A stretch of DNA of 47,978 nt from a virus. How positions within the stretch are numbered: the first letter of the stretch is position 1; every line of letters begins with the position of its first letter. The notes under the pieces are model-generated. The model did no database searches. It was not told the DNA's origin and worked only from the letters and a program-made list of their open reading frames with translations. Both the position numbers and the translations under genes were made by a program. Where the stretch lies: IMG/VR virus record IMGVR_UViG_3300022602_003915, positions 1 to 47,978 of that record; one strand, 5' to 3'. Shown here piece after piece: positions 1 through 47,978 of this stretch.

Positions 1-1
1 A

Positions 2-202
2 CTTAATATTATTAAGACTGCCTCAAAATACTTAAAAAGTGGCGGTATATTAATTATTGAGGATTGTTATAGAACTGATCCAGAAGATAAATTTGATTCT
101 GCAATAAGTGAAGAATTTATTTTTAATACATTTATCATTTGCCATCATAATAATAGAAGCGGGCACGATAATGATAAGATTTGGTATGCAGTGAAAAAAT
201 AA
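2..202 (+). CDS. C-terminal end of a methyltransferase-like protein (partial)
   Basis: The window opens inside this gene, so only about 66 residues before the TAA at 200-202 are visible. They contain a glycine-rich strand reading LKSGGILIIEDCY followed by an N-R-S-G-H-D-N-D-K stretch and a final IWYAVKK. That pattern resembles the last strands of class I SAM-dependent methyltransferases, where GG-x-L-I-I-E-D is the strand after the acidic SAM-binding region, and it would suit a cluster with glycosyltransferases. The SAM-binding glycine motif lies outside the window, so the assignment is tentative. An open stretch in another frame (195-287) follows after a run of six A bases. Confidence 0.45.
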   Translation, partial: LNIIKTASKYLKSGGILIIEDCYRTDPEDKFDSAISEEFIFNTFIICHHNNRSGHDNDKIWYAVKK

Positions 203-286
203 ATTTATTCCTATTTGGGATCTGCATGATATTTTTAAAGTTATTTCAAAATCTGTATTAGATTATTTTTCAGGAAGTATACCGTA

Positions 287-766
287 ATGAAGCTGATAGC
301 GCATAGGGGATTATATCAAGGGCCTAATAAAGAATTAGAAAATCGCCCCGACCAAATTATTGATGCAATCGACCAAGGTTTTGATTGTGAAATCGATCTA
401 TGGGTAATTAATTCTGAATTAGTGTTAGGACACGATAACCCTCAGTATAATATAACTGAAACTTTCTTAATTGAATATTATAATTTTTTATGGATTCATG
501 CTAAAAATTTAGCAGCATTGAGATGGTTAATTGACCAATCAGATTTAAACTTCTTTTGGCATCAAAACGATGACTATGTCATAACCAGCAAAGGATTTAT
601 ATGGGCATATCCAGGTAAGGAATTAACCAGTCGCAGTATTATGTTAATGCCCGAATGGGATAATCCTGAATTAAAAAACTTTGTAATTCCTAACTGTTAC
701 GGTATTTGTAGCGATTATGTGGAAAAAATTAGATCTACCCCCACCTTCCATAGTCCACAAATTTAG
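287..766 (+). CDS. glycerophosphodiester phosphodiesterase-like protein
   Basis: 159 residues. The N-terminus has the GDPD family signature: IAHRG with the catalytic-type H6-R7, then GFDCEIDLWV with E35 and D37 as metal ligands, and LGHD with H49. Full-length GDPDs are about 240 residues, so this is a short form like those found in sugar and lipid gene clusters. Family members cleave glycerophosphodiesters; here a role in modifying envelope or surface glycans is inferred only from the flanking glycosyltransferases. The start is supported by AGGAAG at about 272-276, and the ATG overlaps a TAA (TAATG). The 3' end overlaps the convergent gene at 735-1484 by 32 bases. Confidence 0.7.
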   Translation: MKLIAHRGLYQGPNKELENRPDQIIDAIDQGFDCEIDLWVINSELVLGHDNPQYNITETFLIEYYNFLWIHAKNLAALRWLIDQSDLNFFWHQNDDYVITSKGFIWAYPGKELTSRSIMLMPEWDNPELKNFVIPNCYGICSDYVEKIRSTPTFHSPQI

Positions 767-1484
767 GATCCGGAATTGCTACTGGGTCTTGATATTCATT
801 TTTAATTTCTTCTATACCAAAAGTTGGCCAAACAAATCCATTTATAGTTAAATGATGTCCTAATAACGTTTCGGCGTGATAATATAAACCTCGTTTATGA
901 TATTCTTCAAAATGATCTATAGCGCGAGCATAGATAGACATTGCTTCACTAGATCCCCACGCTATCATATCGTTAATTGAATAACCTATCCCATGCCTAT
1001 GTGTATCAGGGACTATTATAATTTTAGGATTTTGTTGTATAACCGACCAACATTGTCTAAGAGATATAGATTGTTTAATACCAGCATCACCACGGGCTTT
1101 AGCAACCATATCATATTTTCCATTTAACTGTTCATGGTTTTCTCTTAAAAAAGAAACTTGTTGAAATGAATAATAATGGTACCAAACATTTAAAGGATTA
1201 GTCCAGGGATTGGATTGCACATAACTAGGTACATTATATGCAGGAGGTTCGACTACTTTTAATTCTATTATATTTGAATTCTTTGGTAAATTCTTTTCTA
1301 TTAACTCTCTTATATCATCTACATTAGATGGCCAGTTACTGGATATGAGAGCGTGATTTTTATTTGTATGATTCCATAGATAAAAATAAAAATCTAATTG
1401 ATCGTAATCTTGTATGTTAGTTAGATAATCATCAAATTCTCTAGTAAATCTAGGTTGCCCGGATATTTGAATTGCTATTTTCAC
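735..1484 (-). CDS. putative glycosyltransferase-like protein
   Basis: 249 residues starting with a GTG codon. The N-terminal MKIAIQISGQPRF, the central YDMVAKARGDAGI and the YSINDMIAWGS stretch resemble a group of phage and bacterial GT-A-like proteins that open with a beta strand and an ISGQ-R motif and use an acidic metal-binding motif later (K-A-R-G-D here). The donor sugar and acceptor cannot be told. No Shine-Dalgarno sequence is visible: the late-promoter-like octamer CATAAATA ends five bases before the GTG, which suggests a leaderless late message. It faces the GDPD-like gene and overlaps its 3' end. Confidence is moderate for an enzyme of this class and low for substrate. Confidence 0.55.
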   Translation of the reverse strand: MKIAIQISGQPRFTREFDDYLTNIQDYDQLDFYFYLWNHTNKNHALISSNWPSNVDDIRELIEKNLPKNSNIIELKVVEPPAYNVPSYVQSNPWTNPLNVWYHYYSFQQVSFLRENHEQLNGKYDMVAKARGDAGIKQSISLRQCWSVIQQNPKIIIVPDTHRHGIGYSINDMIAWGSSEAMSIYARAIDHFEEYHKRGLYYHAETLLGHHLTINGFVWPTFGIEEIKNEYQDPVAIPDPKFVDYGRWG

Positions 1485-1489
1485 TGTAT

Positions 1490-1497
1490 TATTTATG
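1490..1497 (-). promoter_or_regulatory. T4-type late promoter octamer (CATAAATA)
   Basis: One mismatch to the T4 late consensus TATAAATA. It sits exactly five bases before the GTG of the 735-1484 gene, so transcription would begin at or beside the start codon. Confidence 0.5.
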
Positions 1498-1534
1498 GTG
1501 TAATTTATTGTATATGTAGTTTATTTGATTATCA

Positions 1535-1542
1535 AATAAATA
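1535..1542 (+). promoter_or_regulatory. late-promoter-like octamer (AATAAATA)
   Basis: One mismatch to TATAAATA, 20 bases upstream of the ATG at 1563. It is followed by an AAGGAG ribosome-binding site, giving a short normal leader. Confidence 0.4.
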
Positions 1543-1562
1543 ATGATATAAGGAGTTTTGAC

Positions 1563-1838
1563 ATGGATTTTCTCAAACTAGCAGCAGAATTAGGATTTCC
1601 CATTGCCGGAGCATTAGCTGCGGGCTATTTTGTATTCTTAACTCTAAAATTTATTCTTGCAGGTGTTACTAGTAGTGTAAACGGAATGGGCGGTATCATT
1701 AAAGGATTAGATGCTCGTGTTGATACTATGACCAATCAGCTACAGCGTATCGATGTTAAAGTTAGCCATGCGTTAGGATTACAACCTGATTATGATCGTA
1801 TAGCTCGTGCGGAACAAACTGATCAAAGGAAAGATTAA
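1563..1838 (+). CDS. small single-pass membrane protein with coiled tail
   Basis: 91 residues. The ATG at 1563 is chosen over an upstream in-frame start because AAGGAG lies just before it. A hydrophobic segment covers about residues 11-35 and begins GFPIAGALAAG; it is followed by a cytoplasmic-type amphipathic helix with heptad-like leucine/isoleucine spacing (LDARVDTMTNQLQRIDVKV) and a charged end with DYDRIARAE. It aligns by eye with the protein at 2511-2864 (shared GFPI, LD-R, L-R, KV and ERIA/DRIA positions), so the two are paralogues. Size and layout would suit a holin-like or virion-membrane protein, but no family is recognised. Confidence 0.7.
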   Translation: MDFLKLAAELGFPIAGALAAGYFVFLTLKFILAGVTSSVNGMGGIIKGLDARVDTMTNQLQRIDVKVSHALGLQPDYDRIARAEQTDQRKD

Positions 1839-1862
1839 CCCAATTCCATACTAAATAACGAT

Positions 1863-2507
1863 ATGAAACATAAACATCATATCGTTCCAAGACACATGGG
1901 CGGTGATGATTCACCATCTAATCTTATAGAACTTACAGTAGAAGAACACGCAGAAGCTCATAGACTATTGTATGAAGAGCACAAAAGAAAACAAGATCTT
2001 GCGGCGTATTTAGGGTTATCTGGATTAGCTAATAAAAAAGAGATTTACAAGATATTATTAGATGAACGCCGAGGGAAACCTTTGCCAGATGATATTAAAG
2101 AAAAGATATCTAAAACACTAACAGGTAGAAACCATACCTGGGGGGATAAAATATCAGCAGCTAGTAAAGGACAACCTAAACCATGGCTACAAGGTAATAC
2201 TAATGCTAGTGGAAATAAAGGAAAATCTAAAAGTGAGGAACATAAAAGAAAGATCTCTGAAGCTCATATTGGAAAAGAAAAACCTTGGCTAATAGGAAAC
2301 ACATTTGCTAAAGCACTCAAAGGTAAGAAAAAAGATTCGGCTCATCAAGAAGCTATTAATAGATCATTAAATAGCATAGAAGTAAAAGAAAAGATATCTG
2401 CTAGTTGGGCTAAAAAGCCATTGGTAAAATGTCCTCACTGTGGACTAGAGGGTAAACAAGGACATAATATGGATAGATATCATTTTGATAATTGTAAGAA
2501 AAGGTAA
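1863..2507 (+). CDS. HNH homing endonuclease with NUMOD3 repeats and C-terminal zinc finger
   Basis: 214 residues. The N-terminus KHKHHIVPRHMGG followed by SNLIELTVEEHAEAH is the HNH nuclease core of free-standing phage homing endonucleases. Residues about 80-175 hold NUMOD3-type DNA-binding repeats (motifs such as GKSKSEEHKRKISEAH). The end carries a C-P-H-C...H-F-D-N-C zinc-finger-like motif, shared with the endonuclease at 43822-44730. It is inserted between two paralogous membrane-protein genes, with 24 and 3 bases of spacing. No clear ribosome-binding site precedes the ATG. Such enzymes nick or cut the cognate intronless site and spread their own gene by recombination. Confidence 0.85.
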   Translation: MKHKHHIVPRHMGGDDSPSNLIELTVEEHAEAHRLLYEEHKRKQDLAAYLGLSGLANKKEIYKILLDERRGKPLPDDIKEKISKTLTGRNHTWGDKISAASKGQPKPWLQGNTNASGNKGKSKSEEHKRKISEAHIGKEKPWLIGNTFAKALKGKKKDSAHQEAINRSLNSIEVKEKISASWAKKPLVKCPHCGLEGKQGHNMDRYHFDNCKKR

Positions 2508-2510
2508 TAT

Positions 2511-2864
2511 ATGGATAACTTATCAGAATTAGTTAATAAGTATGGATTCCCAATTATCGCGGCTGTTGGAATGGCGGGGTTTGTATACTATGTCTGGACT
2601 TGGGTTACCACCGAAATTAAACCTGTTATTGGTGCTGCTAACGGAACATTAATTGCGTTGATAGATCGCATACGTATGTTGGATAACGATTTAATTCGTT
2701 TGAACCAAAAAGTAGAAACTGTCATGGAATTACGTGGTAAGAGCATCGAGCATGAGCGCATTGCAGCAGAGAAAGAAATTAACGCAATTAAGAAAGAAGA
2801 AGCTCCAATTGGCAAAAGAAAAGCTACAAAGAAAGAAATAGAAGAATCTGCCGGTGATGATTGA
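2511..2864 (+). CDS. small single-pass membrane protein, paralogue of 1563-1838
   Basis: 117 residues. The N-terminus is amphipathic, then a transmembrane segment spans about residues 12-32 (GFPIIAAVGMAGFVYYVW), then comes a helical region with LIDRIRMLDNDLIRLNQKV spacing typical of a coiled coil, and finally a very charged lysine/glutamate tail. Its pattern matches the 1563-1838 product position by position, but with a longer tail. The AAAGG that could serve as ribosome-binding site lies in the end of the HNH gene, so its translation may depend on that gene. Function is unknown; a holin-like or pore-associated role is only a guess from size and topology. Confidence 0.7.
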   Translation: MDNLSELVNKYGFPIIAAVGMAGFVYYVWTWVTTEIKPVIGAANGTLIALIDRIRMLDNDLIRLNQKVETVMELRGKSIEHERIAAEKEINAIKKEEAPIGKRKATKKEIEESAGDD

Positions 2865-2941
2865 CTGTAATACCATTTTAATCTTAATTTATTAGACTTT
2901 TTGTTAAATAAAGTTTTAATCACTAACGAGGCTTTTTTTTC

Positions 2942-3991
2942 ATGTCACGGGTTCTGTTTATTTTAAAACGCAGAGAAGATTATAATTCCATAGTACATAG
3001 TCATTTGGGTCTTAGCACAGGGTTATTTAATTCTGCAAGTTTTGTTAGCGATATGCTGCTATCATCGGGCATAGAAAGTAAATTAGTTGTAGTTGCCGAT
3101 AATAATTGTATAGATCGAGAAGTAACACAATATCGACCAACTCATGTTATCATTGAAGCATTATGGGTCGTGCCTAGTAAATTTGCCGTATTGCAAAAGT
3201 TGCATCCTCGCGTAAAATGGATTATACGCCTACATAGTGAAATGCCTTTTATGGCAGGTGAAGGCATGGCCATGGATTGGCTCGGAGATTACAGCGATTT
3301 CAAAAACATCATTATCGGAGTTAATGCTCCTCGTATGACGCGGGAAGTTAAAAAATATTTACAGATAAGAAATAACTGGACGTCAGAACAATTAGAAACT
3401 CGTGTCATTTACTTGCCTAATTATTATCCTCAAGATTATGTAAGTAAGAAATTAAATAAAAAGAAAGACACTATTGATATTGCCTGTTTTGGTGCTATAC
3501 GACCTTTGAAGAATCATATGGTACAAGCTGTAGCAGCATTAGATTTTGCTAATCAGATTGGTAAAAAATTAAGGTTCCATGTTAATTCTGGTCGAATCGA
3601 AATGCAGGGGCAACCTACTATCAATAATTTATTAGGATTTTTTGAACAGTTATCTGACACAGGCCATCAAATGATTAATCATCAATGGGCTCCAAGAGCA
3701 GATTTCTTAAAAATATGTGCTACTATGGATATTGGTATGCAGTGTAATTTTAGTGAAACATTTAATATTGTTTCCGCGGACTTAATTAGTCAAGGAGTAC
3801 CTATCGTGGGATGCACTGAAATCCCATGGGCAGTGAAGTTCTGTTGTGCAAATCCTACAAGTAGCGAAGATATGGTAAGAAAGTTAAAATTAGCTTATCG
3901 GTTTCCATGGGCAAATGTTAAAGGCAATCAAGTAGAATTATCCGATTATACAAATAAAACTGCTAAAATTTGGACTAAATACTTCACTTAA
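2942..3991 (+). CDS. GT-B fold glycosyltransferase-like protein
   Basis: 349 residues. The C-terminal half has features of GT4/GT1-like enzymes: IACFGAIRPLKNHMVQAVAAL at about residues 179-199, matching the R-x-x-K-N strand-loop that contacts the nucleotide sugar, then DIGMQCNFSETFNIVSADLISQGVPIVG, the equivalent of the E-x-x-x-x-x-x-E region near the end of the donor site. The N-terminal half starts with a beta strand (VLFILKRRED). Related proteins occur in phage genomes next to surface or DNA glycosylation genes; the substrate here is unknown. The ATG follows a T-run; a weak GAGG lies 12 bases upstream. The small gene at 4004 follows after 12 bases. Confidence 0.65.
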   Translation: MSRVLFILKRREDYNSIVHSHLGLSTGLFNSASFVSDMLLSSGIESKLVVVADNNCIDREVTQYRPTHVIIEALWVVPSKFAVLQKLHPRVKWIIRLHSEMPFMAGEGMAMDWLGDYSDFKNIIIGVNAPRMTREVKKYLQIRNNWTSEQLETRVIYLPNYYPQDYVSKKLNKKKDTIDIACFGAIRPLKNHMVQAVAALDFANQIGKKLRFHVNSGRIEMQGQPTINNLLGFFEQLSDTGHQMINHQWAPRADFLKICATMDIGMQCNFSETFNIVSADLISQGVPIVGCTEIPWAVKFCCANPTSSEDMVRKLKLAYRFPWANVKGNQVELSDYTNKTAKIWTKYFT

Positions 3992-4003
3992 GGAGAATTC
4001 ATA

Positions 4004-4192
4004 ATGGTACATAGAGTAAAAACACACCGATGGAATCGAGGAATATTAGAAAGTTTCGAAGCATTATTCGAGTCTCTCGAATCCGCTCAGTCTTTTATTA
4101 AACATCACGGCCATAGGAATGCTAAAATTTACGACGACAGCGGTATACTAATTTATAACGTAGCCGGTGAATGGGCAGATACTTACGCTTAA
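4004..4192 (+). CDS. small conserved-type phage protein, unknown function
   Basis: 62 residues, preceded by a good AAGGAGAAT ribosome-binding site and following the glycosyltransferase gene by 12 bases, so probably co-transcribed with it. The sequence is a compact alpha/beta pattern: basic start, a helix with FESLESAQSFIKHH, then NAKIYDDSGILIYNV, which looks like a beta hairpin. No catalytic motif or metal site is visible and I do not recognise the family. Its stop codon overlaps by a few bases the 3' end of the convergent small membrane gene at 4189-4332. Confidence 0.6.
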   Translation: MVHRVKTHRWNRGILESFEALFESLESAQSFIKHHGHRNAKIYDDSGILIYNVAGEWADTYA

Positions 4193-4332
4193 TTTTTTTT
4201 ACAAAGCATATTGCTAGCTTTGTGTTCCCATATAAAAGGTAATAACCCATGTACTAATAGTACAATAGCGATTGCCCACGCCCTTAAAAAGTGTGCCGAA
4301 TAATTCATACCAACTTCGTGTAAATGTTTCAT
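4189..4332 (-). CDS. DUF6356-like small membrane protein
   Basis: 47 residues. The protein reads MKHLHEVGMNYSAHFLRAW, a hydrophobic stretch AIAIVLLVHGLLPFIWEH and KASNMLC. The Y-x-x-H...A...H-x-L-x-P-F...A-S-x-x pattern matches what I recall of DUF6356, a family of short bacterial and phage inner-membrane proteins with no known role. A strong AGGAG at 4342-4346 lies nine bases upstream of the ATG. It follows the adenylate cyclase gene in the same direction with 27 bases between, so it may end that operon. The overlap with the plus-strand gene is only the stop codons. Confidence 0.65.
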   Translation of the reverse strand: MKHLHEVGMNYSAHFLRAWAIAIVLLVHGLLPFIWEHKASNMLCKKN

Positions 4333-4359
4333 TGTTCTTTGCTCCTAATTTTTACAAAG

Positions 4360-6411
4360 TTATTTAGATGTAGCAACGAATGTTCCATCCCAATCCTTTG
4401 TAAGATTTTTATTCTTCATTTCTTCAATACGTTCTAACCAATTATCATAGTAATGGTCCATTTGCCCATTGAACTCGCCTTTGAGTTCCCTAGTTAGTTG
4501 AGTAGCAACTTTCCATGCTTGGCTACGATACCATCCTAACATCTTATTATGTTTAACTTTAGCAGCGATCCAAGCATCTTGATTTTGTAAAGTGTTTCTA
4601 AATGCAGTATAAATTCTAACACCTTCTTTCTTACCTTTAACGGCAATACAATCCAATTCTAAAGTGAAGTATTCATCACCCAATCTTTCTGCTGTCACAG
4701 GACCTAGTACTAATAGTACTCCGTAGTTCTTACTTTGCCCTTCTAAACGACTAGCAAGATTAACAGCATCTCCTAGGCAAGTATAATCAAATCGTTGTTC
4801 GGAACCCATGTTTCCTACAACAACTACACCAGTATTAATACCGATACCCATTCCAAATGCCGGAACACCTTCTTTAGTAATTTCGTCGTTGAATTCTTTA
4901 AGACTGTCCAGCATTTCTAAGGCTGCTTTGACTGCATCCTTGCAATGTTTAGTGTTATCCAAGGGAGCGTTCCAAAATGCCATTTGGGCATCTCCTATGT
5001 ACTTGTCTAGTGTTCCTTCGTTTTCCAATATCTTTTTAGTCATGGCAGTCATGTAACGATTCATAATCTTCGTTAAGCCTTGTACATCCTTGCCGTAGTG
5101 TTCGCTGATACCTGTGAATCCTCGAACATCAGTGAACATGATTGATAGTTCAGTTTCTTCTCCACCTAACTTTAGTAGACTTGGATCTTTAACTAATTTA
5201 GCAACTAAATCAGGGCTTAGATAACTTTGAAACTGTTTTCTAATCTGTTGTTTTTGTAAAAACTCGCTTATGAACTTAACCCCGTAAGCATGTAACATAA
5301 CCAACACAGTACTACCGAAAAGAAAAGTAGCATCGCAAAGCCAGAGATGAGTATGATAAAGATACGGAGCAAGCAATAGAATGCCGCCAAGAATAAAAAC
5401 ATTTGTAATAATGCCAACATAAACCCACCTTGATAAAAATAATGTAATAAATCCGAGAGCAATGATTGCTCCGATTTCAGCAGCGTCTGCCCAATTTGAA
5501 CGCTGTATAGTAGTACCATTTAACATTGTTCCTAATGTTGCTGCTTGTAGGTATTGTGGCCATATTTCTCCTTTGCTAGTAGCAATAGGATTCACTAATC
5601 CCTGGGCACTTAATCCTACAATAACTATCTCGTGATTAAAGGTTTGGGGCAACTCTGTTAGACTGTATTCTTTAGGAGTTGCTGACCAATCAATCCAAAC
5701 TCGACTTAACCCATCTGTTGTGATTTTGCCAAACTTTGGAACCCGTAGTGCGGATACTCCGGCCTCGTCAATCTTTATTTGTATCTTGGAATCTCCAGAT
5801 GCCACCCGCAAGGTTTCTAACGCTATACTAGGATGTAAGTTGTCATTTACCAGTATAGCTAACGGCATACGACGCACCACGCCATCTATTTCTGGAAACG
5901 TATTAACAATACCCACACCTGCTGCTCTTTCTTCCAATATAGGAACATTGCTGATTAATCCTGGATATTCTACTAACTTGCCCTGCGGAGGCTGACCAAT
6001 AACCTGAGCTGGGCTTCCGTAGTCTGTATTCTTTTGTTTAATGTTGCCCAATGTAGGTAATATAACAGGATACTTTTCCATGGTCTTGGCTAATGTATCA
6101 TCCTGCTTGAAGCGGTCTGCCTCAGGCATTAGCACATTGAATACTACTAAACCCGCTTCGTGCTTATATAAATCTTCAATAATATGAGCATAATAATCGC
6201 GCGGAAATGGCCATTGCCCGTATTTGTCCAGGGCTGCTTCGTCGATGTTAACTACATGTACGGGTATTATTTTAGCGGGCTGGCTAGTAACTAATTGGTC
6301 AAAGTATCTCAATCTCACACTTTCAATAAAGCTAGGATCCCACATTCGGACGAAGACCATTACTGCAAGTGTAAGTAATGCTGTCCAGGGACTTAGCAAT
6401 AACTTTTTCAT
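4360..6411 (-). CDS. CHASE2-domain membrane adenylate cyclase (class III)
   Basis: 683 residues. Layout: first membrane helix about 8-24, periplasmic CHASE2 sensor about 30-300, three membrane helices about 311-377, then a class III cyclase domain about 416-606. Catalytic residues are in place: metal-binding D428 (FTDVRGF) and D474 (YIGDAQMAF), substrate-selecting K470 and T544, and transition-state N551 and R555 (VNLASR). Lys plus Thr is typical of class IIIb adenylyl rather than guanylyl cyclases. It should make cAMP from ATP at the inner membrane in response to an unknown outside signal. The ATG overlaps the upstream stop (ATGA), so translation is coupled to the 6408-6872 gene. A complete sensor cyclase in a phage is unusual. 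Confidence 0.93.
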   Translation of the reverse strand: MKKLLLSPWTALLTLAVMVFVRMWDPSFIESVRLRYFDQLVTSQPAKIIPVHVVNIDEAALDKYGQWPFPRDYYAHIIEDLYKHEAGLVVFNVLMPEADRFKQDDTLAKTMEKYPVILPTLGNIKQKNTDYGSPAQVIGQPPQGKLVEYPGLISNVPILEERAAGVGIVNTFPEIDGVVRRMPLAILVNDNLHPSIALETLRVASGDSKIQIKIDEAGVSALRVPKFGKITTDGLSRVWIDWSATPKEYSLTELPQTFNHEIVIVGLSAQGLVNPIATSKGEIWPQYLQAATLGTMLNGTTIQRSNWADAAEIGAIIALGFITLFLSRWVYVGIITNVFILGGILLLAPYLYHTHLWLCDATFLFGSTVLVMLHAYGVKFISEFLQKQQIRKQFQSYLSPDLVAKLVKDPSLLKLGGEETELSIMFTDVRGFTGISEHYGKDVQGLTKIMNRYMTAMTKKILENEGTLDKYIGDAQMAFWNAPLDNTKHCKDAVKAALEMLDSLKEFNDEITKEGVPAFGMGIGINTGVVVVGNMGSEQRFDYTCLGDAVNLASRLEGQSKNYGVLLVLGPVTAERLGDEYFTLELDCIAVKGKKEGVRIYTAFRNTLQNQDAWIAAKVKHNKMLGWYRSQAWKVATQLTRELKGEFNGQMDHYYDNWLERIEEMKNKNLTKDWDGTFVATSK

Positions 6412-6872
6412 GATTGACCTTGAATTTGTTTTAATTCTGCTTCTACTTTAGCGATTTCACGAGCTTTAAATTCATCAGTAATTCCGAATCTTCCTACTTC
6501 CATTTTATGTAAATTAACTAGTTTATTTTTTAAATATTCAATATATTCTTCCTGCGAATATTCTCTTTTCAATCCTAATACTTTAGATTTAACATTATCT
6601 CGTGGGGTAATTTCCACACTATCTCTGGAGTTTTTCCGTTTATAATCATCTTTAAAATATGTAATAACAACAGCACGAACTATAGGAATTAACGGTCCCT
6701 TGATATCGTTTCGCACACCATTTTTAAATCGATTTATGACATTGCTTATAGCATAATTGGCTATATCGGTATCGCCGCCATTATACTCTTTTCCTTCTTC
6801 GTCATAGAACTTAATTACATAACGAATGCCTTTTTCAGGTATTTTATTTTCAAATAATTCATGTAATTTCAT
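6408..6872 (-). CDS. unknown protein with possible T4-like capsid-targeting N-terminus
   Basis: 154 residues, no family recognised. It begins MKLHELFEN, which resembles the short capsid-targeting peptides of T4 internal proteins and Alt and contains L-F-E, a match to the L/I-x-E cleavage rule of the T4 prohead protease. The body is highly charged and helical at the end. Residues about 124-133 read LHKMEVGRFG, a motif shared with the 16200-17141 product, which also has a comparable N-terminus. There is no Shine-Dalgarno; the octamer AATAAATA ends five bases before the ATG. The stop overlaps the cyclase start (ATGA). Being carried in the virion is inference. Confidence 0.65.
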   Translation of the reverse strand: MKLHELFENKIPEKGIRYVIKFYDEEGKEYNGGDTDIANYAISNVINRFKNGVRNDIKGPLIPIVRAVVITYFKDDYKRKNSRDSVEITPRDNVKSKVLGLKREYSQEEYIEYLKNKLVNLHKMEVGRFGITDEFKAREIAKVEAELKQIQGQS

Positions 6873-6876
6873 GAAA

Positions 6877-7884
6877 CTATTTATTACTTTTTTTTGGTAT
6901 TAAATTGTCTCTAAAAATATTCCAGCATTTTAACCAGGTCCAATCCTGACTTTCTTTTGCAACCACCCTTCGATTCAAATAGAGACAATCTTCTACGGCT
7001 TTTTCTAGATTCCAAGATAGTTGTCCGGTTAATCCATTTTTTATTATATCATTAGGCCCTTGAACAGGGTATGCAGCTACCGGAGTGCCGCAAGCTAAAC
7101 TTTCTATTATCACTATACCAAAAGTATCTGTTTTGCTAGGAAATACAAATACATCAGCATTAGCATATTGATAAGCAAGTTCCTTACCTTTTTTTGATCC
7201 TAAAAATTTTACATTAGGATATTTTATTTCTAGTTCTTTTCGATATGGGCCATCACCTATTATAAGTTTAGTTCCTTTTACTTCCATTTCGCAAAATGCA
7301 TCTAGATTTTTTTCTTTACTAACTCTGCCTACATATAACAATATCGGCGGGTTGTATACCGTTCCCGACCTTAAATCACTGCGGAATATACTATAATCCA
7401 CACCGCGGGACCATGGAAGTATATCTCCCTTAAATCCGTGAGTTTTGAGATCATCAACCATTGTTTGTGTAGTAGTTAATACGCGACCACTATGTTTATG
7501 AAACCATCGAAGGTAAGCATACGTTATAAACTTAGGAAATCCGTAAATCTTTTTTAAAAAATCGGGGAATTTGGTATGATAACTGGTATTATATTTCCAA
7601 CCACACGTATCTAACCAACACCGAGCAGCAACCCCTAATGGTCCTTCTGTAGCGATGTGAATATAGTCCGGATTAATCTTCTTAATTTTTTTACCGATAC
7701 GCCATGGCCAAGATAATTTAACCTCATTATAACCAGGGCAATCAATATAATAGAACTGCCCGGGATCAAGATAAACAATATCGTAGCCGTCGACATTAGC
7801 ATAGCCTTCGATATTTTTAAATGTAGTAACGACACCGTTTATTTGCTCTTTGAGATTATCTGTTATAATAAGTATCTTTTTCAT
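6877..7884 (-). CDS. GT4-family glycosyltransferase (PimB/MgtA/SQD2-like)
   Basis: 335 residues with a GT-B layout. N-terminal domain: ILIITDNLKEQINGVVTT, the G-V glycine-loop seen in SQD2/MgtA-like lipid glycosyltransferases, and ATEGPLGVAAR with YHTKFPDF. C-terminal donor domain: YVGRVSKEKNLDAF at about residue 187 with the phosphate-binding R and K, and the E-x7-E motif in SKTDTFGIVIIESLACGTPV. Relatives move a hexose onto a lipid acceptor at the membrane. The gene overlaps rimK-like 7881-8765 by four bases and is part of an LpxH-like/RimK/GT operon. In betaproteobacteria I recall a similar GT next to an LpxH-like phosphatase, which suggests host origin of the pair. Confidence 0.8.
   Translation of the reverse strand: MKKILIITDNLKEQINGVVTTFKNIEGYANVDGYDIVYLDPGQFYYIDCPGYNEVKLSWPWRIGKKIKKINPDYIHIATEGPLGVAARCWLDTCGWKYNTSYHTKFPDFLKKIYGFPKFITYAYLRWFHKHSGRVLTTTQTMVDDLKTHGFKGDILPWSRGVDYSIFRSDLRSGTVYNPPILLYVGRVSKEKNLDAFCEMEVKGTKLIIGDGPYRKELEIKYPNVKFLGSKKGKELAYQYANADVFVFPSKTDTFGIVIIESLACGTPVAAYPVQGPNDIIKNGLTGQLSWNLEKAVEDCLYLNRRVVAKESQDWTWLKCWNIFRDNLIPKKSNK
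6878..6885 (-). promoter_or_regulatory. late-promoter-like octamer (AATAAATA)
   Basis: One mismatch to the T4 late consensus, ending exactly five bases before the ATG at 6872. Same spacing as at 1490 and 16163. It would allow separate late expression of the 154-residue protein and the cyclase. Confidence 0.5.
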
Positions 7885-8765
7885 TGTATCTTAAATTTGA
7901 TATATTCGGTAATTAAATCTGCCACATCCACTCCACAATACTTTTCAAATCCCAAAAATCCTGGATTACTATTGGCTTCGCAAACACGGAATCCTCGTGA
8001 ATCAAATAATAAGTCAATGCCTGCAATATTTAATTTTAGTATACGACAAGTTTCTCGAGCAAGAAATTCAATTTCTGGAGTTAATGGAAAGTTCTCACCT
8101 GTACCGCCATTAGTAATATTGGCACGAAAATCACCTTCGGCCCCATGTCGTTTCATAGCACCTATAACTTTTCCGCCTATTACTAACACACGCAGATCTT
8201 CTCCGGGACGTTCTCCTAAATATTCTTGAACTAATAATGTTTTTTTGTTGCCAAGATTTTCAATAAATTCTATAAGTTTTTTATAATCTCTTTTCCTTTC
8301 GCACAAATATACCCCTGCACCATAACTGCCTGTGACGACCTTGATTACACAGGGATATCCGATATTATCGGAAATCAAATGTTCATCTATAGGATAACGT
8401 ACCATCATGGTCTTGGGAATAGCGATACCATTCCTGCTTAGTAGTTGACTGGTGCGTAATTTATCTTTAACTAACTCTACCGCACTACTGGAGTTAACTA
8501 CAGAAATGCCCGCTTGTTCAAAATGTCGAACTAATGCTAATTGAAAGGGTAATATACCTGCACCTAGTCTTAATAATACTGAACTGGGAGTTTCGATATC
8601 TTTACCTTGATATTTTATGCCCTTACGTATATCTTTATCTACTACGATATCGAAATCGTCAGGATGGCATATCTGGGCTTCGATACCCTTGAAGGCAAAA
8701 CTATTAACCAATTTACCGGTTTCATAATCGGTACTGGTCTGCTTTGTAATAATAATTACAGACAT
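7881..8765 (-). CDS. RimK-family ATP-grasp ligase
   Basis: 294 residues, close to E. coli RimK (300). Seen: N-terminal beta/alpha domain, then the ATP-grasp core with NSSSAVELVKDKLRTSQLL (about 91-109), IKVVTGSYGAGVYL (phosphate-binding glycine loop), LVQEYL, DLRVLVIGGKVIGAMKR, and AGIDLLFDSRGFRVCEANSNPGF with the E and N metal ligands. RimK adds glutamates to the C-terminus of ribosomal protein S6; other members make peptide or amino-acid amides. Its target in a phage may be the ribosome or a small molecule. AAGGG precedes the ATG, and an exact late promoter lies 22 bases upstream. It is coupled by ATGA to the downstream glycosyltransferase. Confidence 0.85.
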   Translation of the reverse strand: MSVIIITKQTSTDYETGKLVNSFAFKGIEAQICHPDDFDIVVDKDIRKGIKYQGKDIETPSSVLLRLGAGILPFQLALVRHFEQAGISVVNSSSAVELVKDKLRTSQLLSRNGIAIPKTMMVRYPIDEHLISDNIGYPCVIKVVTGSYGAGVYLCERKRDYKKLIEFIENLGNKKTLLVQEYLGERPGEDLRVLVIGGKVIGAMKRHGAEGDFRANITNGGTGENFPLTPEIEFLARETCRILKLNIAGIDLLFDSRGFRVCEANSNPGFLGFEKYCGVDVADLITEYIKFKIQ

Positions 8766-8786
8766 TGGAAACCCTTATTATATAGG

Positions 8787-8794
8787 TATTTATA
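8787..8794 (-). promoter_or_regulatory. T4-type late promoter (exact TATAAATA)
   Basis: Exact T4 late octamer 22 bases upstream of the RimK-like start, followed by a leader with AAGGG. It lies just before the end of the LpxH-like gene at 8795. Confidence 0.65.
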
Positions 8795-9550
8795 TTATTC
8801 TAACATTTCCATTGGCCAGTAGATAATTTCCCACGTTCCGTTCCAATTTTCAACTAACGCAGTACAACTTTCGACCCAATCTCCGTCATTCATATACCTA
8901 ATACCATTAATATCTTTAATATCAGCCCGATGTATATGCCCGCAGATTATTCCATCCGCATTTCTCTTATGGCAGTAATCGGCAATGAGTTCTTCAAAAT
9001 CACTCATATATGCCACAGCTTCTTTAGTTTTATTTTTTAAATATTTACTAAGACTCCAATACTTCCACCCAAATAACTTACGAACCCAATTAATATAAAC
9101 ATTCAATTTAAGCAATAAGTCATATATGAAATCGCCCAAATGATATATCCACTTGAGTTTATTACGTATGGCGGTATCGAACATATCGCCGTGTACAACA
9201 AGATAATTCTTTCCATCAATTCCCTGATACATATGTTGATTTTCTATCAATATATTTCCTATACTAATATCAAATTTTATAAATTTTCTCAATACTTCAT
9301 CGTGATTGCCAATGATATACATAACATTGGTTCCACGTTTGGCTGCTGTTAGTATTCTACGTATAACATTAGTATGACTTTGTGGCCAATAAAATTTACG
9401 TTCTAATTTCCAGCCATCAATAATATCACCAACTAAGAATAAGTTTTCGCTGTTATTTTTCTTGAGAAAATTGCAGAGTTGTTCTGCTTTACACCCTTTC
9501 GAACCCATGTGTGTGTCCGAAATGAATATGCTTTTGTATTTTTGTTCCAT
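8795..9550 (-). CDS. LpxH-like UDP-2,3-diacylglucosamine pyrophosphatase family phosphoesterase
   Basis: 251 residues from the ATG at 9550; a GTG at 9568 would add six. All calcineurin-like metal motifs are present in order: SDTHMGSKG, GDIIDGW, GNHDEV, VHGDMFD and GHIHRADI. The length and the HGDMFD and GHIHR patterns fit the LpxH-like group rather than general phosphodiesterases. LpxH cleaves UDP-diacylglucosamine to lipid X in lipid A synthesis; some paralogues lie beside glycosyltransferases, as here, and may act on other nucleotide-linked lipids. The start region reads AATAGG directly before the ATG, so the ribosome-binding site is poor. First gene of the three-gene run towards 6877. Confidence 0.8.
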   Translation of the reverse strand: MEQKYKSIFISDTHMGSKGCKAEQLCNFLKKNNSENLFLVGDIIDGWKLERKFYWPQSHTNVIRRILTAAKRGTNVMYIIGNHDEVLRKFIKFDISIGNILIENQHMYQGIDGKNYLVVHGDMFDTAIRNKLKWIYHLGDFIYDLLLKLNVYINWVRKLFGWKYWSLSKYLKNKTKEAVAYMSDFEELIADYCHKRNADGIICGHIHRADIKDINGIRYMNDGDWVESCTALVENWNGTWEIIYWPMEMLE

Positions 9551-9596
9551 CCTATTATTTAAGCACACTCATATTACATTGTTATTACAAAGTCAT

Positions 9597-9625
9597 AAAA
9601 AAAGGGCCTAAAAACAGGCCCTTTT
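9597..9625 (-). terminator. bidirectional rho-independent terminator
   Basis: GGGCCT (9604-9609) and AGGCCC (9616-9621) form a stem with a six-base loop, flanked by A- and T-runs on both sides. It lies after the 52-residue gene (stop at 9649) on the minus strand. Confidence 0.85.
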
Positions 9626-9648
9626 AATCGAAATTAATATACATCGTG

Positions 9649-9807
9649 TCAAATATTAACTATCGTCCATTTAGGTGAAAAGTGTTGTCCCTTATCACGA
9701 TGTTTAAAGATCTTATGAAACTCTTTTTTGCGAAGTTCATTGATCTTTTCATTATTGTGTGTCAAACAGGCCTTATATAATTTTTGAAGTAACTTACGTT
9801 GTTTCAT
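9649..9807 (-). CDS. small basic phage protein, unknown function
   Basis: 52 residues beginning MKQRKLLQKLYKACL and containing INELRKKEFHKIFKHRDKG and FSPKWTIV. It is rich in lysine and arginine and predicted helical, so nucleic-acid or ribosome binding is possible, but no fold is recognised. I recall similar short proteins in marine T4-like phages. GGAG at about 9815-9818 sits seven bases before this ATG; an adjacent ATG at 9810 is the alternative start. It has its own unit: exact late promoter at 9913-9920, a leader of about 100 bases with a GC-rich hairpin, and a terminator just past the stop. Confidence 0.75.
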   Translation of the reverse strand: MKQRKLLQKLYKACLTHNNEKINELRKKEFHKIFKHRDKGQHFSPKWTIVNI

Positions 9808-9912
9808 CATATGTCTCCTATATAAGAGAAAACTTAAAAAACTTTAACACCACTTGCCGGTTGCAGATCCGGCGACATCCTATAAAATTTTAAAATTTCT
9901 ATGTCTGCTAGG
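9808..9912 (-). promoter_or_regulatory. structured 5' leader of the 52-residue gene
   Basis: About 100 bases between a late promoter and the ribosome-binding site. In this AT-rich DNA it holds a GC-rich hairpin, CGCCGG and CCGGCA around an eight-base loop (about 9854-9872), then a U-run and the GGAG. The layout could be a regulatory leader, but I match no known riboswitch. Confidence 0.4.
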
Positions 9913-9920
9913 TATTTATA
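9913..9920 (-). promoter_or_regulatory. T4-type late promoter (exact TATAAATA)
   Basis: Exact late octamer just after the end of the lipase gene, directed at the 52-residue gene through a leader of about 100 bases. Confidence 0.6.
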
Positions 9921-9933
9921 AAATAAAAAAATA

Positions 9934-10692
9934 TTAGTTGATCGATTGATTAGTTTTCTGAATATTTTCTAATTTAGCAATATAATTTTCCATAAAATGG
10001 TCTTCCAGACTATCAAGGAATTGACCTTTTTTCCATGCTGCCAAATGACCACGCCATTTATCCTTAATAATTTGCCAATTTGTCAAGGGACGGATATTTC
10101 CATAAAAATTAATATAGCATAAAGTACCTTGATGATGATATCCCAACTCTGCAGGAGGAACTGTGGGTATAATGTCATTACAATTTACAAAACGGTGATG
10201 ATCGGCTTTAACTGCCCCAACAAATTCCTTATTACCTAAACGGGGTTGCCCAAAAGTAAACAATTTTTTGACTGTGTATCCAGCATCTTCCAACTCGCGA
10301 ACACAATATAATGACATAGCTGCACCTAAACTATGACCCACTATGTAGATATCTTTGCCGGGATTAGCAGCTACCCAATCCATAACCTGGGGTAATAGGT
10401 ATCTCGTATAGGTTCTAAACCCATCATGTACAAATCCTCGGTCTTCTCTAATAGGTAATGCGTTGGCATCTGCTGTTAAATCACTAATATGGCTGGGTAC
10501 CGTTCCCCTAAATGAAATTACAACCTCTGTATTGTTGGCTGCTAAATGTCCGTTTGCATTTTCTTTGTTAATATGCATATAATTAGTGAAACCTAAACTA
10601 CGAAAAGTTCCGCTACAATCATCCAAATATGCATCCGCAGCCAAATGAGCCATGGTTAATGATAAATCAGGAAGAGCAAGATCTGTTAACAT
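9934..10692 (-). CDS. class 3 lipase (alpha/beta hydrolase)
   Basis: 252 residues. The nucleophile elbow GHSLGAAM places the catalytic serine at 121; D173 (NCNDIIPTVPP) and H232 (EDHFMENYI) complete the triad. VVISFRGTVP at about 57-66 supplies the oxyanion-loop region and FGQPRLGN is the usual class 3 strand after the serine. There is no signal peptide, so it would act in the cytoplasm until lysis, possibly on host membrane lipids. TAGGAG precedes the ATG and a late-like octamer lies at 10716-10723. The curli operon ends 29 bases upstream in the same direction, so read-through is possible. Confidence 0.88.
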   Translation of the reverse strand: MLTDLALPDLSLTMAHLAADAYLDDCSGTFRSLGFTNYMHINKENANGHLAANNTEVVISFRGTVPSHISDLTADANALPIREDRGFVHDGFRTYTRYLLPQVMDWVAANPGKDIYIVGHSLGAAMSLYCVRELEDAGYTVKKLFTFGQPRLGNKEFVGAVKADHHRFVNCNDIIPTVPPAELGYHHQGTLCYINFYGNIRPLTNWQIIKDKWRGHLAAWKKGQFLDSLEDHFMENYIAKLENIQKTNQSIN

Positions 10693-10715
10693 TTTATACT
10701 CCTATATAATAGTAG

Positions 10716-10723
10716 TATTTATT
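10716..10723 (-). promoter_or_regulatory. late-promoter-like octamer (AATAAATA)
   Basis: One mismatch to TATAAATA, 23 bases before the lipase start and overlapping the stop of the curlin gene; it is followed by TAGGAG. Confidence 0.45.
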
Positions 10724-11621
10724 AATGTTGAATTATAGTTATATTACAACCTGCAGGATTTAGGCAGGTTTGCTGTAAAGAATAGGATTGACTATTATTA
10801 CCAATTTGAGATACATTAACATTGTTTGCTCCGCCTAAATTAGTTAAACTTAAAGAAGCAGTCATAGGAGCCGACCCAATTTGTGTGACACTAGCAATAT
10901 TACCGTTACCATATAAATTAATGTTAGATGAATGATTATTTCCAATTTGAGTTACATTTAATGCGTTCCCGTCGCCATTGATAATATTATAACTTTCATT
11001 ATTATTGCCAGCTTGAAGTATTGTAGAAACATTGGTACTACCCGCGATATTGATAATAGCAGAATTTGATAATCCTGTTTGTTGACTAATAACAGTATTA
11101 TTATTTCCAATTACACTTAACCCCATCATATTCATATCACTAATAGTAAAAGATTCAGTAGCAAATCCCAAACTATTAACAGTATATCCTTGGTTAATAT
11201 TAATATTATTAAGGTCTCCAGAAATATACATGTCTATAAAATTAGTTTGTCCACTTTGATTAGCAATTACAGTATTATTGTATCCTGAAGTTTGTTGTAT
11301 ATAAACAACATTTGTATTAGAACCTATATAAGGATTTGACATAGTAGGACTAATATCAGGGAAATCCATATTGTACGAAGTTGATTTTTCAGACGAATGT
11401 GGCTTGGAGACGGTAATAATCCCAGTAATGGCTGGTAAGTACTGATTTTGACCAGTATTGAATATAGGTGCAGAATTCGGTGTTACATAAGTAAGATCAT
11501 CTATTTGTGATGGTGCAATCTGTGTATATTCATTAGTAGATTGATCTGGTAACTCGGATTGCTGTGCCAATACAGATATAGAGATAAACATTAAAATAAA
11601 TGAAACAATAAAATTTTTCAC
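10722..11621 (-). CDS. curlin-repeat secreted protein (CsgA/CsgB-like) no. 2
   Basis: 299 residues: signal peptide of about 19 residues (hydrophobic core then VLAQQ), a linker of about 80 residues, then a long region rich in Asn, Gln, Gly and Ile with spaced Q-x-G-x-x-N units (SQIGNNSQ, TQIGNNHS, LQAGNNNE). This spacing is the amyloid-forming curlin repeat. E. coli CsgA is about 150 residues, so this one is roughly double. A Cys pair (C-L-N-P-A-G-C) near the end could form a disulfide. It should be secreted through the CsgG pore encoded in the same operon and form fibres or a coat. It overlaps the TorF-like gene by four bases and is the last gene of the curli set. Confidence 0.85.
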   Translation of the reverse strand: MKNFIVSFILMFISISVLAQQSELPDQSTNEYTQIAPSQIDDLTYVTPNSAPIFNTGQNQYLPAITGIITVSKPHSSEKSTSYNMDFPDISPTMSNPYIGSNTNVVYIQQTSGYNNTVIANQSGQTNFIDMYISGDLNNININQGYTVNSLGFATESFTISDMNMMGLSVIGNNNTVISQQTGLSNSAIINIAGSTNVSTILQAGNNNESYNIINGDGNALNVTQIGNNHSSNINLYGNGNIASVTQIGSAPMTASLSLTNLGGANNVNVSQIGNNSQSYSLQQTCLNPAGCNITIIQH

Positions 11622-12328
11622 TGAAATCCCTTACTTATAGATAATACTAATGTGTTGTTATATATTTCATTTCCCGATAAAGTATTAATTATTTTAAAAG
11701 TCGATGTCATATGAGTATTCCAGTAATAGGTCAACGCGAAATCTATACCTTTAAAATTTATTACAGGGCCTGTATGCCAATCAGTATAACTTAAATTAGA
11801 ATAGTTGGCTACATTGGTATGCCCTATATGAGAAACCAAAGTTGCAGTTCCTAGTGGGGAATAATTATCTAAACTATAGTATTGAGTTCCTACGGATACA
11901 GGCGTTCCAAAATAGTCGGTGAGACTACGATAATATTTTATAGTAAACCCTGAAATTCGTATTTGAGAAAATAATTCGTTGGTATTATAAGAAATATGTT
12001 CTATTTTTGATTTAGGGTAAGTATATTCATAATCCCCTACATATATTCTTATACCGTTATCAAACCGATGTGTAAATCCTGCATAGTAGTCGCTTTCTAC
12101 TCCTATTCCATTATTATATTCTTGTTTGCTTACCGTATCAAACTTGTGTCCGGCCCATAATCCTAAATTTGTTGTATATTCTAATTGGGTTGACATACTA
12201 GGTTCTAAATAAGATTGGCTGATACCACGAAATCGATAATCATTTGTAATACTAACAGATCCATCCACAGAATCTGCCAATGCGTTTATAGATACAAATA
12301 ATAATAAAAATAATATAATGTTTTTCAT
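11618..12328 (-). CDS. TorF-family putative outer-membrane beta-barrel
   Basis: 236 residues: signal peptide ending SINALADS, then GSVSITNDYRFRGISQSYLEPSM, the opening signature of the TorF/Gcw_chp family (V-x-D-Y-x-F-R-G-x-S-Q). Alternating aromatic strands follow, and the chain ends in Phe-Gln rather than the usual terminal Phe. These proteins are predicted small outer-membrane porins with poorly known cargo. Its place inside the curli operon, between FecR-domain and curlin genes with overlaps or short gaps, suggests it works with the fibre system, for example in anchoring or transport, which is inference. Confidence 0.75.
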   Translation of the reverse strand: MKNIILFLLLFVSINALADSVDGSVSITNDYRFRGISQSYLEPSMSTQLEYTTNLGLWAGHKFDTVSKQEYNNGIGVESDYYAGFTHRFDNGIRIYVGDYEYTYPKSKIEHISYNTNELFSQIRISGFTIKYYRSLTDYFGTPVSVGTQYYSLDNYSPLGTATLVSHIGHTNVANYSNLSYTDWHTGPVINFKGIDFALTYYWNTHMTSTFKIINTLSGNEIYNNTLVLSISKGFQ

Positions 12329-12335
12329 AGTGTCC

Positions 12336-13511
12336 TCATTTATAAGTTTGTGTGATAGTTATACTACCAAATGCTTTGGCGTTATTACCGTTAAAATTAT
12401 AAGCATCGCTAAGATGGTCTTGTGTAACTACAACCAATACCTGCGAATCTGCGGGTAAGGAAATATTAAAATAATTTTTTCCATCTTCACTTAAACTGGC
12501 ATAACCCCACCCAATTTGTGACAATGCAGGATTATTATTTTGAAATACTGCAAAAACATTAGGATCAGACGCCACTGTATCATTGACTTTGATACCAGTT
12601 AATTTTTCAAAATTTGCTATACTGACTACAGCTTTTGCGGCTTGTGCATCCGCGGCTTCTTCGTCTGCCTGCGATTTTTCATTTTGTTGCTGCTGTTGTT
12701 GTGTAGTATTTGATTCTGCGATTGATGGAGTATTTGAAGAATCACTGCCCTGGGATGAATTTATAGAATCCTTTTTATCTATATCATTATTAGAAGATTT
12801 AGCATCTCCTGTTGCAATAGCTGCAGATTTGGCCGCAGCCACTACATTAATTCCTGCTATAGTTTTTGGAGGACTTAAATGTAAATTATTACCAATAGGA
12901 GTATTAGACAGATTTACAATAATAGGAGGGGTCGGTGGTGTCGATGAAGTTTCTACCAACGTAGCTTGATAGGGTTTATCAAGATGTACTATTTCCCCAC
13001 CGGCATCTACATCAATTTTTCCAGAACCGCATTCTGTTCCTCTCATAGGGTTACTTTCGCAAGCAGGCATAAGAATAACCATGCTCTTTCCCGTTTCATC
13101 CACACTCATAACGAAGTCGGTTCCGCGTACAGCAATAGCTGCTGTGGGAGTTTTAATATTTACACTATTAGGGTTGTTATGCGCAATAGCACCAGATACA
13201 TATCTTACTGTACCTTCTGCGGCCTTGAGACCTAATTTTCCACCCTGCGTTTTAGGATCATAAACAAAATCGTCTATTACTAAAGCACTATGTTCTGTAA
13301 TTTTAACTGTGGTATTATCTTTAAACTTAATATTAACAATGCCAGATTTGGTTTCAATCCGATCATTCATTTCCACAGTAATATTATTAACTACAGTAAT
13401 AATGTTGCTGCCACGTTTAATAATAGCAGCACCCGTTACTTCATTTACAGCCCCAATGTCCGCAAAGGCTGCTGTTGAAATTAACAACAGTAATACTGCC
13501 CATGCTTTCAT
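12336..13511 (-). CDS. secreted FecR-domain protein
   Basis: 391 residues: signal peptide (MKAWAVLLLLISTAAFA), then a FecR-like beta domain at about 18-160 (GAAIIKRG, NDRIETKSGIVNIKFKDNT, VRYVSGAIAH, TPTAAIAVRGTDF). A long Ser/Asn/Gln-rich linker with a run of six Gln follows (about 230-290), then a C-terminal domain of about 100 residues. Secreted FecR-domain proteins of this type usually bind surface structures or polysaccharide rather than signal to sigma factors. In this operon it may be a periplasmic or surface partner of the curlin fibres. AAGGAAT precedes the ATG and the curlin gene 13521-14315 ends nine bases upstream. Confidence 0.8.
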   Translation of the reverse strand: MKAWAVLLLLISTAAFADIGAVNEVTGAAIIKRGSNIITVVNNITVEMNDRIETKSGIVNIKFKDNTTVKITEHSALVIDDFVYDPKTQGGKLGLKAAEGTVRYVSGAIAHNNPNSVNIKTPTAAIAVRGTDFVMSVDETGKSMVILMPACESNPMRGTECGSGKIDVDAGGEIVHLDKPYQATLVETSSTPPTPPIIVNLSNTPIGNNLHLSPPKTIAGINVVAAAKSAAIATGDAKSSNNDIDKKDSINSSQGSDSSNTPSIAESNTTQQQQQQNEKSQADEEAADAQAAKAVVSIANFEKLTGIKVNDTVASDPNVFAVFQNNNPALSQIGWGYASLSEDGKNYFNISLPADSQVLVVVTQDHLSDAYNFNGNNAKAFGSITITQTYK

Positions 13512-13520
13512 TAGTATTCC

Positions 13521-14315
13521 TTAATGATTGTGCTGGGTTATATTAAAACTTCCCCCGTTAGCAGTAGTTTGAATATTAGCAACGTTGGCATATGTTCCAG
13601 TTTGACTAATATTAAATGCTGTACCGGTTCCATTTTGTGTAAGAACTAAGCTGCTTGGGCTAGCAGTGGATTGGAGTATATTAAATGCATTATTATCTCC
13701 TGTAACGGAAACCAATTGGCTATGCCCATCGTTAGTCATTTGATCAACAAAGGTATTACCGTTTCCTGAAACATTAATGCCACTAATTAAACTATCGCCG
13801 CTGCCGGTAAAATTCAAGCTATTACTGTTGCCAGTAAATGCCCAGTTAATATTAGCATTATTACAAGTTACTGTACCGCCGCCGCATAATGCGTTAATAG
13901 TATTTTCGTTACCAATCTGTTGAATGGTAACCGAACTTGCTCCGGATGATGTTACTAATTGTAGTGTATTAATTAAGTTACCATTTCCCTGTTGAATTGC
14001 AGTAACAGTTTGATTATCACCATCTAATATCACAGCATTAATAGAACCACCTGTAGTTGCACCAATACGGTTGCTATTACCATCTTGTGTGATATTAACA
14101 ATAGGATCAGCGCCCGACTGTTGCAAATAAATGATATTAGTGGTTCCATTGCTTAATGCGGTAGATACATTTGTTGAAAACTCTGTATCTGTAGTAGCAA
14201 TCATTTGGGTGGGTTTGCTAGTAACAGGTGTAATAGGTGTTGAGGGTGCTGATTGCCCTAATGCAGTTGAAATTGATGCTACCAATAAGGTAACAGTTAG
14301 TAGTGTATTTTTCAT
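13521..14315 (-). CDS. curlin-repeat secreted protein (CsgA/CsgB-like) no. 1
   Basis: 264 residues with a signal peptide ending STALGQS, a Thr/Pro-rich linker, then repeated units such as LQQSGADPIVNITQDGNSN, IQQGNGN, IQQIGNEN and LTQNGTG. The Q-x-G-x-x-N spacing every 18-25 residues is the curlin repeat, and the end (ITQHNH) resembles curlin C-termini. It overlaps csgG by four bases (ATGA), so it is translated with the secretion pore. It should be exported by CsgG and assembled outside the cell. It differs from the second curlin in length and repeat number, so one may nucleate and the other polymerise, as CsgB and CsgA do; which is which cannot be told. Confidence 0.87.
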   Translation of the reverse strand: MKNTLLTVTLLVASISTALGQSAPSTPITPVTSKPTQMIATTDTEFSTNVSTALSNGTTNIIYLQQSGADPIVNITQDGNSNRIGATTGGSINAVILDGDNQTVTAIQQGNGNLINTLQLVTSSGASSVTIQQIGNENTINALCGGGTVTCNNANINWAFTGNSNSLNFTGSGDSLISGINVSGNGNTFVDQMTNDGHSQLVSVTGDNNAFNILQSTASPSSLVLTQNGTGTAFNISQTGTYANVANIQTTANGGSFNITQHNH

Positions 14316-15193
14316 TTGTTTATTTCCTCGGATGTTAGTGTATCCTTTGTAGTTTCTTCTTTATTATCATAGGATTGTGAATCCTTTTCATTAGAATTCT
14401 TAAATTTCCAAAGCCCCTGTTTTTCTCCTTTCTTAATTAATTCAACTACTCCTTTTTCAATAGCCGATCTTAATGCATAGTTTCCAGGCTCATTGAAACT
14501 TTGCGAGCTATCGATTTCAAAACTTTGTGTATTTTGATTAAAGAATCTCATGGCTGTAAGGCCATCCATAGTGCTTAATAGATTCTTTTCTATAGTAACA
14601 GTAGTTAATATTTCTCCGGTTTGAACACTAACCAAGCGTAAGCTAATTACTACTTGATCTTTTGTATATTGTGTTGTTGGGCCAATTCCAGCAAATGCAA
14701 TACCAGTACCTCCGGTAAGTACATCGGAATTATAGTCAACAATTCCTCCTTCGATAATTACTCCTGCCATAGTCATAGGTGGCAGTAGTCTTGCTTTAGA
14801 ACCTTCGTAAATTTCACGAGTCTGTTTAATCATCTGACGTTCTTTTAATAAATCATCTAGATTGGTGCGTTCAACCACAGTAAACCATTGTCTATTACCA
14901 ACTTCTTGTAAAGTTTTAATTAGATAACTTTCGGCACCTTGTGTAACAGCATTACTGAATAGACTTAATGTAGGGCTAGGTTTACGTTGGCCTGTCAAAT
15001 CTCTAAAACTATAAACGGCTACTGCTATGGGTGGACCATCTGGTGCTGGCACAGTATCCATTTCTTTAATTAATGTAGTTGATACTTTTGGTTGATCTTT
15101 AAGTTTAATACTTTTATTATAAGGGCGAATAGTACCGCATCCCACAATGGATAACAATGACATTAGAATTAAAATTGTTTTAGCTGTATTCAT
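14312..15193 (-). CDS. csgG: CsgG curli secretion lipoprotein
   Basis: 293 residues, close to E. coli CsgG (277). A lipoprotein signal ends LSIVGC with the lipidated Cys at 19. The core matches CsgG: PIAVAVYSFRDLTGQRKPS, TLQEVGNRQWFTVVERTNLDDLLKERQ split by short loops, ADYLI-like GVIIEGGIVDYNSD, then VVISLRLVSVQTGEIL. CsgG forms a nonameric outer-membrane pore that secretes unfolded curlin subunits. A Lys/Glu/Ser-rich tail of about 25 residues extends the C-terminus. It sits three bases after csgF and overlaps the first curlin gene, so the secretion parts and cargo form one operon. No csgE is seen in this window. Confidence 0.95.
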   Translation of the reverse strand: MNTAKTILILMSLLSIVGCGTIRPYNKSIKLKDQPKVSTTLIKEMDTVPAPDGPPIAVAVYSFRDLTGQRKPSPTLSLFSNAVTQGAESYLIKTLQEVGNRQWFTVVERTNLDDLLKERQMIKQTREIYEGSKARLLPPMTMAGVIIEGGIVDYNSDVLTGGTGIAFAGIGPTTQYTKDQVVISLRLVSVQTGEILTTVTIEKNLLSTMDGLTAMRFFNQNTQSFEIDSSQSFNEPGNYALRSAIEKGVVELIKKGEKQGLWKFKNSNEKDSQSYDNKEETTKDTLTSEEINK

Positions 15194-15196
15194 ATA

Positions 15197-15712
15197 TTAA
15201 AATCCAAATGATGCGATCGGAACGGTAATTGTTGTATTTTGAGTGGGATTAGCGGTATTGACTACTGTTAAAGTCACAGTGGTCTGACCATTAAAAGATG
15301 GATTATCAGGAGTCTTATACCAACTAATTGTAGTAGTAGTATCGAGATTAAATCTGCCCGAGGTCGCTACAGTACACCCAGGAATAGCTGCACCATTAGC
15401 AGAAGTACAACTAGAAAATAAATTGTTTGTTAATTGAGTGGCTAATTGGCTATAAACTTGGCTGCTGAATAATGCTAGGAATTTTGCTAATGGAGTATTT
15501 GCAGCAGCGGCAGCAGCAGCCGAAGCAGCAGCGGCATTGTTAGCATTTACTTGTGCTTTGGCGCTTTGCTCCATCTGTTCAATGGTTAATACTTGACTGG
15601 TCCACCCATTGCCGCTAAATGTAGGATCTTTGAATTGTTGAACTAATTGAGCATGTGCTGTAATGCTAGTTAAGGATAAGACCAATCCAACTAATATTAA
15701 TAGTTTTTTCAT
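15197..15712 (-). CDS. csgF: CsgF-like curli assembly factor
   Basis: 171 residues. A signal peptide ends TAHAQ and is followed by LVQQFKDPTFSGNGW, the conserved CsgF N-terminus (F-x-x-P-x-F-x-G-N) that plugs into the CsgG pore. After an Ala-rich stretch (about residues 56-70) the C-terminal domain holds IPGCTVATSGRF and repeated beta strands. CsgF sits at the cell surface and couples CsgG to the curlin nucleator. First gene of the operon, with AGGAG just before the ATG. An inverted repeat lies in its leader. csgF/csgG pairs have been reported before in marine T4-like phages such as HTVC008M, to my knowledge. Confidence 0.9.
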   Translation of the reverse strand: MKKLLILVGLVLSLTSITAHAQLVQQFKDPTFSGNGWTSQVLTIEQMEQSAKAQVNANNAAAASAAAAAAANTPLAKFLALFSSQVYSQLATQLTNNLFSSCTSANGAAIPGCTVATSGRFNLDTTTTISWYKTPDNPSFNGQTTVTLTVVNTANPTQNTTITVPIASFGF

Positions 15713-15725
15713 ACAAAGCTCCTCG

Positions 15726-15745
15726 TTATCATTATTTAATGATAA
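15726..15745. repeat. inverted repeat in the csgF leader
   Basis: TTATCATT and AATGATAA form an 8-bp inverted repeat with a four-base centre, just upstream of the csgF ribosome-binding site. It could be an operator or an mRNA 5' hairpin for the curli operon. Confidence 0.5.
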
Positions 15746-15782
15746 AGAAAAAGATATTATCGCAGTAGTTTATAACTGTTTG

Positions 15783-16157
15783 TTACTTATGTACGCAGAT
15801 AACCCAAGTTATAGCAATGTATGTTATTTGATGTGCTAATTGATCAAGCCCGAATTGTGACCAGAACAACGGCTTGGTCATATCTTTGATTCCGAATTTT
15901 ACTTTAGTCCAGTCGATATGATAATGAACTAGACCTTCTGATATAGCTATTACCGGCACATATGCGAAAGGAATGGTAAAGAAAAAACTATAGATTAATA
16001 ATGCAATTATACTAGTCCACACATGATCCAAGCTGTGTGTTATTCCAATCCAGTCTCGGTAGATTCCTTTATGAACAGTTTGTTTGTAGGTTTGAAGTAC
16101 AAAATCTGCATAAAAGTGTTTGGTTTGGAGAAGAACCAGTAATAGTAATATATCCAT
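15783..16157 (-). CDS. DUF3307-like integral membrane protein
   Basis: 124 residues with four hydrophobic stretches. The family pattern is visible: FYADFVLQTYKQ near the start, then THSLDHVWTSIIALLIYSF, a conserved H-x-D (HYHIDWTKVKFG), and GLDQLAHQITYIAI at the end. DUF3307 proteins are small inner-membrane proteins of unknown role with conserved His and Asp residues, found in bacteria and phages. The ATG has no Shine-Dalgarno; an exact TATAAATA ends five bases upstream, so the message is probably leaderless. It lies between the curli operon and the 16200-17141 gene, in the same direction. Confidence 0.8.
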   Translation of the reverse strand: MDILLLLVLLQTKHFYADFVLQTYKQTVHKGIYRDWIGITHSLDHVWTSIIALLIYSFFFTIPFAYVPVIAISEGLVHYHIDWTKVKFGIKDMTKPLFWSQFGLDQLAHQITYIAITWVICVHK

Positions 16158-16162
16158 ATAAC

Positions 16163-16170
16163 TATTTATA
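16163..16170 (-). promoter_or_regulatory. T4-type late promoter (exact TATAAATA)
   Basis: Exact late octamer ending five bases before the DUF3307 ATG at 16157. The start codon would be at or next to the transcription start. Confidence 0.65.
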
Positions 16171-16199
16171 TAGAAATGAAACCTAGGATCTTTTAAATT

Positions 16200-17141
16200 T
16201 TATCCAAATCTGCCAGTTCCCATTTTATGTTTACTGGCTTGCAATTGAATATTTTGATTTTCAGCACCGGGAGATATATATTTTGGAGGGCTTGATAGTT
16301 TTTGCCAACGTTGGAGTTCTTTAGGATCAGTTGGTGGTTCACCGACTTGAAATTTTGTAGAACTTCTTTTACTTGTTGGTTCTGTTTTACCTTCCCTTCT
16401 TTTTTTGATAATATTTTTAGCGGTGTCGATTTCTTGGGGAGTATTTAAAGGTAAAGATTTTCTTTTTACGCTGATCGGAGTAGCTTCAAATCTTACTTGC
16501 TGTATACCAGCATCATTCCTATTACTTGTGTACCTTGCAACAAGATAAGGAATATCTAATTTTCCAGGTTCGTTACCATTGGCGTAGATAGTCTCGGATG
16601 TTAATTCAAAGTCTGTATCTTTTATATGTTTTAATTCAGGATCACCTATTACAACAAAATCAACATTGTAAGGTCCTCTTTCACCGCCCTTTACATAATT
16701 TTCACCATACATTATTTTTTTAATTTCGTTCATTTTATGCAGATTAAGATGGAAACTATCTTCGGGCCATAATCTTGAAACAGTTTTTCCACTTGAGTCT
16801 GTCATACTGGTAATATCTTTTACATTTTGTATAAAATCCGCATATGTCGAAGGGTTATCTATAAATCCTCCCCATTTAAACTTGCTTTTGCCTCCACATT
16901 TCAAACTTACATAAGTTTCTTGAGGTTTAGGCGAGTTATGTATAATGGTAAGATCACTTTTAGGATTGCCTTCAGTTTTAACAAAACTTATAACTCTATC
17001 AACTTTTACTCCGGCAATGATTAAATTTATAAAAGTAGTCTTAAATTGTTCTTTAATATTTTGTAATTGAGTTTGAAGAGACCGTATCTGTTCTTGTTCA
17101 CAAGTGCTAATACTTTCAAATATAAATTCAAATGCTCGCAT
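16200..17141 (-). CDS. PD-(D/E)XK-like protein with possible capsid-targeting N-terminus
   Basis: 313 residues. The N-terminus MRAFEFIFES resembles T4 capsid-targeting peptides and holds I-F-E, matching the L/I-x-E prohead-protease site. Residues about 55-85 read KTEGNPKSDLTII...ETYVSLKCGG, a P-x-x-D...S-L-K arrangement like the active sites of HpaII/MspI-type restriction nucleases (D63, K81). The remainder is alpha/beta with a Lys/Ser/Thr-rich linker and a final HKMGTGRFG, a motif shared with the 6408-6872 product. If both readings are right it is a nuclease packaged in the head and injected with the DNA. This is inference; the catalytic acidic residue before K81 is Ser in this alignment. 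Confidence 0.55.
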   Translation of the reverse strand: MRAFEFIFESISTCEQEQIRSLQTQLQNIKEQFKTTFINLIIAGVKVDRVISFVKTEGNPKSDLTIIHNSPKPQETYVSLKCGGKSKFKWGGFIDNPSTYADFIQNVKDITSMTDSSGKTVSRLWPEDSFHLNLHKMNEIKKIMYGENYVKGGERGPYNVDFVVIGDPELKHIKDTDFELTSETIYANGNEPGKLDIPYLVARYTSNRNDAGIQQVRFEATPISVKRKSLPLNTPQEIDTAKNIIKKRREGKTEPTSKRSSTKFQVGEPPTDPKELQRWQKLSSPPKYISPGAENQNIQLQASKHKMGTGRFG

Positions 17142-17151
17142 AATCTATTAT

Positions 17152-17826
17152 TTACCCAATTAATGGGAATAGATTATTCTCTACAAACTCCTGCGCTTCC
17201 TTTTCTGTAAACCCTAAACTGACTAAAACACGGGGTGTATGAGGGTTTTGGCGCTGATAAAAGCAATAAGTATTTTGCGTTTCTGCATAATCTTGCTCCC
17301 CGATTTCCCCTACAGTTTCTAAGTAATAATCCAGTGTTTCCAAACCTAACTCAGCAAACTTTTCCAGTTCATCTGGTCCTACAGCACCAATAGCGACCAT
17401 AGCAGGACTAAAGATTTTCTGTGCCCATTCGGGCAATGGCCTCTTTTTATTCCATTCGATATTTTGAGTTTTACTTGAAAACCACTGCATCATGGCATGG
17501 TTACCTTCCCCCGCGCAGCTAAAATCATGGAACGCACCGCTAACACGGCTGGGCCCTGCTACAATATCGAACCCATAAATTGGGCTGGGATCGTTAATAT
17601 TTGGGAATATTGTAAAGTGTAAAAGCCAAAGTTTTTTAGTTTCTCTAGCATCCACAATACTAACGTGGGCTCTATGATAACGGCCGGAAATATAAACTAA
17701 ATCTTTAACACCTTTATTATCATCTATGGTTAATGAATTTAAATAACCATGTCGAGCAAGTTTTTCAATTATCTTTTCTGAACATGCAATAGCACGATCA
17801 AACACCAAGCTCATCATCATACTCAT
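17152..17826 (-). CDS. ferredoxin-dependent bilin reductase (PcyX/PebS/PcyA family)
   Basis: 224 residues, family size about 230. The core reads IYGFDIVAGPSRVSGAFHDFS (split at residues 83-103), with D101 at the place of the PcyA catalytic Asp105, and EWNKKRPLPEWAQKIFSP, the conserved substrate-pocket loop. These enzymes reduce biliverdin IXalpha using ferredoxin to make pink or blue bilins. The heme oxygenase gene overlaps its start by 29 bases, supplying biliverdin. Several Met codons lie at the start (17826, 17820, 17817, 17814), so the exact start is uncertain. Phage members include cyanophage PebS and PcyX from marine phage metagenomes; here the apparent host is not photosynthetic. The final pigment cannot be told from sequence. 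Confidence 0.88.
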   Translation of the reverse strand: MSMMMSLVFDRAIACSEKIIEKLARHGYLNSLTIDDNKGVKDLVYISGRYHRAHVSIVDARETKKLWLLHFTIFPNINDPSPIYGFDIVAGPSRVSGAFHDFSCAGEGNHAMMQWFSSKTQNIEWNKKRPLPEWAQKIFSPAMVAIGAVGPDELEKFAELGLETLDYYLETVGEIGEQDYAETQNTYCFYQRQNPHTPRVLVSLGFTEKEAQEFVENNLFPLIG

Positions 17827-18337
17827 GTAATATTTTAATAGCCCATTCGAACGCTACATTGGCCTCATCTGCCATATCATCTGTTAGCATTGTTCTTAAA
17901 TTGGTAATAAGTTCTTGGCGATTTTCGAATTCTAAATGACTGTGTGGAGCATCGATTAGCTTTCTAATCATTTGTCCACCGTACATATCTCCCATATGCC
18001 AAGTATATAAATGTGCTAAAATTTGTGTAGGATCTATTAATTTTCTAATATATGCAACATAATCTAATGTGCTTTGTTTGTAGGAATGCTTTGAAGGATA
18101 TAATGAATCCATATCGAGAAAATCTTTATTAATTAAATGCGATCGTTCGATGCCTTTTAAATTATTTAATAATCCCATTTCATAAGCATTATTTTCTATA
18201 GAAAGATACCATAATTGTTTTTGAAAGGTATAATCGACCCAAACATTCATAGGTAATGTTTTGGCAAACACGGCCTTCATGAAAGGTGTAGTTTCTGCTT
18301 CAGCATGATTAACAGCAGTTAATTCTTTTAAACTCAT
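17798..18337 (-). CDS. heme oxygenase (HO1-like)
   Basis: 179 residues, somewhat shorter than cyanobacterial HO1 (about 240). The proximal heme ligand is H11 in VNHAEAETTPFM, and the distal-helix signature is LYTWHMGDMYGGQMI at about 110-124 with the G-D-x-x-G-G core. Heme oxygenase opens heme to biliverdin, iron and CO using electrons from ferredoxin. It overlaps the bilin reductase gene, making a complete heme-to-bilin pathway, and its start overlaps the clpS stop (ATGA). Possible gains for the phage are iron release, heme removal or a bilin product; none can be chosen from sequence. Confidence 0.9.
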   Translation of the reverse strand: MSLKELTAVNHAEAETTPFMKAVFAKTLPMNVWVDYTFQKQLWYLSIENNAYEMGLLNNLKGIERSHLINKDFLDMDSLYPSKHSYKQSTLDYVAYIRKLIDPTQILAHLYTWHMGDMYGGQMIRKLIDAPHSHLEFENRQELITNLRTMLTDDMADEANVAFEWAIKILHEYDDELGV

Positions 18338-18642
18338 TCCACTTCCGATTTAAGGATTAATGGAAATCCATTATGTCTAGCTAATGCTGTACCATCAAAT
18401 ACTTTTTGTTCGGCGATTTCGAATGGATAAACTCCTGCAACAGCTTGTCCTTCATGGTGTATTTTCAATGTGAGATGTACAGCAGATTCTTCAGAATGTT
18501 TAAATATTGAGATCAACATCGCAATTACAAATTCCATAGAAGTACGATCGTCATTAAGCACTATGACCTTATACTTTGGTGGCAATTTAATATCTCTATT
18601 AGAGATTTTTTGTTTTTCGATGATAACTTCTTCGGTGCTCAT
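18334..18642 (-). CDS. clpS: ClpS protease adaptor
   Basis: 102 residues, same as bacterial ClpS (about 106). After a short charged N-terminal tail the core reads YKVIVLNDDRTSMEFVIAML, with the N-D-D and Met that shape the N-degron pocket, then IHHEGQAVAGVYPFEIAEQKV, equivalent to the V-H-x-x-G-x-x-x-x-G-V-x-x-x-E-x-A-E-x-K-V signature with the pocket His. ClpS delivers proteins with destabilising N-terminal residues to ClpAP; a phage copy could redirect host proteolysis. No clpA is present here, so it would use the host protease. First gene of an operon with heme oxygenase and bilin reductase. Confidence 0.93.
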   Translation of the reverse strand: MSTEEVIIEKQKISNRDIKLPPKYKVIVLNDDRTSMEFVIAMLISIFKHSEESAVHLTLKIHHEGQAVAGVYPFEIAEQKVFDGTALARHNGFPLILKSEVE

Positions 18643-18666
18643 AACATTATTTACTCATTTTATAAT

Positions 18667-18690
18667 GTGGAGGAGCATTGACTCCCCCAC
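18667..18690 (-). terminator. 3' hairpin after hsp20
   Basis: A 9-bp stem (GTGGAGGAG 18667-18675 with CTCCCCCAC 18682-18690, one wobble) and six-base loop lie just after the hsp20 stop. No U-run follows, so it may protect the 3' end or terminate weakly. Confidence 0.55.
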
Positions 18691-18698
18691 AATGTGAA

Positions 18699-19133
18699 TT
18701 AAAGCGACTTGACTTTAATCTGACGAGGCTTCAGTGCCTCAGGGATAACGTGTTTAAGAGCAATCTTAAGAACACCGTTTTTGATTTGCGCGTCACCTAC
18801 TTCAAAATGTTCCGGAAGCATCCGACCCCATGTGAAGTTCCTAGCAGCAAGTCCGCGATAAACATACTGTTCCTCGGTGTAGGTACTATCCTCGCGTTCT
18901 GCACGAACAACTAAGATATTCTGATCGAGTTCAACTGAAATATCTTTTGGCTCAAAACCAGTTACAGCCAAATGAATTTCATAATTTTCCTCGTCAATCT
19001 TAATTACATTGTGCGGGGGATAATTATTATTGATTTGATTAGCAAATCGTCTTTCAAAAGGCGCCAACAATGCGTCGAGCCCAATAAATGCTCTATTAAG
19101 AGCGTTTGTATCAAAGTGTACTATCTGATTCAT
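18699..19133 (-). CDS. Hsp20 / alpha-crystallin small heat-shock protein (IbpA-like)
   Basis: 144 residues. The alpha-crystallin domain covers about 38-130: NVIKIDEENYEIHLAVTGF, PKDISVELDQNILVVRAER, and the ending GVLKIALKHVIPE, where the usual G-V-L-x-I motif is intact. The N-terminus (FIGLDALLAPFERRF) resembles IbpA. Small Hsps hold misfolded proteins for refolding by DnaK, whose gene is next upstream. Its leader shares two motifs with the dnaK leader and can fold over the AAGGAG site. A sigma70-like promoter at 19194-19222 overlaps an exact late octamer. Confidence 0.93.
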   Translation of the reverse strand: MNQIVHFDTNALNRAFIGLDALLAPFERRFANQINNNYPPHNVIKIDEENYEIHLAVTGFEPKDISVELDQNILVVRAEREDSTYTEEQYVYRGLAARNFTWGRMLPEHFEVGDAQIKNGVLKIALKHVIPEALKPRQIKVKSL

Positions 19134-19137
19134 AATA

Positions 19138-19160
19138 TTTCTCCTTATTAAGTAAGAATC
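19138..19160 (-). promoter_or_regulatory. shared chaperone leader element (hsp20 copy), RNA-thermometer candidate
   Basis: The element reads GATTCTTACTTAATAA then GGAGAAA before the hsp20 ATG. TTCTTA can pair with TAAGGA across a five-base loop, hiding the ribosome-binding site. A second hairpin (19166-19171 with 19183-19188) lies upstream. The same element precedes dnaK at 21101-21124. Confidence 0.55.
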
Positions 19161-19191
19161 ATTGAGTAGGGCCCATTAGGTACCCTACACA

Positions 19192-19222
19192 TATTTATAT
19201 GCGAAATTATTCTAAAAGTCAA
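19192..19222 (-). promoter_or_regulatory. hsp20 promoter: sigma70-like overlapping exact late octamer
   Basis: TTGACT at 19217-19222, 17-bp spacer, TATAAA at 19194-19199. The -10 is part of an exact TATAAATA at 19192-19199, so early host polymerase and the late phage sigma could both start here. Confidence 0.6.
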
Positions 19223-21096
19223 GCCTCAGTAAATTCCGCATCGACTACGTTATCTTTCTTTTCTGATGTAGTCTTTTCATTTGCGGCCGCTTTGGCCTTT
19301 TGAATAGCCTGTGCAGCCGCAAACAAATCGCTGGTTTTCTGCTGAATAACATCCTTATCTGTGTTCTCGGCAGCAGTTTTTAGATCGGTAATAGCTGTTT
19401 CAATTTTATTAATATCATCAGCAGTTAACTTATCCTTAACCTCATCTAACTCGGTTTTTATATTGTGTGCTAGAGATTCTGCAGAATTACGTGCATCAAT
19501 TAATTCCCGTTGTTTACGATCCGATTCGGCATTAAGTTCGGCATCTTTAATCATTTGTTCAATTTCTGCATCTGATAATCCCGAATTGGCTTTAATAGTG
19601 ATCTTATTTTCTTTACCAGTATTCTTATCCTTGGCGCTGACGTGCATAATACCATTGGCATCTAGATCAAAAGTAACTTCGATCTGAGGAGTTCCTCGAC
19701 GTGCTGCCGGAATACCTTCGAGATTAAACTCTCCCAACAACTTATTGTGCTGACAAAGTTCTCTCTCGCCTTGAAATACACGGATAGTAACAGCAGGCTG
19801 GTTATCTTCAGCGGTGCTGAATACTTGACTACCTTTAGTAGGAATTGTGGTATTTTTTTGAATTAACTTGGTCATTACACCGCCCATAGTTTCGATACCC
19901 AGGCTCAATGGAGTAACATCAAGTAAGAGAACATCATTACGATCCCCTGATAGAACAGCGCCCTGGATGGCTGCACCCACAGCAACAGCTTCGTCTGGAT
20001 TAACATCCTTTCGAGGTGCTTTGCCGAACAGCTTTTCAACAGTTTCCTGTACCTTAGGCATACGAGTCATTCCGCCAACAAGAATAACCTCATCAATGTC
20101 GTTAGCGGTAATCTTAGCATCTGCTATTGCAGTCTTACAAGGTCCAATGCTTCTTTCAATTAATTTCTCAACTAGAGTTTCTAATTTAGCACGAGTCAAT
20201 TTGATATTAAGATGCTTAGGTCCGGTAGAATCTGCAGTGATGTAAGGAAGATTAACGTCAGTCTGTGTGCTGCTGGACAATTCAATTTTAGCTTTTTCAG
20301 CAGATTCCTTAAGTCTCTGTAGAGCCAATACATCCTTAGTTAAATCCACACCTGTATCTTTGAGAAATTCTTCTACTAGATAATCCATGATACGTTGATC
20401 AAAGTCTTCGCCACCCAGGAATGTATCTCCGTTAGTAGATAAAACTTCTATCTGTTTTTCACCATCTACATTGGCAATTTCAATAATGCTAACATCGAAG
20501 GTACCACCGCCCAGGTCATAGACAGCAATTTTACGATCTCGTTTATCTTTCTTATCTACGCCATAAGCTAATGCAGCCGCAGTAGGTTCATTGATAATAC
20601 GCAGTATTTCCAAACCTGCAATCTTACCTGCATCCTTAGTGGCTTGCCGCTGACTATCATTAAAATATGCCGGAACAGTAATAACCGCTTGGGTAACTTC
20701 ATGGCCGAGATAATCTTCTGCGGTCTTTTTCATTTTACGCAAAATTTCTGATGAAATCTGCGGAGGTGCTAAATCCTCTCCATTTGCATGAACCCATGCG
20801 TCACCATTTTTAGCTTCTACAATCTTGTAGGGCATTAGGTCGATATCTTTTTGCACAGCTTCTTCTGTGAATTTTCGACCAATTAAACGTTTAGACGCAT
20901 AGATAGTATTCTTAGGGTTGCTAACAGCTTGTCGTTTCGCGCTGGCTCCTACTAGAATTTCTTTATCTTTATAGGTGACAATAGAAGGGGTTGTTCGAGC
21001 ACCTTCTGCGTTTTCAATAACTTTTGGGGATCCTGCTTCGATTACGGCTACACAAGAATTTGTGGTGCCGAGGTCAATTCCGATTACATTACTCAT
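19219..21096 (-). CDS. dnaK: DnaK (Hsp70) chaperone
   Basis: 625 residues, near full length (E. coli 638). ATPase signatures: [28 protein letters not shown] and [15 protein letters not shown]; interdomain linker [14 protein letters not shown]; substrate-binding domain with [19 protein letters not shown]; helical lid and an acidic end reading VVDAEFTEA. It should be an active ATP-driven chaperone in the cytoplasm. No dnaJ or grpE is seen, so host co-chaperones would be needed. It has a perfect sigma70 promoter, a late-like octamer, and a leader sharing motifs with hsp20. Complete dnaK genes are rare in phages. Confidence 0.97.
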
Positions 21097-21100
21097 TTAT

Positions 21101-21124
21101 TTTCTCCTTTATTAAGTAAGAATC
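21101..21124 (-). promoter_or_regulatory. shared chaperone leader element (dnaK copy), RNA-thermometer candidate
   Basis: Reads GATTCTTACTTAATAAA then GGAGAAAA before the dnaK ATG; TTCTT can pair with AAGGA. Upstream are a GGGC/GCCC hairpin (21129-21141) and a CCTAATGG motif also found in the hsp20 leader. Confidence 0.5.
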
Positions 21125-21174
21125 TGTTGGGCGCTATGCCCATATTGTAATATCCATTAGGTCTATTACAGCTT

Positions 21175-21208
21175 TATTTATTATATTTTAATCATCTTCT
21201 TCTGTCAA
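21175..21208 (-). promoter_or_regulatory. dnaK promoters: perfect sigma70 plus late-like octamer
   Basis: TTGACA (21203-21208), 17-bp spacer and TATAAT (21180-21185) match sigma70 perfectly and overlap the end of the HNH gene. AATAAATA at 21175-21182 overlaps the -10 and may serve late. Confidence 0.7.
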
Positions 21209-21661
21209 TTGAACTATTGGTTTTTTAAGATAATCTTTATTTTTCATTGTTTTAATTCTATGGCAACGACAACATCTTGTAACAATATTGGCGGCAATAT
21301 CTTTACCTCCGTCCTGCTGTAAATGTTGATGATCGCCCTCTAATGTGGCCCGCATACATGCAGATTTGTGAAATGGATCTTCGACATCATCAAATGCAGA
21401 ATCAACCCTAGGATCATACCCACAATCCTCACATACCCAATTTCTATAAAATGTATATGGGCGATCAGCTTTACCCATACCACCGTATTCGGCTAACTGT
21501 AATTGATGGTCCCGACAATAACTATCACTGCCTGGACCTTCATATATAGTAAGTGGATTGCTGCAATCCTGTAAACGGCATCGGGGATTCGTCTTAGCTT
21601 GCTCTTTTAAAATAAAAAAACTCTTTGGACGATCACGTTCGGGATTGCGTAATTGTGCCAT
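21188..21661 (-). CDS. HNH-type zinc protein
   Basis: 157 residues. N-terminal half has spaced Cys residues (C-R-L-Q-D-C ... Y-C-R-D-H) that could bind zinc, followed by a second pair (V-C-E-D-C). The C-terminal part reads LEGDHQHLQQDGG, NIVTRCCRCHRIKTMKNKDY, an HNH nuclease core with D-H, N and H in order and a C-x-x-C. It could nick DNA; a role in packaging, recombination or host DNA attack cannot be chosen. It lies three bases after the DGQHR-domain gene (stop 21665) in the same operon, and its end carries the dnaK promoter. Confidence 0.75.
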   Translation of the reverse strand: MAQLRNPERDRPKSFFILKEQAKTNPRCRLQDCSNPLTIYEGPGSDSYCRDHQLQLAEYGGMGKADRPYTFYRNWVCEDCGYDPRVDSAFDDVEDPFHKSACMRATLEGDHQHLQQDGGKDIAANIVTRCCRCHRIKTMKNKDYLKKPIVQLTEEDD

Positions 21662-21664
21662 GTA

Positions 21665-22813
21665 TTACCAAAGATCCGTTTTGTTCGGAATAAAATCAAT
21701 ATCGCTTTCAAACTTAGGTAACTGTAGATCTGTGCTCTTTTTTAACTGAGCTATCAGAAATGGGCCTCCGCACTTCCATTCTTTCTTGAATCCTTTAATT
21801 TTAACTAGTCCAGTTTTTTCATCTAATTCACCTTGAGGATTAGTTGTTCGATACCAATTATTATAAGCAATCTTGACCTTATCCCAAAATGGACCCGATG
21901 CCGAAAAATCTGCAGAGAAGTAGTCTTTAGTAAACTGTGCGAATTTCTTTAGATAATCGATATTGACATCAATACCAGACTGTTCACAAGCATGAAAGAA
22001 TTCATATAACTGTCTCGCTTCCTTAGAATCCACGGGTCTCTGCTGATTGATCAACACCCAATATTCGCTAAACATTCTAGTTACATCAGGGCTTTTTAAT
22101 TTCTTTTCGCTAGTACTCATAAGAGTTTCGCTTAATAGACTAAATGCTCCATCTTCGTCCTCATCTCCAAATTTTTCATTAGTAACGAATATTCCTGCTT
22201 TTTCCAAATATTGCTGTTTAAGTTCGGCTTTCTTCCATAATGGATCATCACTACCGTCAATACGTACCCCAGACACCATCTGACGGAAAATGTCGATCAT
22301 ATCTAAAGGACTCTTAGCATCTCCATTTAATAAAATAAAGTTACGACGGATTTCCGCCTTTTGCTTAACGCTGTATATAACTACAGGAACCATTAAATTG
22401 GCTACCCGTTCTCCGAAAACTTTAGTGGCTAAAACATATAATACAATAGCTGTGTGTTGTCCATCCCATGCGATATAATGCCCGGGCTTTTGAGGATCTT
22501 CATAGACCTGAATAGCCATTATCATCGTTTCTTGGAAGCAACTGATAATATTGATAATATGCTGTAGATTAACCTTACGTTGCATTGTAGTATCGATCAA
22601 TATCTTGTCCATAGCAACCATGATAGCATGACATAAACTAAGATCGGCAAACTTAGTAAAATTTTTATGTCGGCGTTTAAATTCATCTATAGTAAGATCC
22701 AAAAGAGGTTCAAAGACATCACCTAAACTTTCGGAAAGTCTTTCTCGAAGAGTAACGAAATGGCTGTCCTTTTTATTATAAAACTCATTAGCTTTTTTGG
22801 CGTATGCAGACAT
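21665..22813 (-). CDS. ParB/DGQHR-like domain protein
   Basis: 382 residues. The motif YIAWDGQHTAIVLYVLA at about 112-128 is the D-G-Q-H core of DGQHR/ParB-sulfiredoxin-fold proteins (for example DndB), preceded by an N-terminal helical region and IMAIQVYEDP. The rest is charged and mostly helical (SEKKLKSPDVTRMFSEYW). Such proteins occur in DNA modification and phage nucleotide-related roles; the activity here is unknown. A perfect sigma70 promoter (22843-22871) lies directly upstream, so it is an early gene. It leads into the HNH gene after three bases. Confidence 0.6.
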   Translation of the reverse strand: MSAYAKKANEFYNKKDSHFVTLRERLSESLGDVFEPLLDLTIDEFKRRHKNFTKFADLSLCHAIMVAMDKILIDTTMQRKVNLQHIINIISCFQETMIMAIQVYEDPQKPGHYIAWDGQHTAIVLYVLATKVFGERVANLMVPVVIYSVKQKAEIRRNFILLNGDAKSPLDMIDIFRQMVSGVRIDGSDDPLWKKAELKQQYLEKAGIFVTNEKFGDEDEDGAFSLLSETLMSTSEKKLKSPDVTRMFSEYWVLINQQRPVDSKEARQLYEFFHACEQSGIDVNIDYLKKFAQFTKDYFSADFSASGPFWDKVKIAYNNWYRTTNPQGELDEKTGLVKIKGFKKEWKCGGPFLIAQLKKSTDLQLPKFESDIDFIPNKTDLW

Positions 22814-22842
22814 TAAAATAGATCCTTAATTAATAAAGTATT

Positions 22843-22871
22843 ATTATATTGATAAAACCAGTATATGTCAA
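22843..22871 (-). promoter_or_regulatory. sigma70 promoter (perfect consensus)
   Basis: TTGACA (22866-22871), 17-bp spacer, TATAAT (22843-22848), about 30 bases upstream of the 22813 start. The -35 overlaps the end of the Smr gene. Confidence 0.75.
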
Positions 22872-23077
22872 ATATTACGAATGACAAATACTCCATATTG
22901 AGGCATTGCTGTAGTGCAACCCAACCGTCGAGTAACATATGTAACCAAATCAATCATACGCTCGCTGTTGCCGCAAATAATAGTTAATGGTAAATCATCT
23001 TGATTCATTAGTATAAAATTTTCTACGACTCTATCTACTTCACCATGTCTAACACCATGTAGATCTAATTTGTTCAT
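22868..23077 (-). CDS. Smr-domain protein
   Basis: 69 residues, nearly the whole protein being one Smr domain: LDLHG at the start, EVDRVVENFI helix, PLTIICGNSERMIDLV, and a final beta hairpin PQYGVFVI. The L-D-L-H-G and G-N-S motifs are the conserved positions; other Smr domains have T-G-x-G in place of G-N-S. Smr domains bind or cut nucleic acids; stand-alone ones cleave mRNA at stalled ribosomes in some bacteria, which would be notable beside the phage tmRNA. The start overlaps the upstream gene by four bases, as in the whole run up to 25192. Confidence 0.8.
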   Translation of the reverse strand: MNKLDLHGVRHGEVDRVVENFILMNQDDLPLTIICGNSERMIDLVTYVTRRLGCTTAMPQYGVFVIRNI

Positions 23078-23274
23078 TTTTCCTCCTTTTTATTTGCATT
23101 CTTTATTGCTTGTGTTAAAGGATACATCATTTTTTCTACAATACTATAACTCATTTTTTCTAGAACTATGTTAACATCTTGTCCTTGTGCAAGTTGCATC
23201 ATTGCCCTACCAAGTTCATATTGTTTAACTTTTTCGGCCCATTGTTTATAGGATTCTCCGGGTGTATATTTCAT
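23074..23274 (-). CDS. small helical phage protein, unknown function
   Basis: 66 residues. The ATG at 23274, overlapping the upstream TGA, is chosen over an in-frame GTG two codons earlier. It starts MKYTPGESYKQWAEK and continues LGRAMMQLAQGQDVNIVLEKM with a helical, Met-rich end. Similar short proteins are common in marine T4-like phages and have sometimes been labelled glutamyl-tRNA reductase-like because of the last third, but nothing here supports an enzyme. It lies between the LRWA-family gene and smr in one operon. Confidence 0.6.
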   Translation of the reverse strand: MKYTPGESYKQWAEKVKQYELGRAMMQLAQGQDVNIVLEKMSYSIVEKMMYPLTQAIKNANKKEEK

Positions 23275-23441
23275 GCCCACCTCAATATAAACATTGTAGC
23301 ATCACGGTCCTTTCGAAAAATGATATTATGCATACCAATAGTTTCCCATCTCTCTGTCGGTCCATTAGGACCAAATTGTTGTTGACACCAGAGTACTATT
23401 TCAAACCTATTGTGCGTTGACGGAAATTTTAATTTAGTCAT
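23271..23441 (-). CDS. LRWA-motif small protein, family member 1
   Basis: 56 residues. Pattern: short strand, IVLWCQQQFGPNGP, then IIFRKDRDATMFILRWA at the C-terminus. The W-C...G-P and final M-F-x-L-R-W-A motifs are shared with three other proteins in this cluster (23438, 23903, 24929), so this is a local paralogous family. It overlaps genes on both sides by four bases (ATGA). The invariant aromatic C-terminus suggests a binding or assembly motif. No known function. The gene is too short for many gene finders. Confidence 0.7.
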   Translation of the reverse strand: MTKLKFPSTHNRFEIVLWCQQQFGPNGPTERWETIGMHNIIFRKDRDATMFILRWA

Positions 23442-23698
23442 GACCACCTCAGAACAAACATAGTACGCTGTTGTTCATTGTCGAAAATAAAATCATCATA
23501 ACCTATTCTATGCCCACAATTATTACGAATACACCATATGCTCATTTCTTCGAATAAACTTGAATCAAACGGGCCTTGATACCATTCATGAACTTCGATT
23601 AACACTCCAGGTTTACTTTTTGTAAGATATTGAACATCTACCATAGTTATTTTATAGGAGAAAGATCTTTTTGAAATCTTATGCCACCCGTCTCTCAT
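23438..23698 (-). CDS. LRWA-motif small protein, family member 2
   Basis: 86 residues, the longest N-terminal extension of the family (MRDGWHKISKRSFSYKITM). The conserved part is MSIWCIRNN with FIFDNEQQRTMFVLRWS at the end, where the last residue is Ser instead of Ala. A Met inside the extension (about residue 19) is a possible later start. It overlaps member 1 by four bases. Function unknown; its conserved positions are the W-C pair and the terminal L-R-W. Confidence 0.6.
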   Translation of the reverse strand: MRDGWHKISKRSFSYKITMVDVQYLTKSKPGVLIEVHEWYQGPFDSSLFEEMSIWCIRNNCGHRIGYDDFIFDNEQQRTMFVLRWS

Positions 23699-23753
23699 AT
23701 CAATATATTGCGTTAATTTTCAAATATAAAATAAGATAATTTTGTATTCATAA

Positions 23754-23906
23754 TTATTTTTTAGTATAAGAATCTTTCAAAACCCATACTCCATCTTTTA
23801 AAATTAATCTTACATTAGGAAATTCAATCACAACTTTTTTGTTGATTTGTTCTTTTAATAATTTCCTATCACGATAAGGTTTAATATCAACTACTTTTTT
23901 ATTCAT
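23754..23906 (-). CDS. short lysine-rich protein, unknown function
   Basis: 50 residues: MNKKVVDIKPYRDRKLLKEQ, then VVIEFPNVRLILKDGVWVL and a short charged end. It looks like an N-terminal basic helix and a beta hairpin. The ATG overlaps the TGA of the upstream LRWA-family member 3 (ATGA), which supports translation. No family recognised. After it come 55 bases without a gene before the next gene. Confidence 0.6.
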   Translation of the reverse strand: MNKKVVDIKPYRDRKLLKEQINKKVVIEFPNVRLILKDGVWVLKDSYTKK

Positions 23907-24109
23907 GCCCATCTCAATAAAAACATGCTAGCCTGTTTATTTTCTCTAAAATAAAATGTGGTAAGCCAAAACCTACTAGATATAGCCCAAACACAATCGG
24001 GCATCCTATTGAGATCCCCCCACATTCCTGGACCTATATTTTCTATACACCATCGTTCCATATCAGCCTGTAAATGATAGTAATCTTTATCTAACTTTAC
24101 TTCGATCAT
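23903..24109 (-). CDS. LRWA-motif small protein, family member 3
   Basis: 68 residues. It contains MERWCIENIGPGMWGD, an internal FWLTTFYF strand and the final KQASMFLLRWA. It shows the family pattern most fully: W-C, G-P, a beta strand, then A-S-M-F-x-L-R-W-A. It overlaps the phosphoesterase gene upstream (24106-24109) and the 50-residue gene downstream by four bases each. Function unknown. Confidence 0.65.
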   Translation of the reverse strand: MIEVKLDKDYYHLQADMERWCIENIGPGMWGDLNRMPDCVWAISSRFWLTTFYFRENKQASMFLLRWA

Positions 24110-24927
24110 TTAAATTCAAAATTTAAATTAGGATCAAATCGACTAATATCCTCGTGTCCAATATATCCGCGAGGATTGCTCAGTACACGAGTACTGCCAA
24201 TCATATAATCAACAGGATTATGCATATGGCCATGAACCCAATATTTAATATTTTCATTATTGAGAACAAACTCACTGAGATCACTAGCATATCCGCCATT
24301 CATATGATAATCATGACGATACTTATCATCTACGCTTTCAAAACTAGGAGCATGATGAGTAATAACCACTACAGGTTTATCACGATTCTCGCTCAACACA
24401 ATCTGAAAGTATTGTAGAGTTTTTTCATGTACTCCACAGGTATACTCAGGACGTAGTTTATTATAAGAGGGATAGGCCCCATCATTACGATGCGTGATTA
24501 CACGGTAATCATTCATACCATCTTTGAGATGATATGAAGTCATAGGATTACACCGATTGAGATCAGTCCATAGCGTAGCCCCTAAGAATAAGACACCGTT
24601 ATATTCTACTGCTTCATTTTCCAATAGAGTAACATTCTCGGGCATCATATACTTAAGTATATTATAGGTGTCTTGAAATTTACCGTGATAATGTTCGTGG
24701 TTTCCCATAACATAGAAAACCTTTTCATATTTCTTACATTCGTGAGCAAAGAACTCAGAACAACGAAATGCGGGATCAGGGTTATTGGATATTATCTTAG
24801 TAGCATGGTGATGTTTCTGTATACTACGGGCCTCGGCGATATCTCCGGCCAAAATAAGTACTTCTCCACCAGGAAGTCCCTGATAGCCAAATTCAAGATG
24901 TAGATCACTCACAAGACTAATTTTCAT
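24106..24927 (-). CDS. calcineurin-like metallophosphoesterase
   Basis: 273 residues. Metal motifs appear in order: SDLHLEFG at residue 8, LAGDIAEA, VMGNHEHYHG, ITHHAPS and WVHGHMHNP. The two-metal centre is therefore complete. The layout fits the small phosphodiesterase/nuclease group often found in phages. Possible substrates are cyclic nucleotides, nucleotides or DNA ends; cAMP would be notable given the phage adenylate cyclase, but there is no sequence evidence for it. It starts one base after the end of LRWA member 4 and overlaps member 3. Confidence 0.85.
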   Translation of the reverse strand: MKISLVSDLHLEFGYQGLPGGEVLILAGDIAEARSIQKHHHATKIISNNPDPAFRCSEFFAHECKKYEKVFYVMGNHEHYHGKFQDTYNILKYMMPENVTLLENEAVEYNGVLFLGATLWTDLNRCNPMTSYHLKDGMNDYRVITHRNDGAYPSYNKLRPEYTCGVHEKTLQYFQIVLSENRDKPVVVITHHAPSFESVDDKYRHDYHMNGGYASDLSEFVLNNENIKYWVHGHMHNPVDYMIGSTRVLSNPRGYIGHEDISRFDPNLNFEFK

Positions 24928-24928
24928 G

Positions 24929-25192
24929 TCACGCCCATTTTAAACTATACCAACTTGCTTCTGCATTAGTAGCTAGATAAATTCTAATTCTATGTTGATC
25001 CATAATCCAACACCATTTTTTATTTGGATTATCGGATTTTTCACAAAATTGTATTTCTGAACTAGGCCCCCATTGTTCCCAACACCAATTGCGTTGCTGA
25101 CAAAATTTGTTGCCGTCCTTATGTGTGAATTCCACACAATACTTATACAAATTGTATCCTCGAAAATTTCGAGTTAATTTCTTGACCTTCAT
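24929..25192 (-). CDS. LRWA-motif small protein, family member 4
   Basis: 87 residues, the most divergent member: KFCQQRNWCWEQWGPSSE, then WIMDQHRIRIYLATNAEASWYSLKWA. It is rich in Trp and Cys. The end, A-S-W-Y-S-L-K-W-A, aligns with the L-R-W-A motif. It is the first gene of the operon and has an excellent sigma70 promoter at 25198-25226, so the whole run 25192 to 22868 is likely early. Confidence 0.6.
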   Translation of the reverse strand: MKVKKLTRNFRGYNLYKYCVEFTHKDGNKFCQQRNWCWEQWGPSSEIQFCEKSDNPNKKWCWIMDQHRIRIYLATNAEASWYSLKWA

Positions 25193-25197
25193 ACTAT

Positions 25198-25226
25198 ATT
25201 GTATAATTATCTGGTAAAAATGTCAA
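25198..25226 (-). promoter_or_regulatory. sigma70 promoter for the small-gene operon
   Basis: TTGACA (25221-25226), 17-bp spacer, TACAAT (25198-25203). Its -35 and spacer begin TTGACATTT and include ACCAGAT, as at 26478-26506, so the two may be duplicated. Confidence 0.7.
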
Positions 25227-25228
25227 CC

Positions 25229-25236
25229 AATAAATA
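25229..25236 (+). promoter_or_regulatory. late-promoter-like octamer (AATAAATA)
   Basis: One mismatch to TATAAATA, 17 bases before the DUF454 ATG at 25254, with GGAG between. Divergent from the early minus-strand promoter. Confidence 0.4.
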
Positions 25237-25253
25237 ATCTATATGGAGATATT

Positions 25254-25673
25254 ATGGAAAAAATTAAAAAAATACTTTGGTTTGCAGCAGGATTGGTCTG
25301 CTTGGGAGTTGCCTATCTGGGTACCTTTGTACCCGGACTTCCTTGGAGTACACCCGCAATTGGCGCTACTTACTGTTTCGCACGTAGTAGCCCGCGTTTT
25401 CATGCCTACATGCTTAACCACCGACTCTTTGGACCAGTAATTAAAAATTGGAGTGAACGTAGCGTATTTCCAACTTGGGCCAAATGGGCTATGTTTAGCA
25501 GTATGGATGGTAGCTTAATTATACTTTGGTTCACTACCCACAACTGGAAATTAATTATTGGTTTAAGTATTCTATTTGCTGTAATTTTACTTTGGGCAAG
25601 TCGTTTACCTGGTAGCAGAGAAGAAGCAGATCAGCGTGTTGTTGAAGGAAAGAAATTAGGGTGGTTTAAGTAG
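25254..25673 (+). CDS. DUF454 (YbaN-like) inner-membrane protein
   Basis: 139 residues. Family marks: LGTFVPGLPWSTPAIGATYCFARSSPRFHAYM (split across residues 22-53), with the P-G-L-P and C-F-A-R-S-S-P-R motifs, then HRLFGPVIKNWSERSVF, and two membrane helices near 80-115. YbaN-like proteins sit in the inner membrane of proteobacteria with no known role. It is on the plus strand between two minus-strand operons, has its own GGAG and late-like promoter, and its 3' end overlaps the convergent 25666-25944 gene by eight bases. Its bacterial character suggests capture from a host. Confidence 0.85.
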   Translation: MEKIKKILWFAAGLVCLGVAYLGTFVPGLPWSTPAIGATYCFARSSPRFHAYMLNHRLFGPVIKNWSERSVFPTWAKWAMFSSMDGSLIILWFTTHNWKLIIGLSILFAVILLWASRLPGSREEADQRVVEGKKLGWFK

Positions 25674-25944
25674 TTTTCTCCCAACAATTATTTTTATAGT
25701 CCCAATGACGAGTATCATAAAAATTAAAATCGAAAACATAGCCCAGTAACTCAATAACAAATTGAACTCCGGCATGGTCTTGAGCCGTTGGAGCAAATGT
25801 AAAACTGAATCCAAGAAGAGACGAATGTTTATAAAATTCGATTTCTAGATTTTTATTTTTAGAAATCTTCCAGTAACGATGCCAAATGGGTTGGAATATT
25901 TCCTCCCAAAAGGGATTGTTTAAACTAAAACCAATAAAGATCAT
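25666..25944 (-). CDS. conserved-type phage protein, unknown function
   Basis: 92 residues beginning MIFIGFSLNNPFWEEIF and containing ISKNKNLEIEFYKHSSLLGFSF, DHAGVQFVIELLGYVFDFNFYDTRHWD (split). It has alternating beta strands and many aromatics, and the end D-T-R-H-W-D-Y is distinctive. I recall close relatives in marine T4-like phages, always unassigned. It overlaps the exonuclease gene by four bases, so it is translated with it. Confidence 0.7.
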   Translation of the reverse strand: MIFIGFSLNNPFWEEIFQPIWHRYWKISKNKNLEIEFYKHSSLLGFSFTFAPTAQDHAGVQFVIELLGYVFDFNFYDTRHWDYKNNCWEKTT

Positions 25945-26471
25945 TTCTTTTTAACCTTAAGTTTAGTATAGATATTTTGAACACCTATTGCCTGACGTAT
26001 TGCATCCTGTAATGCGTCATGCTTGCCTTCTTTACTCATATCTGGATCATGCCCGAGGTCAAATAAAGTACGGGTATCTCTTAGTTGCCAAAAATTCCAT
26101 GGAGGAGTTTTATTCAACTGGCGATATATATTTTCTAAAATCACCAAATCAAACGTAGCACCGTGACTCCAAAAATTCGAACAACCCCAAGCAAATTTAT
26201 GAAATCGATTTATAGCTTCTACTAAAGAAATTCTATCGTTAGGACTAAGAGCTTCTTCCATAATTACCGGATCTTGTTTAGCCCACCAATCCAAAGTACC
26301 CGGATCAATATCTCGATTGAGTTTATCTTGATCATCTAGATCAATTTTAAAATAGATTTGATCCCCGATGCCATTGCCCCAAGGATCGAAATGAACTGCA
26401 CCCAAACTGAGAACAACCGCGTTTGGGGTGGTTGCCAAAGTTTCCATATCTACCATTAAATGTTTTGCCAT
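25941..26471 (-). CDS. DEDD-family 3'-5' exonuclease
   Basis: 176 residues. Catalytic residues follow the DEDDh order: D8 and E10 (MVDMET), D108 (GATFDLVIL), H151 and D156 (KHDALQDA). The size fits RNase T / phage DexA-like single-domain exonucleases. It would trim DNA or RNA 3' ends; a role in host DNA degradation or RNA turnover is possible. A sigma70 promoter (26478-26506) places the predicted transcription start at the ATG, so the message may be leaderless. It overlaps the downstream 92-residue gene. Confidence 0.85.
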   Translation of the reverse strand: MAKHLMVDMETLATTPNAVVLSLGAVHFDPWGNGIGDQIYFKIDLDDQDKLNRDIDPGTLDWWAKQDPVIMEEALSPNDRISLVEAINRFHKFAWGCSNFWSHGATFDLVILENIYRQLNKTPPWNFWQLRDTRTLFDLGHDPDMSKEGKHDALQDAIRQAIGVQNIYTKLKVKKK

Positions 26472-26477
26472 GGTTTA

Positions 26478-26506
26478 AGCATAACAAAACATCTGGTAAA
26501 TGTCAA
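26478..26506 (-). promoter_or_regulatory. sigma70 promoter for the exonuclease gene
   Basis: TTGACA (26501-26506), 17-bp spacer, TATGCT (26478-26483). The predicted start is seven bases downstream, the A of the exonuclease ATG. The -35 overlaps the bS21 stop. Confidence 0.6.
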
Positions 26507-26745
26507 TAATCAGTTTTAGGCAATAACTGATCTCGTTGCTTTTTGCGCCATCTAGCTTTGGCAGCAGCAGCTTTACGTTTACGTTCAGTGGTGGGTTTTT
26601 CGTATGTTTGACGTTCGCGTACTTCTTCCAGAATTCCGGAATCTTCCACACGTTGTTTAAATTTACGTAGAGCAAAATTGATAGGCATATCGCCTACATA
26701 AATCTTAGTTCCTTTTAAAAACTCTTTTGGCTGTTTATTATACAT
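26503..26745 (-). CDS. rpsU: 30S ribosomal protein bS21
   Basis: 80 residues (usual length about 70). The core [37 protein letters not shown] matches bS21, including the F-x-x-A-L-R-x-F-K and Y-E-K-P-T-x-x-R-K-R motifs; a basic tail of about 18 residues follows. bS21 binds near the anti-Shine-Dalgarno end of 16S rRNA and is the ribosomal protein most often found in phages. A phage copy could replace the host protein and favour phage messages. It overlaps clpX by eight bases, so the two are produced together. Confidence 0.93.
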
Positions 26746-27964
26746 TTGATTTCACTTTTTTATTAAAAATTAATTCGGCAGGACTTCCTGCTACAGTTTC
26801 TTTACTTATAACAATTTTCTTCAAGCCCCGTTCAACTAGATTTACCGCATCAAATTGATATGGTAATAGTGTTTTTTCAATAATATTTTTCAATCCTCGA
26901 GCATTGGTTTTTAATTCTTTAGCCAATTTAGCAATATGTATTAATGCTTCATTATCAAATACTAATTCGATACCATCCAATTCAAAAATATATTGATATT
27001 GTTTGATAATACTATTTTTTGGTTCTTTTAATACTTGTACTAGATTTTCTAAAGTTAATTCGTCGACATTGGCAGTCAATCCAAATCTTCCTACAAATTC
27101 CGGAATAAATCCAAATTGCACAATATCCTTACTAGTAACCAATTGGTATACTCGATCTATTTCTTTTTTATCTTTAATATTGGCATGAAATCCAATACTA
27201 CTACTGTGTAATCGTTGTTGAATAATCTTTTCTAATCCAACAAATGCTCCTCCACAAATAAACAATATACCACTGGTATCGATTTCTTGCATATCACCAT
27301 TAGGGTGTTTACGTTTTCCCGAATTAGGTACGCGCATTATGGATCCTTCGATCATTTTTAATAATGCCTGTTGTACACCTTCTCCCGAAACATCTCGAGT
27401 AATGCTGACGTTTTCTCCTTTACGAGCAATTTTATCAATCTCGTCAATATATACAATACCACGTGATGCTTTTTCAATATCTCCATTGGATTCGGCAATT
27501 AACCGATTTAAAATACTTTCTACATCATCTCCGACATATCCTGCTTCTGTAATGCCAGTAGCATCGCATATAACAAATGGTATATTTAAATATTCAGCAA
27601 TTTTACGGGCCAGCATGGTTTTACCACAACCAGTGGGTCCTAGCAAAAGCACATTAGTCTTTTCTAATTTAATATCTTTACTAGGGTTATTGATACGCTT
27701 AAAGTGCTGGCTTACTGCCACACTTAATGCAATCTTAGCATCTTCTTGACCAATAACATATTCATCCAAGTATTCTTTGATTAATGCAGGATTTAATGTT
27801 TTATGTTCGGTGGGAAAATCCTTAATTTTTTCATCTGCTAATATATCTACACAAAGATCCACGCAATCATTACAGATTGCACTTTGTTCTCCTACTATAA
27901 GTTTTTCAACATCTTCTTTTTTCTTACCGCAAAAATCACAATGTTGTTTAGATGTTTTGGTCAC
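26738..27964 (-). CDS. clpX: ClpX ATPase
   Basis: 408 residues (E. coli 424), GTG start. Zinc-binding Cys at 9, 12, 31 and 34; Walker A GPTGCGKT at 109-116; pore loop GYVGD at 142; Walker B IVYIDE at 170-175; RKH loop 218-220; ClpP-binding IGF at 257-259; sensor region EFVGRFGLT. All parts of a working unfoldase that docks to host ClpP are present. It should recognise tags ending in small residues such as the phage tmRNA tag (VAA). It overlaps the upstream 132-residue gene by 17 bases and the bS21 gene by eight. Confidence 0.97.
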
Positions 27965-28346
27965 TTAGTATCCTTTCTAATAGTTGTTCAATCTGAGTTA
28001 TTCTATTTGTATTAATATGGCTATAGATTGCAGATAAATTTTCATCATCAGTTTTATAAAAAAATTCATTCTTGCTCAACATATAACTGGCTATGGTCGA
28101 TGTAATATTATTCATACTATCTATATCTAAGTACTTATGCTTAGAGACAGCCATGGCATAAAAAAGCCAAGTGATATTAGGTTCTCCGTTGTAAACATAA
28201 AAATTAATATTATTAGTTAATTCTTTTGCAGCTAGCCATTTACTAACAATTTCCTGATCTTTTTCATTCAGATGACAGAATAAGATACTTAGATTACCAT
28301 TTTCATAAATATCCGGCGGAGTTATTAAAGTAATCTTACCTGACAT
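27948..28346 (-). CDS. conserved-type phage protein, unknown function
   Basis: 132 residues beginning with MSGKITLITPPDIYENGNL and continuing SILFCHLNEKDQEIVSKWL, with an alpha/beta pattern and acidic patches. I recall similar proteins in T4-like marine phages, all unassigned. AAGGAA precedes the ATG and an exact TATAAATA late promoter lies 37 bases upstream. It overlaps clpX by 17 bases, so it may help set clpX translation from its GTG codon. Confidence 0.65.
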   Translation of the reverse strand: MSGKITLITPPDIYENGNLSILFCHLNEKDQEIVSKWLAAKELTNNINFYVYNGEPNITWLFYAMAVSKHKYLDIDSMNNITSTIASYMLSKNEFFYKTDDENLSAIYSHINTNRITQIEQLLERILSDQNI

Positions 28347-28382
28347 TATTATTTCCTTATATAAATGATACTTTTATTAAAA

Positions 28383-28390
28383 TATTTATA
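28383..28390 (-). promoter_or_regulatory. T4-type late promoter (exact TATAAATA)
   Basis: Exact late octamer 37 bases upstream of the 28346 start, just before the end of the 28393-28794 gene. It could drive late expression of the 132-residue gene, clpX and bS21. Confidence 0.65.
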
Positions 28391-28392
28391 AA

Positions 28393-28794
28393 TTATCCTC
28401 GCCGCATTCTAGAAATCTCTGTAGCTTCTTCCGTACTAAAAACAGGAACCATATTAGATTTATGCATAGTTGCTATACCTAGCAAAGTACGTTCTCCTGA
28501 ATATACTCTAGGTTCTAGACGACTAGTAGATCCACCCACATTAGTAGACGAACTAGGAATCTTTTTTATTGCATCATCGGCATAACGTGGATGACTATAG
28601 TTAGGTACATAGGTATTTGATACAAACTTTTTCTTATCTCTCTTTTTAGTAGGGATATTGTATTCAGAATATAATTGTTCTTTGTAAGCGGACGCAAGTT
28701 CGGCACGACGTTTATGTTCGGACGACGCCCACTTCTTCTTACCCTTCTTTTTACCCGTAGTAGTTAACCACGGGCCCTCCATATGCATAGACAT
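28393..28794 (-). CDS. basic phage protein, unknown function
   Basis: 133 residues. N-terminus MSMHMEGPWLTTTGKKKGKKKW is strongly basic; then SSEHKRRAELASAYKEQL helix, a Ser/Thr-rich linker and the end MVPVFSTEEATEISRMRRG. The M-E-G-P-W-L-T-T-T-G-K-K-K-G-K-K-K start is, to my memory, conserved in many large phages without a known role. DNA or RNA binding is plausible from charge. It lies two bases after 28797-29117 in the same direction. Confidence 0.65.
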   Translation of the reverse strand: MSMHMEGPWLTTTGKKKGKKKWASSEHKRRAELASAYKEQLYSEYNIPTKKRDKKKFVSNTYVPNYSHPRYADDAIKKIPSSSTNVGGSTSRLEPRVYSGERTLLGIATMHKSNMVPVFSTEEATEISRMRRG

Positions 28795-28796
28795 AA

Positions 28797-29117
28797 TTAA
28801 ACAGTATGTAGCTGAGTATCGACAATAGTAATAGAAGATTCATTCTGCAATTTAATCTGCATTTTACGGGGAATTCCTGTAAATCGTAAAATAGAACCAT
28901 CGTGGTCGATTTTAAATGAACCGGCAACTACCCAGATCTTATTACCATTATTATCGATGCCAGCGAGCTTACGAACTACTCCATTAATTAATCCGCTTGC
29001 AGTAGTCTTACCTTGATTCCAATGATATGTGCCGCTTTTACCTTGCCAAACTTGTGTATCACCCGAATTAATAAAACAATAGTTACTTAACGATCTTAAT
29101 GTATTTTCAACAGACAT
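28797..29117 (-). CDS. conserved-type phage protein, unknown function
   Basis: 106 residues, mainly beta strands: DTQVWQGKSGTYHW, LINGVVRKLAGIDNNGNKIWVVAG (split), SILRFTGIPRKMQIKL and a final VDTQL. No nuclease or enzyme motif seen. TCTCC/GGAGA ribosome-binding site is seven bases before the ATG. A sigma70-like -10 (TATAAT at 29148-29153, weak -35) lies upstream. The terminator of the porin unit separates it from the porin. Confidence 0.65.
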   Translation of the reverse strand: MSVENTLRSLSNYCFINSGDTQVWQGKSGTYHWNQGKTTASGLINGVVRKLAGIDNNGNKIWVVAGSFKIDHDGSILRFTGIPRKMQIKLQNESSITIVDTQLHTV

Positions 29118-29185
29118 ATGTATCTCCTTTGTAAATGTCGTAATATCATTATACAGGTTTTGTCTAAAAATACAATCATATTTTT

Positions 29186-29217
29186 ACCAAAAAAAAAGGG
29201 CCTGAACGGCCCTTTTT
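29186..29217 (-). terminator. rho-independent terminator after the porin
   Basis: GGGCC (29198-29202) and GGCCC (29208-29212) with a five-base loop, flanked by A- and T-runs, works on both strands. It lies 18 bases after the porin stop. Confidence 0.85.
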
Positions 29218-29234
29218 CTATTCTAATTTTTAAA

Positions 29235-30518
29235 TTAGAATTTTACACGAAGACCAGTAGCAACAACGCTATTTGAAGTGTTGTAACCAGTGGCGTACAA
29301 GTCGCCTTTGTATTCGTTATATGCCAAGCCTGCATAAACGTCGGCATACTTATTGAAGTGATAATCCAACAATGTTGAACCGGTATATACCTTACCTTCC
29401 TTAACAGCACCATATGCCTTGGGATTCTGATCATAGAAACCAACAGCTAAGTTTAACTTAGGAGTTAAAGAATAATCACCGCCAACCCAAATAACATTTA
29501 CCTTCTGGTCTGCACCAATATAACTTGTTGTTGTGGTTGGATACCCTTCATATGATGAAACAACGCTCATATCATCTGATGCATTGCTCAATGTGTAGGT
29601 TTCAAACCCGGCCTTGATGTTTAGTTGCTTGTTAACAGCAAAGCGGCCTGCCACCATAAATGATTTGGTATCATATGCGGTGCCCGTCAATGTTCCTAAA
29701 GTTTTACCAGCCGATGCCTTAATGGAATCGTTGTTATTCTGATAAGCAACATCAACATTTAATGCACCTAATGTAACACCGCCATTTAGAGCAAATGCAC
29801 GGCCAACATTAGTACCACCATCAGTATTACCAAACTTATATAGAGCACCATAGCTGATTAACCCAGATGAATTTGAATAACGAACTGAGTTGTCGCTACG
29901 CATAACATCGCTAACACCACCGCCTCCACCGATTGTGCCACTGAAGCCAATTGGCGAGAACAGTTGTGAACCAAACAATGGATCATTAGCAATAACAATG
30001 TCATATTCAGGTAGATAAACTCTACCCAATTTAACTGTGCCTAATTTGTCATCCGACAAACCCACCCATGCTTGGCGATTGAACAGTTGGCCATCTAATG
30101 AAGTATTAACGTTAACACTTGAACCAGCACCAGTACCTGCATTTTGTGCAAGTGACTTAGCACCATTATTTAATTCACCGGTCGGTAAGTTAAAACCTGA
30201 TTCTAAAGTAAAAATAGCCTTAAGACCATTGCCTAATACTTCACTTCCAGTAATTCCCCAACGTGAATCCTGAATACCACCGTTAAACATACCGGTAACA
30301 CTTTGGTCAACGGAGGTTTTAGTAGCAGCAAACGGACTTACCGAAGCAGGAAAAGACGAACTAACGCTATAGGATTCCTTAACAGTGCCGACGGCAGTAT
30401 CTAGAATTCCGTAGAGTGTAACCGAACCCTGATTAAAGGTTAAGGTTGCATCTGCGTTTGCGGCGCTTGAAAATGCACCAATTGTCGTTAATAACGACGC
30501 TAAGAAAAGTTTCTTCAT
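29235..30518 (-). CDS. Gram-negative outer-membrane porin (Burkholderiales type)
   Basis: 427 residues. Signal peptide of about 22 residues ends ANADATL; the mature start SVTLYGILDTAVG, then DSRWGITGSEVLGNGLKAIFTLESGF and RQAWVGLSDDKLGTVKLGR (split) are hallmarks of OmpC-like porins of Burkholderiales, as is the terminal Phe (GLRVKF). It should form a trimeric 16-strand diffusion channel. Expression looks strong: two sigma70-type promoters (30598-30631 and 30626-30655) plus an exact late octamer (30560-30567) and its own terminator. A self-contained porin unit in a phage suggests recent capture from the host; it may feed the cell, replace a receptor, or block superinfection. Confidence 0.93.
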   Translation of the reverse strand: MKKLFLASLLTTIGAFSSAANADATLTFNQGSVTLYGILDTAVGTVKESYSVSSSFPASVSPFAATKTSVDQSVTGMFNGGIQDSRWGITGSEVLGNGLKAIFTLESGFNLPTGELNNGAKSLAQNAGTGAGSSVNVNTSLDGQLFNRQAWVGLSDDKLGTVKLGRVYLPEYDIVIANDPLFGSQLFSPIGFSGTIGGGGGVSDVMRSDNSVRYSNSSGLISYGALYKFGNTDGGTNVGRAFALNGGVTLGALNVDVAYQNNNDSIKASAGKTLGTLTGTAYDTKSFMVAGRFAVNKQLNIKAGFETYTLSNASDDMSVVSSYEGYPTTTTSYIGADQKVNVIWVGGDYSLTPKLNLAVGFYDQNPKAYGAVKEGKVYTGSTLLDYHFNKYADVYAGLAYNEYKGDLYATGYNTSNSVVATGLRVKF

Positions 30519-30559
30519 ATTTTAATTTCCTTTTATAAAAATATCCTACTGATCAAAAT

Positions 30560-30655
30560 TATTTATAAAGCTCGTGATTACACAAAAATTACAAAAAATT
30601 ATAATAAGTAGTTATCGACAGTCAAACTATAACACAGTAACACTTACTAAGTCAA
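30560..30655 (-). promoter_or_regulatory. porin promoter region: two sigma70 promoters and a late octamer
   Basis: P1: TTGACT (30650-30655), 18-bp spacer, TATAGT (30626-30631). P2: TTGACT (30620-30625), 16-bp spacer, TATAAT (30598-30603). Exact TATAAATA at 30560-30567. P1 -35 overlaps the stop of the 30652 gene. Confidence 0.65.
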
Positions 30656-30918
30656 CCATTTTGGTTAAAACAGCCGACACCAGCTTGGTGTTTCCATGTT
30701 AAAAGCCCTGACCTAGGGCTATTTGGATTGGCGCATACACCCCAATCAAAATCTTGTTTATTAATTTCTTTATCGTATAATGCTTTCCAAAAACGACATC
30801 CCACACTACAATCGGGATAATATCCTTCAACATCCTTCCATCTTTCGACCTTGCCGCCATAATCAGTATAATCAGTAGGAAGAATTTTAACAACCTGCCA
30901 AAGTGGATCGTGATTCAT
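30652..30918 (-). CDS. cysteine-containing phage protein, unknown function
   Basis: 88 residues with four Cys: YYPDCSVGCRFWKALYD, WGVCANPNSPRSGLLTWKHQAGVGCF. The W-G-V-C-x-N-P-x-S-P-R-x-G-L-L-T-x-x-H-Q-A-G-x-x-C-F part looks like a conserved small domain of environmental bacteria, possibly metal-binding, but no function is known to me. The ATG overlaps the TAA of the upstream gene (TAATG), so translation is coupled. Confidence 0.6.
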   Translation of the reverse strand: MNHDPLWQVVKILPTDYTDYGGKVERWKDVEGYYPDCSVGCRFWKALYDKEINKQDFDWGVCANPNSPRSGLLTWKHQAGVGCFNQNG

Positions 30919-31202
30919 TACTTTTTCTTTTTAATTTTGAGTTTTTTCTTAACAACTTTAGATTTAGGTTTAGGTTTAGGTTTAGTGCCATTGAGTTTTT
31001 CAACTTTAACTTTGATAATTTTTTTCTTATTAAGAACTTCTGATAGATCTTTAATTAATAAACTATCTAAATATATGTTACCAAAACTCATTGTCCATCG
31101 GCCATGTTTAGTTTCAAAACACCAACCTTCGCTATTTGAAATCTCAATACCCAAATTTTCTAAACGAGCTTTAAGATCTTGTAAACAATTAATGCCTATC
31201 AT
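30918..31202 (-). CDS. small protein with basic tail, unknown function
   Basis: 94 residues. The first 60 residues are alpha/beta (INCLQDLKARLENLGIEI, GWCFETKHGRWTMSF); the last 25 are almost only Lys, Pro and Val (KPKPKPKSKVVKKK), a typical nucleic-acid-binding tail. No catalytic motif. It shares a TAATG junction with the downstream 88-residue gene. Confidence 0.55.
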   Translation of the reverse strand: MIGINCLQDLKARLENLGIEISNSEGWCFETKHGRWTMSFGNIYLDSLLIKDLSEVLNKKKIIKVKVEKLNGTKPKPKPKSKVVKKKLKIKKKK

Positions 31203-31235
31203 ACAAATATTTAGTGTCTCGTTTGGAGGTAGTCA

Positions 31236-31262
31236 AGAAAAAGCCCTAGTTAAAGGACTTGA
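31236..31262 (-). terminator. probable rho-independent terminator
   Basis: AGTCCT and AGGGCT (one U-G pair) form a 6-bp stem with a six-base loop, followed by a U-run on the minus strand, after the 31297-31671 gene. Confidence 0.5.
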
Positions 31263-31296
31263 TCTTTTAAAATCAAAACTCAGCAACCATTCTATC

Positions 31297-31671
31297 TTAT
31301 TGTTGTGGAGGCATTGTTAGGGTCGGACTGTAGTTATTCACCGGGGGTATCCACTCTACATGACATTGCTGTTCATTAATTAGGCGTCCCCACTGATCAA
31401 CATAGGTCCACGGATTACATACAACTGTTCGTATATATCCTGAATAGGGCCCATATGGCTGAGCATTAACATCAATCTCGTGCATAACCACTCCACCGAT
31501 TACTACGCCGGCTAAAATTGGAAATCCTCCCCACCATCCACCGACTCCTCCTCGATACCAGCCATGATGGCCGCCCCAAAAATGCTCACGATGGAAAAAA
31601 TCGGCATTTGCTGTTGTAGCTGTAAACAATGTTGCAGTTAGCATTATACTTAAAATAATTTTTTTGAACAT
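31297..31671 (-). CDS. small secreted glycine/histidine/tryptophan-rich protein
   Basis: 124 residues from the ATG at 31671, chosen because GAGGTGAT lies just before it. A signal peptide (IILSIMLTATLFTATTANA) is followed by DFFHREHFWGGHHGWYRGG, then a hydrophobic glycine-rich stretch (GVVIGGVVM) and a proline-rich end with two Cys (C-N-P-W, Q-C-H-V-E-W). It may sit in the periplasm or outer membrane and bind metal through its His-rich start. No family recognised. It has its own terminator and lies after the tmRNA gene. Confidence 0.6.
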   Translation of the reverse strand: MFKKIILSIMLTATLFTATTANADFFHREHFWGGHHGWYRGGVGGWWGGFPILAGVVIGGVVMHEIDVNAQPYGPYSGYIRTVVCNPWTYVDQWGRLINEQQCHVEWIPPVNNYSPTLTMPPQQ

Positions 31672-31705
31672 GCCTATCACCTCGAATACTTAGACAATTT
31701 TAAAA

Positions 31706-31736
31706 TTAAAAAGTTTGGCATCCGAAGATGCCAAAC
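31706..31736 (-). terminator. tmRNA terminator
   Basis: GTTTGGCATC and GATGCCAAAC form a perfect 10-bp stem capped by TTCG, followed by TTTTT on the minus strand, about 50 bases after the tag stop codon. Confidence 0.9.
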
Positions 31737-31740
31737 GGTT

Positions 31741-32035
31741 GCTTATTTGACAAGGTGTGTCCTACCTCGGCTTAGCTAGTTTCTTAGGCTGCTACGCTGT
31801 AAACGCTGTCATTAGCATTTATATGTTTTGCGCTGATTAAGTCAGTCGCCTCACTGGTAGCCCTTAGGTTATTATTTGCTCCGTCGAAACTGGTCATCCC
31901 CATATGGGCGAGAGAAATCTCTACATTTAAAACTGGAGATTACAAGTTTCCAGTTCCCGTAAATTGGTGGAGATGGCGGGAATCGCACCCGCGTCCGAAA
32001 CACCTTTAGCTAAAAGTTTACTACCATTATCAAAC
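31741..32035 (-). ncRNA. ssrA: circularly permuted (two-piece) tmRNA
   Basis: On the minus strand the acceptor half comes first: GGACGCGGGTGCGATTCCCG ending CATCTCCACCA at 31965. Then a spacer of 63 bases (31902-31964), then the 5' half beginning GGGGATGACCAGTTTCGACG at 31901. GGGGATG pairs with CATCTCC as a 7-bp acceptor stem with a G3-U70 pair, the alanine identity element. The tag (31784-31816) reads ANDSVYSVAA then TAA, aligning with ANDENYALAA of E. coli; the resume GCT has A at -4 as required. A perfect terminator follows. Outer limits are approximate. tmRNA rescues stalled ribosomes and marks the products for ClpXP. The T loop reads TGC where TTC is usual. Confidence 0.93.
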
Positions 32036-32113
32036 TTACTTGTAATTCTTCAAAACTCGAACAGCAAATGCTGCCACAGCTATTACAATAATACCCGGTA
32101 AAATAAATGTCAT
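32036..32113 (-). CDS. 25-residue membrane peptide upstream of the tmRNA
   Basis: MTFILPGIIVIAVAAFAVRVLKNYK, broken here as MTFILPGIIVIAVAA then FAVRVLKNYK: one transmembrane helix with a positive end. GGGAGAA lies upstream of the ATG. Its stop is at the 5' side of the tmRNA acceptor half, so it shares the transcript. It could be a real small membrane protein or a leader peptide; confidence is limited by its length. Confidence 0.45.
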   Translation of the reverse strand: MTFILPGIIVIAVAAFAVRVLKNYK

Positions 32114-32139
32114 TTTTCTTTCTCCCTGTGTTAAACTTA

Positions 32140-32173
32140 TATTTATAATATAGGTGATATATCAGTTTGTCAA
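32140..32173 (-). promoter_or_regulatory. tmRNA promoters: sigma70-like plus exact late octamer
   Basis: TTGACA (32168-32173), 17-bp spacer, TATTAT (32145-32150), overlapping an exact TATAAATA at 32140-32147. Both would drive the 25-residue peptide and tmRNA. Confidence 0.65.
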
Positions 32174-33789
32174 TGACTAGTTTGACCGCTTGTAGTGCTA
32201 ATCATTAGACTGGATACATTTACTGGTTCGAAATTAGCTAAAGTTAGACTACTTAGACATTGTAAATCTGTATCATTCCACCGAGCATCTGCTGTACCGA
32301 TTATAGCACCTGTGTTGCCATTATCAGCAGCAATAATACCGTAATTACGAAACGCTGTGATAATGATTGCAGATTGTGGGTTTGTGGCGGCACAACTTGG
32401 TGTAGGTACTGATGCTTTCAAACGATAAATTTCACCAGAAGGATTACTCATAGTACAACTAACTGGGGGGCTAGATTGTGACAGCAAACTTCCCACAGGA
32501 ATTGTGCTTCCACTGCTAGCAGTACAACTGCCCACCCCAGCAGTTTGAGTTGCTGGCCAAACCCAATAATTTAAAAGATGATTTAGAGTAAATCTAATTG
32601 GATGCTTAATTGTACCATTAGGAGCAGAGGGTGTACCTGTTCCAATAACTTCATCTGCATTAACCAATAATGGTGCAACTGGTAATCCAGCAGCATCGCT
32701 AGTACCATTGCCTTGTGGAGTTAACGCATCTGTTGTAACATTTGGCCAAAGAGCATTGCTAGAATCTGTCCAAGGACCATTTTGATAAATTCCCTGATAC
32801 ATTTCGTAAAGTGCGGGCGGCGTACTAGTACCAGCTTGCTGATAAATCAATACATGGCGATCATTTGTAGAACGATTTGTTCCTTCAACTGGAGCATTAG
32901 CAGGAATTGGTCCTGATGTGAAATAGCTTTGATATAGTGTTGTGCTAACTGTTACGAGCGGTTGTGTGGCAGGAACTTGTAATGCTGGTATTCCATTTGG
33001 GAAATTAGCATATTGTGTACCAAAATATGCTTTAATAGTAGAAGATTGATACCCACTATAAATTGGTGCAGCAGGACTAGTATCTACGGGTAAATTTGTA
33101 GTCGCAGCATCTACCCTATGATGGAATATTGAATCAGATGGGAAAATTGTTGTCAAGAAAGAATTACTACCGGTCACGGCAAATGTAATTGCTCGACTTG
33201 CGGTATTCTTAGCAGAGTCAGTTACTACTAGTAATGGAGTATATGTTCCTTGTCCACCTACCTGTGAACTGGTAATAGCCCCAGTAGAAGAATTTAAATT
33301 CAATCCTTCTGGTAGTGGTGGATAACTGGTATTGCTGCTAACAGAAAATGTATAAGGTGGTGTCCCGCCAGTAGCTACAAGTGTACACCCTACATAAGCT
33401 GTGCCCTGTGTTGCAGCAGGACAATTGGTTGTTGTCATTGCTAGTGTGCCACCGCCTGATCCACCACCAGAACTTGTTACAGTAACTAATGCAGTTGCTT
33501 TAACTGACTGTGCCCCATTACTGGCTGTTAAAGTATAAGTTGTTGTTGCTGTTGGGGTTACAATTAACAAACCGCTGGCGGAAGTTGTTGAATATGTGCC
33601 AGGGGTAATAGTTACTTTGGTAGCCCCAGTAGTAACAAAACTTAATTTAGATGTAGAACCAGAAGCAATAGATGTAGGGCTCGCTGTAAAAGATGTAATT
33701 TTTACAGTGGGTGTTGTTTTTGCATCAATCGCTGAATATACTACTAATGAAATACAAAATAAAATAGAAACTAATATTTTTTTAATCAT
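32170..33789 (-). CDS. large secreted Ig-like domain protein
   Basis: 539 residues. Signal peptide of about 22 residues, then two beta-sandwich regions: about 28-105 (ITSFTASPTSIASGS, TTTYTLTASNGAQ), a Gly/Ser linker, and a cadherin/He-PIG-like repeat (about 115-205: GTPPYTFSVS, LPEGLNLNSSTGAI). The last 300 residues form a separate domain with DARWNDTDLQCLSSLTLANFE near the end and RNYGIIAADNG, a pattern I recall from secreted proteins of soil and freshwater bacteria. It looks like a bacterial extracellular protein carried by the phage; binding or enzyme activity is unknown. The tmRNA promoter overlaps its stop. Confidence 0.7.
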   Translation of the reverse strand: MIKKILVSILFCISLVVYSAIDAKTTPTVKITSFTASPTSIASGSTSKLSFVTTGATKVTITPGTYSTTSASGLLIVTPTATTTYTLTASNGAQSVKATALVTVTSSGGGSGGGTLAMTTTNCPAATQGTAYVGCTLVATGGTPPYTFSVSSNTSYPPLPEGLNLNSSTGAITSSQVGGQGTYTPLLVVTDSAKNTASRAITFAVTGSNSFLTTIFPSDSIFHHRVDAATTNLPVDTSPAAPIYSGYQSSTIKAYFGTQYANFPNGIPALQVPATQPLVTVSTTLYQSYFTSGPIPANAPVEGTNRSTNDRHVLIYQQAGTSTPPALYEMYQGIYQNGPWTDSSNALWPNVTTDALTPQGNGTSDAAGLPVAPLLVNADEVIGTGTPSAPNGTIKHPIRFTLNHLLNYWVWPATQTAGVGSCTASSGSTIPVGSLLSQSSPPVSCTMSNPSGEIYRLKASVPTPSCAATNPQSAIIITAFRNYGIIAADNGNTGAIIGTADARWNDTDLQCLSSLTLANFEPVNVSSLMISTTSGQTSH

Positions 33790-33848
33790 GTCAAACTCCT
33801 TTGTTGTTATTCCGATCTCAAGAATATCGAAAAAATCGAGAATATAAA

Positions 33849-34016
33849 TTAATTCTTACGATTTTCTTTTCTTTCGATATTGTAACAAGGTTCTCCACAA
33901 TGCGTGCAGAATAATTTTTTTGGATACCAATCATCCATGCTGGCAATGCTCCACCAGCCATGACATTTGCTGCAAGTAAAATGCCAAATAGTTTCCTTAT
34001 CTACTCGGATTTCCAT
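33849..34016 (-). CDS. small zinc-ribbon protein
   Basis: 55 residues: MEIRVDKETIWHFTCSKC, HGWWSIASMDDWYPKKLFCTHCGEP (split). Two C-x-x-C pairs (C15/C18 and C37/C40) make a zinc ribbon around W-W-S-I-A. I recall the same pattern in cyanophages as a conserved small protein of unknown role. AAGGAA precedes the ATG and a late-like octamer AATAAATA lies at 34036-34043. Confidence 0.7.
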   Translation of the reverse strand: MEIRVDKETIWHFTCSKCHGWWSIASMDDWYPKKLFCTHCGEPCYNIERKENRKN

Positions 34017-34035
34017 AGCAAGATTCCTTTTATTT

Positions 34036-34043
34036 TATTTATT
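34036..34043 (-). promoter_or_regulatory. late-promoter-like octamer (AATAAATA)
   Basis: One mismatch to TATAAATA, 19 bases before the zinc-ribbon start, overlapping the end of the tail-spike gene. Confidence 0.4.
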
Positions 34044-35061
34044 AATATAAAGCTAGTTGATAATTTTTGGTTACATCGTTGTATAATGTTAACACTTTAG
34101 AAGCATCTGATGCAGGTCTGCAACCAGTCGATCCGGTTCCATTATATTTTCTGTATATATTGTTTCCTACAAAACTGACATGTACCCAATTTTGTATATA
34201 ACTTCCAGCATCTCTATATTCCAGTAGTAATTGATCATATGGTAAATTATCTCGAATCCATTGAGCTCGTTGATAAGTTAAAGTTCTATCCCTAACTTCG
34301 AAGATAATATCGCAGGCTTGTCCATTACCGTGTTGTCCTTGAGTTTCTCCTTCTCTAAAACTGTTAGTAATTCTAAAATCTGGGTATTGTTTCAATAAAG
34401 GCTCTAAAACATTTTGGGCTAATAATGAAAGATTACAAACGATCTGATCAACCGAAAAGCCTTTATTGACCTGTAAATGATGATTAGGATATTGAATTGT
34501 AATTCCATCAATCCAAGTACGAAGCATATTATCCAAAGTAAATGTTTGACTGATTTTTAAATCCATAGGAAATGTAGACATGCTATGAATTTGCCCGCAG
34601 GCCTGAGATGTACCAGGTATTGCTTTTGCAGTTCCAGTACTCAAGGCTGTTGTGCTAGCATTAGTGGTTCTTTTGATAATTCCCGAGTCTAACTGCCCAG
34701 AATTTATTTTACTTTGTAAAAATTTAAGACCTGCTCCTGCTGTGGCCGGTGTTCCATCTTCAATGTCATCATTTTGAACTATAATGGCTGCTGCTGAATT
34801 ATTATCATCGGCAAACACATTTACAGATCCTGTTTGAATCGGAATTTTGGTTGTGTCGTCACCAGCACGGGCTATTGGTTTATTTTCTACAAATACAGTA
34901 GTATCTCCCTGCACGACAGTGCTGCCCGAAACGGTTACTGAGCCAGCATGAGCAGTTTTCTTTTTATTGGTTAGAACTGTATTAGCACCGCTGATTAAAT
35001 TTTTATCAGCACGATCTAACTCCACGCGAGCTACTGATCGATAAGTGGAGAATGTGGCCAT
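34042..35061 (-). CDS. PAAR-like tail spike with M15-type peptidoglycan peptidase
   Basis: 339 residues. The N-terminus (about 20-90) has PAAR-like beta hairpins: ISGANTVLTNKKKTAHAG, VVQGDTTVFVENKPIARAGDD. The C-terminal domain (about 165-335) resembles VanY/D-Ala-D-Ala peptidases: NSFREGETQGQHGNGQACD gives H244 and D251, and NWVHVSF gives H294, the three zinc ligands of M15. It would cap the tail tip and cut peptidoglycan cross-links during DNA injection. It is the last of a structural run that includes the glutaredoxin and nrd genes upstream. Confidence 0.75.
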   Translation of the reverse strand: MATFSTYRSVARVELDRADKNLISGANTVLTNKKKTAHAGSVTVSGSTVVQGDTTVFVENKPIARAGDDTTKIPIQTGSVNVFADDNNSAAAIIVQNDDIEDGTPATAGAGLKFLQSKINSGQLDSGIIKRTTNASTTALSTGTAKAIPGTSQACGQIHSMSTFPMDLKISQTFTLDNMLRTWIDGITIQYPNHHLQVNKGFSVDQIVCNLSLLAQNVLEPLLKQYPDFRITNSFREGETQGQHGNGQACDIIFEVRDRTLTYQRAQWIRDNLPYDQLLLEYRDAGSYIQNWVHVSFVGNNIYRKYNGTGSTGCRPASDASKVLTLYNDVTKNYQLALY

Positions 35062-35087
35062 ATTAGTCTATTCGGTATTTGGGAGAA

Positions 35088-35840
35088 TTAACCATTTATG
35101 GGTGGTGGAGGCTCTGGAGCCCAGCCTGGCGTTAATCCTATCCTAGCAGCAGAAATTTCTGCCTCTGTTGCCTTTACAGTTTCGGGTGCTTCAACTGCTT
35201 TTCTAGCCACTTTATTAATAGTAAAGTGTGACAATAGTCGTTTGATAAATCCTTCGACCTGGGTCACTAACCAACTATTAGCAATATAATTTTCTAATCT
35301 ACTAAACATTCCCGTTGATACTGCCTTTATTTGTGCAGATACTTCCGACGAGGTGTGTATTTCACTAGAATTTTTTACCGTTGATACTAGTGTTTCTTTA
35401 AATGACGGCTCAGGTTGTGGTTCAATATCATTTCTTTTTAATGCGGCGACGGATTCTCTCTGCTGGAAGTTATTGTGTTTAAGTTGATCAGCAACAGCAA
35501 TACTATGAGTACTTTCAAACTGATTAATAGCTAACCCCATTTGTTGCACACAACTAGAAAGTGATTCCATGGTCAGTTGTTGATCAGTCATCTTTCCCTG
35601 CATTACTGCTATGTTAACACTAATATGACTTAATTGTTGTACTATGCCTGCAAGTTGGTTAGCAGGAGATCCTGGAATGGCAAATGCTGCCGGCCCAAAC
35701 GCTAGTTCAAACGCTGCTAATTGTGCGGTTAGCCCAGCTGTGACAGCCGCAGTCAATGCCACCAATTCCGGAGTATTATCTGGGAATGTTATAACACCGT
35801 TGGTTGTACCCGATAACACGCTTACAACTGGAATACTCAT
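35088..35840 (-). CDS. putative virion structural protein
   Basis: 250 residues. N-terminal beta start (MSIPVVSVLSGTTNGVI), Ala-rich helices, a coiled region around QLSHISVNIAVMQGKMTDQQ, and a proline-rich end (EPPPPING). No enzyme motif. Its place between the PAAR/M15 spike and small structural genes suggests a tail or baseplate part. TAGGAG precedes the ATG; GGTAAATA upstream is a weak late-octamer match. Confidence 0.55.
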   Translation of the reverse strand: MSIPVVSVLSGTTNGVITFPDNTPELVALTAAVTAGLTAQLAAFELAFGPAAFAIPGSPANQLAGIVQQLSHISVNIAVMQGKMTDQQLTMESLSSCVQQMGLAINQFESTHSIAVADQLKHNNFQQRESVAALKRNDIEPQPEPSFKETLVSTVKNSSEIHTSSEVSAQIKAVSTGMFSRLENYIANSWLVTQVEGFIKRLLSHFTINKVARKAVEAPETVKATEAEISAARIGLTPGWAPEPPPPING

Positions 35841-35877
35841 ATTAAATCTCCTAACATATAATCTTATTTACCACCAG

Positions 35878-36171
35878 CTAATTTGCCAGAGCAATTCCTG
35901 TAGTAGTCTGTGTATAAAGATCTGCTGCATCTTTTACTGTGGCTAATGGTCCTACCAAAATTGCATGTTTGGCAAAGGCTATTGTTTCCGAGTCCGAAGT
36001 GAATATAAACGGAGCCAATGTTGCTCCTTTGGCAGTACTAACTAACGCACGGGGCCTATTAAGAACAAGAAACTTTTCATTGTCTTCTACTAATTTTCCT
36101 ACTATTTCTTCTCCGGCAGTAGTACGAATTGTTACAATTTCATCTACCGCTGCACCTTTATTAATTAACAT
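35878..36171 (-). CDS. Sm-like beta-barrel phage protein
   Basis: 97 residues. EIVTIRTTAGEEIVGKLVED, NEKFLVLNRPRAL resembles the LSm/Hfq-like strand order (strand, turn, strand with G-E-E-I, then L-x-L-x-x-P-R). The second half is Ala/Thr-rich with a helix. Such small proteins occur in cyanophage structural regions without a known role; RNA binding is possible but not shown. Its start overlaps the upstream stop by one base (TAATG). Confidence 0.55.
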   Translation of the reverse strand: MLINKGAAVDEIVTIRTTAGEEIVGKLVEDNEKFLVLNRPRALVSTAKGATLAPFIFTSDSETIAFAKHAILVGPLATVKDAADLYTQTTTGIALAN

Positions 36172-36713
36172 TATTTTTCCTCTTGTTTATCAGGTAATGA
36201 GCACAATGATTCTAATGTTTGGTAATGCTCGTAGGCCTTTTTCAAAGCCTCAAAATGTTCTAGTTTATCAGGATCTGGTATAAGTATAGCAAGACGTTTT
36301 TCAATAGCCGTCAATATATCCATAATACTACGGCCCTTAATTTTTATATCTCCTTCGAAATGTGCATCTCCAGATACTTTTAACGAAGGATTATTAGTAT
36401 AATTATTAAATGCATAATTACCTATATTACTCGATCCGGTAAATGAAGGGGGGATAAAAGGACCACTGGCTCCCTTAGCACCCGGATTAGTTATAGTAGT
36501 TGTCGGGCCCCCTGAAGGTCCGGTAAGTCCGTAAACATTCCCTCCGTTATGAACTGTCGATGTATAATAATTATTATTAAAACTAGATAGATCTATTTTT
36601 GTTATTAACTGTTCCCATTCTTCTTCAAATGTCTCTTTGGTAGAGTTTTCTTTAAAATCCTCAGGTTTGGTATTAACCAGTGCAGATTTTAATTTTTCTA
36701 AAATATCATCCAT
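36171..36713 (-). CDS. putative virion protein with conserved C-terminus
   Basis: 180 residues. The C-terminal part LKVSGDAHFEGDIKIKGRS, IMDILTAIEKRLAIL, PDPDKLEHFEALKKAYEHY is a pattern I recall as widely conserved in T4-like phages of marine and freshwater bacteria; the middle is a Gly/Asn/Pro-rich collagen-like stretch. It is likely a baseplate or tail-tip part. It overlaps the glutaredoxin gene by eight bases. Confidence 0.6.
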   Translation of the reverse strand: MDDILEKLKSALVNTKPEDFKENSTKETFEEEWEQLITKIDLSSFNNNYYTSTVHNGGNVYGLTGPSGGPTTTITNPGAKGASGPFIPPSFTGSSNIGNYAFNNYTNNPSLKVSGDAHFEGDIKIKGRSIMDILTAIEKRLAILIPDPDKLEHFEALKKAYEHYQTLESLCSLPDKQEEK

Positions 36714-36930
36714 TGAGGTGCTCCTTTAATTCTGTAAAGCCCCCGACTAATTTCCCATCGAGAAAAATTTGAGGTACTGTTCTAGCATTAGGAACTGCTT
36801 CTAATAGATCTTCTTTGGTATATCCATCTCCGATCTTTCTTTCTTCATATGCTATACCTTTATTGTTTAATAAGGTTTTGGCCTGTTCACAATAAGGGCA
36901 ATTGGGTTTACTCCAAACAATTGCCTGCAT
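36706..36930 (-). CDS. glutaredoxin
   Basis: 74 residues with the CPYC active site at residues 11-14, the TVPQIF cis-proline loop and GGFTELKEHL. It is a classic thin glutaredoxin like T4 NrdC and would reduce the phage ribonucleotide reductase. It lies between structural genes and nrdB, separated from nrdB by a 33-residue gene, so it is probably made with the nrd genes. Confidence 0.93.
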   Translation of the reverse strand: MQAIVWSKPNCPYCEQAKTLLNNKGIAYEERKIGDGYTKEDLLEAVPNARTVPQIFLDGKLVGGFTELKEHLNG

Positions 36931-36932
36931 TA

Positions 36933-37034
36933 TTACTTCCTCTTCTTAGCGCCGCGACGTGCCATTTCATTTAGGCTTTTGGCTCTAGGTGGTTTCTTAC
37001 CATTCAATCTCTGACTAATTTTTCTTGCACTCAT
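36933..37034 (-). CDS. very small basic protein
   Basis: 33 residues: MSARKISQRLNGKKPPRAK, SLNEMARRGAKKRK. Almost half are Lys or Arg. GGAGAA lies six bases upstream of the ATG, and it fits tightly between nrdB and the glutaredoxin gene. Likely a nucleic-acid-binding or charge-neutralising peptide; no family known. Confidence 0.55.
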   Translation of the reverse strand: MSARKISQRLNGKKPPRAKSLNEMARRGAKKRK

Positions 37035-37045
37035 TTGTCTTCTCC

Positions 37046-38140
37046 TTATAAATCCGGTAATTCTTCGTAACTAACTTTATCACTCATTACTCCAATTACA
37101 TAATTGGTAGATTCGTTTTCCTGCAATGCTGTTTGCTTTTTGTTAATATCTACATGACGATTAAACCATGGTATAGGGCTATTACGAGGATGGTCTTCTT
37201 GATACTTAATACCAATATCTTTAAGTCTAGTAAACGCTGTATAGTCCACAAAGTCTTTAAGAATTTGAGCATTTAACCCGATTACCACACCTTTACTAAA
37301 CAGATAATCTGCCCAGGCTTTTTCTTCCTGTATAACTTCCATATACATATTGTATATTTCCTCTCGACATTCTTCTATTAAATTAGCAAAATCGCCATCG
37401 TCTTTAACTACATTATTAATTATCCATGCAGTCCACTCGGCATGTAATAATTCGTCCTGTAAAATCAAACTAATGATATTACCATTTCCCATATAAATCT
37501 TATTTTCCACCATGGCTAAACTTGTAGCAAAGCTAACCATAAATCTAAATGCTTCAAGGGCATAGCTGGCATGTAATGCTAACCAAATAGCTCGTTTATG
37601 TGTTTTAACATCGACCTGTTCGCCCAATTCTTTACGACAGTTAAGAATATGTAAATCTTCATAATACCGACCAATATTGGCCGCCATTTCTATAATTTCT
37701 TTAGTTTCATGAATTTTGTTAAATTCATCTTTGGGAATTCCATAGACATTTCGAATAATATGGCTATAAGATTTGCTATGAATATTCGTTTCAAACATTG
37801 ACCACACAGACATCAACGCTTCTAATTCTGGTATACTCACTACCGGAGTAAAGATTTGTGCTGGGGCTCTTCCCTGGATAGAATCTAATGCAGTCTGTCT
37901 TAATAGATTACTAGTGAATATATGTTTGACTGCATCACTAGCGTCTTTGTGATCAATCTTATCTTTGGTTAGACTGATCTCCTCTGGAACCCAAAAATAT
38001 CCGCGCTGCAATTCTTCAAATTTAGCAATTTTAGGATGCCTAAACTCTTCAAAGCGTTGTACAGTTACAGCACCATCAAGAAACATTTTTCTTTTAAGAT
38101 AGTTGGTCTTGTTTTTTAAATCATATTGTCCTTTACTCAT
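37046..38140 (-). CDS. nrdB: ribonucleotide reductase class Ia small subunit
   Basis: 364 residues. Diiron ligands D86, E117, H121, E196, E230 and H233 and the radical Tyr125 can be placed by comparison with E. coli NrdB; the region ALDSIQGRAP and HIIRNVYG is conserved. Between the first Glu and His there are three residues (E-T-N-I-H) instead of the two in E. coli and T4 (E-T-I-H). It makes the tyrosyl radical used by NrdA. The start overlaps the nrdA stop by four bases. Confidence 0.96.
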   Translation of the reverse strand: MSKGQYDLKNKTNYLKRKMFLDGAVTVQRFEEFRHPKIAKFEELQRGYFWVPEEISLTKDKIDHKDASDAVKHIFTSNLLRQTALDSIQGRAPAQIFTPVVSIPELEALMSVWSMFETNIHSKSYSHIIRNVYGIPKDEFNKIHETKEIIEMAANIGRYYEDLHILNCRKELGEQVDVKTHKRAIWLALHASYALEAFRFMVSFATSLAMVENKIYMGNGNIISLILQDELLHAEWTAWIINNVVKDDGDFANLIEECREEIYNMYMEVIQEEKAWADYLFSKGVVIGLNAQILKDFVDYTAFTRLKDIGIKYQEDHPRNSPIPWFNRHVDINKKQTALQENESTNYVIGVMSDKVSYEELPDL

Positions 38141-40464
38141 AATACACAGGCCTCACAGGGTTCTTCATCTTTTTCAATTATTGCAGTAGATGCTACAATA
38201 CCCATAGTCTCATTTTGTGTGTTTAACATATTCTTACTACCCATTTTGTTTATGAGGCTATAATACAGAGTTTTTAAACCCCACTTATAGGCCAACATTA
38301 AATTCTTAGCAATTAGTGTACCAGGAACTTTTCCTCCAGCAAAATGCGCAGGATTATAAAAAGTATTAGAACTTAAACTTTGATCAATATATACAGCCAA
38401 TACTGCTGCAGTTTTTAAGTAATTAACACAATCGGTCTGGTCCCACATCAATTGATATCTATTTTTGAGTCGTTTATACTCTGGCACTACTTGAACAAAT
38501 GAACCAGCTTTACTTTCCTTAACACTAATTAACTCCATAGGCATTTCAATACCATTGGTACTATTCAATACCACTGAACTCGATTCTACGGGCGCCACAG
38601 CCATTAATGTAGCATTACGAATACCATGTGTTTTCATTTTGTCGCGTAGTGTTTCCCAATCCAAACTTGGAGTAAAATCTGTCAATTCATCCGCACCTTT
38701 GCTACGCCTTTCCCAAGGAAATATGCCCTTACCATAATAAGTATGTTCGCTACGGGAGCAAGCACCACGCTCTGCTGCTAATTCTACACTAGTTTCAGTT
38801 AGATAGTAGGCTTGATGCTCCATCCAACGCTTGACTTCAGCTAGAGATTCGGGTTCCCCGTATTTTAAATTACGACGTGCATGCCAATAGGCCAAATTAG
38901 TAATGCCCACGCCTAGCGGCTCAAAATCTTGATTAGCCAAAAGGCTCTGTACGCTTAAAAAGTCCTGATAATTCAATAGGTTACTTAAACTACGTACTAG
39001 GACACGACAGGATTTACGCATCTGTTGTGGATTTGTAAAAGCTCCCCAATTAATACTACCCAACGTACATAATGCTATACGACCGGTATCGTCTTCGATT
39101 CTTTGAAATGGACGAGTTGGAAGTAAAATTTCCATACACAAATTCGATTGATAGATAGGATCTAGTTTGGTATCAAAGGGCCCTTGATTAATAACATTAT
39201 CAATATTAACCAAATAGATACGACCAGTATCTGTGCGTTCCTTTAATATTCCATTTTTAAAAATTTCTTCTGCAGATATAACCTTCTTTTTAATTCCCTG
39301 TGTCTTTTCATATTTAACATATAACTTTTCAAATTCTGCACTATCACGATAATAGGCTTCGTAGAGATCTTTTACCTCATGTGGATCAAATAGAGTAATG
39401 TTTTCTCCATTCTTATAACGACGCCAGAACATAGCATTAACTACTACGCTGTAATCCATTTGACGCACACGGGTTTCTTCTGTACCTTGATTATTCTTTA
39501 ATACAATTAGGTCTTCAAATTGATAATGCCAAATAGGAAATGTCACTGTACATGATGCATTACGAATTCCGCCTTGGCTGCAACTACGCAGATCGGCAAA
39601 CCATTTCTTTAAAAATGGAATTAATCCTGTATGCTTAATTTCTCCATTACGAATAGGAGCGCCTAATGGTCGTATACGACCGATCTCCAATCCGATTCCT
39701 GCTCGTTTACTAGCATATTTGGCCATCATTTCGCCTGAGGCAAAAATACTGTCTAATGTATCATCCGAGCTAATAAGTACACAGCTACTAAACTGCTTAG
39801 TAGTGGTCCCAAGGCCCGCAAGAACAGGAGTAGCCAAAGTAAAATGTCCTTCCGACGCACATTCATAATACTCCTTTACTAGTTTAAGTCTAGTATCTTT
39901 GGTTTCAGAATGAAAAGCCGTTGCAGCAGCAACAGCATATCTTACCTGTGGTGTTTCATAAATTTGACCAGTAGCACGATTTTGTACCAAATATTTTTCT
40001 GCTAACTGAGCAATAGCAGCATAGGTATACTCCTCATCCTTACTGTGATCAATAAACAAATCAATAATATCCCATTCGGCTTCGGTATACCATTCTAAAA
40101 GATCCTTGGTATACATTCCAGCATCGATATTCTTTTTTATAATTTCAAAAAGTCTAGGAGGATCGTAACTACCATAAACTTCTTTTCGAAGCATACTAAC
40201 ACGTTGACGACCAGCCACATATTGATAATTAACATTATTAATTTCAGGATTTTCATTTTCATCAATCAAGTCAACCATAGCTTTGAGTAATAACTCATCA
40301 ATGGTCTGTGTGGTCATACCATCATGAATTTCTATTTGAGCTTTGATCTCAATCATTGATGGACTTACTCCATCAATATCTTTACACGAGTGTGCTACCT
40401 GTCTTTGAATTTTAGAAATATCGATGGGAACTCTCTCACCATCTCGTTTTACAACTGTAATCAT
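38137..40464 (-). CDS. nrdA: ribonucleotide reductase class Ia large subunit
   Basis: 775 residues (E. coli 761). An ATP-cone starts the protein (ITVVKRDGERVPIDISKI). Active-site residues: C228 and C466 as the redox pair, N441, C443 and E445 (NLCMEI) in the barrel, and a C-terminal EPCEACVL with the shuttle Cys pair. It reduces NDPs to dNDPs with NrdB. Together with the glutaredoxin it forms the usual T4-like nucleotide supply module. Confidence 0.97.
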   Translation of the reverse strand: MITVVKRDGERVPIDISKIQRQVAHSCKDIDGVSPSMIEIKAQIEIHDGMTTQTIDELLLKAMVDLIDENENPEINNVNYQYVAGRQRVSMLRKEVYGSYDPPRLFEIIKKNIDAGMYTKDLLEWYTEAEWDIIDLFIDHSKDEEYTYAAIAQLAEKYLVQNRATGQIYETPQVRYAVAAATAFHSETKDTRLKLVKEYYECASEGHFTLATPVLAGLGTTTKQFSSCVLISSDDTLDSIFASGEMMAKYASKRAGIGLEIGRIRPLGAPIRNGEIKHTGLIPFLKKWFADLRSCSQGGIRNASCTVTFPIWHYQFEDLIVLKNNQGTEETRVRQMDYSVVVNAMFWRRYKNGENITLFDPHEVKDLYEAYYRDSAEFEKLYVKYEKTQGIKKKVISAEEIFKNGILKERTDTGRIYLVNIDNVINQGPFDTKLDPIYQSNLCMEILLPTRPFQRIEDDTGRIALCTLGSINWGAFTNPQQMRKSCRVLVRSLSNLLNYQDFLSVQSLLANQDFEPLGVGITNLAYWHARRNLKYGEPESLAEVKRWMEHQAYYLTETSVELAAERGACSRSEHTYYGKGIFPWERRSKGADELTDFTPSLDWETLRDKMKTHGIRNATLMAVAPVESSSVVLNSTNGIEMPMELISVKESKAGSFVQVVPEYKRLKNRYQLMWDQTDCVNYLKTAAVLAVYIDQSLSSNTFYNPAHFAGGKVPGTLIAKNLMLAYKWGLKTLYYSLINKMGSKNMLNTQNETMGIVASTAIIEKDEEPCEACVL

Positions 40465-40498
40465 TATGGAATCCTATTAAATGTGTTTAGTAAGATAT

Positions 40499-40933
40499 TT
40501 ACCTGGGCGCCTTAAGTTCCACTAGGTTTTCTAATGAAAATGACTTTGGCAATTCTTTTAATAAAACAGGACCATTATCATTATAGTTAATTGCCCATTG
40601 ATTATCAACACAGATTACATTGTAGTTTAATTGTGTTTCTTTGTCAACGTAGGTTTTTAATTCTATAAGAGAATTTCTATATCGATCAGTTAATTTTAAA
40701 GTCCATGCAATCATCAAGGCTTTGGTAAAATCATCGTATTTGTTATGAACAATTATTTCCCAAGGACTAGGCCAACTAAATTGAAAGTAGGGATCTATTT
40801 GATTATTATAAACAATATATGGTGCAGATTTCCAAAAATCAAAAACATCTTTTAAAGGATTTTCAGATTTATCCAAATTAGCTCGATGTTCGGCCCAAGA
40901 TGACAATCTATCATCAGTATTTTTTTCAAACAT
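40499..40933 (-). CDS. conserved-type phage protein downstream of the tail fibre
   Basis: 144 residues: RLSSWAEHRANLDKSENP, FDFWKSAPYIVYNNQIDPYF, SWPSPWEIIVHNKYDDFTKA, then INYNDNGPVLLKELPKSF. The W-P-S-P-W-E-I-I and Y-D-D-F-T-K-A blocks are a pattern I recall from many marine T4-like phages next to tail genes. Possibly a tail chaperone or completion protein. It shares a TAATG junction with the tail fibre gene. Confidence 0.6.
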   Translation of the reverse strand: MFEKNTDDRLSSWAEHRANLDKSENPLKDVFDFWKSAPYIVYNNQIDPYFQFSWPSPWEIIVHNKYDDFTKALMIAWTLKLTDRYRNSLIELKTYVDKETQLNYNVICVDNQWAINYNDNGPVLLKELPKSFSLENLVELKAPR

Positions 40934-43701
40934 TATAAGTTTAATATATTGATTTGATAATCTACATAGTATGTAAGTGAATCATAATTAGTGCATTGCA
41001 GTTGAATATAATTATTTGTGGCCGTACTTACTTGAAATACCGGATGTTTATCTATTCCATTTTTATCGTTTGTGGCATCTAACCATAAGTTTGTATAAGA
41101 ATAATTATAATAATCACTGACAGAACCAAATGTATTGAAATTTCTAATCATTGTTACTGTACTAGACGATGCCGGTAAGATAGATGGCAATGTATAGGGA
41201 TTAAAAATTATAAAATTATTCGGTGCTTCAACAATGGTACTAGTAGTAGTAGCATTTAATCCTTGCCATCCATACCGAGTATTTGTCCATAATTGATAAA
41301 CTGCATTAGGTGCATTCGAAGCGGCAACATTATAAGAATCTCCAAGATTGGGAGCAATTGGAGATGTGCCTGTTATTAGAAATTGATCATTGCCGACTGA
41401 TAATATTTCGCCAACCAAATATCCTGTTCCAGGATTAACTATACTAATATTACCTGAAAGATCAATTCCTATTATTGCGGTATTATTTCCGCCAGTTAAT
41501 TGTATTAATTGTTGACCTAATAAATCTGTGATAGTTGTAAGTGTAGTAAGAGCAGTTATACCACCTGCTGACATCAAATAAGTGGCTGTCGATGTTGCAG
41601 TAATTGCCGACCCGATATAATTAATATCAACAAATGTTCCATATGGTGTGCCATTATAATATAATATATCGTTTACTTGTGGTGTTAATGTATAAGGTGT
41701 ATAAGGTATATTAACAAATTGTGATCCGGTATATGTCCAAACATTATTAAATGGTGACCACACAGATAACACTGTTCCTGCAGGAACATTGACTAATTCA
41801 TTAATTTCAATTTCATTAGCTGAAAGTTGAACTACTGATCCTAATTCATAATTATTTGAAGATTGTATTATTATATCTCCAACAGTTATTCCAGAAGTAT
41901 TTGCGTATAAAACAGCAGAATTAGAAGATGCAGATATGGTAGTAATCGAATTAATCAAATCTGCCAAAATATATGAATCTCCTATAGCCGGAGTGTTATC
42001 TAATGACAATAGCCAAGAAGAGGTATTGGTTAATGTGAATAACGAACTGGATTTAATGTTGTATAAAGTTAATACTGTTCCAGTAATTAAGGTCGATTCA
42101 ATCGTTAAAGTTCCTACAAAATTGTTTGCTTCTGATGCAATGTTTATAGTTAAATTACCTGTTCTAGAATAATTATTATTGCTATCATATAACGTATAAG
42201 GTACATTAATCAATTGATTTCCATCGGGTACATATAATAAATCTAAATTGCTAGTTACACCATCTGTGTTGTTTAATATATTAATAGAAGCAGTATATAC
42301 ACCACCATTTTCTATTGTAGTTTTTCCTTCAACTAATGAATTATAATAGAAAGCATTGACAGTGCTAGTTCCAATGGAATAAGCATAATTTCTTCTACTG
42401 AATTCATCGTCTTGTGATCGACATCCTTCACCATAAAAAGAGATTATAGCAGATATATTAGATGAAGTGGTAACAGTTCCATCATTTACATATAACCCAT
42501 TATTACCTACTTGATAAAATATATTTTTCTGACTGATATGATTGGCACGATTTGTACTGGTACCAACAAAAATAGCTTGTTTCACAATATTTTTAAATCT
42601 ATTTCTTGTTATAATACCATTACTAGGAGCAGAACCTGACGCATCGGTTGGATCTGCTCCAAAATTAATACCCTGTTGCAAATTTTCAAAAATGTTATTA
42701 TCGATTTTAATATCAACGATTGTTCCAGTCCCTGCAACGCCGACCCCGATATTGGTAAACTCGCAGTTTTCGATTGTAATATTTTTACATTGTTCATTCG
42801 GTAATTGATAATCTGCACCTCTCATATAAATGGCTGTGCCGAAAGATGTTATAATATCTGTTAATGTATTATGTGAATTTAAAATTTGAGAATTAAATTT
42901 GATATTTTTCAGAGATACATCCGTTGCTAAATCTATTTCCACTAGAGGGTGTTTTATATTAGAACTTGTAGTATATGACAGTGTCATATTTTCTAAATTA
43001 ATATATCGAGGTTTGCCCGAAGTCAATACCATATTATTGAAAGTATTACCTATAGCATCAACAGTTTGAAACATACTAGTAGCAGTATTAGCTAATAATA
43101 ATGTTGTTAAATCGGCACCTTCTCCTATCAATGTAGTATATGGAGGAAGAAAAAACCCTGCCCCATCACCATTGGCCAATGCCGACGGTGATACTGTATA
43201 AACACCTGCTGGAATTTTTAATTGACGTCTAGTATCAGGACCGACAGGATTATTGAATAGATCTTGAATGGCATTATTTAAAACAGTGGTTATATCTGTG
43301 CCGGTAGATCCTACGAGAATCGAACTTGGAATTCTAGGGTCACCAAAATAATCTACAAGACTAACAGTAGTATCTAATTTAGCAGCAATCGTAGTTGTAG
43401 AAACATATTGTAAAGCAGTATCCCCATCCCTATATCGATAACTGCTGGTGGTAGCTACTATATTTGAACCATATAATGCAGCACTAAACAGATTTTCGAG
43501 GTTTGCGTAATCATTTTCAGTAAGTATTCTAGTATTGCCGATTTCGGGCGCATAATCTGGAGGACCTATCACTCCATTACCTATATAAAGTGTTTGGGCA
43601 TCAGTCGCCCATCCAAATTCACCTGCGTCTAATTGAGGAATACCTGTAGTATTTCCTAAACCTCGTCTAACTGCAATTTTTGCGATCTCAACTACGGCCA
43701 T
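40933..43701 (-). CDS. tail fibre / tailspike with Mtd-type N-terminus and beta-helix
   Basis: 922 residues. N-terminal domain about 6-50 (AVRRGLGNTTGIPQLDAGEF, GWATDAQTLYIGNG) matches the particle-attachment domain seen in Mtd and other phage tail proteins. Residues about 120-480 form a pectate-lyase-like right-handed beta-helix (LKIPAGVYTVSP, then repeated N-I-T-I-E-N-x-E-F and N-N-I-F-x-N turns). The C-terminal 450 residues are Thr/Asn-rich beta repeats (GDSYILADLINSITT, GDSYNVAASNAP). It should bind and perhaps cut host surface glycan. GATAAATA late-like octamer at 43722-43729. Confidence 0.85.
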   Translation of the reverse strand: MAVVEIAKIAVRRGLGNTTGIPQLDAGEFGWATDAQTLYIGNGVIGPPDYAPEIGNTRILTENDYANLENLFSAALYGSNIVATTSSYRYRDGDTALQYVSTTTIAAKLDTTVSLVDYFGDPRIPSSILVGSTGTDITTVLNNAIQDLFNNPVGPDTRRQLKIPAGVYTVSPSALANGDGAGFFLPPYTTLIGEGADLTTLLLANTATSMFQTVDAIGNTFNNMVLTSGKPRYINLENMTLSYTTSSNIKHPLVEIDLATDVSLKNIKFNSQILNSHNTLTDIITSFGTAIYMRGADYQLPNEQCKNITIENCEFTNIGVGVAGTGTIVDIKIDNNIFENLQQGINFGADPTDASGSAPSNGIITRNRFKNIVKQAIFVGTSTNRANHISQKNIFYQVGNNGLYVNDGTVTTSSNISAIISFYGEGCRSQDDEFSRRNYAYSIGTSTVNAFYYNSLVEGKTTIENGGVYTASINILNNTDGVTSNLDLLYVPDGNQLINVPYTLYDSNNNYSRTGNLTINIASEANNFVGTLTIESTLITGTVLTLYNIKSSSLFTLTNTSSWLLSLDNTPAIGDSYILADLINSITTISASSNSAVLYANTSGITVGDIIIQSSNNYELGSVVQLSANEIEINELVNVPAGTVLSVWSPFNNVWTYTGSQFVNIPYTPYTLTPQVNDILYYNGTPYGTFVDINYIGSAITATSTATYLMSAGGITALTTLTTITDLLGQQLIQLTGGNNTAIIGIDLSGNISIVNPGTGYLVGEILSVGNDQFLITGTSPIAPNLGDSYNVAASNAPNAVYQLWTNTRYGWQGLNATTTSTIVEAPNNFIIFNPYTLPSILPASSSTVTMIRNFNTFGSVSDYYNYSYTNLWLDATNDKNGIDKHPVFQVSTATNNYIQLQCTNYDSLTYYVDYQINILNL

Positions 43702-43721
43702 TTAAATGTCTCCTGATACTC

Positions 43722-43729
43722 TATTTATC
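43722..43729 (-). promoter_or_regulatory. late-promoter-like octamer (GATAAATA)
   Basis: One mismatch to TATAAATA, 20 bases before the tail-fibre ATG. Confidence 0.45.
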
Positions 43730-43754
43730 AGGTAAGAAGTTGTTTTAGATCGAG

Positions 43755-43821
43755 CATAAATAAGTGTAGTTCGCGGAATTGGCGTTCCCAACTACTCTAT
43801 AACTGATTAGGAGTTACAGCA
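43755..43821 (+). promoter_or_regulatory. endonuclease leader, copy 1 (late promoter + hairpin)
   Basis: CATAAATA (43755-43762) then a hairpin: outer stem GTAGTT (43766-71) with AACTAC (43790-95) and inner stem GGAA (43775-78) with TTCC (43785-88), then TAGGAG before the ATG. The copy at 45473 has the same outer stem and a changed but still pairing inner stem. Confidence 0.7.
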
Positions 43822-44730
43822 ATGATATTTATTGACAACAAATACACCTGTTGGTATTATAACATTATAAATCGTGCTAAAACACGAGAAATTACTGGAT
43901 ATACAGAAAAACACCACATTATACCTAAATCTTGCGGCGGTAACAATTCTAAAAATAACTTAGTGGTGTTAACTGCTAGAGAACATTTTATATGTCATTT
44001 GTTATTAGTTAAAATGGTAAAAGGCAATTTTCTTTATAAAATGGCATACGCATTGAATCGAATGTTGACCACTAACATTGATAATCAGAATCGATATATA
44101 CCTACTTCTAGAAAATTTGAAAAGATTAGATTACAAATATCAAATACTTTAAAAGGACATCCTTCTCCAATGAAGGGTAGGACTCATAGTGAAGAAACTA
44201 AAAAGAAGATATCCGAAATTCACAAAGGAAAACCATCAGCTCTAAAAGGAAAACCAAAATCAGAAGAAACTAAAAAGAAAATGTCTGAGGCTAGAAAAGG
44301 ATATAAAATGCCAGACAGCACCAGAAAAAAATTATCTAAATTTAATAAAGGAAAATCCTATTCGGAAGAATATAAGAAAAAGATGTCTGAAAGAAATAAA
44401 GGTAATGGAGCTGGAAGAAAATTATCAGATGAAACCAAGAAAAAGATTTCAAATATTCACAAAGGTAAAACAATATCGGAAGAGCATAAAGAAAAAATAA
44501 GACAATATAATTTAAAAAGAGTATTTACTTTAGAAGAAAAATCATTAATTGCAGAAAAAATTTCAAAAGCTCATAAAGGTAAAATTATATCCGAAGAGGC
44601 TAAACAAAAAAGAAGATTAACATTATTAAATAAACCAATTATAAAATGTCCTTATTGTACATGTGAAGCCAAAGATAGTGCATCGTTAAGAAAATGGCAT
44701 TTTGAAAATTGTAGGTTTAAAATTATTTAA
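43822..44730 (+). CDS. HNH homing endonuclease with NUMOD3 repeats and zinc finger
   Basis: 302 residues. HNH core: EKHHIIPKSCGGNNSKNNLV, then LTAREHFICH at about 40-70. From about 115 to 265 at least six NUMOD3 DNA-binding repeats follow (GRTHSEETKKKISEIHKGK type). The end has C-P-Y-C...W-H-F-E-N-C, matching the finger at the end of the 1863-2507 protein, so the two are related. It uses the structured late leader at 43755. It sits on the opposite strand to all neighbours and overlaps the convergent nuclease gene by eight bases. Confidence 0.92.
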   Translation: MIFIDNKYTCWYYNIINRAKTREITGYTEKHHIIPKSCGGNNSKNNLVVLTAREHFICHLLLVKMVKGNFLYKMAYALNRMLTTNIDNQNRYIPTSRKFEKIRLQISNTLKGHPSPMKGRTHSEETKKKISEIHKGKPSALKGKPKSEETKKKMSEARKGYKMPDSTRKKLSKFNKGKSYSEEYKKKMSERNKGNGAGRKLSDETKKKISNIHKGKTISEEHKEKIRQYNLKRVFTLEEKSLIAEKISKAHKGKIISEEAKQKRRLTLLNKPIIKCPYCTCEAKDSASLRKWHFENCRFKII

Positions 44731-45430
44731 TTTTGTAATATTGTTCTAATTTATCCAACCATTTATCTTGCCACTTGTTAAAATCTTCTGGCCATAAATC
44801 AAATTGTTGATATTGCAGGTCTCTTGTACACATAAAAATGTGCCCTTCGCGTATATCGGTCCCGTAAACTTGATTATGTGCCATTATATAAGCTACCAAT
44901 TGTATTCGATAATCATCTACATAAGATTCTTTCTTCAATCGATTCGACTGCTTGTAATCCATAGCAGCAGGGTTTTTATTATAAACACCGATTAGGTCAG
45001 TTGTTCCGGAATAAAGAGATTTATAATAAAGTGATTGTTCCATAGCCCAAACTTCATTGACATTACTCAATCCATGAGCAATGATAACATCAGCCATTTT
45101 ATTGGCCTGCACGTGAACAGGATTATTACCGGGTTGCCTCTGTTCTCCAATTAGAAATCTTTCTAGGTTAGAGTGCATGGCTGTTCCAACTGAAGCAGCT
45201 TCTGTAGTAATTTGTTGTGCTTTTTCATGTCCTACACGCTTTTTCCATTCATTAAGTGCTGTCATATCTTTAGTCGCACTTAGAATAGTAGTTACACTTG
45301 GTAAACGTTCTCCATCTGGGGTTAGATAAACACGCTTGCGTGTTACAGGATCATTTATTTGTTGGCAGGGTTTATATTGGAATTTTTCCACAAAAGGAGG
45401 AGGTTGTATTGTTGTTATTATTTGGTCCAT
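44723..45430 (-). CDS. RecB/Cas4-like PD-(D/E)XK nuclease
   Basis: 235 residues. Motifs: VGTAMHSNLERF with H86, E131 (AMEQSLYY), D145 (SGTTDLIG), D158-x-K160 (MDYKQSN) and the QLVAYIMAHN helix with its Gln/Tyr pair. This is a single-domain exonuclease of the RecB family common in T4-like phages, probably for recombination or host DNA breakdown. A perfect sigma70 promoter (45436-45464) marks it as early. Two homing endonuclease genes flank it on the opposite strand. Confidence 0.85.
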   Translation of the reverse strand: MDQIITTIQPPPFVEKFQYKPCQQINDPVTRKRVYLTPDGERLPSVTTILSATKDMTALNEWKKRVGHEKAQQITTEAASVGTAMHSNLERFLIGEQRQPGNNPVHVQANKMADVIIAHGLSNVNEVWAMEQSLYYKSLYSGTTDLIGVYNKNPAAMDYKQSNRLKKESYVDDYRIQLVAYIMAHNQVYGTDIREGHIFMCTRDLQYQQFDLWPEDFNKWQDKWLDKLEQYYKIK

Positions 45431-45435
45431 ACAAC

Positions 45436-45464
45436 ATTATACTACAGATTTTGGATTATGTCAA
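45436..45464 (-). promoter_or_regulatory. sigma70 promoter (perfect consensus)
   Basis: TTGACA (45459-45464), 17-bp spacer, TATAAT (45436-45441), just upstream of the PD-(D/E)XK nuclease start at 45430. Confidence 0.75.
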
Positions 45465-45472
45465 GTTTATTA

Positions 45473-45540
45473 TATAAATAAGTGTAGTTCGCGATACTGA
45501 TAATATCCAACTACTCTAACGCTTTTAAGGAGCATCAGCA
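45473..45540 (+). promoter_or_regulatory. endonuclease leader, copy 2 (late promoter + hairpin)
   Basis: Exact TATAAATA (45473-45480), outer stem GTAGTT (45484-89) with AACTAC (45509-14), inner stem GATA (45493-96) with TATC (45504-07), then AAGGAG. Two inner base pairs differ from copy 1 by compensatory changes. Confidence 0.75.
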
Positions 45541-46161
45541 ATGACTATTTACACACTCTATGTCAAGACGCACAATAAGACCGGATTAAAATATCTCGGA
45601 ACAACTACAGCAAAAGACCCTCATAAATATCAAGGATCAGGTGTTGATTGGAAGTTACATATTAAAGAACACGGTTACGACTGTACTACCGAAGTTATAC
45701 GAGAATGCCAAACTAAAGATGAAAGAAATCAATGGGGATTACATTATAGTATTCTTTGGGATGTAGTTAAGAATAACGATTGGGCAAATAAAATACCCGA
45801 GACCGGAGCAGGTGGTTGGGGGATTAGGACTCCGGAGACCACAGCTAAGATAACTGAATCAAAGAGAAAAAATGGAACATTAAAGCAAACTACCGAATCG
45901 TTAGCTAAGATGGTAGAAGCAAGAAAACTAAATGGAACATTTAAGCGAACTCAAGAATCTATAGATAAACAGCAACAATCAAGAATCAAAAATGGATGTA
46001 CTAAACGAACCCCCGAGTCTATTGCTAAAGGGTTGGAAACAAAGAAAAAGAAAGGTACTCTTAGAGCCGGGTGTTCACCTGAGGCTATTGCTAAACAACT
46101 AGAAACAAAAAGAAAGATTAGACTTAAAAAAGAAGAACTACTGAAAAGTAATAATAATTAA
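45541..46161 (+). CDS. GIY-YIG homing endonuclease
   Basis: 206 residues. Start MTIYTLYVKTH, GLKYLGTTTAKDPHKYQGSG is the GIY-YIG core in its T4 Seg-like variant (L-Y-V ... Y-L-G), followed by E53-type region KEHGYDCTTEVIRE. Then come at least three NUMOD-like repeats (RTPESIAKGLETKKKKGT type). It shares its leader with the HNH enzyme at 43822 although the nucleases are unrelated, so the leader seems to be mobile or selected. Its stop overlaps the convergent 46158-46499 gene by four bases. Confidence 0.88.
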   Translation: MTIYTLYVKTHNKTGLKYLGTTTAKDPHKYQGSGVDWKLHIKEHGYDCTTEVIRECQTKDERNQWGLHYSILWDVVKNNDWANKIPETGAGGWGIRTPETTAKITESKRKNGTLKQTTESLAKMVEARKLNGTFKRTQESIDKQQQSRIKNGCTKRTPESIAKGLETKKKKGTLRAGCSPEAIAKQLETKRKIRLKKEELLKSNNN

Positions 46162-46499
46162 AATTCTTTTGATACGACCGAATGTGCCATTTGATCAACA
46201 CTAGGACCACTGGATGCCTGCGACTGTTGTTGATCTCTAGGATCTGTAATTTCTGTATTTAAAATAAGAGTACCATCACTCATAACGTCTTTAATAACGG
46301 CGCCATTGGGATCAATATTATTTTTTAATGCTATCAATCCATCGGGTGTAGCAATACCCAATCCAAAAGGTCTTAATATGTTCAATACTGCAGGAAATGG
46401 GATTCCAGCAGATTGTTCATGTCCTGGCTTGTCGGACAGGCCTTTTAATACGGCCAGTACCTCTCTAGCAGATCCTTGATCTACTTCAAACAATTTCAT
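46158..46499 (-). CDS. head-region protein with possible capsid-targeting start
   Basis: 113 residues. It begins MKLFEVDQGS, with L-F-E near the start as in the two other candidate capsid-targeted proteins. The core VLNILRPFGLGIATPDGLIALKN, NIDPNGAVIKDVMSDGTLIL is compact alpha/beta; a Gln/Ser-rich tail follows. It overlaps the scaffold-like gene by four bases. Probably a head core or internal protein of the T4 type; no close known homologue. Confidence 0.6.
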   Translation of the reverse strand: MKLFEVDQGSAREVLAVLKGLSDKPGHEQSAGIPFPAVLNILRPFGLGIATPDGLIALKNNIDPNGAVIKDVMSDGTLILNTEITDPRDQQQSQASSGPSVDQMAHSVVSKEF

Positions 46500-47851
46500 T
46501 TTGCTAATTTAGCAATAATACTATGAGCTTCAGCTAATTTACGGGCACGACGATCTTCGCGCATTTCGCGACCAGTTGTACCTGCACCTGCTGCTGCATC
46601 ACTAGCACCAAACTCATCCATATCTGTTATATCTGGATTCATATCATCTGGAGCAGATAATTCCATTCCTGGTTCTACTGGCTTAGATGTATTCATACCC
46701 ATTGGAGTTTCTGCTGTTGCTTCACCGGCTAATACTGCTACAGCATTACTGATAGCTTCACGCTGTGCAGTTAATGTTTCTAATGTTGCAGATAATGCAG
46801 GAGCAACTGATTGTTTAAATGTTTCTGCTTCATGCGCACCAAAATCTGCACGAATAGCATCTGCCAATTCAATCATGGCCTTGGTTTGATATTGACCAAC
46901 ACGCTGCATCCATGATGTGAAATCTTTTACAATATCACCAGCAGCAGTAATGGCCTTAGCTTTACCTTCTTCATCCTCGCTTAATAAGAAAATAACGCTT
47001 TCATTAACAAACTTAACATTATGTCTATGGGTTTCAAGACTTTCCCGAGGAATATTCTTCCACATAGCAGCAGCGGCGATTCTCTTACCCTTCTCGCCAC
47101 CGCCAGCAGCCTTAGCTACTTTTTCAAAACCTTTTCCTTTCTTACCAATATCTTTGCCGGCCTTGGCTTTCTTAACAACGGCTGATTTTTTGGCTTTGCT
47201 TAACCCTGCGCTAGGAGCAGATTCCATTGTGGAGTGTACTGGGCAATGTGATTTACCGTCGGTCTTGCAGCAGCACTTGCCACCTTTTTTACCTTCTTCT
47301 ACTTTATCACATTCGCATTTGCTTTCCCACATGCCGCATTCTGTGCATTTAGCTTCGGCTACTTTCTTAATCTTCTTAGCATCTTTAGCAGCCTTCTTCA
47401 TAGGCTCAGTCTTATTGCCATCTTTGTCTAGATCTAAAAAGTCTGGCTTTGCACCTTCCTTAACTTTGGCATCTTTAGCAGCTTTCTTCATAGGTTCAGT
47501 CTTATTGCCATCTTTGTCTAAATCTAAAAAGTCTGGTTTAGACTTTTTGGCTTCGGTTAACGTGTCGATCTTGTCACGTAAAAATTTCATTTGTTCACCT
47601 AACATCTCTTTAATCCTTGTGTTGAGCAACTCTAACATTGCTTTATTTTTCTGGTAAGTCTCGTTGGTCAACAGATCATTGATCTTAGCTGAACCTTCTT
47701 GTTGGAAAATCTTAGTACGCAATTTATTACGAAAATCTTCTAACTGTTCTCTATTATATTTATCGAGAACTAGGTTAACTCCAAATTGCTTTTCGATGTT
47801 TTCTGCTAATTTAGAACTGGTAATTTTAGTGTTAAAATCTGTTGTTTTCAT
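46496..47851 (-). CDS. putative prohead core / scaffold-like protein with EF-hand-like repeats
   Basis: 451 residues. N-terminal helices (about 1-100), then a tandem 30-residue repeat carrying KPDFLDLDKDGNKTEPMKKA (about 107-166) whose D-x-D-x-D-G loop resembles a calcium site, a Cys-rich zinc-like patch (CTECGMWESKCEC, CCC...CPVH), a very basic region, and a helical C-terminus. I recall similar proteins among T4-like phages of cyanobacteria and SAR11, near head genes. Late-like octamer CATAAATA at 47878-47885. Confidence 0.6.
   Translation of the reverse strand: MKTTDFNTKITSSKLAENIEKQFGVNLVLDKYNREQLEDFRNKLRTKIFQQEGSAKINDLLTNETYQKNKAMLELLNTRIKEMLGEQMKFLRDKIDTLTEAKKSKPDFLDLDKDGNKTEPMKKAAKDAKVKEGAKPDFLDLDKDGNKTEPMKKAAKDAKKIKKVAEAKCTECGMWESKCECDKVEEGKKGGKCCCKTDGKSHCPVHSTMESAPSAGLSKAKKSAVVKKAKAGKDIGKKGKGFEKVAKAAGGGEKGKRIAAAAMWKNIPRESLETHRHNVKFVNESVIFLLSEDEEGKAKAITAAGDIVKDFTSWMQRVGQYQTKAMIELADAIRADFGAHEAETFKQSVAPALSATLETLTAQREAISNAVAVLAGEATAETPMGMNTSKPVEPGMELSAPDDMNPDITDMDEFGASDAAAGAGTTGREMREDRRARKLAEAHSIIAKLAK
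47351..47540. repeat. 90-bp tandem repeat (two copies)
   Basis: Two near-identical 90-base units (for example gtctgg at 47441 and 47531) encode the two K-P-D-F-L-D-L-D-K-D-G repeats of the scaffold-like protein. Confidence 0.8.
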
Positions 47852-47877
47852 AAGAATTCCAAAAAGTATATTAAAGT

Positions 47878-47885
47878 TATTTATG
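47878..47885 (-). promoter_or_regulatory. late-promoter-like octamer (CATAAATA)
   Basis: One mismatch to TATAAATA, 26 bases before the scaffold-like start and overlapping the stop of the next upstream gene. Confidence 0.45.
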
Positions 47886-47978
47886 CAATTTTAGTAAGTT
47901 TTTCAAATCGTCGAACAATATCCTGTTTATAACTAGTTTTTTTACTTCTAGAAAATTCAAATTTTGAATGTAATATAT
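47881..47978 (-). CDS. C-terminal end of an unknown gene (partial)
   Basis: Only about 32 residues are inside the window, ending SYKQDIVRRFEKLTKIA and a TAA at 47881-47883. The frame is open to the edge and lies in the same direction as the head genes, so it is probably another head or portal-region protein. Too little is seen to name it. Confidence 0.5.
   Translation of the reverse strand, partial: ILHSKFEFSRSKKTSYKQDIVRRFEKLTKIA

Follow-up and report, generated by a model that had tools for sequence, protein, structure and literature searches.

Here, we show that the viral record IMGVR_UViG_3300022602_003915, of which the whole 47,978-nt stretch analysed is termed the window, carries a complete circularly permuted (two-piece) tmRNA gene at positions 32025-31784 on the minus strand. 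We consider it probable, at about 0.82, that this is a working tmRNA gene of a huge T4-like phage, which would use the SmpB protein of its host and whose tagged products might be handled by Clp proteins of the phage itself. Permuted phage tmRNAs and tmRNAs of huge phages are already known; what we add is the inheritance of such a gene upstream of a phage clpX within a huge-phage lineage, a linkage that was missed by a preceding sequence-only reading of this DNA.

The search with the Rfam models of the alpha, beta, and cyano tmRNAs, which that reading had put forward as a check, identified the gene clearly. RF01850 (beta_tmRNA) aligned to window positions 32067-31712 over its full length (model positions 1-331 of 331) with 124.4 bits (E 1.4e-37, cut-off 84), and RF04321 (tmRNA_permuted) scored 141.5 bits (E 6.6e-28, cut-off 47). 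The alpha model reached 84.6 bits, and the cyano model, with 55.5 bits, stayed under its cut-off of 70. Judged by these covariance-model scores, the gene fits best to the betaproteobacterial subtype. ARAGORN independently called a permuted tmRNA with the tag ANDSVYSVAA, and the folding z-score of the gene was -3.1. The proposal of a phage-encoded permuted tmRNA, which a lack of a covariance-model match, or of an acceptor stem and pseudoknot in a structure prediction, would have contradicted, is backed by the model matches as well as by a stem that pairs and covaries among relatives.

All parts of the gene are read on the minus strand, where the acceptor half precedes the coding half, as had been claimed from the letters. 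The acceptor piece (31965-32025), delimited by the RF04321 and RF01850 alignments and by covariation, comprises P2 strands, the T arm GCGGG-UGCGAUU-CCCGC, the acceptor 3' strand CAUCUCC (31975-31969), and the discriminator A73 followed by an encoded CCA (31968-31965). The 63-nt intervening segment between CCA and the acceptor 5' strand (31902-31964) is very variable among relatives, and its removal by tRNA-processing enzymes is expected. The coding piece to the tag stop (31784-31901), placed by model alignments and covariation, contains the acceptor 5' strand GGGGAUG (31901-31895), a D-loop-like segment (GUUUCGAC), P2 strands, the candidate pseudoknot PK1, and the tag. GGGGAUG pairs across the intervening segment with CAUCUCC at 7/7 positions, including G3-U70, and the outer P2 helix comprises 6 bp in the window (GGUAGU/GCUACC). 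The tag frame (31784-31816; GCU AAU GAC AGC GUU UAC AGC GUA GCA GCC UAA) encodes ANDSVYSVAA and stops at UAA, in agreement between the sequence-only reading and ARAGORN. PK1 (31830-31856) could be formed by CAGU/ACUG and GCG/CGC, with ACGGU/ACCGU or AGAGU/ACUCU and GAU/AUC in relatives; its mean score was 9.5 versus 8.6 for shuffles, a slight excess only, so that a pseudoknot preceding the tag appears plausible, if weakly supported.

An unusual feature of the window tmRNA, which the sequence-only reading did not mention, is the G at T-loop position 55 (UGCGAUU). The T-arm string of the window is present in 60 viral contigs, 51 of which harbor a permuted tmRNA called by ARAGORN, and it also occurs in some bacterial tmRNAs. 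Thus, G55 is not a mark of decay. A degenerate tmRNA copy was ruled out, since all stems pair and covary and the odd G55 is found in other tmRNAs, too.

To assess covariation, tmRNA matches were cut from relatives, the intervening segment was removed, and 45 distinct sequences were aligned. The acceptor stem retained 7/7 pairs in 45/45 sequences, with many two-sided changes at three inner positions, and compensatory pairs in relatives include GGGGAUG/CAUCUCC, GGGCCUG/CAGGUCC, and GGGCCCG/CGGGUCC, among others. The G3-U70 wobble was kept in 44 of the 45 sequences. Pairs of the T stem were found in 43-45 and the seven inner P2 pairs in 40-45 of 45 sequences, the latter with up to 24 two-sided changes. 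Hence, the acceptor stem of 7 bp with its G3-U70 signature, which the sequence-only reading had postulated, holds in the window and through compensatory changes in its relatives. At 22 of 54 loci around permuted-model matches ARAGORN made no call; ARAGORN-based counts of phage tmRNAs are therefore probably too low.

Several peculiarities were observed among the tmRNAs of this lineage. In many of them, the T-loop lacks the UUC core (GGCAGUG or GGCAGUU; relatives L144, L147, L151, L157, L164, L169, L184, and L190), often together with an altered D-loop-like segment, GGAUCGAUU replacing GGUUUCGAC; the changes in the two loops may be linked. Between L147 and L148, and among L164, L166, and L169, the tRNA-like parts are near-identical and the intervening segment and the tag differ (e.g., ANDDYFGEVRLAA versus ANDEVFALAA), as if tmRNA segments had been swapped as cassettes. 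In L190, the intervening segment includes a further hairpin similar to a T arm (GAAGG-UUCGAUU-CCUUC), with GAGUA/UACUC on its two sides, a structure reminiscent of a tRNA fragment.

The gene is bordered by putative transcription signals of its own on the minus strand. A sigma70-like promoter, TTGACA-17-TATTAT (32145-32173), corresponds to the consensus at 11/12 positions, and sites of this kind (at least 10/12 positions, at most 350 nt upstream) were detected in 24/45 relatives compared to 5/45 shuffled sequences, often beginning exactly 38 nt before the tmRNA. Its -10 element is overlapped by TATAAATA (32140-32147), a T4-type late promoter motif. With 8 copies in the window versus 11 expected, the count of this motif is not above chance; however, 8/8 copies are intergenic and are followed within about 100 nt by an ORF on the correct strand, as opposed to 27/344 for shuffled motifs, and therefore TATAAATA very likely represents a T4-type late promoter in the window phage. 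Both promoter types named by the sequence-only reading are thus present as motifs. TATAAAT was not enriched upstream of the tmRNAs of the 45 relatives (5 versus 6 in shuffled sequences). From the enrichment of the sigma70-like site and its lack for TATAAAT, an early or constitutive promoter appears common in the lineage, whereas the late promoter looks peculiar to the window phage. An intrinsic terminator (31705-31736), with a 10-bp stem, a UUCG loop, and a U-rich tail, is recognizable in the sequence and coincides in the RF01850 alignment with the 3' stem of beta_tmRNA.

A 25-codon ORF (MTFILPGIIVIAVAAFAVRVLKNYK; 32036-32113, minus strand), preceded by the Shine-Dalgarno-like AGGGAG and likewise not mentioned in the sequence-only reading, is situated between promoter and tmRNA. 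No counterpart was detected upstream of the closest relative or in the other relatives scanned, and the idea of a conserved small upstream ORF was dropped for this reason. L142 and L178 share a basic ORF of 21-22 amino acids (MAYRAK...AAVRR.LR) with a Shine-Dalgarno-like site at the same location, differing from that of the window.

Bacterial tmRNA genes often serve as integration sites (PMC11915505), and the window includes bacterial-type DnaK and porin genes, which raises the possibility that the tmRNA gene was acquired from a host only recently, or is what remains of an attachment site, and lacks a phage function. Considering that the gene is entire and has its own promoter and terminator, that no integrase was found among the proteins scanned, and that covariation points to a long shared history in the lineage, we regard such an origin as very improbable.

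This history can be followed through ClpX. We found 80 viral contigs with homologs 65-81% identical to the window ClpX, and 61 of these contigs contained a permuted tmRNA above the cut-off. In 61/61 cases the tmRNA was encoded on the clpX strand and upstream of clpX, at a distance of 2.6-17.6 kb. Most of the 19 contigs without a tmRNA match end short upstream of clpX; in seven of them, two of which look like one phage, the sequence upstream exceeds 18 kb, and these may truly lack the tmRNA or carry a divergent copy. Gene order around clpX is kept: the tmRNA is followed, several genes on, by a gene for a 132-amino-acid protein (80/80), clpX, the gene for ribosomal protein bS21 (76/80), and that for a 3'-5' exoribonuclease (73/80). 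The tmRNA is a stable gene of this huge-phage lineage, kept upstream of clpX. In relatives of 322 kb and 354 kb, where this ClpX is likewise accompanied by a permuted tmRNA, genes for a terminase and for a Gp23 capsid protein of the T4 type were identified. These genes, and the at most about 51-52% identity of the window ClpX even to phage records, disfavor a bacterial contig mistaken for a phage. At the DNA level, comparison with phages yielded the T-arm stretch as the sole match, and comparison with plasmids yielded no match.

The T-arm string of the window is shared by 60 other viral contigs, and clpX was not seen in the sequence covered of any of these, so the linkage is specific to this lineage, and a general tmRNA-clpX linkage across phages was ruled out (0/60). 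Being confined to one lineage, the linkage does not provide independent evidence of joint function, and shared descent accounts for it equally well. The tmRNA and clpX are separated by several genes and form no operon, and most genes in the region lie on one strand.

ClpX of the window (26738-27964, minus strand; TIGR00382, 500 bits, cut-off 370.75) shows the zinc-binding domain and the Walker A/B, GYVG, RKH, and IGF motifs. Among 81 homologs, the GYVG pore loop and the hydrophobic-GF ClpP-docking loop were found in 81/81, the zinc domain and Walker motifs in 81 or 80, and the RKH loop, which touches ssrA tags in E. coli, in 75. The start of clpX is overlapped by the gene for the 132-amino-acid protein (27948-28346), and clpX is followed by the genes for bS21 (26503-26745; PF01165, TIGR00030) and for the Rv2179c-like 3'-5' exoribonuclease (25941-26471; PF16473, 126 bits), all on the minus strand. 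A role of the 132-amino-acid protein as a ClpX adaptor was rejected, its predicted structure (pLDDT 91.6) weakly resembling nucleoside deoxyribosyltransferases. A ClpS adaptor is encoded at 18334-18642 on the minus strand (PF02617, 96 bits). Among 36 larger lineage records, ClpS was present in 25, including the window, and ClpP in 7, including all five above 160 kb; SmpB was detected in 0/36 of these records, most of which are possibly fragments, and would thus have to be supplied by the host.

It is tempting to speculate that tmRNA, a ClpX specialized for phage tags, ClpP, ClpS, bS21, and the exoribonuclease constitute a dedicated tag-and-degrade route of the phage, with only SmpB provided by the host. 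If so, a fast-changing tag would be read by the phage ClpX, and failed products of the infection period would be tagged and destroyed by phage machinery. The conserved gene order, the intact ssrA-recognition and ClpP-docking motifs of ClpX, and the occurrence of ClpP and ClpS in the lineage are in line with this idea. However, the linkage is lineage-bound and spans several genes, host ClpXP would degrade ALAA-type tags too, and ClpX may target phage or host regulators unconnected with tagging. Moreover, ClpS works with ClpA in known systems. We therefore regard a fully dedicated route as tentative and rather unlikely.

The tags bear on the opposite view, that the RNA chiefly protects phage translation by ribosome release, with tagging and degradation being incidental and the ClpX neighbor coincidental. 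In 29 tag sequences, the end contacted by ClpX varied (LAA 19, MAA 6, MVA 2, VAA 1, and IAA 1), and no clpX was located near the other phage tmRNAs sampled. The window tag, with its hydrophobic-Ala-Ala end, has VAA in place of LAA, which may weaken its recognition by ClpX. Yet, the tag frame is open and recognizable in nearly all relatives read, and ALAA is kept by most tags. Release as the chief role is quite possible in our view, if short of probable. The open, conserved tag frame and the full tRNA-like domain of the window gene also argue against a decoy function, in which the RNA would inhibit the tmRNA of the host and for which the tag-less tmRNA-like RNA of mycobacteriophage DS6A, as cited in PMC11915505, sets a phage precedent; we deem a decoy highly unlikely.

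For the preferred reading of a working tmRNA, the simplest and most economical mechanism would be trans-translation of the ordinary kind, for which the host would supply SmpB, alanyl-tRNA synthetase, and RNase P. By analogy with established tmRNA biology, a single precursor would be transcribed, from which RNase P and 3'-trimming enzymes of the host would remove the 63-nt segment, leaving two paired pieces. After charging by the host alanyl-tRNA synthetase, host SmpB and EF-Tu would bring the tmRNA to ribosomes stalled on broken mRNAs, an event that should be frequent while host mRNA is degraded. Addition of (A)ANDSVYSVAA would free the ribosome for phage translation, and the tagged peptides would be unfolded by ClpX of the host or, more speculatively, of the phage, with ClpP coming from either. 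Passage of tagged products to the phage ClpX would be a reasonable extension of this scheme.

The window tmRNA shares gene order, tRNA-like domain, tag position, and 3' terminal stem with the betaproteobacterial permuted tmRNA (RF01850) and the merged family RF04321, consistent with the full-length model match, but differs in the T-loop UGCGAUU, the VAA tag end, an intervening segment that exceeds the model consensus in length, and the phage promoter context. Two-piece tmRNAs were described in Methylophilales phage Melnitz and its relatives, and 53 ARAGORN structures were reported among mostly aquatic phage genomes (PMC9004378). Like that of the window, the Melnitz tmRNA is permuted, belongs to a T4-like phage, and is expected to have host SmpB as a partner; however, it is alphaproteobacterial-like and riboswitch-linked, whereas the window tmRNA is beta-like and near clpX. 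The novelty implied by the sequence-only reading is accordingly reduced, given these publications and the ARAGORN calls of a permuted tmRNA in 51 of the 60 viral contigs that share the T-arm string; the permuted tmRNA itself is real. Huge phages were reported to carry tmRNA and SmpB genes, for which a rescue role was proposed (PMC7162821). The huge-phage setting is common to the window, but the main text of that study does not mention ClpX, and SmpB was not found in the window lineage. In bS21-encoding phages, Clp and Hsp20 genes are located near bS21, with no tmRNA mentioned (PMC9723584). These phages resemble the window in having bS21 beside Clp genes, and Hsp20 is also encoded in the window, but their bS21 genes lie among virion genes and their hosts are Bacteroidetes. 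Jumbo phage AP-J-162 carries a tmRNA and clpX, of which a linkage was not described (PMC11242549); ClpX of its relative Atu_ph07, for which no tmRNA is listed, is 50.6% identical to that of the window. In the literature, of which our coverage is incomplete, we found neither a description of a phage tmRNA conserved near clpX nor an experimental test of a phage tmRNA with an intact tag. A tmRNA kept upstream of the phage's own ClpX, with tags varying between close relatives, provides a handle on why phages carry rescue RNAs and addresses the question of rescue alone versus tagging for phage-controlled proteolysis.

Further genes of the window deserve mention. Directly beside clpS, at 18699-21096, lies a protein-folding cluster that encodes Hsp20 and a DnaK of full length; this DnaK shares about 66-70% identity with its counterparts in proteobacterial-type records. 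A Porin_4 outer-membrane porin gene (29235-30518) lies between the tmRNA and clpX and is missing from nearly all relatives; the search for close relatives of this porin returned none, and that with an Ig-domain protein returned close relatives at two loci. A CHASE2 sensor protein with a nucleotide cyclase domain (4360-6411) and a FecR-like protein (12336-13511) are also encoded. A ferredoxin-dependent bilin reductase (17152-17826) and an adjoining heme oxygenase (17798-18337) have homologs in 13/80 and 16/80 of the related contigs, respectively, and these bilin-making genes sit in a lineage without known cyanobacterial infection.
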